Assembly (NCBI RefSeq): GCF_002994745.2
Contig: NC_037090.1
Span: forward strand, 12,149,501-12,213,500
Source: Rosa chinensis
Taxonomy: Eukaryota; Streptophyta; Magnoliopsida; Rosales; Rosaceae
Direction of reading: 5' to 3'
DNA length: 64,000 bases
In this document: in pieces, positions 1-64,000 of the stretch
Layout: each line of letters starts with the position of its first letter
Numbering within the stretch: position 1 is the stretch's first letter
Program-made: the position numbers and the translations under genes
Notes under the pieces: model-generated
The model's database searches: none
The model's input: only the letters and a program-made list of their open reading frames with translations
Told to the model about the DNA's origin: nothing

Positions 1-689
1 TCCGGACTTCCTTTTCCCTTATTTAATTTGTTGTTTACATTTTTTGTTTTCATTTCTTCAACGCTGAGTGGTTACATACGTAAATCTGAATCCATAAATG
101 GACGAAATGTTAACTCGATACAGCAGTTAAGTAATGAGAATGGCCCAGAAAATTACTACGTTTGATGTGAGATTCATATAAACCAAGTGACTAGCTAGAT
201 ATAAGTCGTTTTTATTGATCGTCAATTCGTCATCAGCAATTTGGCTGCTATGACTTGATAAACTATGTCGGCAGTAGTCTATTGGCTACAAGATGTCATC
301 AGAGGCTTAGCTTAGATTGTAAGTAATAAGCAGAACTTATCGAATTAGTTCCGGCTCCTGAAAGAAACGTCATCAAAACAAGAACAGGGTTTCCCCGAAG
401 TTTACGTTGTTACCCATGTAACGATTTATCGATGGATAACTATACTTTACCTAACCTTTTTTTAATCCCATTGTATGACCTCTAAAAGAATTGTAATCAA
501 GTATATGATTAGTATTGTGAAATTATATGACCCTACCCCGCTCTGAACTTTTCATAACCAAGCTATAGCTAGACACTCTTTAGTCACCTTCATCCAAATT
601 TATGCTTTATTATAAAATTATGTCAAGCCATCTTATTAAACTATTGTATAATCTATATTACATTTAAGAAAAAAGAGTTTGTCATTATA
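1..689. other. Intergenic, no gene seen
   Basis: AT-rich sequence without an ORF of any substance, splice-bounded exon or recognisable repeat on either strand. Confidence 0.6.
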
Positions 690-922
690 ATTGACAAATC
701 ACGTGGTGTGGTGTGTTGGTCGAACGACCTAGTCTGAAACCCCTAAGTCTAGTGTTTGAATTCCAACTTCACCCCATGGCCAGTAGATTTGAGGTACCAT
801 TTGGGTTCGTGCGTCTGTGCTGCAGTGGATTAGTCTGGTTTTCGCCACAATATCGGTTCAGGTGTCCTGGCTCTGGGATACCATTGCATGGGTGTGTAAG
901 TTACTAACAACTAACTACCTGA

Positions 923-926
<4 letters not shown>
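690..926 (+). repeat. SINE-like (tRNA-derived) segment, tentative
   Basis: A GC-richer block sits alone in AT-rich DNA. It has a degenerate box-B-like stretch (GTTTGAATTCC, about 758-770) about 50 bp after a possible box-A region (GTTGGTCGAACGACCT). A tail unlike tRNA follows, and the block is followed by a long TA run. This layout resembles plant tRNA-derived SINEs. No clear target-site duplication was found, and the small ORF inside (713-907) has no protein signature. It could instead be an unrelated repeat. Confidence 0.35.

Positions 927-956
<30 letters not shown>
927..956. repeat. (TA)n microsatellite
   Basis: About 14 TA units directly after the SINE-like segment. Confidence 0.9.
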
Positions 957-960
<4 letters not shown>

Positions 961-2940
961 ATTGACAATTTTGACGTAAATACTCCTTAAATATTAGAAA
1001 ACGTAGGAAATCTGTTTGATGTGATGAGAAATAATGTCAAATCCAAAATACCAAAATTAAAATTATACAAAATTACTTAACCACTCACTCCACCTTTTAT
1101 GTATTCTGAACGTGAATTTTCGAAACAGTTGTAAAAGCTATAATCAAAGGGGTTGCTAGGTTGTATGCTGTACATTAGGCATATCTGAATAGCCAAATAC
1201 TTGTTCTATTTTTTGAGTTTTTCCCAATCACTCTCCTTCATCAGATTCGTACTTCATGGGTTCATACATAAATGGCATCTTCCTTGGTAGTTACATAATT
1301 TCCTCCAGATTAATAAGATCATTACTTGGCCGTTTCAAAAGAAAAACAATATCATTACTCGGAAGAGACACCAAAAGATTATTTGATACTTTATAAATTT
1401 TCATAGAGCTGACTTCTGTTGTAGCTGCCAGCAGTACTCTAATGAGTTGTGCTTAAGAAATACATGGTCGGTCCAATTGTTGCTAAGCTAATTAACTGCC
1501 ACGACATGCGAGATGAAACTTTTCACAAACCAAACTTGTCTTTTTGAATTAAATCAAATTCAACACTGTTTTCGGGTTAGCACATAAACTGCCACTTCGT
1601 CTCATTGTATATATACACTGGTATCTTCCAACCAAACTTAATAAACTAATCACAGAACCAATAGCAACAATTTGCAATGAAGTCAACACTCGACTGCTTA
1701 AGAATATGTCGATGGCGCCTACCTCATGTCTATTAAGTGAGTATAGTTGAAATATAAATATTCATTATTTGGAGTTAATTTGTAGTGGCTAACCTTCATT
1801 TCTTAGACGCAATCATGCAAAGTGCACTTAATCAATCAGTTTACTTATAGCCAAGTCAACTATTATCAGCTTTAGAAGGGTTTGTACGTATATAAAACTT
1901 TAGAAAACTTCGACTACTTATCTGTATTAATTCTACGTGTTGAAAGTTGTTAATTAATATACTAGTAATGTAACTATCTCTCTGTCATTGTTGATCAAAT
2001 GGTGATCTTATATCCCTTCTCAAGTTACGTTTACGTTATTTTTTCATCCATGTATTATTGTACGTTGACTAGAGTAGACAAAACTCCCTATACCTATTTA
2101 TCATTTATGTGACTTTACTGGCGAGCTACAACTTGTGGATAAAAATCAGCAAAGAAGAAGTCTCAAATTCAAGTTTCACTGACATTAAATAATGATGATA
2201 AACAAAACAGATATAGTTACTAACTATATATACAACACTGCTCCATGTACTGAGTAAAACACATGGTAGAATAACTAAACATAGACTCTAATAACTTTTC
2301 GTAAACTCCACTAGTTCAGACTAATTAAGACATTCCCAAATTCAGAAACCCTTTGGTGGGCATCGAATACAGCTTAATCTGCACTTAAATCATCCATGAC
2401 TCTACTTAAAAACACTAATGGTTATCATTAAAGCATGAAAGTTACACACTAAAACCATAATAATGACATTGAATAAACAAGAATTACCAAATGGAACTCA
2501 CTGTTTCTTGTCCTGATCGCGAAAGCTTCGCCTCCAACACACTTTTAGTATTCAAAGACAGAATATTTTTTCTCAAGAAAAGTCGAAGGTCCAAAATTAT
2601 AATATATATATATATATATATTTCTTTTAATGGTGCAACGTGTCGTTTATTGGGGGCAGGTGCGGCCCACGTCAGAGAACCCGCCAAAAGGCGCGAGTTT
2701 TCTCAGCCAGATTCACTGCTCGCCTACCTACGCGCTTACCTCGAATCCCCTCCTGTTCTTTGTTTGTTTATTAATACCTATAACCAGAGTACCAGATCAC
2801 GGGCCCTCCTCCGGCCCATTAAAAAACAGATCTGTGGGCCCCCAGTCCCACTTATGATTCAAAGCCAATTATAGAATCTGACTTTGAACAAGTTTCAAAT
2901 CCGCCCCCAAAAAACTAAACGTGACCGGTTCTCCGGTGGC
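957..2940. other. Intergenic; upstream region of the bHLH gene
   Basis: AT-rich and without a convincing gene. A short (TA)n lies at about 2600-2622. The last 250 bp become GC-richer and contain GGCCCATTA and TGTGGGCCC, resembling site-II/TGGGCC promoter elements common upstream of plant housekeeping genes. Small overlapping ORFs at 2485-2870 on both strands run through the TA repeat and look random. Confidence 0.5.
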
Positions 2941-2949
2941 GGCAACTTT

Positions 2950-2957
2950 TTATATAA
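2950..2957 (+). promoter_or_regulatory. Probable TATA box of the bHLH gene
   Basis: TTATATAAAC in a GC-richer context, about 650 bp before the main ATG. It would place the start of transcription near 2980-2990, just before the GA repeat. Position inferred from sequence only. Confidence 0.5.
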
Positions 2958-3065
2958 ACTCATACCCACCCCCCACCCCTCTGGCGACGGGTGTTGTGTC
3001 CTTTGGAGAGTTTTGAGCTTTTGGAGTTCGGAAAAGGCCAGATTGCTTCCACACAGAGTTCACTT

Positions 3066-3071
<6 letters not shown>

Positions 3072-3098
<27 letters not shown>
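3072..3098 (+). repeat. (GA)n repeat in the bHLH 5' leader
   Basis: An uninterrupted run of about 13 GA units. GA/CT-rich leaders are common in plant regulatory genes. It is also why three overlapping ORFs with Glu-Arg repeats appear here; they are repeat artefacts. Confidence 0.85.
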
Positions 3099-3100
<2 letters not shown>

Positions 3101-3101
<1 letters not shown>

Positions 3102-3148
3102 TGGAAGCTAACGAATATGAACAACAGGAGCCACTTCTTCAGTTCTAG
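3101..3148 (+). other. Upstream ORF 1 in the bHLH leader (15 codons)
   Basis: ATG right after the GA repeat, TAG 15 codons later, peptide MEANEYEQQEPLLQF. It lies downstream of the probable TATA box, so it would be in the transcript unless removed by a leader intron. No conservation known to me. Confidence 0.35.
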
Positions 3149-3428
3149 AGGTAAAGCTAACAAACTTTTGTCATTTCTTGAAGTAGCTGATCAGTCTCAG
3201 TCAATTTTTTCTTTTTCGAATGATTAGGCATCTGCGACAGCGCGAGTTGGATTATTGGGTCCTAGTCAATGACGCCTTTTGCTTTGGTCTTTGCAGAAAT
3301 TATGAACGCCGAAACTTTGGCGGTTGATTCCCGGTTTGTTTAGGTTGTTTTTTGATTGAGTTGAGTTTAGATAGTGATAGTGAGTAAGTGAGTGAGTGAG
3401 TGAGCGAGAGCAAAGAGCAGGTTTAGTG

Positions 3429-3518
3429 ATGGAACTGTTCTCGACTGGTCCTCCGATTAAGAGAAGAGCAGGGCTACGGATTAAACAGGCGGGTCGGGCT
3501 TCGTACCGGGGCAGTTAG
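3429..3518 (+). other. Upstream ORF 2, candidate conserved-peptide uORF of the LHW-type bHLH gene
   Basis: An ATG-started 29-codon ORF ends in TAG 88 bp before the main start codon. Its peptide is strongly basic in the second half (KRRAGLRIKQAGRASYRGS), with Arg and Lys clustered, unlike random leader sequence. The Arabidopsis relative At2g31280 is annotated with a conserved-peptide uORF (CPuORF7), so a translated regulatory peptide at this position is expected for the family. Identity with that peptide was not checked here. The likely role is control of main-ORF translation through ribosome stalling. Confidence 0.55.
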
Positions 3519-3606
3519 GGAGTGTTTTCTCTGTGTTTTGTGGTTTTTGAATGTGATTGATTGTGTTTGTTAGTTTAATTTGAGCTTTTGAGAGAGTTGA
3601 AAAGAG

Positions 3607-6600
3607 ATGGGGACTACTGCTCTGAGGCAGTTATTGAAGACCCTCTGCAGCAATTCGCTTTGGACTTATGGGGTCTTTTGGAAGCTCAAGCATCAGACCG
3701 ATTTGTGAGTTGTTTTTTCTTTGAGCCATTCTTTCGGTTTTTGATAAGAATTTTTGCACTTGTACTGATTTCATTGTGATTGGCATGATTTGGATTCAGA
3801 GATAAAGTTGTTCATGAAAATGCTTTTAACATTTTCGAGTTTCAAACTTTTCTCTATGATGATCAAGATGTTTTTTCTTTTTTCTTTTTTCTTATGTGTT
3901 AGATTCTTTTGTTAAAATCGCCATTAGGTTCCTGATTTTATTGGTGCTGCCAAACATGGTCTAATATTGTGCTGCTTTTCATCTTCTAGAATCATAAACG
4001 AAACATATAATCTACAATTCATGAAAATTAGCTTCTTCCTAGACTTGAGTTCTGACATCCCAGTGGTTTTATTAGTGCGAGTATATTCTGTATGCCATGA
4101 GTATTGAAGCTACTGATGATTCCCAGTATGATGCTTTTTAGTCTTGTTGTTATCTAAAGGATTTTGAGCTGGGAGGATGGGTACTGTCACCAACCAAAAC
4201 CAAGAGAAACTGTGGATCGTGCAACAGATAGTATCTACTTTGGTGAGGCGAATGAGATATCTTTTAAGAAGTGTGCAACAGGCATGCATGAAGGTGGATC
4301 TGCGGGGTATCCAATTGGACTGGCAGTGGCCGATATGTCACATCTTCATTACACATTTGGAAAGGGGTACAATCTTATCTTGACCCTTGTCTCTGTAAAT
4401 TCTTTTCAAAAATTTTCTATATACATGTTCAAAATGTGTTTGAAAATATCAAATTACCAATATTTTCCACCAACAATATAGAAGTTTGTGGTTGGTAAGT
4501 TCATTTTGGACCTTAAAAATTATGATCTTAAAGACATTTACTTTATGTCATCTTCAGTATTTATCACCATCAGTCCCTAACACTCCGGTTGGGCAAAATC
4601 GCCTTTACTACTGTGCTTGTCCACAGATTCTCTCTCCTGACAAACACACTGATGTATACAAGGCACTGATAAAAATTGAGCCATCGTAATTGACCCTACG
4701 TTGCACAATTTTTGTCTCTTAAAGAGATACTAGCAAGCTATACAATGCCTTAATATTCATGTTCTCATATTTTTGGAAATTTGAAAATTGATTCACTGTG
4801 GATTTGAATAATTCTCAGGGTAGTCGGTGAGGTTGCAAGTACAGGAAACCATAGCTGGGTGCTCCTCGATGGTTTGCGCACCAGCGTATCTGACTCTAAC
4901 TTAGTTTCGGATGTAAGTTTTAGTAGAACAAGTTCATGATAATTCTGCAAGTACTGAACAGTTTATCTGAAAGATGTATACTTTTATTTGCAGTGTCCAG
5001 ATGAGTGGTTGCTTCAGTTTGCATTGGGCGTCAAGGTAACTTGTTTGGCAGTCAAAATCCTAGTGACATCTGCATGCTTGAGAATTTTATTGCTCAATAT
5101 CCGTATGTAATTACTTCAAAATGATTGAAAATCTGCTGAACTATTTCATTTTTCATGCAGACAATTTTGCTTGTACCTGTACTTCCACATGGAGTTTTGC
5201 AATTTGGCTCCTTGGAAACGGTGCCTGCTCATTCTAAACTTAATCTAAATGTCTTGCATTGGTTGTGAGTGTCACATCCTTTTCTAGATAAGCAATATAT
5301 GCCCTGTTCCGGTGTCATTTTACCAAATGAATAGTCTACAAGCAGTTTTGTATGTTGTAGCTCATGCTGCATGTATCTGGGATGTTCTTCCCCTTCGGGA
5401 AAGTAATTTCTTTGTGTTGCTTCTCAGTCTAGTGTCTGTATCGCATTGTATATGTGTCTGTGAGTGCACCCTCGTCCATCTGATTGTAGATTATCTTATA
5501 TTTACCTTTCTTGTCCGATCAAGATTTCAGGTTGATGAAGATCTGGCAGTAGTTGCTTTTATGAAAGACAGATTCAATGATATTCACAATCTCATGGGGA
5601 AAGCTGTACCTTCCAACTTAAATAGGGGCATTCAAGCTCCATATTCTTGGTCACTTTTATCTGGTTTAATGGAGAACACATATGAGTCATCAACTGTTGG
5701 CATTAACCCACTGAAAGTTGAAACGTCAGAAGATATTGGCAACAACAGACGGAATGATAACCTACTGTCGACTTTGGAGCAATTCATGCAATTTCCAACC
5801 ATTGAAGATCCACATTTTGGAATAGATCCATCAGTTCTTAAAAATGCAGGTGAATGTGAGATTGGTGTTCCGGCATTTTGTTCCACTGGAGAAGCAAATA
5901 CAGTCAATCAGTCTACACACACTAGTGTGCTGGATATGGTGGAAAATCAGATATTTGGGTTGTCTTGTCAGGAGGAAGAACTTTTTGCCTTTTCTCAGAA
6001 TGGTGGTTATAATTTTGGAGTTTTTGGAGAATCCTTTGGAGGTTTCAATTCTAACACCGCTGGAAGTGCAGCAGAACAACTGTTCAAATTCAATAATGAT
6101 ACAAGGCACAACAGTGTGAATAATTTCTTTGAATTTCCTGAAACTAGTGAGCTACACAAAGCACTTGGAACATCTTTCCAGAGACAAACCAATGAACAGT
6201 TATGGGATTTATCCATCTCCATTGATGATACATGTAGCAGCTCTGGTGTGCAGAAAGATCTTATTAGCAGCATTAACCCACCATGGTTTTCCAACGGATG
6301 TGATGCTGAGAACCTCTTGGAAGCTTCAGTAGCCAAAGATGACACATCATCTAGCATATCAGATGGTATTAAATCATGTACAACCTCATCAAGACAATTT
6401 TCTGCTTCCTATAAACAATTGAAATTTGAAGAGGGCGGTCCGATGGAATGTGAACCAATGATATGGAGCCATACATCTGCTTTGCCTGCCACGCGCAAGA
6501 CTTCATCTTCTTTCACAGGCATGATGAACACTGTGGTTGACGATGAGCAGGAAGAAAAGGGAACAAAAGGACACACTCCTACTCAGCCTAAAAGGGAACA

Positions 6601-7939
6601 GAAGTTGTCCGGCACCAATGCAAGAAGGGCCAAACCTGGCAATAGCCCAAAGCTAAGACCAAGAGATAGACAACTGATTCAGGATCGTGTCAAGGAACTT
6701 CGAGAACTTGTCCCAAATGGTGCCAAGGTTTGTACTGTTTTACATTTCAGTATTTATTGTGGGGCAGTACATGGTTACATATATTTTTCTAACTAGGAAT
6801 TCTTCATCTGTGGTAAGTTCAGTGCAGCATTGATGGCCTTTTGGACCGAACAATAAAACACATGATGTATTTAAGAAGCATGACTAACCAAGCTGAAAAA
6901 TTGAAGTCCTATGCACATCAAGATCAAGAGGTATGCAAAGTTAATTCATGTCTCATGTATGTCTTTTTTTTTTTTTTTCAAAAGCAAGGATATCTTGCTG
7001 TATGAATTTCAGTAACTGTTGTCAACTATACAGTTTGAGGAACCATGAGTATAACAGTAGGAATTGTTAACATAGTGCCTGTACAAGAGAACAGTTCATG
7101 TTCATAGCTTTTCATCTCTGGAGCGTTTAGGAAGATTGTAAAATAATTTGAGAAACTAAACCTGAATATCGCTGAACAGTCATCACAAGCACCACTGTTA
7201 TCCCCTGAACTTGAATTCTGCATACAGTGTGAAACTATTATTGTTCATGTGTAACAGAGTATCAAAGTGAAACAACTTCTGTGAGGACTTGCATTTTCTT
7301 TTACAGATGATTCTCTTCAAGGAGCTTGCAGTTTATCCTTTATTTTACCAAATTATCAGTTGCATTACAAGTTTGACTTAGTCTGAGATGATGCTGCAGG
7401 CACCTCATTGCAATAACACAAATGAGACCCCAAGTGGTTCCTCAAATGGCACAAGCAGGGCTTTTGAACTTGGAAATGAACTCCAGATTAGTCCCATTGT
7501 AGTGGAAGATCTCGAACACCCAGGGCATATGCTCATAGAGGTTTGTTCATTACAATTTACCTCCACTTTAAAATTTTCCAAACCAATACCACTGTTAGCA
7601 AAATCTCACCCAACTCCAATTACTATTCACTACTGCAGATGCTATGTGATGAACACGGGCTCTTTCTTGAAATCGCCCAAGCTATCAGACGGTTGGAGTT
7701 AACAGTGTTGAAGGGTGTGATGGAAACCCGCTCAAACAACTTGTGGGCACATTTTGTTGTTGAGGTATAGTTTTGTAACACTACGTTGTGTGAAATATAT
7801 TTGAAGCTTATTTCTCCTTTTTAAAGGCATTTTCCCATAATATGCTCAGGCTCCCAGAGGATTTCACAGAATGGATGTGTTTTGGCCTCTTCTACATCTA
7901 CTGCAACGCAGAAGAGGTTCCCTATCAAGCAAGATCTGA
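3607..7939 (+). CDS. LHW/EMB1444-type atypical bHLH transcription factor (720 aa, 10 exons)
   Basis: Exons 3607-3704, 4160-4366, 4819-4912, 4994-5035, 5161-5220, 5531-6727, 6823-6930, 7400-7540, 7639-7764 and 7850-7939 sum to 2163 nt, with GT-AG at every junction and frame kept throughout. The N-terminus MGTTALRQLLKTLC opens a bHLH-MYC_N-like domain (about residues 1-170; TFGKGVVGEVASTGNHSW, VPVLPHGVLQFGS) typical of LONESOME HIGHWAY relatives. A long Ser/Asn-rich middle follows. The bHLH lies at about 541-600 (KLRPRDRQLIQDRVKELREL, then IDGLLDRTIKHMMYLRSM). Its basic region lacks the classical H-E-R set, as in the LHW group, whose members act as heterodimers in vascular and root development. 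An ACT-like C-terminal dimerisation region follows (HGLFLEIAQAIRRLELTVLK). The gene is nuclear-acting and looks intact. It converges on the RCC1 gene, with only 317 bp between the stop codons. Whether it is the bHLH155 or the EMB1444 orthologue cannot be settled here. Confidence 0.9.
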
Positions 7940-8256
7940 GACACCGTCTCCTGTATTGTAAACCAGATAATAAAAGAGAAGACAAAGGAAATATCTCGTG
8001 CAATGTATATGAATCACTAGAAGTACTTATATTGTTTGTGTACAAACTCAAGAGAGATTTATCTGTTATTTGCTGTTTGAAGACTATTAGCTTCAAAAAA
8101 CTACAAAGAATGGAATACAAAGCTCATAGCCTCCGTGCACGCACGTATTGATAAAATGTTATATTCTGCACAAACAGCATGCATTTAAGAACACAGACCG
8201 CTAGTCGGTCAATCCTAACTGTCATCCTCTTGTCTCTGTTTCTAATGGACATCACT
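7940..8256. other. Shared 3' region of two convergent genes
   Basis: Holds both 3' UTRs. AATAAAAG at about 7967 is a plausible poly(A) signal for the bHLH transcript. No other feature seen. Confidence 0.5.
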
Positions 8257-11200
8257 TCAAATGGGTATTTCCGCCAGCAATAGCGTGTGCCACCAGCCAC
8301 ATGCAATATGCTTAGGCAAGCAGCCATCTATAGAAACTTGACAAGGAATGTTCCTATCCACAGAATCACCCAGACCAAGCTGCGTTCAAACAGGATTAAA
8401 CAGGTTACCAAGAACGTATGGCAATATATTGGTTTGTAGCTTAATATTTGATCATAGAACTTAGGAACCATACCTGCCCATACTTGTTCCATCCCCAGCT
8501 AAATAACTGACCATCTTCTGCAAACAAATAAATGAAACTGTATTTATACCAGATTGAGATCTTTGAACCATTTAAAACCAAATGAGCTAAAGAGCAATTT
8601 TGTTAGTTTCTTTGGCCTTACCCGTCAGTATAGTACTATGGCGTGCTCCACAGGAAACTGCTTTGGCATGCTTATTTTCCAGACTTGAAGAGTTCAGAAG
8701 CCTAGGTAGAGTCTGAAGTAGTAGATGAGTTCAGTTAGTTCACAAAAAACTCCTCTGCAAAGATTAATTTTCTGTGAAGGGTATAACAAAGCATAAAAAT
8801 TGCCGATTTTTTAAAGTTGCACAGGAGCCTGGACCAAAAAGCATCCAAGTCAAAACACTATTTTAATGCATCCATTCCAGACTAATAAAGTGAAAAACTG
8901 TGGATCCTACCTCAGCTTCCTCAGCACCTGTTCCCAATTGTCCAAACTGATTACCCCCAAAAGCATATACACGGCCATCAACAGATATACAGAGAGTATG
9001 CCATAGTCCAGCAGCTATACTTTTCACTCTAGTATCCACTAATGACTCCACACGAGTAACTTTTAGCTGATCTTTCGTATTCCCTTGCCCACACTGTATC
9101 AATAGAAAAACTTTTAAAATAATTATATATATATATATATATATATAAATTTCATGCTTTAGGCACGAGATGACTGCTAGCAGTTGGGACTCGTTACACA
9201 AGCGAAACAACTCTCTTTCTTTTTCCTATTTCTCCATGTATTGAGAATTCGTAAGGCTTTGCTTTTCGCCTCTCAAAAGAAAGGTAGAAGCACCACATTC
9301 AGACATGAACAATAGGGAATCAGGTGATTAAATTTAAGGCTCAGCAAACACAGAAATAAGAAAAATACTATTCCAATTGAACAGCTAGTGAGTAGCACTC
9401 CCAACTCTAATAGAATTTAATGAGGGTGCAGCAGAACATAATTCACTCAATGAAGGACAACTTGACTACCATAGCAAGCTCACCTGTCCATACAGGCCCC
9501 AGCCAAAAGTAAGCAGTGCTCCTGCATCTGCGCATTGTAAAATTATAAATGATGGGAATGAAAAAAATATGCAGACGATCGCATAAAATTTGATTCTCAT
9601 CAAATTAAGAGAACCAACAGAACCACCAAGAATAATCTCACTGCTGCACTTCTAGCCAAAGTAAAAAAAAAATATAGAAAAAGTATAAATCTGTTTTCAC
9701 ACAGACAACCTTCGGAACTAATCCCTGGATTATTTCTTGTTTCTCTGGTAAAAATGTTAACACTTTAAGCAATGACTAGTATAAAACCAGCCATGAAATG
9801 CAGACCTGTTATTACTGCACTATGTCGACCCCCACAAGCGATTTCCTTCACATAACTTCCAGGAAATTTTGATCCTTGAGATACTGCAGAAAACTTGTCC
9901 TTCCCAGAAGCAGATTGATCGATGCAGGGTATGAGATGAGGAGAAGAGACCATCTTCATCCGTGAACCCAAACCTAGCTGTCCTTCGCCTCCATAGCCCC
10001 AACCCCAAACCTGTCCCATATCTGAAACTTCGGTTAAAATTATGATGCATCAGGTGTCTTGCTTTACATCAAAAATCTTCCAAAGCGTCGTACTTCCTAC
10101 AACCTACAAAACTATATGGTGTAACTACACGGAAATAGCAACTATCCCAAAAATCAGAAGCATACAGGGCCTTGCTAGCCCCTGACCTCGTGGTATTACC
10201 TGATAATGCTAAAGTGTGGCGTCCACCAGCAGCAACTGTAGTGATCCTCACACCAGGACCCATTGTTACAAGACAAGGCGATGCGATGAAGAGTTCATCA
10301 GCTGCTGTTGAGCTTTCAGGTTCTAATTTAGCTGACGAAGTTTTCCTTCGCTTTGCAATTTCCTCTCCGGCCCTTTTGCTGTCAAGATGAGATACTGTCT
10401 CACCACTAAAATTGAAGCCTTGAGACAATGATCTTCCTGCTTAACATAACGAAGTCTTCAAATGACATTGATTCAGAATGAAAAAAAAATGAAAAAAATC
10501 TCCCCCATTGCTTCTCAAAGATAAACCTAGGTTTCAGACCTACCTTGTTCAGCTGGTAATGAACTTAGTTTCCCGGTAGTTGTAGCATCCTTCTCAATAC
10601 TTCCCACCAGAGCCAAATCATGGAATACCTTCCCTGAGGGAACACACTCTTTCCACCCCCATGTATATACTTCACCAGTCTCTGTATGTTAAAAATTTAG
10701 AAACTTTTATTCAGATTCTACTCATATCCGATGGGGGAACCATAAAATTACTAATAATGCACACAGATACTAAATGCAACAGATACAAAGCAATCACATC
10801 AATCAATTCAACTACTCAAATCCTTTCATTTCCAACACAAATCTCCCTTACAAATATCCAATACATGATCCTACAATCCCTAAACCCGGGACATGGCCAC
10901 GAAATTGTACCTGTAACAGAAACACAATGGGCCCAACCAGCAGCAGCCTTGACCAGTGAGACTTCAGTTGGGAGAGGAAATGTCCCTGGAGTCTCCTTCA
11001 CACCATATATACACAAAACTCCAAAATCAATCCCAAAGAGTTTAAATTCATAACTCATTTCCGTAATTACAAGATCACAGAATTACCCCATGCTTCCCCG
11101 CAACCAAGTAGCTCTGTCCTTCCTCATCCGCCGATCCCCAAGTTATCAGTTTCCCACTCTCTAATCAAATTCACAACATTGTTTCACATAAAAATCCAAC

Positions 11201-11459
11201 AGGAATGGAAAGAACGAGCACTAAACCAAGCCAATCAGGTCAAGATCTCGAGAATCAAACCTGAGATGGCCATAGCGAATCCACAGCCGCCACCGCAGAC
11301 GTCCCTCCACGAATCTCCACCGTCCATCGGACTCGGAAACTGGACCGGCTCCAGAGACAGCATCGGCGACTTTTCCGGCGAGACACCCGGTAAATATCCC
11401 GACATATACACCAAAGCTTCTCTGCGATTTTCCATCTTCACGTCCTCGTTCCCGTTCAT
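8257..11459 (-). CDS. RCC1-repeat (regulator of chromosome condensation) family protein, 477 aa, 11 exons; TCF1-like
   Basis: Read from the right, exons are 11459-11261, 11160-11087, 10995-10911, 10681-10544, 10436-10200, 10021-9806, 9527-9484, 9093-8911, 8712-8622, 8517-8474 and 8379-8257. They total 1434 nt with consistent phases, so the gene looks intact. The ATG at 11459 is the first in-frame one (MNGNEDVKMENRREALVYMS). At least six RCC1 blades show the W-G-x-G/HxxxL pattern: KLITWGSADEEGQS, AAAGWAHCVSVT, EVYTWGWKE, VAAGGRHTLALS, QVWGWGYGGEGQLGLG, ACGGRHSAVIT, SIAAGLWHTLCIS, YAFGGNQFGQLGTG, VSCGARHSTILT, LFSWGWNKYGQLGLG and HIACGWWHTLLLAE. A basic, nuclear-localisation-like insert (AKRRKTS) lies between blades. 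Such seven-bladed propellers act in chromatin, Ran or signalling complexes. The arrangement recalls Arabidopsis At3g55580 (TCF1, cold and lignin related), from memory and not by alignment. Confidence 0.88.
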
Positions 11460-11573
11460 CGGAGCTAGCTCAGTTTTTGAATTTCCGTTTACTAAAAGCA
11501 ACGGCCTTTAGTTCGAAGTTTCAGACGGACTCAGAAAATGGAGGCGAATCGTTTTTCAGGATGTAACGAGTGC

Positions 11574-11591
11574 CACGTGGGATGACACGTG
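11574..11591 (-). promoter_or_regulatory. Two G-box/ABRE motifs upstream of the RCC1 gene
   Basis: CACGTGGGA occurs at 11574 and again at 11586. The two CACGTG cores are 6 bp apart, about 115-130 bp upstream of the RCC1 start codon. Paired ACGT elements are the classic configuration of ABA- or cold-responsive plant promoters (bZIP/bHLH sites). Confidence 0.5.
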
Positions 11592-12125
11592 GGAGAATCT
11601 GGGCCACTATACTTTTTTTTTTAAAGCACGGGGGTGTTGGAACTTTCTGGAAGAGAAGGACCATTGCCGACTTAACATGTGAAGCGCTCTAGTGGAGTGC
11701 CGCGAGGTCGAGTTTTAATAAATTGTTTTACGGTTCAAGTGGCGGGGGAAAATTAGAACTCCACCAGCGCATGCCGCGTGGCAAGCGGATATTCGTTTGG
11801 ATCATATGGATGTTTATTTTCCACGGTCAGATGGGTGCCACCTATGCGTTTAATCTAGTAATCTTTAATTTTTGAATTCTTAATTGATTGAATCTTTCAC
11901 GTCAAAAAAAAAAAATTGATTAAAGCTTTAATTCCATTTGGAACAACAGCCGACATGAAGTGGAATAGTGGATCTCTAAAAAGACAAGAGGGGAAAATAG
12001 ACCTTTCTAATTTAATCTATTTTTTTTTCTCTGTTTTCTTCTCTCTCTCTCTCTCGTTTCAGATAAAAGCCTCCACTGCCAAAAAGTTCCAACGCGCCAT
12101 CTGCCTCCTCAAGACCCAACCATGG
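11592..12125. other. Intergenic, no gene seen
   Basis: Promoter-distal DNA between the RCC1 gene and the hAT element. It contains a short CT run near 12042 and homopolymer runs. The ORF at 11916-12134 has no protein signature. Confidence 0.5.
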
Positions 12126-12310
12126 CAGGAATGACAGAAGGGTTGGGCTAATTTTATACATACAAAAATTTTGCGAAGAACTCTTTTTTTTTTTTAGGTT
12201 TGGAACCCAGTGGGAGGTTCATCCTCACGCCTTTATTATTCAAAACATACAATTGGGGGGGGGGGGACATAAAACCAAAACCCCGTAAATTAAAAATTAC
12301 AAACATAAAT

Positions 12311-14792
12311 CTATCTGAATCGTACCCTCCGAGGCCCACTAACTTCAAATTCAGTAATCATTGAATCATTATCAATACTATCGGCAAAGTCTTTTTCAAT
12401 GTAGAGAACTATCAAATCATCAAGAAAGTCATATTCCATCTTATTTCGAAGTCTGTTTTTTATGATGTTCATAGATGAAAATGCTCTCTCTGTTGTTGCT
12501 GTAGAAACTGGCAGAGTCAGAACAAGGAAAATCAACCTGTAAATCATAGGAAAGAATGCAGACTTTCTTGATTCAACTAACCGCCGACACAAATCAGACA
12601 CAGAATTTGTGTTGGAAAATCTTGCATCCCTTTGAATATCTGTTAGAAAATACCCACACTCCATGTCTAGAGCATACATATCAGATGATGTAAAATCTTC
12701 AGAATAAAACTTCAAAGCAAGATTGCAAACATCTTCAGATTTGAATGAAACAAAATTATCACGAGGATCAAATGTAGCACTAAGAACAAGAAGCTCCAAC
12801 GAATTATCTTGAAATCTACTATCCAACTCTGCCAATTGAAAATCTATTACAGCATTAAGTATATTGACCCGATAATAATGCTCATTTGTAATATTTTGTT
12901 CAGAAGCCCTTATACCTTTCTTGTAAGGAGAAGACATATCCGGCATAATAATATCATACTCACAACAAAATGATGCAACCCTCATAATCAAATTATCCCA
13001 ACCATCTTCTCTCATATCTTGGAGTTTTGATTTTGTTATTGAAAGAAAGTTTAGAGCATTCAAAATGTCTATGGCTTTTTTTTTGCAATGACTGACAAAG
13101 AAAGTCAGTAATCCTCATGACATCATGCATCAAAAGCAAGCAAAACACAAAATCAAAACGCTCCATAGCCTTACCTACACTCTTTGCTTCTCCTTGTACT
13201 TTATTTGGTCCGTTTGCAACCAATTCGGCAAGAGTTGTTCGGGTGGCTCCAAATAATTTAATCAAACTTGATATAGATCGAAGATGTGAACCCCAACGAG
13301 TAGCCCCTGCTCGTTGCAAAGTGCAAGCCTGATTAGCCCCTGTTCTTGTACCAAGTGTACCAGCAGCCACTAACTCTACAATTTCTTCTTCTCTGATAAC
13401 TTTTAATGCTGAATGTCGTTTTGTAGAAGAATCAACAAAATTTACAATGAAGTTTAGAGTAGAGAAAAATTCCCAAATATCATGCACTCCTTTAGCTGCA
13501 GCATTTAAAGTCAATTGTAAGCGATGAGCAAAGCAATGCACATAATATGCAGATGGACACTCTTCACGAAACAAAGCTTGTAAACCATTAAATTCACCCC
13601 GCATGTTGCTAGCACCATCATATCATTGGCCATGCATGTTTTCTACCTGAAGATCATATTGAGCAAGCACTTTGGATATTTCATTTTTCAGAGTTTGAGA
13701 ACAAGTGTCTACAACACTAACAACTTTGAAAAACCGTTCTCTAATAAACCCATAACAATCAACAAATCGAAGAATGATAGCCATTTACTCCCTATTAGAT
13801 GCATCAACCGCTTCATCAACTAGGATACAAAATTTGGCATCTCCCACTTCTTCACGAATCTTGGTTCTAACTTTGTTGGCAAGAATATTGGCAATTTGTC
13901 TTTGAATCTCTGGAGAAATATACTTAGCATTTCCAGGAGCATTTTCTAAGACTTTTTGAACTTCTATATTCATTCTTCCAAAAGACTTCCTTACTGCATT
14001 GAAATTTCCACTATTGGATGAATCAATGGATTCATCATGCCCTCTAAAAGCACATCCTTGGTGGGCTAACAACCTTACACTCTCTATAGTAGTAATAAGT
14101 CAAAGTCGGTTATTTGCTACTTCTTGTGATGATTGTGTGCTAATCACTCTCTCAATATGCTTAGATGGGTTTCTTAGTGTCTCCCACTTATGCATGGCAG
14201 CATTATGTGGGGAATTTAATCCTCCCACGTGACCAAGAATGCCAGACTGTTTGGACATAACATTCTTCCAACCTTGAAACCCACACTTAGTGAATGCTGG
14301 ATGGTGGGATGGATAACTATCAAAGAGGAAACACGGGAAGCAATATGCTTTGTCCAACTCTTCGGAATACTCAAGCCAAGGCCAATCTTTGAACCATTTG
14401 GCATTAAATTTTTGACATTGACCTCCATCAAAAGAAGGTGGATACTTGCTTAACTGAGGTTGATATGGTCCTAAGACCACATAAGCTCTTCAAATATTGG
14501 CACGCTCATTCAAATGGTACTTGCATATTGGAAGTCGTATTCCTGGATCACGCTCAAGAGAACTAACATCAACATTTTCTTCTATCTCAATTCTTTCATC
14601 ACGACACTCTTCTAGTGGACTAGGTGGAGCAGTGTTTATAGGAACATCATTCACATAATTCTCAGTCACATTTCTACTCCCACTCCCACTCCCAATTTCA
14701 TTCCTAGTACCACTTGATGGAGTGTCACTTGTAAACCATGAAAGAATATTTTTGTACCGCTTGGGTTTTCGGCGATCCGTCATTTTATTCAA
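12311..14792 (-). pseudogene. hAT transposase, TTF-type/ZMYM1-like, broken by several stops and frameshifts
   Basis: Collinear blocks run from 14792 down to 12311. They are: an N-terminal basic segment (MNKMTDRRKPKRYKNILSWF); a TTF-type zinc-finger region with KDWPWLEYSEELDKAYCFPC; a DUF4371-like region with AKFCILVDEAVDAS; a core (YYVHCFAHRLQLTLNAAAKG, ATRWGSHLRS); and a C-terminal hAT dimerisation domain (TLPVSTATTERAFSSMNIIK). Breaks lie near 14488, 14100, 13785, 13620 and 13080 (a T-run frameshift), so no full-length protein can be made. The family is often annotated as zinc finger MYM-type protein 1-like in plants. It belongs to the surrounding element and has no host role that I can see. 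Confidence 0.85.
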
Positions 14793-14980
14793 TACCTATA
14801 ATATATATACATACATTTCAATATAACAATTAACACAATGAATTACCCATCAGCAACAACCCGATACAGAGATCCATTCCCAATTATCAACCCATCATCA
14901 ACAACCCATTACCCATCAGCAATGACAATCAATTATCAAACATTCAACAACATAACAACCCATTCCCACTACAGCAATGA

Positions 14981-15713
14981 CAATCAATCAACCAAAAATC
15001 CAAAACATTCTCAACTCCCAATTATCAACAACAACCCATCAGCAATGATAATCAATCAACAAAAATCCAATACCTGGGATTTGGAACTCTTAAAGGCTGG
15101 AAGGGGGAAGCAAATGGGGACAGTGCCACTGCACCACAGCCCACGGGGGAGAACCGAAAAAGAGGAGAGATGAGACTCCTGAGAGTCGACCTACATCATC
15201 TGGGAATATCCCACACAATCAATCAACCAAAAATCCAAAACATTCCCAAATCCCAATTATCAACCCATTACCCATCATCAACAACCCATCAACAATGATA
15301 ATCAATCAACAAAAGTCCAATACCTGGGATCTGGAACTCTTGAAGGCTGGAAGGGGAAGCAAATGGGGACAGTGCCACTCCGCCACAGCCCACGGGGGAG
15401 AACCGGAGACGGGGAGAGCTGAGAGTCGACCTACATCATCTCTGATTGAAGCCTTGAAGGAGTCGCACTGCGACTGTCGCAGAAGCGCAGTGGATCCTTG
15501 GAGGTAGGCCGTGGGCAGGTGGCTCGGTGGAGGAGGAGGTGGCTCAGGCGTGGAGCGGTGGAGGTGGCCGTGGCTCGGCGGACTGCTGGAACTAGCAAAT
15601 CGAACCTGGAACTCTGGAACTCTGGAAGGCTGGAAGGGGGAAGCAAATGGAGACAGCGCCACAACCCACGGGGGAGAAACCGGAGAAGGGGAGAGCTGAG
15701 AATCGACCTACAA
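14981..15713. repeat. Tandem direct repeats (two full and one partial copy) in the hAT right arm
   Basis: Copy A (about 14981-15200) and copy B (about 15216-15440) share CAATCAATCAACC, then AATACCTGGGAT, GGCTGGAAG, a GGGGACAGTGCCACT block and a GAGAGTCGACCTAC end. A partial third copy (about 15608-15713) retains the GGCTGGAAGGGGGAAGC to GACCTAC part. The copies have diverged by small indels. ORFs in this block on both strands are by-products of the GC-rich repeat. Confidence 0.75.
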
Positions 15714-15828
15714 GCAGAAGTATATATATATATTTTTTTTATTGGGCTATACCCATACTTGATCGATTTTGGGCCAAATTTTCCCTTGGGCTGTAGCCCA
15801 AGTAGCCCTTGTCTTGGCTACGCCCCTG

Positions 15829-16578
15829 GTCCCAGCTCCGCTCGGAGGTTCTCTCCCGCCACTTCGACCTCCTCTCTTAGCTCTCCTCCCTCGGGCACGC
15901 TGACCACGCCCGATCCATCAACACTTCACTCTCCCAACTCTCTTCTACTCCATTAATGCCCTTACTCTCTAGCTCTCCAACCTCCACGCCACCTCTGAGC
16001 TCTTCCACAACACCCTCCGCCTCTCCAAGAAGCTCCACGACCTCGCCATTAACCCCAAAAAGATAGAGCAACAACGCCAATCAATAATCACAACCAGCCA
16101 TTCAATTCATAGTTCGAGTTGAGGAGGTCATTGCCGTTGGAAGAATAGATGGGTCTGGGTCTTTTCCGGTCTGACTTGGAGCTAATGAGGAAGCTGTTGA
16201 TGACTGACCCGAGTAGGTGCGGTGGAGCTGGATCTGGGATTGGCTGCAGGTGCGGATGCCTAAAGGTCGCTAGGAAGCTCGATTTGTTTCCATGGCCGCT
16301 TCAGAGAGAGAGAGAGAGAGAGAAAGAGAAAGAGAGAGAGAATATAGAGAAAAAAAATTAGAAATGTCTATTTTGCCCTCCTTGTGGGGTCTAAAGTCTG
16401 AAAAGCGGGCCCCTATGTCGGCTCCAACTCAGTACATGACGTCATGTTTCGAGCCAAATTCAAATTTTGGACTTAGGTGATGTCATTTGAGAGTATAGGG
16501 ACCAAAGCGGTTAATTCTCAAAGAGAGGGACCAAACTGATTTTAACCCCAAAGTTCAGGGCTGTAAACTAAATTTAAT

Positions 16579-16622
<44 letters not shown>

Positions 16623-16971
16623 CTGATTGTTCATCAGAGATCATATATGTACGTGGCTTGCTAGTGATGTTGCAACAACAATGGTCATCGCCTCCTTTTT
16701 CTCTTTTTGTCTTTTAGAAGAGGAGTATAAGAGGAAAGAATGTTGGACAAACAAATTTTAAGGGTGTGTTTTAAGTAGTTAGGGTTGTGTATATAATATT
16801 TTTCTATAGTGTATTAAGTAGAATGTTTTAAAAAAAATAAATTAAATAGATGATTAGGCGATATTAGTTCCTTTGCGATAGCCGATTTGGGGTGACTAGC
16901 ACCCACCCACAATCTCGAAAGAAAGGGGGTCATCGCAACCGGGAACCCACTGCCCATCCCTCTATTTTATG
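15829..16971. other. Intergenic with microsatellites; possible old gene fragment
   Basis: A Pro/Ser/Leu-coding CT-rich stretch at 15829-16070 looks like a decayed coding fragment, but I could not assign it. (GA)n lies at about 16303-16340 and (TA)n at 16581-16619. The segment 16376-16575 has the style of a non-autonomous DNA element end (GGGACCAAAGCGG, GAGAGGGACCAAACTG) without a partner found nearby. Confidence 0.4.
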
Positions 16972-16981
16972 TTATTAAAAC

Positions 16982-17287
16982 GGGCTAAATACTATTTACT
17001 ACATTGTGGTTTGTGTCCAAAATAAATTCAATCCCTGGACTTTTAATTTCATCAAAAAACACCCTCAAACTATCATTTCTCATCTGATAGATCACTCCAT
17101 CATGATTTCGTCATATAGACCCGTTAAGCAGCTGACGTGGGCATGCCAGCTAAGTACAAGTGGGGCCTACATAAAAGGCAACAATTTCAAAAATCCAAAA
17201 CAAAATTTCAAAAAAATAACAAATTCATTTCTGTCTCTCACTCTCTCTTCTCAATTTCTCTCTCATCTTCCTCTTCAATATCTTCCT
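16982..17287 (+). repeat. Left terminal inverted repeat of the MULE
   Basis: Matches the reverse complement of about 22868-23151 with scattered substitutions and small indels. Confidence 0.8.
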
Positions 17288-17755
17288 ACTTCATCTTCAT
17301 CTGCAAGAGTCTGCAACGCACAAAATCTACAATTTCCATTGAATCCATGGAACCAGCTGAAACAATGATTCAGCATGAAAACAATAAAACAGAGATAGAT
17401 CCCAAAGTGATTTGATGATTCGATGAAAGTATTAATTGATGATTCAACATGAAAGCAATAAAATAATTAAAGTATTAATCTATGATAAGATGCCAATCCA
17501 TTGGTAACTCGATATCTTTATACTCATCGATGAGTTTTTGGGGGGTTTTTTGGATTCATTGGTATGTTTTCACATTTGGGATTTTTTTTTCTTTCCCATC
17601 AGATCTGTTCTCATGGTCCAGACGCCGCCGCCGGTGATGAGGGTTTTCGAAGACGAAAATGGCTTGTCATCTCCGAACGGCAGGGTGTCGAGCCTGAGAG
17701 AGAAATCGGAGCTAGAGAGGCGACAAGAACAAGGCGGGAGGACTTCGTGCTCTCT

Positions 17756-17990
17756 TGTTACGACTCTATCTTTATACATGGGCCATCATTGTTGTTTGGC
17801 CCTATTTGGGCTTTTCCTTACATGAGTCCATTACCTCTGGAGGCTTTCTTTGCTTAAATAGCTGATAGGAATTGTATGGAGTTATCAAAGAAATATATCA
17901 GTTTTATTTGCTTAGCTTTTCCTCTTGTTTTTCCTTTCCTTCCTTTTGCACCGATGTCGTTTCACAGTTACGATCTCAGAGATCGTATCA
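17756..17990 (+). repeat. 5' LTR of the chimeric retrotransposon
   Basis: 235 bp, TG...CA, direct repeat of 22325-22559 with about five substitutions. Confidence 0.92.
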
Positions 17991-17992
17991 AC

Positions 17993-18004
17993 TGGTATCA
18001 GAGC
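17993..18004 (+). promoter_or_regulatory. Primer-binding site (initiator Met tRNA)
   Basis: TGGTATCAGAGC two bases after the 5' LTR, complementary to the 3' end of plant tRNA-iMet, the standard primer of most plant LTR elements. Confidence 0.85.
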
Positions 18005-18074
18005 CCGCACCTGGGCCTGTTTCCCGTGAGTCCGGCGGTATGCGGCAGTGTGATATCCGGTGGGTGTTAAGACG

Positions 18075-18432
18075 CTCATTCTCATCACCCTCATGGTAGC
18101 CCTTGCTACCCACCACCTCCTTCACAATTTCCATCTCAACCAAGCTACCCACCACCACCACCACCTTCCCACACAATCATCAATGGTTATGTTTTTCCTC
18201 ACCAATTTCCACACCTTTCTGCAAATCATGCTCAATCGAGCACCGTTGCAGCTTTGCCACACAATTACCCATGTTCTCCGAACCAATGTTACACAAGTAC
18301 TGGGCTGCTCAACACCACACACCAATCACCTCTAATTCCAATTCACCCTCATCCAAGTGAAATCTATTACCCTTACCCACCTACCCAGCCTCATTTCATC
18401 CCCACAAAGCAGTCTATCCCTCCACTGCTCTG
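18075..18432 (+). pseudogene. Captured Pro/His-rich coding fragment, source unknown
   Basis: One frame stays open from about 18079 to TGA at 18432 and is very rich in Pro, His, Tyr and Ser (CYPPPPSQFPSQPSYPPPPP, then YYPYPPTQPHF). There is no start codon near its beginning. It could be residual gag leader sequence or a captured host fragment. I cannot assign it. Confidence 0.35.
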
Positions 18433-18445
18433 AGTTCCTCTTGTA

Positions 18446-19038
18446 GAACACTTGGAAGATCCCCAATTTTCAACTCCAACCGTGGCTAATGAAGATCTTT
18501 CTTCAATTACTCTCGAACTTGAGACGGGTCACATGGTAGAAACCAACATTTCTACTAAGCTAGCGGGTTTGGGGGGTGACGACGGGGTGAATTCTCAAAT
18601 TCATGGTGTGAATCCAGAACCAGTGGCCCAACCGTCTTGGTTGTTCAAGCAGACCGAACCACGGAGATTCACGTTACATGATGGCAATAGAAATGCAGGC
18701 ATTTGCTACAACAGTAGCTTGGGCTCCCAAGAGAACGCCAGTGATGGAACCTCCATTCACCAAGCTAAACCATGGTCTATCAATGACGTTGAAGTGAATG
18801 ATGCAAGGTTCGAATACCATGCTCTCTACCTGTTTGATACAATGCCTAGGCCAGATTTGTACTCATGGAATGCTATATTGGGTTGTTACTGTAAAGCTGA
18901 AGGGTTAATGGATGCTGGAGAATTGTTTCTAAAAATGCCTGAGAGGAACATTTTCTCGTGGAAAACTCTGACTACTTCTTTGGTCCGAAATGGTTAGGAG
19001 GAAAAGGCGTTGAGTGTTTATGATGCCATGATTTGGTT
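18446..19038 (+). pseudogene. Captured fragments: unknown acidic segment plus PPR protein piece
   Basis: The first ~110 codons (18452 on; EDPQFSTPTVANEDLSSITL) are not recognised. From about 18785 the frame turns into pentatricopeptide repeats (ALYLFDTMPRPDLYSWNAIL, LFLKMPERNIFSWKTL). A TAG sits where the motif continues ([12 protein letters not shown]). The PPR family normally binds organellar RNA; this is a short internal piece in element sense. A second PPR piece lies at 20994-21290 and may come from the same gene. Confidence 0.65.
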
Positions 19039-20107
19039 ACAGAGCATATCCAAGCTTCAAGCAGCTTTGGTTACGGCCGAGGATAATCTTTCTACACTTC
19101 CATCTGAGCCACCCTATTGTGAGTTTGAATATGTATTACAAGGATTGGGTTTTGAGCGAGGTTGGGGAGACACTACAGCAAAGGTATTGGAGTTGATACA
19201 TCTTCTCCGAGATATCGTAAAGGCTTCTGATCCTACTACCTTGAAGACATTTCTAGGGAAAGTACCAATGGTTTTTAATGATGTCATTTTGTCTCCACAT
19301 GGATACTTTGGGCAAGAGAATGTCTTAGGCTTACCAGACACCGATGGGCAGGTTGTCTATATACTGGACCAAGTGTGTGCCCTCGAGAATGAAAGGCGCC
19401 AAAAAGTCACTGAAACTACATGCAACCAGCGGCTAGAAAGAGTCACTGGAACAGAGCACAGCCATATTCTGCGAGTTCCTTTCAGATCAGAGAATGGAAT
19501 TCTTCGTAAATGGATATCAAGGTTTGATGTATGGTCTTATTTGGAGACCTTTGCTGAGGATGTTGCAGGTGAAACTACTGCTAAGTTACAGGGACATCCA
19601 GATTTTATTATTGGAAATTACAGTTATGGAAATCTTGTTGCATCTTTGTTGGCTTATAAAATGGGGGTTACACAGTGCACCATCGCGCATGCTTTGGAGA
19701 AAACAAAATATCCGGATTCAGATATCTACTAGAAAAAAATACGATGAGATTGAAAAGATGCATGCTCTCATTAAGGAGTACAACTTGAAAGGTCAATTTC
19801 GATGGATATCTTCCCACACTAACCGAGCACGTAATGGTGAGCTATATCGTTACATTGCAGATACTGGAGGTGCTTTTGTTCAGCCTGCACTCACAGTTGT
19901 GGAGGTCATGACTTGTGGCCTTTCGACATTTGCCACAATCCACGGTGGTCCTGCAGAGATCATTGAGCACGGTATATTCGGATATCATATCGACCCTTAT
20001 CACTCTGAACAGATGGCTGCAATTGTGGCTGATTTCTTTCAATGTAGTAAGGAGGATCCTAGCTACTGGAAGAAAATTACAGATGGGGGCCTGAAAAGAA
20101 TTCCTAA
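19039..20107 (+). pseudogene. Captured sucrose synthase cDNA fragments (spliced, rearranged)
   Basis: The frame enters sucrose synthase at [13 protein letters not shown] and continues through [39 protein letters not shown] and [20 protein letters not shown] to [20 protein letters not shown]. After a stop and frame change at about 19735 it resumes with [38 protein letters not shown] and [14 protein letters not shown]. The enzyme normally interconverts sucrose+UDP and UDP-glucose+fructose. Whole segments are missing (after the DQVCALENE block and before the KYDEIEKM block), and [10 protein letters not shown] differs from the usual IIGNYSDGNL. Plant SUS genes have many introns and none are visible here, so the source was mRNA. 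Confidence 0.85.
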
Positions 20108-20993
20108 AGACTTTGATGTGATCACTACATCTAATCTTAAGCAGATCAAGAGGCAGTTCCATAGTGCACAAATTGTCAGACAACGATTTGCTACATGTAT
20201 GGTGCATATTAAAGGTTCTGTCATAGAGGTATCCAGTTTTGAAACGGTGGTAAAAGTGAAACACTCTGATAAAGAAGTTACTTTCTCTCAAATGCCAAAG
20301 GGTTGTGATAAGAAAGATTTCATCCGCTGGAGAAACAGCATGCATCGAGATTTCATAATTAACAATTTGTTCTTTGATCCTTTATCAAATAAAATCTTTG
20401 ATTATGCAAATGGGATGGCAGATTTGAGATCCTTAAAGGTACGGTTGTTAGGCTCCGCCAAGTTGTCATTTAAAGAGGATTGCGCACGAATTTTACGTGG
20501 CTTAAGAATTGTTGCTTGTCTGAGTTTGTCAATTCCAAAAGAAACCGAGACAACTATATCTATGTTTTCTTCATCCATTTTGACATTGGCAACGAGTAGA
20601 ATTATGATGGAAATGAACTATATGCTTTCTTATGGAGCTGCTGAGCCATCTCTCTGTCTGCTTTGGAGATTCAATCTACTCAGAGTTCTACTTCCAATTC
20701 ATGTAGCATACTTGGATGAACAGAGTATTAGGAAGTTTCCTCATAATTCCACGATGTTGATGAAACTATTCTTTAATTTGGATAAAGTTGTCACAGTTGA
20801 TCGACCTTCTGACTGTAGTTTATGGGTAGCTCTCCTAGCTTTTCACATGGCACTGGTCAGTCACCCTCAAGACGCTCCTGTGGTGTTCACCTTTGCTTTT
20901 ATCCTGTATCATGGGGGATGCAAAAAGGGTCTTAAATTTGCTAGAGACAATGCTCAAGTGATTGTTGACTATCTACCTGAGATCTCAAGTTCA
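20108..20993 (+). pseudogene. Captured poly(A) polymerase / tRNA nucleotidyltransferase-family cDNA fragment
   Basis: Continues the frame of the SUS piece: [20 protein letters not shown], then [69 protein letters not shown] and [20 protein letters not shown]. The R-D-F-T-I-N and R-xx-R-x-x-R-F-type motifs characterise the class II nucleotidyltransferases (PcnB/CCA-adding family, organellar in plants). The nucleotide-binding GGxxR/DxD start is missing, so it would be inactive. The fusion to SUS is in frame but biologically meaningless. Confidence 0.82.
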
Positions 20994-21400
20994 TATCTTC
21001 GAAGAATACAAATTCGGGGCTTTGAGCTTGATGAGGTCACATATATTAATTTGCTTATAGCATGTGTCAAGTCTGGTGATATAAAAAGTGGCCATCAAAT
21101 GTCCGATAACATCTCATGCCCAAATGTGATTTCAGTGAATGCCTTTATCTCTGTCTATTCCCAGAAGCAAGACCACATGGAGGTAATCAAGATTCTCAGG
21201 GAAATACAGTTTCGGGGTGTGCAACTTGATCAAACTACATTGGCAATTGCCTTCGGCTCAAGTGCATCAATGGGGATATTTGCATGGAGGACCATTCCAC
21301 TTTCCACCTTTATGATTCTTGGTGCATTGCTGATATCAGTCTCACATGCAATGATACGTCTTTATGTGCATAAAATTCTTGTTGTGATTCTACCTTTATG
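20994..21400 (+). pseudogene. Captured PPR fragment followed by a hydrophobic segment
   Basis: PPR motifs [40 protein letters not shown] and [16 protein letters not shown] run to about 21290. A hydrophobic stretch of unknown origin ([17 protein letters not shown]) joins on in the same frame. Probably from the same PPR parent as 18785-19038, but in a later portion. Confidence 0.65.
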
Positions 21401-22110
21401 GATTGATGAAGACTATTATGCACGTGTTGAGGGGAGAGAAATTATCTCCAATCTTAGTAAAGCAACTGCCTCAAAATTTTTATTAAATTGGTTGGTCTAG
21501 CCCGAGCATGAATACCGCAAATGGTCTGCTACAATTTCTCTTGGATTAATCTCAAATTGCCTACATGTTACTGATCATAAGTGGGAGTTTGAGAATATAA
21601 CAAGACTTGTTGAGGTGATGTGTAGTAGCAAAAGCACCCTAGACAAGATGTCAGAAAGGGACCTGCTCGGTGACGTAATTAAGGAATCATTATGCATGAT
21701 AAGAGAGATCACTCATGTGGTTCCTGATATTTTGGAAAGTTCCTCTGCTTATTTCCCACCTATCAGACATGATATAACTACCAGTATAACTGTTGAGTTG
21801 TCAAAAGAGAACTGCAATAACTCTCTCGAAGATCTCTGGGGTTTGGCTGGACTAGTTCTTGGTTTGTCGAGTCCTGTTGGTGCAATGTATAGAGTTGGAG
21901 GGCCTGATGCTATTTTCAAGATACAAGATGTTATGGTATCATGGGTTCTGCATAAGAATATACCGGTTCAAGGCTCATTTCATCATCTTCTGCAATGGGG
22001 TAGCACATTGTTCATTTTCTACCTTGATTTTTTCTCTCCTGTCTCCATTTATGGTTGCTTCTTTTACAAGTTGGGGTCTGCTTTTGACAATATGATGGGC
22101 TGTCCAGCTA
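21401..22110 (+). pseudogene. Captured RST1-like (focadhesin-type) cDNA fragment
   Basis: Blocks [17 protein letters not shown], (stop) EYRKWSATISLGLISNCLHV and WEFENITRLVEVM, then after a frame change FPPIRHDITTSITVEL and EDLWGLAGLVLGLSSPVGAM, resemble the C-terminal part of the large plant protein RST1 (RESURRECTION1, DUF3730/focadhesin-like). The TAG at 21498 and the frameshift near 21600 break it. The assignment is from memory and should be checked. Confidence 0.5.
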
Positions 22111-22324
22111 GTCAGCATCCTTGATTATGCTCTTGGAACTTCACTCCATGCATTTGGCAGGTATTGGGATAAAATCTTCTTGTGGTTGGCAATATCTACA
22201 GTTCTGGATCCTTAGATGTCAAAGATAATTTTTGGTGACGTAGATGATGAAGCAGGGACAAGTTTTGGAAGACAAATCAGGCTTGAGGTCAAGCTCTCAA
22301 GCCTGTTCTTTGAGCGGGTGGAAA

Positions 22325-22559
22325 TGTTACGACTCTATCTTTGTACATGGGCCATCATTGTTGTTTGGGTCTATTTGGGCTTTTCCTTACATGAGTCCAT
22401 TACCTCTGGAGGCTTTCTTTGCTTAAATAGCTGATAGGAATTGTATGGAGTTATCAAAGAAATATATCAGTTTTATTTGCTTAGCTTTTCCTCTTGTTTT
22501 TCCTTTCCTTCCTTTTGCACCGATGTCGTTTCACTGTTACGATCTCGGAGATCGTATCA
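22325..22559 (+). repeat. 3' LTR of the chimeric retrotransposon
   Basis: 235 bp, same as 17756-17990; followed at once by TSD copy TCTCT. Confidence 0.92.
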
Positions 22560-22867
22560 TCTCTCAGTGGAAGCAATAACGAAGACAGTAATGGCGGAGG
22601 AATTAGATACATATCCACAATCCCCACAGTCACAACTACAAGTAAATATCTCTTGAACTTTTATCAATGTTCTCAGAAATATTTCAAATTGTCGAAGGGA
22701 AGGGTTGACTTGGCTAAAGCCTCATATATATACTGATTCTTGATAGTGGAGGGAGATTTTGGTTTGGGTACAGCTTTGGGTGATGAATTTGTCTCACCAT
22801 GACTTGGCTTAGGTTATGATTCTTGAGAGAATTCTTCTGCTATGTGTCTTCAGAATATAAAGAATTA

Positions 22868-23151
22868 AGAAGATATTGCAGAGGAAGATGAGGGAGAAAC
22901 CGAGAAATAAATTTGTTATTTTTCTGAAATTTTGTTTTGAAATTCTGGAAGTTTTGCCTTTCATGTGGGACCCACTTGAGATAAGTTGGAATGCCACGTC
23001 ATCTCTTTAACAGCTCCATTTGACGGAATCATGATGAAGTGATCTATCGGATGAGAAATCATAGTCTGAGGGTGTTTTTGATAAAATTAAAAGTCTAGGG
23101 ACTGAATTGATTTTGGACCCAAATTACAAGGTAGTAAACAATATTTAGCCC
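22868..23151 (-). repeat. Right terminal inverted repeat of the MULE
   Basis: Inverted partner of 16982-17287; the outermost bases read ATTTAGCCC on the plus strand. Confidence 0.8.
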
Positions 23152-23160
23152 TTATTAATA

Positions 23161-23728
23161 AAAGAAAAGAAAATAGAAGAAGAGAGAGGGGGACAGGAAC
23201 CAAAACCTCTCTGAGAACAAAATGAAGTAAAGTACTCAAAGTGAGCACTAAGTAATAGTTACAAACTGATGAATAGAAGAAGGATATGCAGTAACGCATC
23301 AACCATATAAATGAAACACACCTATAGTTCATCAGCAACCATGCAGCAGAAACCACCATAACCCAAGCCCCACCTTTTCATGAAGTCTATCAAGCACCAC
23401 AGAATTAGCTAATACGGAAATTCGGTAAACCTTGCAGAATTAGCTATCAAGTAGAATGTTGGACAACCATAGTGTTTGCATTTGAAAGATCTAAGCAACT
23501 GGGTAGAGTTCAGCTTTAGCTGAATTCAAACTAAGTTGTCGAATTTATTAATAAATTCTAGAAAGTAAACTCCAAATCACACATCTTTCGCCAACAATGT
23601 GATGCACTTTTACTGTTAGGTAAAGGTTTTTTTAAACCTGAAATGTGAACAAATTGGAGGGACTAATTATCCACATACAACGAATAAAGAAAGTTGGCAA
23701 TTGGCATCTTCTTGTATTGATCTGTATG
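23161..23728. other. Spacer between the MULE and TR1, 3' side of TR1
   Basis: Holds the presumed 3' UTR of TR1 and AT-rich sequence. The minus-strand ORF at 23087-23359 is hydrophobic by chance. Confidence 0.45.
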
Positions 23729-25687
23729 CTAGAAACCGCTCACTGTAAATCCTCCATCAACATTAACAACCTGTCCATTGATGTAAGAAGCAGCAGGAAG
23801 GCAGAGGAAAGAGACCAAGGATGAAATTTCATTAGGCTCAGCAACACGACGAATTGGAGTTCGACCTATTAATCGTCTGAAATCCTCAGAATGATCATCC
23901 TAATAAAAATTAACGGAGTTTAAAATGTTAGATCGATATAGGTCTCAAAACACAATTGTGCTAGGTTAATAAAATCTATCAAATTGTAGGTTAATTCGGA
24001 GGGCATATTTACATTTTCAACTTTAACACCGGTGTTGACAGCCCATGGCGCTACAGTGTTTGTTCGAATTTTGTCTCTTGCCCACTCACATGCCAAGTTC
24101 TTTGAAATTTGGATAACAGCACCTACGAAATAGCAACAAAAAACGATTAGTGAATTAAGCTCATCAATTAGTTTATAACAGAAAATAGTTTTTTGCTTAA
24201 GAAATTAAGATATTTATGACTCACTCTTTGTTGCTGCATAAGCAGATAGTCTAGGTAGAGCTATGGCACCAGCTATGGAGGCGATAAATACAATACTTGC
24301 ATTTTCTGAGGCCTTCAAGAGAGGGTATGAAAGTTGACAGAGATGGTAAGAAGATTCAACATTGGTACCCATCATACTTGATAAATCTTCTAAAGTATAT
24401 TCTTCGGTTCTTCTCAGGGTAACTGAAGCAGCGTTATTTACCTGCATATACATAATTAAATGAAATGTTATTTCCACTCTCAGTTTCTCGATCTCATTTT
24501 GCTAGACTATTTTTGCAAGTGTTTTAAAATTGACAAATTCAAAATGGCGATTTAAGATTGTAACTTTATAAGTGTAAACGGTTTAAGTTTGACAGATTTG
24601 GTTCGTCCATTGATTTAATCTAGTTTGATACCTTAACGATCATCGATTTGGCTGAAAATTTACAGAAGTGATCTACACATTAGGACTTAAAAACTAAATG
24701 GTTGAGATGCCAAAATGTGACGGATTAGTTAGTCTAATGCCCTATCTCTAGAAAAGACCAAAAAAAGGGATATCTTAGTGGAAGGGCCCTATGTGTGTGT
24801 GTGTGTGTGTAGGTCTTTTATGCTAAGGAGGTCCTTAACTTAGCTTAAGGAACGAAATTCCATATTTTGACTACTTTTCGATCACATATTCACATCTTAA
24901 CCGTTCAGTTTTTAGGTCCTAATTTATAGATCACTTATACAAATTTTCAGCCAAATTGATGATCGTTAAGGTAACGAATTCGATTAAACCAATGAACGAA
25001 CCGAATCTGTCGAATTGGAACCGTTCGTGTTCATTACTGTAAATTGCAGTTTTGAATGCCTTAACGATCATCAATTTGGCTGAAATTTTACAGAGATGAT
25101 CTATACATTATGGACCTAAGAACTGAATGGCTAAAATGTGAATATGTGATCGAAAAGTGGTCAAAAACTGGAAATCCGTTCCTAAGGCTAAGTTAAGGGA
25201 TGTCCTTAGCCAAGAAGGACTGTGTATGTAAGTGTGTGTGTGTGTGTGTGTATCAAGGAGATGTACTTACAAGGATGTTGAGCTTGCCATCAAAGACAGA
25301 CGAGACAGTTTTAATGAGCTCCTCCCTTTGAGATTTGGACGTGAGGTCACAAACTGTGCCACTCACTTTAAACCCCTTTCTCTTCCATTCTTGAACCCTC
25401 TCGTCGATCTGTTCTTGGTTGCGAGCACAGGTATGCACAGTTGCCCCGAGTCCGGCTAGCTCTTCCACAATGGCATATCTAAATCATACGAAATTATTGA
25501 TATGTTAGTCCTGGAACCAAATCATACGGAGGATTCTGAGAAACGAACTGGTGAAACTTGAATTATAAAATACAGAAACGATTGACGAAGATCGAGAAGA
25601 GAGAACTCACCCAATGCCTTTAGTTCCACCGGTAACAAGGGCGGTCATACCCTTTAGAGACCATCTTTGGCTGTTGAACCCCGCCAT
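23729..25687 (-). CDS. Tropinone-reductase-like short-chain dehydrogenase TR1 (260 aa, 5 exons)
   Basis: Exons 25687-25611, 25478-25271, 24441-24225, 24122-24013 and 23899-23729 total 783 nt, all with GT-AG. The protein starts [20 protein letters not shown]. The Rossmann glycine motif TGGTKGIG is at 19-26, followed by HTCARNQ (NADPH-type Arg) and VNNAA at 96. The catalytic set is Asn122 (GTNVES), Ser150 (IASIAG), Tyr163 and Lys167 (YAATK). It ends [17 protein letters not shown]. SDRs of this group reduce ketones with NADPH in the cytosol. Arabidopsis relatives accept small lipophilic carbonyls rather than tropinone, so the substrate here is unknown. It is intact and divergently arranged with TR2. 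Intron 2 (830 bp) is swollen by fold-back repeats. Confidence 0.9.
24540..25255. repeat. Fold-back MITE sequences in TR1 intron 2
   Basis: An inner element (about 24810-25225) has inverted ends (AGGTCCTTAACTTAGCTTAAGGAACG against CGTTCCTAAGGCTAAGTTAAGG, cut here to the shared core) and a palindromic middle (TTCAGCCAAATTGATGATCGTTAAGG and its inverse). It is flanked by GT microsatellites (24790-24810 and 25230-25250). A half copy of the same family precedes it (about 24540-24780). Related copies occur at 54235-54645 and 56195-56610. Confidence 0.65.
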
Positions 25688-27464
25688 TAAATTGTTTGTT
25701 CAAGTGGTTTTGGTTAACGTACAGGTAGGGGAAAGAAATTAGTAAGCTGTATGATGAGTATGAATAATAATGAAGCAGAACTAATATGTGGGTGTTTAGA
25801 TAGGCTATGAAAGCTGTGTTTATATAGGGTTTTTGGTAGACACCGATATTGACATTGACATGAATTGAACCAAATGAAATATTAAAATCATCTAATTAAT
25901 GAGAACAAAAAAGGATCAAACAGCGTTTTTGCCCTCCTTGGGCTGAGTCAAATTTCTTGTTCAATTAGTGATTGGAAATGTCAATTCAATATATTGAATT
26001 TGAACGTAATATATAGAACCATGCACTATGTCAAATATTTATATATTCCTGTATAGGGTTGACCTTGTTCATATATTCGATTCAATACAGGAGGAGGAAC
26101 GTAAACTGGACTTCTTTACATGACATTAATGTATTTAATCAGTATTAGTGCAAAAATGTCATCGTGCTTAATTGATTCAGTTGATGTTATTCTAATTATC
26201 GATCATTTGATATATTAGAATTCAATTTGATAGTATAATAGCATTAACAAAAAAATTTGAAGGGCATGGTGTTGTTGACCTCTTGGAACTTAGTTGACCT
26301 AGTGCAATTAATTATCCGTTGGCTTCAATTTCTTTAGCTTTCAGATACGGCTTGCTCCTATTATGGTCATCTTTATACTGTCATTGGTCATTTACCTACA
26401 TTTTCAAAGTAAGAATTCTACTCTATCTTTGTAAGCTCTAGTGGTTTGACCAAGTAAGCAGAAAATTTGGCCAATTGGTATCATGCAAGAAAACCTAGCA
26501 TATATATAACACTAGAAGAACACTCATTATCAAAATCTAAACTAGTGCTAGGTTTTCTTCAAGTTCAAGGTTAGAAAATTGAGGCTTGGATAATCTGTGA
26601 AGTATAAGTCATAATTAAGACCTTCTATTTTATGGTATATTCAGATTTCAGAAAAAATTAAAATATGTGAAACATGTGTTTGTAGTAGTCTTCCTGTACA
26701 TTTATACAGGAAGCGGTTGAAGTAAAATAATACTTATTTTTTCTTAAACCAACAAAAATAACATATAAAAGTGGGAATTGCTCAAATTGAATGAAACTCC
26801 TCTAGGCCGGACTTCTCTTTCAACTGACTACTAGTACCCTGAACATCCCATGTGTAATTTTTTTTTTTTTTTAACTACTCAGTTTCTCATGATACAATAC
26901 TTTCATTTGCTTGCAAATGGTGAATGTACGACCATGCTAATTTTAAGTGTGGCAGTATGGGTTACCTCCACAAAGTCAACTATACCCTATTGTTCTATAC
27001 CCGTAGGCTGTAGCGTACATTTTACGACGGATGACCTTGTTAGATGAAACTGCAAACGTAATAGCTATAAGAGAATCTAAAGTTGATTTCACAAAAATAG
27101 TGATAATTATGATATAAACATAGTCAAGAATATAGACTCTTGACGTGTTATGGTTCTGTACTTCCACCAATAACATCAATGTATTGAATTGACAATTCCT
27201 AATTTATAAAAAGTTTGACTCAGCCAAATAGGAGGGGCCAGTACGCTGTTTGATCCTTTCTTGCTCATGATCAATCTAAAATTCTGGTATTTCAAGAACG
27301 GTGATCTGCAAGATAGCTATATATACCCACAGCTTTCGTAGATTACAGTCATCCACATATCAGCTCATTAATTCTTTCTTATAAGTCAAGAAATACGCAG
27401 CTAGCTTAATTTGTTGCCCGAACTTCCAGTACGTACTACCAAATACACAGAAGCAAAAAGATCA
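25688..27464. promoter_or_regulatory. Shared divergent promoter region of TR1 and TR2
   Basis: 1.78 kb between the two start codons with no gene. The two ends are partly inverted copies of each other. Near TR2, TTTGACTCAGCC and GCTGTTTGATCCTTTCTTG occur at 27211-27265. Near TR1 the same blocks are inverted (AGGATCAAACAGC, GGGCTGAGTCAAA at 25912-25952). TATA motifs are at 25819-25828 (minus, CTATATAAAC) and 27316-27325 (plus, CTATATATACC), each followed by CACAGCTTTC. Both sides carry TTGACT (W-box core). Confidence 0.6.
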
Positions 27465-28581
27465 ATGGCAGGTTTCAACAGCCAAAGATGGTCTCTGAAG
27501 GGTATGACCGCACTCGTCACTGGTGGAACTAAAGGCATTGGGTTAGTTTTTGCTTCTCGATCTTCATACCAAACATTTCTGTATTTCTGAATTCATGTTC
27601 ACTAGTTCGTTGATGGGTATCTTATTTGGTTAATCTCAGAACTAACCATATCAATTTTTCGGTATGCTTTAGATATGCCATCGTGGAAGAGCTGGCCGGA
27701 CTAGGGGCTACAGTGCATACCTGCGCTCGTAATCAAGAACAGATTGACGAGAGGGTTCGAGAATGGAAGAGCAAGGGTTTTAAAGTGAGTGGCTCAGTGA
27801 GTGACCTCACATCTAAATCTCAAAGAGAGGAGCTCATGAGAACTGTTTCCTCTAATTTTGACGGCGAACTTAACATCCTTGTAAGCTTCACTGGTTTCAT
27901 TATTTTTCTTTTTCCACCTTTCTTAAACCAAGTGTACTTATGCTGGTATGTATAAATGTATGTGTATATAGGTAAATAATGCAGCAACAGTCACTCTAAG
28001 AAATACTACAGAATATGATCTGGAAGATTTGTCAAGTATGATGAGCACAAATGTTGAATCCCCCTACCATCTTTGTCAACTTGCATATCCCCTCCTCAAG
28101 GCCTCCGGAAATGGAAGTATTGTATTCGTCGCCTCCATTGCTGGTTTAAAAGCTCTACCTAGACTATCTGCCTATGCAGCAACGAAAAGTGCCGTCATCC
28201 AGATTTCAAAGAACTTGGCGTGTGAATGGGCTAAAGACGGCATTCGAACAAACGCTGTAGCACCTTGGGCTGTTAACACCGGAGTTGAAGTTGAAAACGT
28301 AAGCATCCCTTCCAAACCTGCAACTATATGTATAGAACTTAACCTTGAAGGTTCTGCATGTGTTAATGAATTTGAGATATCTAACATTTTAAACTTCATT
28401 TTACCTCCAGGATGACCACTCTGACGACTTCAGACGGCTTATAAGTCGAACTCCTATCCGTCGCGTGGCGGAACCTAATGAAATCTCATCACTGGTCACT
28501 TTTCTCTGCCTTCCTGCTGCTTCTTACATCAATGGACAAGTTGTTAGTGTTGATGGAGGATTTACCGTCAGCGGTTTTTAG
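27465..28581 (+). CDS. Tropinone-reductase-like short-chain dehydrogenase TR2 (260 aa, 4 exons)
   Basis: Exons 27465-27541, 27673-27880, 27972-28298 and 28411-28581 give 783 nt, the same length as TR1. Residues match TR1's plan: TGGTKGIG at 19-26, VNNAATV at 96, Asn122, Ser150 (VASIAG), Tyr163 and Lys167 (YAATK), end [12 protein letters not shown]1's intron 3, between ACAAAGA and GTGCTGTT, is absent; the codons run straight through (ACG AAA AGT GCC GTC). So TR2 has a precise intron loss shared with TR3. It is an NADPH-dependent carbonyl reductase of unknown substrate. It looks intact, with a TATA box 140 bp upstream of the ATG. A copia element starts 350 bp downstream. Confidence 0.9.
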
Positions 28582-28930
28582 GAAACTCGATGTAGGATTG
28601 CCAATTAGTCAATCCCTACATTTTCTATATATAACAGTACTCCATACATTCTTTATTCTTTTTTGGTGAAATCACCAGCTTCACAATCAGTAAATTGTGG
28701 TGCAGTTGTTAACAATAAAATGTCGAAGGTCTTTGTGTATATTTTATACTACTTCGTAAAAAAATTGTAAATACACCTCAGTTGAATATGCATACGTACA
28801 GAATTGTTCAGATCTTCCAAATGTGAATAGTTTGTCATATGGCTCAACATCTATCAGACAACGTATATATTGCATTCCAATTACACAATAAGAGGATCTC
28901 TCCAGAAAAATGATATCAAACCGTTCCGCA
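28582..28930. other. 3' flank of TR2
   Basis: Presumed TR2 3' UTR with AATAAAATG at about 28715 as a possible poly(A) signal; ends in the TSD CCGCA of the copia element. Confidence 0.5.
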
Positions 28931-29230
28931 TGTAAGGATTATAGTGATGGTCAAGATGGTCAAGGTTCACTAGTCTTACGAGTAAGCAAGGCAACAGCTG
29001 TGGCTACTAAGGCTGACACGTGTGATGATAAGACTGGTTATCAAGAATTAATTACTATAACTAATTAGCTGAGTTTGTTAGAGTAAAACAGAATTTGTTA
29101 AGCCTAATTCTATATAAAGGCTATGTAAGAATCCCGTGGACCATTCATTCAATATCAGTCACTATTCTTCATCTTCTTCACTCTCTCTCTCTCTTACTTC
29201 TCTGCAAACTCCAGATCTTACATTTTAGCA
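28931..29230 (+). repeat. 5' LTR, copia 1
   Basis: 300 bp; contains CTATATAAAGGC (TATA) about 125 bp before its end. Confidence 0.92.
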
Positions 29231-29239
29231 TGGTATCAG

Positions 29240-29700
29240 ATACCATGATAACATTACCACCATGATGCTATAAGCTTAGAGCTTAAGAAAGAAGACGATA
29301 TACTCACCGAGAGGAAGAGAGTGTTTCAGACAAAATAGCTGAGAGATATTTTCCACAAACTGAATCCAGTACAAATTATTACAACACAAGAGCTATTTAT
29401 AGCAACAAAAACATAAAACCACGAAAAAGAAAAACACACTAGTAGCTAGCTATTACAGACTGTAAAGCCACATAAGCAACAGATGGCTACTTCATGCATT
29501 ACAGCTGGACAACATTTTATTGGCAGATTGATGACTTCATACTAGACCATGCACTTCATGTTGACTCGCTAACAGCTCCCCTCAATCTCAGTGGGGGATA
29601 GCACACTGAGATTGGTACAATGTTGCTTAAACACTGGGTTATGAAGACCTTTGGTAAAAACATCAGTAGTTTGACTTTCTGAGGTACATATTGAAGCAGA
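29240..29700 (-). mobile_element. Antisense copia fragment (RNase H tail plus LTR start) in the leader of copia 1
   Basis: On the minus strand, TSESQTTDVFTKGLHNPVFK encodes the conserved end of a copia RNase H. A GGGGAG-type polypurine stretch and TGTTAGCGAGTC, a likely LTR start, follow. This family differs from the host element. It replaces the normal short leader between PBS and gag. Its borders are estimated. Confidence 0.6.
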
Positions 29701-29804
29701 AGATCAATCTTTTCCTATTCGATCTCTCATTCTTTTCCTCTTCGATCTCTCAATCTTTCTTCTCCGATCTTATCAAGATTCAAGTTTTTTGTTCTTGAGC
29801 AACA

Positions 29805-30362
29805 ATGGTGGCTACTGCTGTGACTCTTCTTGCTAATCTCTTAAGCATCGTCTCGGTCAAACTCGATGACAACAACTATCCCACATGGCATTTTCAGCTT
29901 CGATCTTTGCTTCTTGCTGCTGAGTCTGAGTTAGAATGTGACACAAAATCTATGTCTATGACCTCTATGACTGCAATGGTGGTAAAGAATGGTTCTGTTG
30001 CTTCTCAAGATTCCAAGGGAATTTTGCCTACACCTATGCAAAATGGCTATAATGGCTTTGCTGCTTTTAATAATGGAGGCAGAGGTAATGGTGGAGGCTA
30101 TAGGAACAATGGAGGAGGTTATAATGGGGGATTCAGAAACAATGGAGGAAATGGATTCAATGGGGGAAATGGAAGATTCAGAAACAATGGAGGCAATGGT
30201 TTCAACTCTGGTTGGAACAATGGGAATAGGAATGGGAATCAACAGCAGTTTGGTGGAAATGGAAACAGAAACTTTGGTAACAATGGAGGTTTTGGTGGTT
30301 ATAGGCCTCGGATTGTTTGTCAGATATGTGACAAACCAGGTCATTCATCTCAGACATGCTAG
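29805..30362 (+). pseudogene. Copia 1 gag with a large internal deletion
   Basis: It starts MVATAVTLLANLLSIVSVKL and reads DDNNYPTWHFQLRSLL. It then passes directly into LLAAESELE, which in copia 2 lies after the ~180-residue UBN2 gag domain, so that domain has been deleted at an SLL/LLAA microhomology. A long Gly/Asn-rich region follows, then a CCHC knuckle (CQICDKPGHSSQTC). A TAG stands where copia 2 has Trp. The minus-strand Ser/Ile-rich ORF opposite is a shadow of the Gly/Asn repeat. Confidence 0.8.
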
Positions 30363-33300
30363 CATCTCAGCAAGGTCAATGGTTCTACTTCAGCTTCAAA
30401 CATTCTTGAGTGTCAACTCTGTGGCACAAATGGACACTCTGCAACTGAGTGTAGTCAGAGACTTCAGTTTGCTAAACTGCAAGGTCAACAGTGTGCAATG
30501 ACTGCTTCTTTGCAGCAGAATCATACAACTCCTAATCATGAAGTGTGGATCACAGATTCTGGTGCTTATTCTCACATGACATCAGACATTCAAGTTCTCA
30601 ATAATGTCACATCCTATTCAGCTGGTGATCAAGTTCAAGTTGGTAATGGTGCAAGTCTTTCTATCAAACATATTGGCAATGGTTCAATTTTTCTTAACAA
30701 AAATGCTTTGTTGACACTTAGAAAAATATTACATGTTCCAAAGCTTGCTGCACAGCTTCTGTCTGTCTATCAATTATACAAGGACAATAACTGCAGAATG
30801 ATTTTTGATGAGTTTTCATTTTTCATACAGGGCAAGGTGACGGGCAAGGTGCTGTTTCAAGGTCTCAGTGAGAATGGACTCTATCCTATACCTGTGTCAA
30901 CCTCCAGAAATCTTTTCAACTCATCTTCCATTTCAGAGTCAGCTTTTCTTGGATCAAAAGTCACTCAGTCTCTATGGCATAGAAGATTAGGCCATCCTTC
31001 CAATGCTATGACATCGTCTATGTTAGCAAAGTCTAGAGTACCTTTTCAATCTGTTGAGTCATCTAGTGTTTGTGAGTCTTGTCTTGCAGGCAAGTTTACT
31101 AAACTGCCTTTTCCTACAACTTGTACTAGGTCATCTACACCTTTTCATATAGTTCACTCTGATGTATGAGGTCCCTCTCCACATGTATTCATTGAAGGTT
31201 TTAAGTACTATCTCACCTTCATAGATGATAGTACTCGATTTTGTTGAATTTTTCCACTACATAATAAAGCAGAAGTTTGTTCAAAGTTCATTGCTTTTCA
31301 TTCCTTTGTAACAACTCAGTTTGCTTCTGTTATTAAAATTTTACAAACTAATGGTGAGGGTGAATACCATAGCCATATTTTCCAGTCTTTTCTTGCCAAA
31401 AATGGTATTATCCATCAAAAGTCATGTCCATACACACCACAACAAAATGGACTTGCAGAAAGGAAAAATAGACATATTGTAGAAATTGCAATTACTCTTC
31501 TTCATCAGTCCTTTCTCCCTCCAAAATTCTAGTTCCATGCTTGTGCAATTGCAGTATTTCTTATAAACAGAATGCCTACTCCCACTTTCTCTATGTCTTC
31601 TCTTTTTAAGGTGTTACACTCAAAACCACCTTCTCTGGAGTCATTAAAAGTCTTTGGATGTGCTTGTTTTCCCTTAATGAAGCCTTACAATTCAAACAAA
31701 CTCCAAGTCAAAACTGTTAAGTGCATCTTCTTGGGGTATGCACCAGAGTATAAGGGTTTTATTTGTTTTAATCCTTCCAATTCCAAGTTCATCATTTCCA
31801 GACATGTTGTGTTTGATGAGTCTTCTTTTCCCCATCAATTTCTTAGTTCGTCATCTCAGCCTACTTCTTTTACATCATCATCCTCTCATCCTGTTCAAGT
31901 TATTCTTAGACACCCTTCTAGAAATAAAAATTCAAGTTCTACAGTCCATTCTGCACAGCACCTAGCCACACCTGTCCTCCCTACATCAACACAAGATCAA
32001 TCTTGTTCAAGTTTAGTGCCTATTCCTGCAGTACAACTTCAGAGTTCAGTGTCTCCTATTGCAGGGCAACTTCAGCTATCTACTCCTTCTCATTTATCTG
32101 ATATCGATAAAACTGTTCCTAGCTTTTCAAGTGATTTTGTTCTTTAGCCTGGAGAAGTGTATATTCCTATCTCAGCCATTGAGATTCATTTGAATCCTCC
32201 TGCTACAGAAACAGCTGGTATTATATCTACCTTCATCCCTCAATATGAGATTTCTAAAGTTTCTGTTAATCCTCATGTCATGACAACTAGAAGCAAGAAT
32301 GGAATATTCAAAAAGAAGGCATTTGTTGCTTCTGCATCGTGTGACCTCAATGCTATAGAACCTTCTTCGTATAAAAAGGCTATGGAAATACCAGTTTGGC
32401 AGCAAGCAATGCAAGAAGAATTTGACGCATTAACCAAACAAGGAACTTGGATTTTAGTTCCTCCTCAAGCTGATAAGAATTTGGTAAGCTGTAAGTGGGT
32501 TTTTAAGGTAAAGAGAAATTCGGATGGTTCCATTTCAAGGCAGAAAGCAAGATTGGTGGCAAGGGGTTTTAGTCAAGAAGAAGGTATTGATTATGTAGAG
32601 ACTTTCAGTCCAGTTGTTCGGCATACAACTGTGAGACTTGTTCTTGCTATGGCAGCTCAATTTGGGTGGAAATTACATCAATTGGATGTTAAGAATGCTT
32701 TTCTTCATGGTATTTTGAAGGAAGAAGTATATATGTCCCAACCACCTGGTTTTGAGGATCCAAAGTATCCAACTCATGTCTGCAAGTTACAAAAGTCACT
32801 TTATGGACTTAAACAAGCTCCAAGAGCTTGGAATGAAAGATTTACCTCTTTTCTACCTCAGCTGGGATTCAAGTGTTCTATTGCAGACCCCTCTTTATTC
32901 ATTAAGAGTTCTGGTTTTTGTCATGTATATCTCCTCTTATATGTAGATGATATTATACTTACAGGCAATAGTGCTTCTGCAATTCAGTATGTTAAAGATG
33001 CTCTTAAGAAGGAATTTGAAATGAAGGATTTGGGACTATTACATTACTTCTTGGGATTACAGATTACCTATTTACCAAATGGAAGTTTATTCATTTCACA
33101 AGCTAAGTATGCAAAGGATATTCTTGATAAAGCTGGAATGACTGATTGTAATGCCAGCATCACTCCATGCTTACCTTATTCCAAGTTGCTCAAAGATGAG
33201 GGAGCTCCATTTAAAGATGTCAAAACGTACAGGAGTATTGTAGGATGCTTGCAGTAGCTAACTTTCACCAGACCTGACATTGCATATAGTGTCAATTCTG

Positions 33301-33941
33301 TGTGCCAATTTATGCAAAATTCGACTGAAGTACATTTTCTGGCAGTCAAGTGCATTCTAAGGTACATCAAAGGTACTCTGAACTATGGTATTACTTTTAG
33401 AGCTGCTTTATTGGAGTTAAGAGCCTATACAGACTTGGATTGGGCTGGTGACCCTAATGATAGAAGGAGCACAACAGGATTTGTCATATTTCTTGGTAAC
33501 TGTCCAATCTCTTGGAGCTCACGCAAGCAAACTTCAGTTTCAAGGTCTTCAACAGAGGCCGAGTACAGAGCTATGGCCGACACTGCTTCAGAAGTTCTTT
33601 GGCTGCGACATTTGTTGAATGATCTTCATGTCAAGTTACCTTCTGCTCCTACATTACACTGTGACAATGTTTCAGCCTTGGCCCTTGCTTCGAATCCAAT
33701 TCATAATTCCAAGGTCAAGCATGTGGAAGTGGATGTGCATTTCACTAGGGAAAAAGTGGCCAGAGGTGAGCTAGCTACTCAGTTTGTTCCTTCCTTGCAA
33801 CAGCTAGCATATATCTTGACAAAAGGACTTGGTTCTCCTCAGTTCAAATATCTCTGCTCCAACCTGGTGCTTGGTTCCCTGCATCAGTTTGAGGGGGGAT
33901 GTAAGGATTATAGTGATGGTCAAGATGGTCAAGGTTCATAA
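30363..33941 (+). pseudogene. Copia 1 pol: protease, integrase, reverse transcriptase, RNase H, with multiple stops
   Basis: A second knuckle is followed by the protease (TDSGAYSHM, 30552 on), then the GAG_pre-integrase zinc region (LWHRRLGHPSN ... CESCLAG) and the integrase core (HSDV; QQNGLAERKNRH). RT follows (32157-33257; WKLHQLDVKNAFLHG, LLLYVDDIIL), then RNase H (33300-33941; STEAEYRAMADT, TKGLGSPQF). Stops fall at about 31167, 31246, 31531, 32145 and 33256. The integrase motif reads QTNGEGEY where copia 2 has QADGGGEY, so a catalytic Asp is lost. RT itself is a continuous frame, but no full polyprotein can be made. Confidence 0.9.
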
Positions 33942-34201
33942 GTCTTACGAGTAAGCAAGGCAACAGCCGTGGCTACTAAGGCTGACACGTGTGATGATAA
34001 GACTGGTTATTAAGAATTAGTTACTATAAGTAATTAGCTGAGTTTGTTAGAGTAAAACAGAATTTGTTAAGCCTAATTCTATATAAAGGCTATGTAAGAA
34101 TCCCGTGGACCATTCATTCAATATCAGTCACTATTCTTCATCTTCTTCACTCTCTTTCTCTCTCTTACTTCTCTGCAAACTCCAGATCTTACATTTCAGC
34201 A
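33900..34201 (+). repeat. 3' LTR, copia 1
   Basis: 302 bp; longer than the 5' LTR by 2 bp in the CT-rich tract; followed by TSD CCGCA. Confidence 0.92.
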
Positions 34202-34206
34202 CCGCA

Positions 34207-35175
34207 TACCAAAGATATGAATGAGCAGTACATAATACATTTGTACGTAAAGGAACTTCGAAAACTGTAACCAAAAGGACCTCAAAAGTCACTAGACTAG
34301 CTAGCTAGTTATATATAGTAATTAGATGATTTAACAGTTTCTGAATTGGTTGATCTATTATATAAACAATATTGGAAAGGTGATATTGATCGTGAGAATG
34401 AACACTTAGGATCTTGAAAAACAACACTTTGAATTGTGGAAGACTGGAAGTTAAGTTTAAGAACATAATACTAGCATTCCTGTTACATTGTACTCTTGAA
34501 AAACTTGCATGCAACCCTCATTTGCCAAGTCAATTTCTGTTAGTAAATTTGATCCTGATCAAACCCGACGCACAATGGAACCGCAGAACACTCAAAACCT
34601 GATAATGCGATACACCCAAAATTACAAGAGCTGTCAAGTGTCTCTAAAATACCCGATTAATGAGACCATCTGGTTAATCAATTTTATATATCCAATTGGA
34701 TATATAAATCTTACAATAGCTACGCATATTTGGCAGATTAACGTTTCTCAATTGGGTAATAATAGCATGCGTTCGTTGCCTTAGTATGCATGATTATCTT
34801 TCTACAAGTGGATGCTTAGAATAACAATTAACGGAATCAACTAAGATGACCGTTATTGACTTCATGCAATAAATCAAAGCCAACCTCACAGACAATTTCT
34901 AATATAAGTTTTTTATATGGATGCTTACCCCTAAGTGAAGGGTTATTCTTTTTGGGTAATGCTATGATATATTAACATTTCTCATACATCAACTAGTTTT
35001 ATTATTTTGAGGACTCATTTTACAACTTTGAAGAATTATATTACCACTTGAGGACTCATGTGGTAAATAAGAAAATTTATTACTTTAAGAACTCATGTTA
35101 TCACTATGAGGACTAATATTACTATTTTGATGACTCATTTTATTACTTTAAGGTAATTATATGCATGTCATACAT
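34207..35175. other. Intergenic, no gene seen
   Basis: AT-rich DNA; small ORFs at 34414-34784 have no family signature. A degenerate repeated phrase (GAGGACTCAT, ATTACTTTAAG) occurs several times between 35010 and 35150. Confidence 0.5.
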
Positions 35176-35178
35176 TAA

Positions 35179-35467
35179 GAGCATCTCCAACAGTAAAAGC
35201 TATTTTTTTAGCTAAATCATCTAAAAGTTAAATTTAGATAGTAAATTTCTAGCTTTTTCTACAGCAGTGTAGCTAAACTAAAAAAATTGAACGTGGAGTG
35301 TTTAATTTTTTGTTATTTTCTCTCTCCTCCCTAGCTAAATTTAGCTAGAGATTTTAGCAAAAGCCAAATTTGACTTTCATATAGCTATTCTGCTGGAGTG
35401 CTAAACTATCTCAAATTAGCCAAATTTATAACTTTTTGTTGAAATAACTAGTCTGTTGGAGATGCCC
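35179..35467. mobile_element. Tourist-like MITE (289 bp)
   Basis: Ends are inverted: GAGCATCTCCAACAG at the left and CTGTTGGAGATGCCC at the right. A TAA sits on each outer side (35176-35178 and 35468-35470), the 3-bp target typical of PIF/Harbinger elements. Interior AT-rich and non-coding (AGCTAAAT repeats). Confidence 0.82.
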
Positions 35468-35470
35468 TAA

Positions 35471-36337
35471 CATATTGTAAAATTTTCCATTCTTTTTATT
35501 CGAGTATATTAATTGATGGATTCAGTATTCGATCACACTATAGTTATACGAATTGATCATTTAGTCGAATACTACGTGCATATATAAATTTTGGGAAGAG
35601 GATTCTCTATCCCCTTGTTTTTTTCGCCAATGTTAACCAACAAAAAAGAAAAAGCATAAAGAAAGTGGGTATATGGCTCTTTTGTTCGCAATAGGTTGGT
35701 CTTGAGGAAAAGAGAGATGCGGGAGAGAATAATATCAGTGTTAGCTAGCTAGGGTTGAGAAAGAACTAATTAACAACTGACTAATCCTACCTGCATGCCA
35801 ATTAATCAACTCAACAGAGTCGACTAAGCATACCTTGCGTTCTGTACCGGTACCGTACATCTTCCGTAATTAGTATACTTATTTGCCAAGAAAGAATTAG
35901 AATAGCATTAACCAAATCAATTAAGCACGATGCCATTTTTGCAGCAGCGGTTACTGCATATATACACACGTTAACAGAATTCCCATTAAGTTCTTCCTCG
36001 ATTATGATTATATATACACGATGCCATATATATGTTTGACATGGTTCTATATATGCTCCCATCAATTTTCAGAATTGACCATCCATAAGTATAGCTGACC
36101 AAAAGTTTGACTCGGCCTAAGGAGGAAATGCAATTATTCGCTGTCCGAATTTCTTCTTCAAAAATTTATAAATCCATTTTTTGGTTAATGTCAATATCGG
36201 TGTACGACAGGAATGCACTATATATACACAGCTTTCATCGAGTACCCACACATCCTGAGCGTTCTCTGCTTATTACACTCATACACAGCTTTTGCCTTCT
36301 AAACCCTAAACTAATACAGAAGCAAAACTAGATACCA
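35471..36337 (+). promoter_or_regulatory. Upstream region of pseudogene TR3
   Basis: Related to the TR2 upstream region: TTTGACTCGGCC at about 36107, and CTATATATACACAGCTTTC at 36219-36237 about 100 bp before the ATG. No gene inside. Confidence 0.55.
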
Positions 36338-37242
<905 letters not shown>

Positions 37243-37260
37243 GAAACTCATTGTATAGAC

Positions 37261-38804
37261 CAATGTTTTAAAAAGAAGTGTAAAAGGCGTGAGGCGTGAA
37301 GAAAAGTGAGTCTGTTTTGCAGATGAGGCGCAGAGGCTCTCAAGGCGGAGATGGAGGCGTGGAAGGCATTCAAAGCAAGCCTTAAGGCGTCCTGCGCGAA
37401 CGCCTGGGATTTTTATTTTTTTTAAAACACCAAAACGACGTTGTTTTGATGTTTTGGGAGAAAAATTCATTTAGGTCCAGTTCTGAAGTCTAGCCAAGCC
37501 CCAAATCAGTCGCAGCCCCCGCCCCCCACCACAAATTCACTCTCAAAGCAGCCGATCCCAATACCCTACTCGAAAATTTGATAAAATCATGAAGCCCATA
37601 AGTTTTCTCAAGAATTTGGTTCTAAAGGAGACTATTTGCATAATTGGAGGAAGAAATAAATTCGATTTGAAGAGAGTTGGAGAGTTGTAGTTCGATTTGA
37701 AGAAAAGGAATTTAAGGTATGATCATGCTTCGATTTCCTTGTTTTCTTTGGATTTCATGTTTCTTTGTTTTGTTATGTGCAATTGGAATTGAAATTTGGA
37801 TTTGCAATGCAATATTTCGTGTTTCTCTGCAATATTTCGTGTTTCTTTTTCTTTTCTTTTCTTTGGAATTGAACATGAACTGTTTTCGATGGCACTGTGA
37901 AGCAGAAGTAACCATGAGTCCGTGACTTTATATTGAGAAACAGATCGAAATTGATTGTTGAAAGATTAGCTGCTAGTTCGATCCCAAATTCCCAATTCCT
38001 GCTGAGTCTGGGTTCCTCAACACCTACTCATGAGTTTTAGAGAGTTAAATCACATGATCAAGTTGGGGAAGAGAAATTAGATGTTGTCAGTTTAGCTAAA
38101 TTCTCTATCCTTTACCATTAATTGATGATTAGTTTGAAGTTTTAGCTGGTTGAAACAAATTTACAGATATGTGGAGTCTTATATGTGTCTCCATTTGTTT
38201 TTATTAACTGTGGTGATATTTTGAATACGGTTTATGGCATTGTGTTTTGATTAAGAATATGATACATATATGCTTTTGTTTTTCCTAATTTAGATTCTAT
38301 ATATCATCTCTTTTAGAAAGGCATGAAACATAAAAAGAAATAAAGAATAGCACAATAGAAACAATGTAATCACTACTCACAGAGCCTTTTCCTCCAAATC
38401 TATAGGAGAGTGAGGTCAGTGTATATAGTTGGGTGATGATAGTGATGGAGGTGATAGTTTGGGTGAAGATAGTTTGGATGGTGATCTTCTAATTGATGAG
38501 GATGATGATTTCCAAGGATGAAGTTGGTTTCAATAATTGTTCTTGTTCTTTGGTCTTTCAACTTTAAATCTTTGGATTTATTTTAGATATGGTGATTTTG
38601 TTGAATCATATGGTTTTAGTACTTGCTTATTATGAATGGATGACAATTTATAATGTTTTTTTTTTGTTACAATACATGTTCTATATATAAGACTAGTTCT
38701 ATACATAAATACAACTAATTTATACGTAAGGCTTACGCCTTAAGCCTCAAGGCGAATGCCTTGCTGAGGCTCTCCCGGCTACGCCTCAGCCTTTTAAAAC
38801 ATTA
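37261..38804. mobile_element. Non-autonomous hAT-like element, 1.5 kb, just after the TR3 stop codon
   Basis: Inverted ends: CAATGTTTTAAAAAG at the left, and read from the right TAATGTTTTAAAAGG. Inner GGCGTGAGGCG and GGCTGAGGCG blocks follow. Flanks GTATAGAC (37253-37260) and GTATAGAT (38805-38812) match 7 of 8, fitting the 8-bp hAT duplication. No transposase. The interior contains AT-rich DNA and a repeated ATTTCGTGTTTCT phrase near 37808-37850. Confidence 0.72.
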
Positions 38805-38908
38805 GTATAGATAGTCAATTACTACCTGCAATTTTTTATTCATTTCTTCTTCTTTCTTGGGTATGAAATCCAACAGCTGTTAAGCGTTCGATTGCAAGTG
38901 CTACCAAT

Positions 38909-39251
38909 TGTCTACTGAAAGTAGGGTTTGGATGAAAGAAGAAGTTGAAGAAGAAGAGGATGTAACAGAAAGAGAGAGAGAATTGAGAATAGTGATGTAA
39001 TTGTTTGATTAAGCTTGAAGTATTACACTGTAGCTATGCTTGTCTCTATATTCCAAAGCCTGTAATTAATCGTAACTGATTAACCCTAATTAGTTACTAA
39101 TTAACCATAATTAGTTACTAATTAACCCTAATTAGTTAAGCTCAGCTAACTTCGTTTCTTGCTGAACAATTTCAGCCCTACACGTGGACTTTGGGGAAGC
39201 CTTGACTTGATTGTTGACTTTGACTTCATCACTAGTTTGATCATTGCTACA
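38909..39251 (-). repeat. 3' LTR of copia 2
   Basis: Minus strand: begins TGTAGCAATGATC just after the polypurine tract and ends CAGTAGACA (343 bp). It contains a small tandem of CTAATTAGGGTTAATTAGTAA units. The end was chosen from TG...CA; no second LTR copy is available to confirm it. Confidence 0.6.
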
Positions 39252-42113
39252 TCCCCCCTCAACCGAATGGTTAGGACCAACCATGAGGTTGCCACAAAGA
39301 TATATGAACCGAGGAGAGTCAAGGCATTCAGTGAGGATGTCAGCAATCTGTTGAAGGGATGGAACAAATTTCAAAGCCAGTTCACCATGTGCAACTTTCT
39401 CCCGAGTAAAGTGGACGTCAACTTCGACATGCTTCACTTTGGAGTTGTGGATGGGATTGGAGGTAAGAGCGAGTGCAGAGACATTGTCACAATGAAGGGT
39501 AGGAGCAGAAGGCAAGGGAATTTGCAAGTCATGTAAAAAGTGCCGAATCCAAAGAACTGTAGATGTTGTATCAACCATTGCTCTATATTCTTCTTCAGTG
39601 GAAGAACGAGAAACTGAAATTTGTTTGTGTGAGCTCTATGAGATTGGACAGTTACCAAGAAAAATGACAAGCCCTGTAGTACTTCTTTTATCATTAGGGT
39701 TGCCAGCCCAGTCAGAGTCAGTATAGGCCTTCAATTCAAGCGGAGCTCTCCTGAATGTAACACCATAGTTCAAGGTACCTTTAACATAGCGAAGAATACG
39801 CTTCACAGCAAGAAAATGAACATCTGTGGGGGCTTGCATAAATTGACAAACTGAGTTGACATTGTAAGCAATATCAGGACGTCGTGTAAACGTGAGATAT
39901 TGCAAGCAGCCAACAATGCTCCTGTAAGTCTTTATATCTATAAATGGAGCACCTTCATCTCGGAGCAACTTTGAATTGGGAAGACAAGGAGTAATGCTTG
40001 CATTACAATCCAGCATACCAGCTTTTTGCAGGATTTCAGAGGCATATTTGGTTTGTGAAAGAAATAGACCACCATTAGGAACATATGTGATCTGCAGACC
40101 AAGAAAATAGTGCAACAATCCCAAATCTTTCATGTCAAACTCCTATTGAAGAGCAGACTTGACTTGTTGAATTGCATTAGCATTGTTGCCAGTGATGATA
40201 ATGTCATCAACATAGAGGAGTAAGTAAACATGAGAGGAGCTCGAGCTCTTGACAAATAGAGAAGGATCAGCAATACAGGACTTGAATCCTAGCTGAGGTA
40301 GGAAAGATGTAAACCTCTCATTCCAGACTCTTAGTGCTTGCTTTAAGCCATATAGATATTTTTGTAGCTTACATACATAATTTGGATGCTCTGAGTCCTC
40401 AAAACCAGGCAGTTGAGACATATAAACTTCTTCCCTTAATACTTCATGTAGGAAGGCATTCTTAACATCGAGTTGGTGAAGTTTCCAACCAAATTGGGCA
40501 GCTAATGCCAAAACTAATCTAACAGTGGTATGCCTGACAACAAGACTGAAGGTTTCAGCATCATCAATACCTTCTTCTTGGCTAAATCCCCTTGCAACCA
40601 ATTTGGCTTTTTGTCTTGCAATAAAATCATAAGAGTTTCTCTTAACTTTAAAAATCCATTTGCAACTTACTAGATTTTCGTCACGGTGAGGTGGAACCAA
40701 AGTCGAGGTTCCCTGTTTGGTAAAAGAATTGAATTCCTCATGCATAGCTTCTTTCCAAACTAGAATCATCATGGCTTTCTTGTAGGACTGAGGCTTAACA
40801 GTTTCAGGAGAAGAGGTAATGGAGGTAACAAAAGCCTTCTTTTTGTATATGCCATTCTTGCAGATGAGTGTTGAGAACTAAAGTAGCTAGCTGTGGACTG
40901 AGGTTGGATGTTATGGACATTTGCAGCAGCAGATATAGGAATGTAGACTTCTCCAGGAAATAAACTAGGATCAGTGGATGAGCTTGGTGCATCATTTATA
41001 GTAACAAGAGCAGGGACAGTAGAGAGTGGGGAGGAAACTGTAACATCTGCATGAGCAGTCACATCTGCAATACTTGTCGAGGTGTGAGGCATGGTGGTGT
41101 GTGGATGAATGAGGCTTGTAGGGAAGTCTAAGAAGAAATGGAGTTGGAGGACTTGGACTACGAGCAGAAGGAGTTGATGAGCTCGACTGTATGAATTGAT
41201 GTGGAAAGGACTGTTCATAAAAAACAACATGTCTGGATAATGAATTTGGAGTTGGAAAAATTAAAACAAATGAACCCTTTGTATCTAGGTGAATAACCTA
41301 GGAAAATGCACTTGACAGTTTTCACTTGAAGCTTATTGGTATTGTAGGGTTTCATAAGTGGGAAGCAGGCACATCCAAAAACTCTTAATGATTCAAGTGA
41401 TGGAGATTTAGAATGAAGTAACTCGAATGGTGAGGACATAGACAATGTTGGAGAAGGCATTCTATTAATGAGGAACACTGCTATGACACAAGCATGGAAC
41501 CAAAATTTGGGAGGTAGAAATGCTTGATGAAGAAGTGTAAGAGCTGTTTCAACAATAATATGTCGATTTTTCCTTTCTGCAAGGCCATTTTGTTGGGGCA
41601 TGATTTTTTATGAATAATACCATTTTTGATGAGAAATGTTTGAAGTCTATGGCTTATATACTCACCACCACCATCAGCTTGTAAAATTTTAATAGAAGTA
41701 GAATATTGATTAGAAATGAAGGAGTGAAAGGCAATGGACAAGGAACAAACTTCTGATTTATTATGTAATGGAAAAATCCAACAGAATCTGGTAAAATCAT
41801 ATATGAGAGTGAGATAGTATTTGTAACCTTCTATGAAAACATAAGGAGATGGCCCCCATATATCAGAGTGGACTGTATGAAATGGAATAGATGATCTAGT
41901 ACTAGACTTTGGAAAAGGCAATTTTGTGAATTTGCCAGCTAAACATGACTCACAAATACTACTAGAGAAATCAGAAGATGAACTGACATTAGACTTTGCT
42001 AGCATTGGGGAAGTAATATCATTGGATGGATGATCAAGTCTCTTATGCCAAAGTGCGTGAGATACTTTGGAACCAAGAAAGGCTGTGTGTGAGGTTGAAG
42101 ATGGTGCGAACAA
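39252..42113 (-). pseudogene. Copia 2 pol, 3' part: integrase, RT, RNase H
   Basis: Minus strand: LWHKRLDHPSN (zinc region), then QADGGGEYISH, LAERKNRHIIVETA and PPKFWFHAC (integrase). Next come WKLHQLDVKNAFLHE and LLLYVDDIIITG (RT), KDLGLLHYFLGLQITY, and RNase H (VDTTSTVLWIRHFLHDL, ALTSNPIHNSKVKHVEVD). Frame breaks near 41600, 41220, 40770, 40140 and 39600. The four Trp codons that are stops in copia 1 are still TGG here or in the upstream part. Confidence 0.88.
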
Positions 42114-42129
42114 GCACTACTAGGATAAA

Positions 42130-42990
42130 GGTCATAGACATCAGTTCACAACTGATGTTAAAAAAAAAAAAATCCGATGTCTTAGTGGGCGATGTTAAAG
42201 ATCGCCAAAACTAAGACATCGGTTTAAGGTCCAGAACCGATGTAAAAACATTAATGTGATCACCATTTTGGTGTGTTTAGCTATTGCCAAACCTTCATAT
42301 TTTGGCATTAGATGCTTAATGAAATATAGGTCTAACAATACAATTATCCATTTTAACATCATTTCTGATTTAGAAACGATGTCTGATAATATTTTAGACA
42401 TCGGTTCTCATAAATTTTTTCTTGTGGTTCATAAGCTTTTCGTGTGTTTGGTACATAATATTTCACTAGACATTCAATCTATATTCTATAGTATAGTTTG
42501 AACTGATGTCCATATTTATGTTAGACATCGGTTTTGTTTATATATCGATGTCCATAGTTATTCTAGACATCGGTTTTTCTTTATATATCGATGTCCATAC
42601 TTATTTTACACATCGGTTTTGTTTATATATCGATGTCCATTGTTATACCAGACATCGGTTTTTGTTTATATATCGATGTCCATAGTAATCTAGACATCGG
42701 TTTTGTTTATATATCGATGTCCATAGTAATGCTAGACATCGGTTTTTGTTTATATGTTGATGTCTATATTTATACTAGACATCATTTTTGTTTATATATC
42801 GATGTTCATAGTAATGCTAGACATCGGTTTTTGTTTGGTAACTGATGTATTTTCTCATTCTTGACATCGGTTTTGGTTTCCAAACTGATGTATTTTCTCT
42901 TTTCTGACATCAGTTTTTGTTTTCAAACTGATGTAATTTGTGTTTTCTGACATCAGTTCTTCATAAGTAACTGATGTTTTTTTCATATCC
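42130..42990. repeat. Subterminal repeat array of CACTA A
   Basis: At least fourteen occurrences of GACATCGG / GATGTCC-type motifs in alternating orientation, spaced about 25-40 bp (for example TAGACATCGGTTTTGTTTAT and ATATCGATGTCCATAG). The right end has fewer (47130-47260: CAGTTC...CCGATGTT). In CACTA elements such arrays bind the TNPA-type protein. The regular spacing is not CRISPR. Confidence 0.85.
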
Positions 42991-43699
42991 CTTTCCTGCT
43001 GTATTTGGTACTAGAAAGTTGATCCACAAATAACATGAAATTCAAATGTACTTTAAATATTAGGGAATGTATTAATTTCTATTAAGGCCAAGCAAAACAA
43101 TGATAAAATTGACACATCATATACATTAAAACTAATGAGCCATGAAACTTAACCCTCCATATACATTAATATGAAGGCTTGAGAAGAACAGCAACATTAT
43201 TCTTCAGATACTTCAGCACAGCGTTCCTCTTCTTCTTAATCGCCCCTAGCCTCACCTTTATGCTCTTTAATTATATCAGATTTGTTGCATCAAAAAGACC
43301 CAAAATCAGAATCCAAAACAAAACTTAAAAGAAACAGGAAACCATACTCTACATAAACTTAGGCAGAAAGACAAACTGGGTTTAAATTTATCATTAAAAG
43401 CATACCTGCAGTAAGAATTTTCAGTTTGGCATCCAACCCCGTCATCCCAGAAAATATTCATCCATGTTTCAGTTCAAAGAACTCGGGATACTAACCATGA
43501 AACAACTGTATAACAGCTGCATGAACTTGTATATGTTGCTCTTCATAAAAAAAATGCTAATTTTGTATTTCAACTTTCTAGATCAATTACTACAATCCAC
43601 ACATAATATTTAAAGACATACAAAACAGTACAACAGATCATCAGGAATTTGGTACTCTTCGTGGGACAGTAACAAGGAAATGACAAGGATCAAAGATTA

Positions 43700-44005
43700 C
43701 CAACCCAGTCATGGCAAGCAACAAGAAAATGATCTATCCCATGTGTGCGATTCCAGAAAGGATACTTCCCAACAATCATGTTCACATAGTCTCTGAGGAA
43801 TATTGCCAGTGGTTTAATTTGATGTGAACCAGGTACATAAAGCTTCAACTCCAATTGGCGCATGCTGTAAGGAAGATAAAATAAGTGAGCCTTTTCTGGG
43901 TCTCTTGTGACGAATTGCCTGTTTCCCTCCATCAACCTCATGAACCATCCTTCAGAAGCATAAATTCCGTTGAGATGAGGTACAGTACTATCCAAGCCAA
44001 GCTAA
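43700..44005 (-). pseudogene. Captured exostosin-family (GT47) glycosyltransferase exon
   Basis: Minus strand reads LDSTVPHLNGIYASEGWFMR, EGNRQFVTRDPEKAHLFYLP and YPFWNRTHGIDHFLVACHDW, the conserved start of the plant exostosin domain (At5g03795-like Golgi glycosyltransferases). It is preceded by an acceptor-like TTTAG and ends at a possible donor after HDW. One exon only. Confidence 0.8.
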
Positions 44006-44232
44006 ATGGAATTGTTTTTTATTTTTAAAGTCTGAATCGTTATAACATTATTATAACATATACGTCAAAGGGGAAAAGATCAATGCAAGTACTATAAATT
44101 CCTCTCAGTCTCAAACACTTGAACAAAAACTAGTAAAATTGTTTACCTATCACTAACTTTGGAAACTATTAACAAGTGGAGAGCTGCTGATCTTCAATGT
44201 CTTCCTTTCATTGTGTGTGGTTCTCAGATTTC

Positions 44233-44304
44233 AGCCTCTCTTAAGTTCTGGTCTCAAATAGTTTATCCATCTCAACCTGCAACTCTTTCCACACCTCTCC
44301 AACC
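44233..44304 (-). pseudogene. Captured R2R3-MYB exon fragment
   Basis: After a CTGCAG acceptor on the minus strand the frame reads [20 protein letters not shown] and then LKRG, the end of the MYB R2 repeat with its recognition helix. It is then cut off by a stop after a few unrelated codons. Too short to act as a DNA-binding protein. Confidence 0.8.
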
Positions 44305-46229
44305 CTGCAGCCAGCCAGTACACAATAGTCAGATCAATAACATGTGTAAGTAAACACATGCAAACCCTTAAAGAGATCGATAGGACTCTATGGTACACCA
44401 ATAAGTAGACAAATATCCTGCCAATAATTTTCCTGCCAAAAATCCCCAGTAAATATCCACAGTAATACATATCAACATATCAAGGAGGCACAAAAAATCG
44501 CATTTAACATGTCAACAAAAATTAAAACATTCTGAAGCCTATGCTTGTCTATGTTAAATACATTTTCCTTGAGGTAAAACATAAATGTAGTAGCCATAAA
44601 TATATTGATGTGCATAGAAGTAATATGTTTGGCTAATGCATCATAGCTGGGACTTCCTAAAATTAAATGCACTGCTATCCTACATATAGTTGAGATTTGA
44701 GAAGCAGCACTAACCAGTAAAGTACTCAGATAAGCTCATGACTTACAGTACAGCCCCAATAACACGCTTAAAAAAATAAGAATAAAAATAGAATGAAGTT
44801 GCACTGAGCTTATAAAAAACACTAGAGTTAAGTAACAAACAATTTATAAATATATGTAAGAGACAGATGTAACTACCTTGATTCCAAATTACATTGCATG
44901 AGAGAACCCTTATCACAGCATTGGTCTTCATGATATGCTAAGATCATCCTAAACAGAAATATTAAAAGTAAATGATTGAGAAAAGTTAAATTTGCAGGAC
45001 TGCCTAAGTACTGTCGGGCTCAATTCTCATATCTCACATTCCACGTTCCCACATTGTCCAAAGGTAAGTAAATTGCAGTCCATGAATTTAGATAGACCTG
45101 TGAAATGTCAAATTGAGGTTAGAAAAGTCACAGTAAAATGAACCATAAACACATGGTTATTAAGACAACTACTACTGAAGTTTGCCAAAAAAAATTTGTC
45201 ATGTTAAGAATAGTTGAGTTTATTTAAACAATGCAATGTGAAATAGTGTCCTGCAAATTGTATCTTAATCTGCTTGCTCATATCCAATCTCCACTATCCA
45301 TACAGTCCATATCAAAACCATATTGTTTAAGAAACTTAACAAACAGCGAAAATAGTTAATCTGAACTTTTGAAATAGAAAAGTTGATTCACCCATGAACA
45401 TTTAAAACTATAACCATCAATGTGCCATGACTGCAAAGTATCCTCTGGATTCTCAAACACAAAATCCCCCATACATATATAAACACCTTAATTCAAATCA
45501 TTTCTAGTTGCTTAGCTGAATTAGAAACAACAAAGCTGACAATATCAAAATTTATGTTTTCAAAGGCCGAGTGCCAAGCTTGTGTTTGACTAATCAATCA
45601 AAAACCAAAACCACTCTCTTTCTCATTTTCTCTAATTTGCTTGATTTCTGAGTAAAGAACGAAAATTACTGTTTAATTAAATGATTTTCTCTTTATAACT
45701 GCAATTGTAATGCCATCCAATAAGATGCCCTGCATTAAACAGGTTATTCAATTTTCAATCATTATGAAATCAAGGCCTATAATCAGAGATGGTAAATGAA
45801 AACTACAGTACCTTGTCGACACAACCAAAATTGCCTTCCCCAATGTTGTTTACAGGATCAAAGTTATTAGTGGGAGCTTTGATTTGCCTCAAGGTGAAAA
45901 AAGCCAGTCCACAGATCCAATCCTCTCAGAGCTGTCCAAAGAACCAAGTTAGGATATTAGTAGTTTCTTGAAAATTGATAAATTTTCTTTCGACATACTA
46001 TCTGATTTCAACATTTTCGACAACCAAAACAACAATAAAAGGAAAAGAAAGTGGTACAAAGATCAGTAAGATCCTGCCCCGTACATTTGCAGAGAAACTA
46101 AACTTTGATTGAGTAAGATGGAGCTTTCATATTCAAGCATCCCCATAAACTTTTTCATACAATGAATTAAAAACGGAAGGGCCAACCAGTAAGATCCCTT
46201 AGTCATGAGTATGCAAGATAAACCACTAC

Positions 46230-46497
46230 CTGAAGACCAGTTCCAAGGCGTCCGGCGAGAGCCAATACTCCCAATAGTAGCGTCGTCTTGCCGGAGCTCG
46301 GTGGACCCAATAACAACGTCAATCTGAAACACAGCACCAAATATCTTATTAAAGTTCACTGGACTGAAAATCCAGTAACTCAGTACTAGTCGAAGCTTAG
46401 ATAAGTACCTTGAAGGTCTTATAATCCCACCAATGTTGTCTAAAATCGTTAATTTGCTTCTCTTGCTCCTTAATAGCCGTGATTGCCTCAGAAGTGC
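46230..46497 (-). pseudogene. Captured PDR-type ABC transporter (ABCG) exon pair
   Basis: The minus-strand exon 46497-46409 (ALLRQSRLLRSKRSKLTILD, then GIIRPS) is followed by an 85-bp intron with GT-AG. Exon 46323-46230 follows (LTLLLGPPSSGKTTLLLGVL, a Walker A motif; ends AGRLGTGLQ at a GT donor). This is the N-terminal nucleotide-binding region of pleiotropic-drug-resistance transporters. The retained intron shows capture from genomic DNA, unlike the cDNA pieces at 18-22 kb. A GV insertion follows TTLLL. Confidence 0.85.
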
Positions 46498-46589
46498 CTA
46501 AAATCACATTCAGAAAAATACAAAAGTCTAATCTTATTTCCAACCGTTATATGGGTAACGAAAATTGAATCAGAATTAAAGAGAGCACA

Positions 46590-47020
46590 AGCATGAATCA
46601 AATTTACGAAATCAAAAACCCAGAAAACTATAGATTCAAGCAAATTACCGTCGATGAGAGCGATGGCCGTCGCCGCCTCGACGGTCGAAGAGAGGGGCTG
46701 AGAAGGGGAGGCCCGTGGAAAGAGAAAGGACAGACGGCCACTGCAGCTCCGGCTTCGGCTTCTCGATCTCAGCAATTGGGAGATTCGCTGGATTTCAGAC
46801 GAGAGATGAGAGAGAAGGAGGCGGCCAAGGAGGAGGAAATCAAACCATCGGAGCCAGAGAAGGCGAAAGAGGTCGTCGGTTACTGGACGGGGGAAAGAGG
46901 ACGATCGCGGTGTAGTGAAAGAGGACGATCGGTCGCGGTGTGGGTGAAAGAGGATGATCGGTTGCGGTGTTTCTGTATCGCGGCCGGTGTGGGGAAAAAT
47001 AGAGGAAAACCTAGCTAGTC
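46590..47020. other. GC-rich coding-like stretch in CACTA A, origin unknown
   Basis: Charged ORFs occur on both strands (GEGRRDGR-like, Glu/Arg/Gly rich). They resemble a 5' UTR or first exon captured with the rest, but nothing is recognisable. Confidence 0.25.
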
Positions 47021-47283
47021 AATCAGTCGTGGAAAGACTTAAGTGTTGGGAGGGAGTTAAAAATTTGGTCCCGCTTCCTTAATTTTTGACTTAGTACATT
47101 TCCGCGTTTTTTTTAAATTTTGTTTGAAAAGTATAGACATCAGTTCAGCATAAGAACCGATGTTAATTATTTTATAGAAATCAGATTTTTTAGAACCGAT
47201 GTTATAAACACAATTTACATCAGTTGAAATCCTAACTGATTTTAAAGACATGATGTCTATTAGCATTATTCTAGTAGTGAAGT

Positions 47284-48246
47284 TTCTGGAAATGGAGACT
47301 GGGATGGGATGGCCATGCTCACTGAGACCTTGGAATAGCACCCTGCCTGTCACCTTGTCTTGTATAAAGAAGCAAAATTCATCAAATATCATTCTGTAAT
47401 TGTTATCTTTACATAACTGATAAACAGATAAGAATTGTGTTGCAAGCTTTGGAACATGCAAAATTTTCTTCAATGCAAGAACAGCATGCTTACTAAGAAA
47501 GATAGAACCATTGCCAATATGCTTGATTGTCAAACCTGCACCATTTCCTATCTGGACATGATCACCAGTTACATAAGTTGTGACATTATTGAGAGCTTGA
47601 ATATCATATGTCATGTGTGAGGAAGCTCCTGAATCAGTGATCCAAACTTTATGAGTTGGTGTGGCAAGAGTGTGTTGGAGGGAGGTTGTCATGGCTGTGT
47701 GTTGCCCCTGAAGACTGACAAACTGTTGTCTTTGATTACATTCAGCAGCAGAGTGTCCAAGATTGCCATAGAGTTGACACTCAATGACTGAGGGAGATTC
47801 CATATTGCCTTGAATTTTGCTAAGATGCCAGCAAGTTTGAGCAGAGTGGATTGGCTTATCCCATATTTGACAAATAATTATTGGTTTGAAGCCACCATTG
47901 TGTCCATTGTAGCCATTGGAACTCTGAAATCCATTTGTTGGTTTGTTGGCAAAGTTTCTTGAGCCATTGTTTCCTTTGTAAGCATTATTCCAACCACTAG
48001 GATTGTTTCCGCCATTATAGTTTCTGAAACCTCCATAGTTGCCACCATTGTTGTTTCAAAAACCTCCATTATTTCCCCCATTATTGTTTCTAAAACCTCC
48101 ATAGTTGCCACCATTGTTGTTCCTAAATCCATTATGGAAGGCAGCAAGGCCGTTATAGCCATGATAGGTAGGTGTAGGCAAGATGCCCTTAGCATCCTGA
48201 GACTCAGATGAACAAGAAGAATTCTTGGCTACCATGGCAGTCATAG
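47284..48246 (-). pseudogene. Copia 2 gag C-terminus and protease
   Basis: Minus strand: MTAMVAKNSSCSSESQDAKG, then Gly/Asn/Phe-rich repeats (GGFRNNNGGNYGGFR), zinc knuckle remnants (CQLYGNLGHSAAEC) and protease TDSGASSHM. The frame runs into the CACTA insertion after PIPVSISRNF. Frame breaks near 48057 and 47850. Confidence 0.82.
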
Positions 48247-48248
48247 AT

Positions 48249-50764
48249 TGTCAGGACCCACCCCGGAATTACCCTCCTAACTCCTAGGTGGACCTGCGGG
48301 ACCCACTTTTCAAGAAAATTCGACAGAACCTCCCCTAAAAATGGGCAACCCTAAACCTGCTGAAAACACTCCTCAAATACTCTAAATGCTATGCTTGAAG
48401 CCACCCTGCTTCTTAGCAACATTCCATAATTTTCCAAGTATAAACATCAAACTCCACAATCTTAACATCTTAAACAAATACAACCCAGCAACTCAATCGT
48501 TCAACAATCTCCCAAAATAAACCACTCTTACACACATAATTATACAAAAGTATAAATCCACTCTCAACAAGTATTCAGAGCAATCTAAGGAATAGACTCG
48601 GAATATAATACAATAAGTAGGTTAATCAATAACCTACTGAGAATGGATGACAAAGGTGGTACTAGTCTCCGCTCCTATGCCGGTCCGCAACACTGTGATC
48701 TGGGCAATTTAAACCAAAGGGCCCAGGGGGAAAGTACATAAAAACGTTAGAGTGAGTGGACAAAATAAATAAGTATAAATGAAGATAAATTTATACTTTC
48801 CCACAAGTTTACAATATAAAGTCTCGATGCATGCAACGTTTATAAAACGTATTTCTTTAAACCCAAAACTCGTACAAACCATTCCAGCCCCGCTGGATAA
48901 AATAAATCGGACTAGCCCCGCTAGTCAAATCATATTAAAATATGGGGAAGAACTTTCACCATACGAAAGAAGGGAGCCTTATTGGCTCGGGTCGGAGTGT
49001 CCCACACTCTTGAGCATCCCATGCTCTCCTCTACTCACGTACGAACACATAGTAAGTAGGGAGGAGTAATAATAGGCTAGCCAGTAATATAATATATAAA
49101 TAACGACCCTAGGTATGGCGGTTTAAAAACCGTTAAATCCTTAAAGCTTCCCCAAGTCCCACGTATAAAGAACATACGAGTACGATTCCCAACCGTACTT
49201 GGAATTACGTAAAAACCGTATAAATTAACGAGGCATTCCCAATGCCAAAATCGTAATCAATAAATAATCATAGAGATTTATTTTAACCAAACTCAATTTA
49301 TAAGTAAAGTCTCAAATAAATTCGAATCCGAGCATAAATACTTTATATCCAAAACTCACAACCGTTACAAATCATAAATACTTCATGAGAAACAATATTT
49401 AAAAGTAATTCCATGAGATAATTCGCAATTAACTTTATATGCTCGGAAAAAAATACGTTAATAAAATAAATCAAGCTTTAATAAGTAAATGCATGCATCA
49501 CTTGTTTGAAAACAAAAGTCCACTCACAAAGTACGGCTAAGCTTGCCGTCGATTCAAACCCTCCTCGAGAAAATCCTCCTCACGTCCTGTACAATATAAC
49601 GTTCGTAACTTTAATTTCGGGTTGGAAAACCAAATTGGATTAATTAAAATCAACCCTAATATCAACTTTCATTGCCCAATTTCTCCCAATCTTCTTCAAT
49701 AATATTATCTCCTTAATATATAGGCTCAAAGCCAAACCGAGGAAATCCGATGGATGGATTCCTCATAATTCGTTTAATAATTTCACCAATTTTCTTGATC
49801 AACCATCAAAATTTATATTCAAATCACTTCCAAATCGATTTCCAAGCTTCGATTAATTAACTAGATGTAAAATGGATCGAATACATGTTCAACAGTCACA
49901 ATTTCCGGCCAAAACCCTGTTTCACGCGCCACCTACAGTGGCGGTGCGTGGGTTTCACGCGCCGGTGGCCAACCTCCACCTCCGGCCACCAAATTTCAGA
50001 TACAACACCTACTCAACACACTGATTCAACTTCATAACTACAACAATTCCAAATAACAACTAGAAACAGTCGAAATCAATCCAAGAACACAAACCCAGAA
50101 AATTCAAGAACCCTAATTCGATCCGGCCTCTACACTTCAAATCGTGTTACAAGGCCATAAGGGAAATGATCAGTGGCAAAAACCAAACCTTCGATGAAGA
50201 GATGGGGACCGGAGGTGGCTGGAATCGCCGGGAATCGGCAAAAGTCCCAAACTGCAGCCGGAGGAGGTTTTGCTTCGATCCGTGGTTTTCCGGCCAAATC
50301 GTGGAAAACCAAGGCTGCTGGGGTGCTCAGAGGGAGGAGGCGATCCTGGAATGACCGGTGGCACGCCTTGGGGTGGCCGGAATCGCCGGCAATCGGAGGA
50401 GGAAGGGAATGGGGCGAACCGGAGGAAGAGAGAGCTCGGGGGGGAGGAGAGAGAAAAGGGGAAGGGTGGGTTTCCGGAAATGGAAACCTACCCTAGGTAA
50501 CTTTCTGTTTTAATCAAAAATTACCGTGAACTTTCGGCCATAACTTTCGCATACGAAGTCCGATTTTTACGAACCACATAACCACGCGCTCGGTTTAACG
50601 TCCCCTACAACTTTCGTGAAGAACATTTCCTCAAATTTTGACCCGAACAAAAAGTCAACTTTTAGGGCCACTAAAACATCCAAAAAGGTTCAAAATTGAA
50701 AATATTTAACAATTCACCGTCTAATACGAAAGTAAATTGCAAATTCTTGGTTCGGGACGTAACA
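48249..50764. mobile_element. Solo LTR, 2.5 kb, probably Gypsy-type
   Basis: Begins TGTCAGGACCCACCCC and ends GGTTCGGGACGTAACA. It is flanked by the exact 5-bp duplication TAGAT (48244-48248 and 50765-50769). No internal domain and no second LTR, so the element was reduced by LTR-LTR recombination. Length, and the TGTTACGTCCCGAACC start when read on the minus strand, recall large Gypsy LTRs (Tekay-like), by inference. ORFs at 50130-50500 lie in its GC-rich part and are not genes. It splits copia 2 gag. Confidence 0.85.
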
Positions 50765-50769
50765 TAGAT

Positions 50770-51274
50770 GGTCAAGCAAGGGTCTTGGACTCATTTTCTA
50801 ACTCAGATTCAGCAGCAAGAAGCAAGGATCGAAGCTCAGACATAGAGATTGGGCATGCTTAACTTTAATCATCATTCTAACTGTACTAAACTCTTATGGT
50901 AAACCCTTAAGTATGAGTATCATAATATCTTCATCTGTAATCTTAACGCCTATAGCTGAAAGTTGATCCCTGACATTCCTGACCCTAAGTAGGTACTTAT
51001 CAATACTATCTGAACCTTTCTCAATGGATTGTAAAGTAGATTTCAATTGTAGCACATTAGATCTATACACAGTTGCATATATATCTTTCAGAGTAGTCCA
51101 TACCTCTAAGGTCGAGTTGCAACCAACAACATGAGAAAGGGCTTCAGGAGATAAAGTAGCAGTAATCAAGGAGATGAGATTGCAATCTTGTTCAAGCCAT
51201 TCTTCAAGATCCTCAGTCAGATTTGAGGTAAGATGACCATCATCAGAAATGGAGTATTGTGATGGACAAGAGTG
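50770..51274 (-). pseudogene. Copia 2 gag, UBN2 domain
   Basis: Minus strand: CPSQYSISDDGHLTSNLTED, LEEWLEQDCNLISLITATLS and LKDIYATVYRSNVLQLKSTL, ending ILILKGLP YEFSTVRM. This is the copia gag core that copia 1 has lost. A stop follows in the tail. Confidence 0.85.
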
Positions 51275-51710
51275 CACTACACCAAATATATATTTTAGAG
51301 ACAGCCACAAAACGTCTCTAAAAATATATTAGTGACTAAAATATACTTAAATTTGTCTCTAATAGAAGGAGTGACAAATTAGACTTTCGTCCCTATAGGT
51401 TGCATCTCTAAAACCTATTAGAGACACTTAGATAAAAAGTTCCGTCTCTATTACTTATTCACTGCCACATGGACAATAACTGCCAATGACAATTTAAGGT
51501 ATCTCTATTACTTTTAGAGACGGAAGAAATATTTTATTTAATATATTTTTATTTGAATATTTGATATTATTAATAATAGAATCCATCTATTATTAACCAC
51601 CAGTACACCAGTTCGATTGACATTGGAAAGAAACAGTGAATCCATCTATAACCAACGACATATATAAATTATATATAAATTTTTTTTCTGGGCAACAAAT
51701 TTGAGAAGAC
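51275..51710. mobile_element. CACTA-like fragment, one end only
   Basis: Starts CACTACACCAAATATAT and carries repeated TAGAGAC / GTCTCTAA motifs in both orientations, like subterminal repeats of a CACTA family different from element A. No matching right terminus. It separates the gag N-terminus (LLRGHGLLKF) from the UBN2 domain. Confidence 0.5.
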
Positions 51711-51855
51711 CATGGCCGCGTAGCAGAGAGTGCATATGAAAATGCGATGTAGGGTAGTTGTTGTCATCGAGCTTCACAGAGATTATACTGGAGAGATTGG
51801 TAAGAAGAGAGACTATAGTTGTGGCCACCATTGCTGCAAAAACGTCAGATCTTGA
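51711..51855 (-). pseudogene. Copia 2 gag N-terminus
   Basis: Minus strand from the ATG at about 51834: MVATTIVSLLTNLSSIISVK, then LDDNNYPTSHFHMHSLLRG. Homologous to the start of copia 1 gag; cut by the CACTA-like fragment. Confidence 0.75.
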
Positions 51856-52063
51856 ATCTTGAAGAAACCAGAGAGATCGAAGAAGAAGGGACTGAGAGAT
51901 CGAAGAAGAAAGCAAAGAGGGAAGCACAGAAGGAAGCAGAGAGTGTTGAATCCCAGGTAGAGATTTGCAAACTTAGTATTGAGAATCCATGGCTCTGGAA
52001 TATACAAAAAAAAATTACACTTTGTAATTATTTTGTATTTAATCTAATAGTAAGCGGTTTTGG

Positions 52064-52546
52064 GGAGAATAAACTCAAAGGATCACCTAAACCCTAAAAC
52101 CTTCAGGTTGCAAATTTCTTCTTTTCCGGCGGCGCCTGGACGTTGGATCTGGTCTCTGACCTCCCGCTGTCATGGGGTATGCTGCCGGACGGGAGAACTA
52201 CCATGGGACACCGTCGGGGGATTCTCTCTGGTTTTGTCAGTTGTTTCTGCTGGGATGGTGGAGATGATGATGGTCGTGTTGTCCGGGCTGGTATTTTATC
52301 CCTGCTTATAGGTTTCTTGGACCGCCGGCGTAATGGATCTTGATCGTTGGCAGTGTGGTTTGCAAGGCTGGGATCGGGGATGGTTTGGTTAGTTGTGATG
52401 CAGGTTGCGGCAGCGTAGCTTGGGCTACTGGTGATGCAGGTCGTGGCGGTTTGGATCTTGCACTGACGGCGCCGCCATGGTTTCAATCGATAATTCGATA
52501 GAGTCAGGCTGTGGGGTCAGGGAACCCGGATCGAAAAGAAAAAAAA
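52064..52546 (+). mobile_element. Poly(A)-tailed non-LTR retroposon (probable 5'-truncated LINE) with 15-bp TSD
   Basis: AGTAAGCGGTTTTGG occurs at 52049-52063 and again at 52547-52561. The 483 bp between end in GAAAAGAAAAAAA immediately before the second copy. Long variable TSD plus an A-rich 3' end is the signature of L1-type target-primed insertion. The GC-rich interior has no recognisable ORF, so it may be LINE 3' UTR, a processed transcript, or an unusual SINE. Confidence 0.75.
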
Positions 52547-52561
52547 AGTAAGCGGTTTTGG

Positions 52562-53541
52562 TACTCTTCGATAACAGTTAACCTAGATAACTCAGCGATT
52601 TTTTTATTTGGTTAATTATACGTGCGTGGTTTTCCATTTCTATTTTTCTAACTTCGGCAATAAGCTACTCCAATCCAGAAACTCAATCACACGTACCATC
52701 CGTTTAGTACCGCCGTACATGTTCCTTACCATTGTTATCTTTTATTAATGGTTACTTAATTAGAATTGGTAAGTTGAACGACCTTTATTGAATTGAATTC
52801 ATCAAAGTCAACCTTGTAAGTTTTTGACGTGCATGGTTAATCGAAAATCACTTGATCTTTAGCCCTCAATTGAAGGTTCATCCACTCATCCTTTTCTTTC
52901 ACTGGAATAATTAGTACGTATCTTCAATTCTTCATGCTCGAGTTCGTCCATAGTTAGGTACGTCAGTTGATTGATTTGTGTGATTGTAATATGCGTCTCA
53001 TAGTAGTAAAAAAAAAAAATTATATTAATCTAGTAGTAACGAGTTCAATATTGCTAAGGATATATAATTTTGAGTGCCAAACGTCTTTACCAAGTGGTGG
53101 AGTGATCGGTTCTTTGAACCTAAACCTATAACTGAAACACTGTATCACTTATCTTCATATATACAAATTGGTATACAAATTTGATAGTCCCAGCGTTTAA
53201 CAAAAAGAAAGTTGACGGCCGGGTATGGGTCTTTGTATTTTTTAGAATACTGAAGAGATCAGCTTTTATTCTAGGGTTGAGAAAGTGCGATCTTAACATT
53301 GTCAAATGCGTGATACATACGACTATAATTAGGAAGTAGAGTCCTAGTGTTAATGCTAGTTGCGTGCGATTTGATATCCTAAATAACTAATCCACAGAAA
53401 ATGTCAATTAATCAAACCTTTCGTTCATTCTAAATGAATCAACAATTCCATCCATTAAGTCAATAGTGTTATTAATTGTTTTATTAAGAAATCATTAGAA
53501 TAACATCAACCAACCAGTTTAAGCAGGATGCCATTTTTGCA

Positions 53542-53578
<37 letters not shown>

Positions 53579-54234
53579 ATTTGAGTTGAAGTGGGGTACT
53601 TATAAAACTTATTTTTGTTAGCAAGAACAATGAATTAAGGAATCGCTATGTCTGCAACAAGAACATGAATATTTAGTTCAGTTCTCAATATGAATTAAAA
53701 TAAAATTTTAAGGTCTGCAGAGCACAGGGGGCAGTTATAACTTAATTAAAGAATTCTCATGCACTTAATTTGCAGAGCCCTACAATTAGGCATCAATTGC
53801 TCATTTTCATGTACCAACGATATTGTTCTTAGCTAGCTTTGTTGTTCCTAATACTTCATAAAAATATTCTAAAAAAAAAAAAAAAAACTTCATAAAAAAT
53901 AAAAAATAAATCAGCTAATAACTACTAAAGTTTTTAAAAAATAATTTAAAAGTAGAATAAAAGTAGTGTTAATATCCAAAAGATGTTTGAACACAAATAT
54001 TCAGATCAAGAGAAAAAAAAATAAAACCCAGCACAACAACCAATACCAATCGAACCCAACACCTAAATATTGTGGATCATGCCAGCATCCACTACACTAG
54101 AGCAACCATACATTAAATCAATCAAACCAATTTATGTATACGTAACCAGATACTTCAGAATAAAAAATAAAATAAAAACTCTAGTGGGTCACGGGACCCA
54201 CTAGGCTCCACTGTGGCTCCACCCTTATATATAT
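52562..54234. other. Intergenic, no gene seen
   Basis: AT-rich; (TA)n at 53544-53576 and poly(A) stretches near 53870. Short phrases resemble TR promoter flanks (CAGGATGCCATTTTTGCAGCA at 53524, trimmed; also at 35928), so it may be an old copy of that flank. Confidence 0.45.
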
Positions 54235-54645
54235 ATCGAGGGTCCTCTTATTAAGAGATTTCTTTCTTTGGCCATTTTAAGGTATACCTTGTGGGACCCA
54301 CTTTTATATCGTATTTTGGTATCTTAATCATTCAGTTTTTAGGTCCTAATGTATAGATTATTTCTGCAAATTTTCAGCCAAGTTGATTATCGTTAAAGTA
54401 CCGAACTAGATTACATTAATGGGTGAACTGAATCTGTCTAACCTGAGTCGTTCGTGTTCATAATTGTAAATTGCAGTTATGAATGCCTTAATGATTATCA
54501 ATTTGGCTGAAAATTTGCAGAGATGATCTACTCATATAGACCTAAAAACTGAACGGTTGAGATGTGAATATGTGATTGAAAAGCAGGTCTAATGAGCGAT
54601 CTCTTAAAATGGCCAAAACAAGGATTCTCTCACTAGAATGACTTT
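54235..54645. mobile_element. Fold-back MITE copy 2
   Basis: Inverted ends around TTTGGCCATTTTAAG / CTTAAAATGGCCAAAA. The palindromic middle is shared with the TR1 intron copy (TTTTCAGCCAAGTTGATTATC; CAATTTGGCTGAAAATTTGC, trimmed). Non-coding. Confidence 0.65.
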
Positions 54646-55774
54646 TATATATATATATATATATATGTATGGGTCTGGATCATGAGACACATTATTTTAC
54701 ACAAAATTTTTACACTTCTTTTTGGCCAATAGATCTAGCTAAATTCAACGATCTTGATTAATTTCCCTCATGATGTGGAAATGACATGAAATTAAAAAAA
54801 TCATCAACCAAAAAACTAAAGAAATTCAAGTTAAACTTTTCTGGAGAGAAAATTGAACCTGAAAAAACTTATGTCCCTTCTCACTGGATGAGTAAGGGTT
54901 TGGTCTAGGGTTTCAATTCCTAGAGTTCTCTCATCCTTCCCATTCATTCCTTCTTTACTATATCTATATATGTGTGTGTGCGCGCGCGCGCGCGCGTGTG
55001 GCAAGGAGTGCGAGTGGTGTGGTGGGTGTCTTGCTTTCTTTAGTTGGTTTGTAGAATGGAGGAGTCTTTGATTGAGCTGGCCAAACGGCTAGCTTTAGAT
55101 GATGAAGAGAACTTCAATGTCATTCGAATTGAAGCAAACAGTCTATTCTACCACAATTTGCCTCACTCACACCATCACAAAAGCAATGTTTTTTGTTAAG
55201 AGTTCATGTAATTATCATTATCACCAAGCAACCAATATCATGTTCAGCAAATATTCTGGGTTCACTACCACCATCCCACATGAACGCTAACAATTTTCCC
55301 CCAGATTGTAATTATTGGACTATCAAATTGAAGCCCTAGTTCTTTATTTAACACACCACCGCCTTCATCAATTGATTCAGTTCACTCAAAAACCCTAATT
55401 TTTATAATCCACCCCAAATTCAAACCCATGTTGCCAACATTTGTTGTCTTCTCCGACCGCATTGGTTCCTCTTTTTTCTTTTCTGAAGAACATAAGTCTT
55501 ATGCTCTTCTCATTGTATTCTTGAAATTTTTATTTTAGTTTTATGTTTATAAAATGATTGTAATTAATTTTTTTTTTGGTTGAGGAAAAAATTAATTCCA
55601 TGTCACTCGCCACATCATTAGGGAAATTAATCAAGACCATTGAAATTAACAGATCTAATCGCTAAAAAGAAGTGTAAAAATTTGTGTAAAATAATGTGTC
55701 CCATAATCCGGATGCTCTGTGTATGTGTGTGTAAAAATTTATGTAAAATAATGTGTCCCATAATCCGGATCATC

Positions 55775-55820
<46 letters not shown>

Positions 55821-56194
55821 TGTCTGTCTGTCTGTATAGGGAGGATCTAGAGATAACCTCCTTAAACTTAAAATGTGATGATGTTTTTATTTTTAGCATC
55901 TAGTTTAATAATCTAAACCATTCATTCTCTAGTTATATACACACATAAATCCTATAATAAATTAGTCAAATCGGAAAACGTTTAACTATTTGATTAGAAC
56001 TATGTTCGTTTTACTTTTATCTAACGGACTATATTTGTTTACACAATTTTGAATGACCCAATGATTATGACTTTGGTTGATTTTTTTGTAGACACAATTC
56101 TTACATAGGAATCTAAAGGATCAACTGTTGAAATCATTGGATTAGGTCATATACAAGTAAGTAGTAAAAATCCTCAAATTTTTAAAATAAGGAG
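54646..56194. other. Intergenic with microsatellites; possible LINE/DUF4283-type remnant
   Basis: (TG)n(CG)n lies at 54971-55000. (GT)n with (CTGT)n lies at 55778-55836. A tandem duplication of about 65 bp is centred on AATGTGTCCCATAATCCGGA (55696 and 55750). At 55056 a short frame MEESLIELAKRLALDDEEN recalls the N-terminus of plant retroelement ORF1/DUF4283 proteins, but it ends after about 46 codons. No functional gene. Confidence 0.45.
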
Positions 56195-56610
56195 CTTCTC
56201 TATATATGGCCCTTCCACGTACTAAGCGATCCCTTTTTTTGGCCATTTTACTGATCTCTTATGGGACCCATTTTTTGACCACATTTCGGCATCTTAACCG
56301 TTTAATTTTGAAGTCTCTATGAGTAGATCACTTCCACAAATTTTCAGATAAATTGATTATTGTTAAGGCATTCATTCCTACGATTTACAATTATAAGTAT
56401 GAACGGTTCAAGTTGGACAGATTCGGTTTGTCAATTAATTTAATCTACTTTGATATCTTAATGATCATCAATTTGGCTGAAAATTTACAGAAAATATCTA
56501 TACATTAGGACCTAAAAACTGAGCGATCGAGATGCCGAAATGCGATCGAAAAGTAGGCCTCACAAAAAATCCCTTAAAATTTAAAAAAAAATGTATCTCT
56601 TAGTGAAATT
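56195..56610. mobile_element. Fold-back MITE copy 3
   Basis: Shares with copies 1 and 2 the TTTGGCCATTTTA end, the GGGACCCA block, and the inverted middle TTTTCAGATAAATTGATTAT / ATCAATTTGGCTGAAAATTT. More decayed than copy 2. Confidence 0.55.
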
Positions 56611-57045
56611 CTAAAAGAATCAAACAAGTTCCTCATTGACCCAAAAAAAAAAGGTTCCTCCTTGTATATGTAGTTATTAGGTTAACCATATAAACTAGAT
56701 CTAGGGATGTCTTACAGCATGATTCTATATTCCAATCTACATATTGAATTGACCATCCCTAACTAACTGACAAAAAATTCTACACGGTTTAGCAACTGAA
56801 GGGGAATACGTTGTCTGTTCCCTTCGCCTTCACACTTAATAATTCTACACTTTGGTTTATGTCAATACACAGCTTCGTAGCTTTTCCCCACATCCAAATT
56901 TTGGTTCATTCTTTGCTTATAACATTCAAACAGGGTTAACAACTTTCTTGCCTGTCAATTAACCACGTAAAGGAAGCAAATATATATACAGAGTAACAGA
57001 GAGACTGAGAGAGTTGCGCGCATACATATAGAAGCAAAATTATCA
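56611..57045 (+). promoter_or_regulatory. Upstream region of pseudogene TR4
   Basis: Related to the other TR upstream regions near the ATG (AATACACAGCTTCGTAG at 56863). The TATATA found just before CACAGCTTTC in TR2 and TR3 is missing here. Confidence 0.45.
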
Positions 57046-57069
57046 ATGGCAGGTTTCAATAGTTAAAGA

Positions 57070-57446
57070 TGTTAGATCAAATATGGACTTAACACATATC
57101 ATCATAAAGTAATTGGTGATTAGCTAAATGTCAAACCTAGTTTAACATGGATACAAACTGTAAATCAATACTAGTAACTTAATGAAGCAGTGTATCAATT
57201 CATTAAGGATAGTAATCCATTGCTTAGTCTACAAGAAAGGCTACAAGATTGTGATACATTAGGAATCTAACAGTGAAACCTAAACCGACAAGCAATGCTT
57301 TAATGGGAAGCTTATTGAGGTTTAAGTCTCATATATATACAGATGAATTGGTCCCTGATTACTATCACGTTTTGCATATTGTTCTGTCCATTGAGAAGCA
57401 AGTTGGTAAGTAACAGAAGATCATATTCAGTGATCGTGTTTGCAAC
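57070..57446 (+). repeat. Truncated 5' LTR, copia 3
   Basis: Matches 58407-58783; the last ~110 bp are missing. Confidence 0.85.
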
Positions 57447-57791
57447 TTCTACTATGCAAGCCGAATTTATTGCAGTATATGAAACTGTGTGTGAAGGACT
57501 TTGGATTAGGAATTTTCTCATGCAGACCAAAGTATTGAGTCACATTGTGTGATTTATTGTGACAATGAGGCTGCAGTTTTCTTTAGCAAGAACAGCAAAA
57601 GGTCAAATAATTCCAAGCATATTGATCTAAAGTATTACAGTGTTAGAGAAAGAGTAAAGCATGGTGAAATAGCTGTTTTGAGTATTGACATAAATTCACA
57701 GCTAGCAGATCCTTTCACCAAGGCATTGTCAGTGGTTGCATTCCAGAAGCATAAAGCAAGCATTGAAATTTTAGCTAATTTAGATGCTTAG
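57447..57791 (+). pseudogene. Copia 3 RNase H remnant
   Basis: Two overlapping frames encode the C-terminal half of a copia RNase H up to the natural stop (ILANLDA). There is a frame break between HIV (57550) and IYCDNEAAVF. Too short for activity. Confidence 0.8.
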
Positions 57792-58406
57792 GTTCAGTAG
57801 AGAGTTAGTCCAATTGGAGCATTTAAAATGCTAAGGCTTTTTGAGTTCTTGTGTTTTAGTTGTGATCTTTATTTTTTGTTTATCACAACTTATTTGTAAT
57901 GACAATTTTTATTATCAATAAAATTTTGAGGTATTTCCAGTTATGATTTTCCTACAGCTTTATTGTTTTGTTTTGGAAATTATCATCTTGTTTTGAATAT
58001 CAAACTTGCTATCAGATGGCTTAAATCATGTATAACATGATGTTAAAGTTCAAGCAATAATTTTAAGCCATCAGTGTTCAGTAAATTTGCTTGAGTTTCT
58101 GGTTTTAGAAACATAAAGTAGGACCTAATATATGTTTACTTGTTGATACACATTAACATATATTGTATCACTTCTGGTTTGACATATGTGGATTGCAGGA
58201 GCTTGTGTTTGTGGTTTTGAAACTCTGCATTTTTGTTAAAATGTATATTGTTTCTTGCTCTGCATAAGTAACTGTCATCTGACTATGTTGGAATGGATTT
58301 TAGATTTGAGTTTGTCATCTGGTGCGCACTTCAGTAAGTTAAGTAGGTTTTGATGTTCTCTGGCGCAAATCATCAAGTATGATATGTGTGAGTCCAAGGG
58401 GGAGAT

Positions 58407-58892
58407 TGTTAGATCAAATATGGACTTAACATATATCATCATAAAGTAATTGATGATTAGCTAAATGTCAAACCTAGTTTAACATGGATACAAATTGTAA
58501 ATCAATACTAGTAACTTAATGAAGCAGTGTATTAATTCATTAAGGATAGTAATCAATTGCTTAGTCTACAAGAAAGGCTACAAGATTGTGATACATTAGG
58601 AATCTAACAATGAAACCTAAACCAACAAGGAATGCTTTAATGGGAAGCTTCTTGAGGTTTAAGTCTCATATATATACAGATGAATTAGTCCCTGATTACT
58701 ACCACGTTTTGCATATTGTTCTATGCATTGAGAAGCAAATTGGTAAGTAACAGAATACCATATTCAGTGATCGTGTTTGCAGCTGCAGAGATGGAATCCA
58801 TGCCTACGATTGCTGAAGGTAAGCTTTAGTTTTTTTGTGATTGTTGTCAAAGCTTGTATGCATACGTTGTGAGCATGTATATGGTTTTTACA
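58407..58892 (+). repeat. 3' LTR, copia 3
   Basis: Preceded by AAGGGGGAGAT and followed by TSD AAAGA. Confidence 0.88.
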
Positions 58893-59113
58893 AAAGATGG
58901 TCACCAAAGGGTATGACCGCCCTCGTCACTGGTGGAACCAAGGGCATAGGGTAATTTAGCTACATATATCTTCTATCTAGCTTCATCATTTATTGATTCC
59001 AAATTTAAAGTTGACTAATTGTTTCATGCACGTTTGTCTATAGATTTGCCATTGTAGAAGAGCTAGCTGGAATTGGAGCGACTGTACATACATGTGCTGG
59101 TAACCAGGCATAG

Positions 59114-59257
<144 letters not shown>

Positions 59258-59983
59258 TGATCACTACTTATTCACTATCTCTTTTTCTCTATATTTTCCT
59301 AAATCAAGTGTGCATGGAATTGATTAACTAATTACGCTGCTTTAAATAATGCTGCTACAGTCACACTCAGGAGTACTACAGATTATAGTCTTCGAAGACT
59401 TGTCAAGCATGATGAGTACCAACGTAGAATCTCCTTACCATCTTTGCCAACTTGCATATCCTCTCTTGAAGGCCTCTGGAAATGGAAGTATTGTGTTCGT
59501 CGCCTCTATCGCCGGTGTTATATCTCTACCTAGACTATCCGCCTATGCAGCAACGAAGAGTGAGTTATTAATTTCTAGTTTAAATAAAAATTATGTAAGT
59601 GTTCTAATTATACTTGATCAATTACATGAGCTTAAACAGCTGTTACCATTGCTATATAATAGGTGCTGTAATCCAAATTTCAAAATATTTTGGCGTGTAA
59701 GTGGGCAAGAGACAACATCCGAACACTCTAGCACCATGGGCTGTAAACACCGGAGTTAAAGTTGAACATGTAAAAATCCTCTCTATGGCCTAATTAACCT
59801 TGATGTTTCTTTACCTTGAAGTTTACACTATCACAATTTTTGTGACACACTGGAGTTCTAACATTTTACACTTGATTTTGCAACAGGATGATCATGCTGA
59901 TGATTTCAGGCGTCTTATAGGTCGAACCCCCATATGTCGTCTTGCAGAACCCAATGAAATTTCATCGCTCGTGACCTTCCCAT

Positions 59984-62900
59984 CACTACTAGCTATTTGG
60001 CCTATAGCCACCACCAGATTTTAGTAGCTATTGGGTCTATTGGGGACTGAGTTTAGTGGGTATTGGCCTTTAGGGACAAATATCATGTCCGACTCTAATT
60101 GTACCAACTCCATTTGGGGTTTTTACCAATTGCCCACCGTTAAATCTGTCCGTCGCACATAAAGCACCATTATTCACGCGCTGCTCTCACCCTCCTTCTG
60201 ACATTGAACAGTTTCTCTTCTTATTTTATTACTTCTTATTAGCCATTGCTTTTGGACTCGGTGGCTAATGTGTACCCACCTATATTTTAATCTTTTTCTT
60301 TCTTGTCCGTGCCCATATTGGTTCCATTTATAAAAAAAATTTGCTCCGAACCATCAGGCTCGGCATAGTACTATCCAAGCCTAGCAAAATGGAATTGTTT
60401 TTATTTTTATAGTCTGAATTGTTATAACATTATTATATCAACAAAATGCAAATGGAAGCCCACGTGTCCATTAATCAACATATACGTCAGAGGAAAAGAA
60501 ACAAGTATATTATAAATTCCTCAGTCTCTCACAGCTAAAAGTCAAAACACTTAGACAAAACAAAAATTGTTTACCTATCACTAACTTTGGAAACTCTAAC
60601 TAGTGGAGAGCTGGTGGTCTTCAATGCCTTCCTTTCATTGTCTGTGGTTCCTCTTTCAATCAATGCACACAATATAAGCTCCTTTCCTTGCAAGCATAAT
60701 GGACTTCTTATACACAACTAAAAATGCATTACAGATGCACAATTCTTTTAAGAATAGAAAGAAAATAATTTTACCCATCAGAAGTGATCATATCAGATCC
60801 CATATGACCAGACAGAGCCATAATGCCATGAAAACTTGTAAAATTCATCAAAGACTTGGGTCACTGATTGAATTTCAATGAAAACTTGTAAAATTCATTC
60901 ATTGTAATTTGCAAATGCAATATATAGAAGAACATGGTAAAGACTAAAGATATATCAACATGCAATTCTTGATAGCGCCATAAGGCCATGAAGAACAATC
61001 AGAAACATGATACCTGATAAACAGATGAAAGAAGAGAAAAGAAGAAACGGCTGTAAAGAAATGGATAGATTGCTGGCTTTCTACCTTACGTACTACTGTA
61101 ACTTCCCCCTTGCATCAAATTCAGTTTTTTCACTTAACCCTGCAACTCAACAATAAGTTTCTCTGTATTAGAAGAATAACATGTTCAGAAACAATTATAT
61201 GCTCCATGTACTATAAGTTAAAGTTTATGTCACAGGTAGAGAGAAAAACAAGAGAACAAAATGCAGAAAAACAGATTCGAGTACTTAGATGTATTACTAG
61301 CATAGGACATTTCACCAGAGGGATTTATCAATGTTCTGCACATTAAATAAAAATCAGGTCTTCACACATACACAGGCATCAACACCACCTAAATAGTAAT
61401 TCTCACACCCTAATACATTATCAAGTCTCTTCCAATTATTTCCAAGACATCTGAAAATAAACGACATTGAAACATTAGCACAAGGGTTGCACATTGCTTT
61501 ACTTACATTTTTTGCTAAAAGCCACACCCCATGCTTCTTGACCCCAACTACCAGTATATCCATACTGCAGGATTGGACTAGATGAGTAAGGTACTCAAAA
61601 ATGGATCAAGATTGTTTGACAAACACTAACCCTGGCGGAGCTGTAGGCCACCAGAGCTATGCAGTTACAGCACCTGTTCACAAAGAATAGCTCACAATTA
61701 CAACAACTAACAACAAGCGAACTCTTGGGGCAATAATCAACTAGATAAAGGTGATCCTTTTCCATACCTGAGCTATTTTTTGAAAGTGGTACGGCAAGGC
61801 AAGGGGGATTAAGTGGAGCTTTGCTCCTGGAGAAATAAAAGAATCACCTGTTTCATAGTAATGTATGTAAGAACTATGTATTCGGAACTCCATAATTTAC
61901 AAGATGAACACACTACTAATTATAATGTATACATTGTTTTATAACATCTCAGCACAAGATTGTATTTTAGAGATGATATTTTAACATAGTGCCCAGGAAA
62001 ATCAATCTACTGATGCAGAACATGGCATCATTAAAATTTGAGCATATAGAGGCTTCGGTGCTTATACCCACTACCATTACCCAATTGAATATCAGTCAAG
62101 ATTCAACAAGGCATAACCCAAAGGCCTGACAGTAACCCAATTGATGATTTGAACCCTAAAACAATCCTAAAATCCCAATAATGAAGCAAAATCCACAGAA
62201 TTAATGGCCAAGTTGTAAACTCTAACAACAAAGACACGAAATCTAAATTAGAAATTACTGATAAAGAGTTTAACTGGGCAAATTGAGTTGTTGATTGAAA
62301 AATCTACCTTGGCTTCAGGAAATTCATAATCTTGAATACCGACTCTGTGCGATGACAGTAGAAAAGTAGCCTTGTTTGGTTTTGAAAAGAAGAATCCATG
62401 GCTGTAAAAAAGAGTATAAAAATAAGATACGAGCCCCAAAGTTGTAAACTTGAACAGAAGAATAAAATGAAAAGATAATAAGATAGCGAAACAGCAAACA
62501 GGCAAAAGAAACAAAACAAGTGGCTTCAGATCTATACCGATCTAAATAGATATCAGAGGGACTGAACTCGGCATGGAAAGTCAATCTGCATGTCGAGATA
62601 AACTCCAATTTAGTAACGAGAGCAACAAATATGATATTTGATAGGTTGTTGCACAAGCCCCTAATTCGAAACCCTAAGATTATAAATATTGCAACCTGCA
62701 AATAAATCTGACAACAAAAAAAATTAAGGTAGAGAGAACCTGAAAGTGTGAGGGAAAGTGCAGGAAAAAGAGAAGACGATGGTTGATGGTCCAGCAATAT
62801 GCCAGATCCAGATTGAGAGGCTTCAAGAGAGAGTGAGAAACAGCTTTTTACAAGGATGAGTGACTGGCAAAAGATGAAATGATTAGATAGGGGATAAGAG

Positions 62901-63376
62901 AGGTGGGTGTGGTCGTTGTGGTCGGAGGCTCCGACTCGGAGCGGCCATCGAATAGATGAAGATCGAAAATAGCAGAGTTAGAGAGAGAAGAAGAAGACAG
63001 GTCTAGATACTCGGTCTGAGACTTGAACCATTTTGGAGACGGATTAGAATAAAAAGTTTTATTTAATTAAACAAGGAAAAATGAAAGAAATCTCGTTTGT
63101 ATCAATTTGGCCACAGCCACCCAATATTCAATGGAAAGTCCAAATTAAAAAATACAGTTGGGGTATCACTTTTGGGACGGAGGTTGAACTTAATTTGTGG
63201 CTAAACCAACATATTGCCCATCATGCATTCATTTGCGTTCAGTTGGAGACGGATGTAGTGGCAATATTGTCATTTGCCACAGAAAAAGTCTGACCGTCCT
63301 TATTGAGTGTATAAAGGCCACAGATTCTGTGTAGTACCCAATAGTCCTGTGGCCATAGGCCAAATAGCTAGTAGTG
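59984..63376. mobile_element. CACTA element B (3.4 kb) in TR4 exon 5
   Basis: Nearly perfect ends: CACTACTAGCTATTTGGCCT at the left and, inverted, AGGCCAAATAGCTAGTAGTG at the right. TSD CAT is at 59981-59983 and 63377-63379. Removing the element and one CAT restores the exon's reading frame at the junction. No transposase. The first ~700 bp include a segment (about 60370-60660) shared with CACTA A (43985-44225): TACTATCCAAGCC, GGAATTGTTTT, TTTACCTATCACTAACTTTG, GTGGAGAGCTG. Small ORFs at 61354-61563 and 62248-62797 are hydrophobic and not recognised. Confidence 0.88.
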
Positions 63377-63453
63377 CATGCCTCCCTACGGCTTCTTACA
63401 TCAACGGACAGGTTCTTAGTGTCGACGGAGGATTTACAGTTCGTGGCTTCTAA

Positions 63454-63661
63454 GAAGCTCCTGGGTCCATGATGGATCTATATATAGTGGGATCACCACA
63501 GCTTATATAGCTCGTACATTATCTGTGTCTTAACAAATTTCTTTTGAACAGTCCTTACTGTCTTTATTGATGATTTTTTCCGCGGATAAGAATCAATTCC
63601 TTAACAGATATATAGTTTCATATATTCGAATCCTAGGCAAATAAAATGCAATGGTACGGCT

Positions 63662-63712
<51 letters not shown>

Positions 63713-64000
63713 GAGAGGGCGGCTAGGTTTCCTTAGGTAAGCTTGGAGGCTCTCGTCCGGCGGCTCCCGTGCGGCACCAGGCTATTAGCCTTGTTGGTAA
63801 ACGGAGAGTGCGGCCGGGCGGGGATGTTTTGATGGCCGTTTCTCAGCCTGTGCTGCGGCGACGTGGCTTGGACCTTGACAAGCTTGCAAGCCTGTGGTGG
63901 GTCTGCGTCTTCTGATCGTTTGGAGGCTCTAGCGGCGGCAGACTGGTGGTATCGGCGTTCTCTTCCCTTGATAGACGGCGACAACTGGCAGGACGGGGGG
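63454..64000. other. TR4 3' flank, (CT)n microsatellite and GC-rich LINE-5'-end-like sequence
   Basis: After the TR4 stop, about 200 bp of AT-rich flank is followed by (CT)n at 63665-63709. Then GC-rich sequence runs to the window edge (GAGAGGGCGGCTAGG, CGGCGGCTCCCGTGCGGCAC). This combination resembles the 5' UTR of plant L1-type LINEs, inferred from style only; the element would continue beyond the window. Confidence 0.35.

Follow-up and report, generated by a model that had tools for sequence, protein, structure and literature searches.

Host-gene capture by LTR retrotransposons has so far been known mostly as isolated cases or as counts. According to the available portions of the relevant papers, the maize LTR retroelement Bs1 holds pieces of three host genes in one hybrid frame (PMC13317346), the soybean TRIM GmaRetroS15 carries pieces of three genes (PMC4717578), hundreds of host genes lie inside LTR elements of rice and sorghum (PMC3726574), and the chimeric LTR elements Veju and BARE-2 have been attributed to template switching between packaged RNAs (PMC13317346). 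An earlier note on the DNA studied here cited the documented transduction of a single host gene, with Bs1 as an example; the three transduced genes reported for Bs1 and the three-gene content of GmaRetroS15 make the record richer than that. Bs1 itself is present in very few copies and retains a gag-related part. TRIMs are about 1.5 kb or less in size and lack coding capacity; LARDs combine LTRs longer than 4 kb with an interior that is conserved but does not code for protein. Among open-licence papers surveyed by title, none was headed as dealing with a rose family of the kind described below, or with a constraint on openness.

Within the 64,000-nt stretch of Rosa chinensis DNA analysed here (the window), positions 17756-22559 form an LTR element with paired LTRs, a TSD, an iMet PBS and a PPT. 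This element is one decayed copy of a non-autonomous LTR retrotransposon family of rose, with the following features:

17751..17755, no strand: left TSD, TCTCT (sequence)
17756..17990, + strand: 5' LTR, TGTTACGA...TATCA, 235 bp (LTR comparison)
17954..17956, + strand: LTR-internal ATG, 37 nt upstream of the LTR end, which opens the family frame MSFHSYDLRDRINWYQSP...
17991..18005, + strand: PBS ACTGGTATCAGAGCC, initiator-Met type, translated in frame as W-Y-Q-S
17991..18600, + strand: leader sequence of the family plus a Pro-rich coding region at the N-terminus, partly common to siblings
18604..18745, + strand: additional block (genome comparison)
18746..19034, + strand: PPR piece A, At4g20770-like (Pfam, protein comparison)
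19035..20102, + strand: sucrose synthase (SUS) piece, eight segments of one gene (Pfam, genome BLAST)
19437..21497, + strand: 687-codon open frame across SUS (part), PAP, PPR piece B and SF3B1
20090..20994, + strand: poly(A)-polymerase/CCA-adding family (PAP) piece, ten exons joined (genome BLAST)
20993..21355, + strand: PPR piece B (Pfam, genome BLAST)
21348..21473, + strand: SF3B1 piece, residues 638-679 of the 687-codon frame
21458..21976, + strand: RST1-like piece, parent locus C2:86.15 Mb (genome BLAST)
21641..22324, + strand: 3' part (genome BLAST)
22312..22324, + strand: PPT GAGCGGGTGGAAA, abutting the 3' LTR
22325..22559, + strand: 3' LTR, 235 bp
22560..22564, no strand: right TSD, TCTCT (sequence)

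The TCTCT duplication, the 235-bp LTRs (5 mismatches, gap-free), the iMet PBS and the purine tract named in the earlier note were all located at the ends of the element, and a Pfam scan of five interior sense frames agreed with it in detecting no gag, pol or reverse transcriptase domain. The PBS occurs only once in the window, in the element itself. Chance LTR-like repeats were considered and rejected, because siblings flanked by TSDs have the same LTR, PBS and PPT. The window copy is decayed: four stops (18068, 18431, 18995, 21498) and a frameshift near 19735 interrupt it, and its last 230 nt hold two further lesions.

Comparisons with Pfam and PDB placed PPR, sucrose synthase, PolyA_pol, PPR and SF3B1 in the window element, all in sense orientation. 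The two PPR pieces, SUS and PAP had been listed correctly before, but SF3B1 had been overlooked and the name RST1 lacked Pfam support: the piece at 21458..21976, here called RST1-like, gave no Pfam match, nor did two frames of its parent locus. The long frame counts 687 codons from stop to stop and, as previously reported, 668 from its first ATG at 19494. PPR piece A is 69% identical to a Rosa protein and 75% to a Rubus protein. By genome BLAST, the sucrose synthase part matched eight segments at C6:56.716-56.719 Mb and the PolyA_pol part ten segments at C2:10.054 Mb, the parent of the PAP piece being Rosa LOC112190917 (91% protein identity). The 3' part recurs, whole or nearly whole, at five further genomic places with 80-81% identity. 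Four loci were dropped as candidate parents: L022 and L023, which have LTR-like stretches, L025, which has a PBS motif, and with them L026. A 237-bp GT-AG intron at the 3' edge of block 18604..18745 is kept in L025, a family locus, and absent from the window copy.

In the PAP gene, all nine parental gaps are GT-AG introns exactly missing from the element, as are three of the seven gaps in the sucrose synthase gene. The other four have no gapless GT-AG solution; the largest sucrose synthase gap, 944 bp, takes in coding sequence that the element skips. Relative to its parent, the RST1-like piece lacks one GT-AG intron and 96 nt of coding sequence, so that thirteen GT-AG introns have been lost exactly from three parents (SUS, PAP and RST1-like). 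The proposal that the pieces derive from intron-free mRNA is supported by these losses. At the SUS|PAP junction the blocks overlap by 13 nt of microhomology, while ~2-3 nt are shared at PAP|PPR and 0-2 nt at PPR|SUS. These homologies fit the repeated template switching that had been suggested, with another element as the putative donor of enzymes. Collectively, these comparisons support a mosaic built from pieces of mRNAs, with introns lost exactly and with junctions compatible with template switching.

Twenty-three family copies with paired LTRs were compared, and the cargo differs among those scanned. L013 carries importin-alpha in five segments (92-99% identity), synaptotagmin (SYT) in seven (91-99%), sucrose synthase (91-94%) and importin-beta (89%), its putative RNA origin being read from segment gaps. 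The sucrose synthase pieces of the window copy and L013 are 84% alike and each is nearer to the gene, which was likely captured twice, separately, in these two elements. A piece of L035 (C3:9.844 Mb), whose cargo is that of L013, complicates this: it matches the window at 98% over 128 nt, and so does the gene. Some cargo blocks are 97-99% identical to parent genes, and blocks have been passed down through the family as well as freshly captured; L010 and L011 have damaged N-terminal frames, yet long near-identical blocks in common. Siblings had been anticipated together with an autonomous partner, and the former are present, whereas a limited search found no partner element. Pfam detected no reverse transcriptase, integrase or gag domain in the scanned frames of the window copy and fetched siblings. 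Searches bounded by protein length found no autonomous polyprotein sharing the N-terminus, no known relative of the N-terminal part outside Rosa mosaics and no known Gag. L028 and L035, suggested as autonomous elements by LTR spacing, were rejected, as their long frames, in the parts fetched, consist of the N-terminus, PPR or importin/SYT-type cargo.

The rose family resembles Bs1 in that both are LTR elements with host-gene pieces fused in a frame, and its cargo likewise consists of RNA-captured, intron-free host exons. It differs in having 23 copies available for comparison, variable cargo, no gag or pol in scanned frames and no gag-related remnant (by Pfam in the frames scanned, and in N-terminus searches bounded by protein length), and in a frame that begins in the LTR and ends at the PPT in young copies. 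With paired LTRs, TSD, PBS and PPT the copies are LTR retrotransposons, and they count as non-autonomous, since Pfam scans of the frames covered turned up neither reverse transcriptase nor integrase nor gag. Their LTRs of ~210-290 bp are short, as in TRIMs, but interiors of 3.1-6.2 kb (12 copies; a further copy, L050, has 1.5 kb) and frames of up to 1424 codons set them apart from TRIMs in size and coding capacity; the same short LTRs and a coding mosaic as interior separate them from LARDs. The soybean and Medicago TRIMs in the available portion of PMC4717578 are similar in their short LTRs, lack of autonomy and capture of exons only. However, they measure 1.2-1.4 kb and hold short pieces, whereas most rose copies span about 3.5-6.7 kb and carry pieces of several genes, and that portion describes no element-wide open frame. 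Similarly, no multi-gene mosaic family with a common start and stop is described for rice and sorghum in the accessible part of PMC3726574, and the Veju/BARE-2 chimeras, as presented in the portion of PMC13317346 at hand, contain unknown or retrotransposon sequence rather than serial host mRNAs.

The LTR-internal ATG, at -37, occupies the same position in 16 of 16 copies examined. From it, the frame runs through the PBS and the mosaic, and in young copies it stops near the 3' LTR; in 14 of the 22 copies traced, no more than 50 nt separate the final stop or frame break from the 3' LTR, and C-terminal ends differ from copy to copy. Two near-unmutated copies have 1424 and 1357 codons open. In L016 and L014, the minimum number of lesions between ATG and PPT is none except the terminal stop, compared to 38 and 30 in antisense and ~40 in shuffles, and each joins several unrelated domains in a single frame from LTR to PPT. 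Some copies are equally young without an intact frame: of eight with LTR divergence below 1.2%, two have no interior lesion, while L009 and L049 have five each. Lesions increased with LTR divergence (rho 0.59, P 0.004, n=22 copies; rho 0.67, n=20, without L015 and L017; rho 0.80, n=19, without L042 as well), with L050 excluded for its short interior and lack of a detected ATG, and the fit has an intercept above zero, at 0.5-1.1 lesions per kb. Family loci that keep an intron, such as L025, sit poorly with a simple one-frame RNA.

From these sequence comparisons, we consider it probable that the non-autonomous elements acquire mRNAs through template switching and survive mostly as long as translation can run the full length of their RNA. 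Reverse transcription would occur in particles supplied by another element, where the polymerase would leave the element RNA for host mRNAs packaged alongside it and then return, sometimes at short homologies. Chimeras would arise in any frame, and further transposition would be mainly by those with RNA translatable from end to end. The most likely cause of such a filter would be RNA quality control. Plant nonsense-mediated decay (NMD) acts on unusually long 3' UTRs (PMC8116306, available portion), and a premature stop would create one reaching up to ~4 kb, of the sort NMD removes, so that host exons could serve as stop-free filler downstream of a conserved N-terminal peptide. More tentatively, and with close to an even chance of being right, the lineage may be selected for translatability alone, random host coding sequence being stop-free filler that passes RNA surveillance between the LTR start and the PPT stop, with the filter sorting chance fusions and spreading full-length chimeric proteins. 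A true openness constraint would account for captured pieces ending in one frame, and would point to RNA quality control as a force that moulds what transposons contain and builds multi-gene fusion frames. The LTR ATG, the element-spanning frame, its openness without sequence constraint and the inherited blocks all go beyond the earlier note.

On branches taken as transposing, we counted 197 missense, 60 synonymous and no nonsense changes, against 10.6 nonsense expected (Poisson P 2.5e-5, from 0.054 nonsense per missense, or 0.051-0.061 depending on weighting), whereas other terminal branches had 9 nonsense and 132 missense changes (Fisher P 3e-4 versus transposing branches), the split between the two groups being the analyst's choice, drawn after the counts were seen. 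The test relies on per-site agreement among relatives instead of a tree model and takes in substitutions; the long L044 branch (71 missense, 0 nonsense) lies outside both groups, and L016's own 8 missense changes were counted as terminal. Cargo dN/dS was 0.76-1.08 in seven L016 comparisons (identity 77.5-81.8%), and when L016 is aligned with older siblings, many gaps have lengths not divisible by three (10/15 against L044, for example). Some amino-acid constraint on cargo may exist, because element-versus-parent values were 0.52-1.01 and two sibling pairs gave ~0.25 in the frame chosen for fewest stops. The first ~100 codons of the leader and N-terminal part (17991..18600) are under amino-acid constraint: dN/dS was 0.26 in the LTR-coded part and 0.29 beyond codon 38 (seven copies), two additional comparisons gave 0.38-0.39, and constraint was weaker at codons 19-38 (0.61).

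These low N-terminal ratios, together with the conserved ATG and the similar N-termini that head 1191-1413-aa proteins of two Rosa species, would also suit a requirement for the long protein itself, its N-terminal peptide being Gag-like or RNA-binding in cis and the cargo a tolerated in-frame tail or spacer. Stops in the cargo should then be tolerated, yet none fell on the branches counted as transposing. C-terminal ends are variable, codons 19-38 are less constrained, leader conservation may be at the RNA level, and no likeness to any known Gag appeared in the searches made, so we regard this reading as unlikely, though it deserves weight. Openness could instead be merely inherited, from exons that were stop-free at the outset, with recent captures and in-frame joins owed to luck or ascertainment. 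Blocks 97-99% identical to their parents are indeed too young for stops, and the fully intact copies number two among those examined; however, other blocks are ~20% apart from siblings with L016 still open, the absence of nonsense changes contrasts with the 10.6 expected, and L016 and L014 each fuse several unrelated domains in frame from LTR to PPT, which makes this explanation quite improbable.

We give very little credence to the mosaics being functional new host genes that lie by chance between LTRs. Several are annotated as genes (P0002, P0134 and P0144 in R. chinensis, P0142 and P0143 in R. sericea), but cargo dN/dS is near 1, domains are truncated, and lesions climb with LTR divergence across the 22 copies. 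Capture of DNA by a Helitron- or Pack-type element, with LTR insertion afterwards, is scarcely credible: capture of several genes is typical of such elements (PMC13317346, available portion), but the domains found are in sense, the cargo is enclosed by PBS and PPT, and thirteen exact GT-AG introns are gone from three parents. DNA-level capture is therefore rejected on the intron loss in SUS, PAP and the RST1-like piece, together with the importin-alpha and SYT segment gaps.

The rose family offers numerous mosaics that are related to one another, their parent genes lie within the same genome, and LTR divergence dates them, so that the rate of capture, the rules of junction formation and the fate of captured pieces become measurable. 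The family also calls for caution with the rose annotation, in which some long 'genes' are such mosaics.

An earlier note on this DNA had described an LTR element with a TCTCT duplication, 235-bp LTRs, an iMet PBS, and a purine tract, and all of these were present in the window (C3:12149501-12213500 in the 515-Mb assembly):

17756-22559: LTR element; 235-bp LTRs differing at 5 positions; TSD TCTCT

The PBS of this window copy is ACTGGTATCAGAGCC and its PPT is GAGCGGGTGGAAA. Assuming 1.3e-8 substitutions per site per year, a plant rate, an LTR divergence of 2.1% gives an age of roughly 0.8 million years. P0002, a 382-aa protein annotated in Rosa chinensis as 'putative sucrose synthase', matches the element's frame with 100% identity over the aligned part, only its last residues being unlike. 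An open, exon-like stretch (window 17508-17755 and 22560-22736) is split by the insertion, with VLMVQTPPPVMRVFEDENGLSSPNGRVSSLREKSELERRQEQGGRTSCSL on the left and SGSNNEDSNGGGIRY on the right; a gene may have been interrupted.

Pfam and PDB searches detected PPR, sucrose synthase, PolyA_pol with its RNA-binding domain, PPR, and SF3B1 in the window copy, recovering the PPR, sucrose synthase, poly(A) polymerase family, and further PPR pieces previously claimed. By genome search, the sucrose synthase part matched 8 segments at C6:56.716-56.719 Mb (91-98%). The PolyA_pol part matched 10 segments at C2:10.054 Mb, and another copy of these lies at 10.123 Mb (90-98%). The claim that the pieces lack introns held for PolyA_pol, with exact GT-AG intron removal at 9/9 gaps (81-788 bp), and for 3/7 sucrose synthase gaps (82, 206, and 495 bp), while the other 4/7 had no gapless GT-AG solution; a 944-bp sucrose synthase gap takes in coding sequence skipped by the window copy. 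The last block, which we take to be RST1-like, aligns with a third parent at C2:86.154 Mb; relative to that parent, the window copy lacks one GT-AG intron (178 bp) and 96 nt of coding sequence. The proposed check for junction microhomology revealed 13 nt common to both parents between sucrose synthase and PolyA_pol, ~2-3 nt between PolyA_pol and the later PPR piece, and 0-2 nt between the first PPR piece and sucrose synthase. Because family locus L025 keeps a 237-bp GT-AG intron at the point equivalent to window 18745/18746 and the window copy does not, the latter probably passed through spliced RNA after its lineage gained that block. Three loci, L025 (C5:57.47 Mb), L027 (C1:55.39 Mb), and L028 (C6:30.83 Mb), carry ~233-236 bp extra between blocks directly joined in the window copy, a GT-AG intron in L025.

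The suggested LTR search for siblings scored at least 40 genomic matches among 65 first-look candidates. The comparison covered 23 copies that have paired LTRs: the window copy, the 11 first fetched, L027, L031, L032, L034, L042, L045, L046, and L048-L051. Their LTRs form diverged groups, and the 3' palindrome AGGCTTGAGGTCAAGCCT adjoining the PPT was recognizable (≤3 differences) in 16/19 copies checked. Their cargo varied:

L014: RPL6, PPR, NDR
L016: EBP2, ARM/HEAT, PPR
L031: FKBP (weak), DUF913 (presumably UPL1-type)
L013: importin-alpha, sucrose synthase, SMP/C2 (synaptotagmin), importin-beta
L010: H+-PPase (weak), mitochondrial carrier
L012: EBP2, H+-PPase, GRAM
L048: RPL6, EBP2

Pfam gave no domain for one frame in each of L011, L019, and L031. 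Parents of L013 lie at C3:6.151 Mb (importin-alpha, 5 segments), C2:2.157 Mb (SYT, 7 segments), C6:56.716 Mb (sucrose synthase), and C1:66.928 Mb (importin-beta). The C6:56.716 Mb gene contributed to both the window copy and L013/L035, probably through separate captures. Large L016 blocks recur at other loci at ~80% identity, which indicates that family members pass blocks on by descent in addition to capturing new ones. The L016 and L017 mosaics are 97.5% identical, L017 having ~2 kb of extra, stop-rich sequence near its 5' end.

A single frame runs from the LTR towards the 3' end. An ATG lies 37 nt upstream of the 5' LTR end in 16/16 copies of the first set; among seven later copies, the same start occurs in L045, L046, L048, L049, and L051, is shifted by one base in L042, and was not found in L050. 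This frame reads MSFHGYDPGDRNNWYQSPQLGLFPVSPA... or similar; the PBS falls within NNWYQS, and a Pro-rich stretch follows. The final stop or frame break falls ≤50 nt from the 3' LTR in 14/22 traced copies and earlier in the others, except L013, which has no stop ahead of the LTR. The open frame spans 1424 codons in L016 (identical LTRs) and 1357 in L014 (one LTR mismatch). Lesions, meaning interior stops or frame breaks between ATG and PPT, number one each in L013 and L031 (no LTR substitutions), and 5, 3, 2, and 5 in L009, L010, L048, and L049 (all <1.2% LTR divergence). Reading the first 16 copies in antisense takes 24-60 lesions, and shuffled versions average 29-61. Copies with more diverged LTRs have a higher lesion density (rho 0.59, P 0.004, 22 copies; 0.80 without L015, L017, and L042).

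We compared L016 with seven siblings over 0.7-2.0 kb (77.5-81.8% identity). The dN/dS was 1.04 for L044, 1.00 for L033, 0.99 for L034, 0.76 for L045, 0.85 for L046, 0.87 for L047, and 1.08 for L032. L016 had no stops in these alignments and its siblings 0-3 in aligned codons; many gaps were not multiples of three. Further sibling pairs gave 0.25-1.34, mostly 0.5-1.25, the two lowest being L010 and L011, each against L012, over a 3' block, and window blocks against parents gave 0.52-1.01. On branches taken as transposing (internal ones and L014's own), there were 88+40+9+30+7+23 = 197 missense, 60 synonymous, and 0 nonsense changes, against 10.6 nonsense expected from codon composition (0.054 per missense). 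Other terminal branches had 132 missense and 9 nonsense (Fisher P 3e-4 against transposing branches, a split that we chose after seeing the counts). L044 (71 missense, 0 nonsense) was excluded from both groups because its branch mixes both states; placing it as terminal would weaken the contrast. Across the N-terminus of seven copies, dN/dS was 0.26 for the LTR-coded segment, 0.61 for codons 19-38, and 0.29 for those after; the PBS codons gave 0.09 but are under constraint as RNA in any case. L045 and L046 against L016 gave 0.38-0.39. Judged by substitution patterns, the cargo frame is open but little constrained in amino acids, while the N-terminus behaves otherwise.

The element RNA probably begins in the LTR, since in the window copy a TATA-like TTAAATAG stands at 17854 and no ATG occurs between 17886 and the start codon at 17954. 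Another element's proteins would package this RNA, and intron loss, sense orientation, and microhomology suggest that reverse transcriptase switches back and forth between it and co-packaged mRNAs. A filter would then discard chimeras that cannot be translated all the way through; a stop at the last possible place would leave a 3' UTR only a few dozen bases longer than the LTR. PMC8116306 describes unusually long 3' UTRs as plant NMD targets. Translation-dependent silencing is likewise described in PMC8892269 for a plant Ty1/copia element, so the passage of ribosomes may itself be important. Constraint on the N-terminus points to a peptide function too, and the two could act together.

Using the N-terminal 400 residues of L014 as query, we matched five proteins, a search limited by protein length whose matches so far do not bound the family's range. 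Two (Cucurbita, Linum) are RPL6 domain carriers matching over 10-11% of the query; three are mosaics of 1191-1413 aa, two from R. sericea and one from R. chinensis. P0134, an annotated R. chinensis protein, has the same N-terminus as these mosaics, and all four are gene models whose predicted introns may skip lesions. The mosaic element is real and largely explained, and the family is more interesting than the single copy. LTR elements with captured host exons are already known; a family whose copies are serial multi-gene mosaics, with a frame kept open end to end under little amino-acid constraint, appears to be new within the open-licence literature searched.

Elsewhere in the window, a copia-type element (28930-34163) has 265-bp direct repeats (97%) and interrupted gag-pol frames; the window copy's iMet PBS motif was not found in it. 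Two more broken coding stretches, presumably copia-type, lie on the minus strand (39132-42116 and 47057-48055). A tandem array (42437-42921) alternates two variants with a period of ~85 bp, and minus-strand transposase frames, which we take to be hAT-like, occupy 12311-13622.
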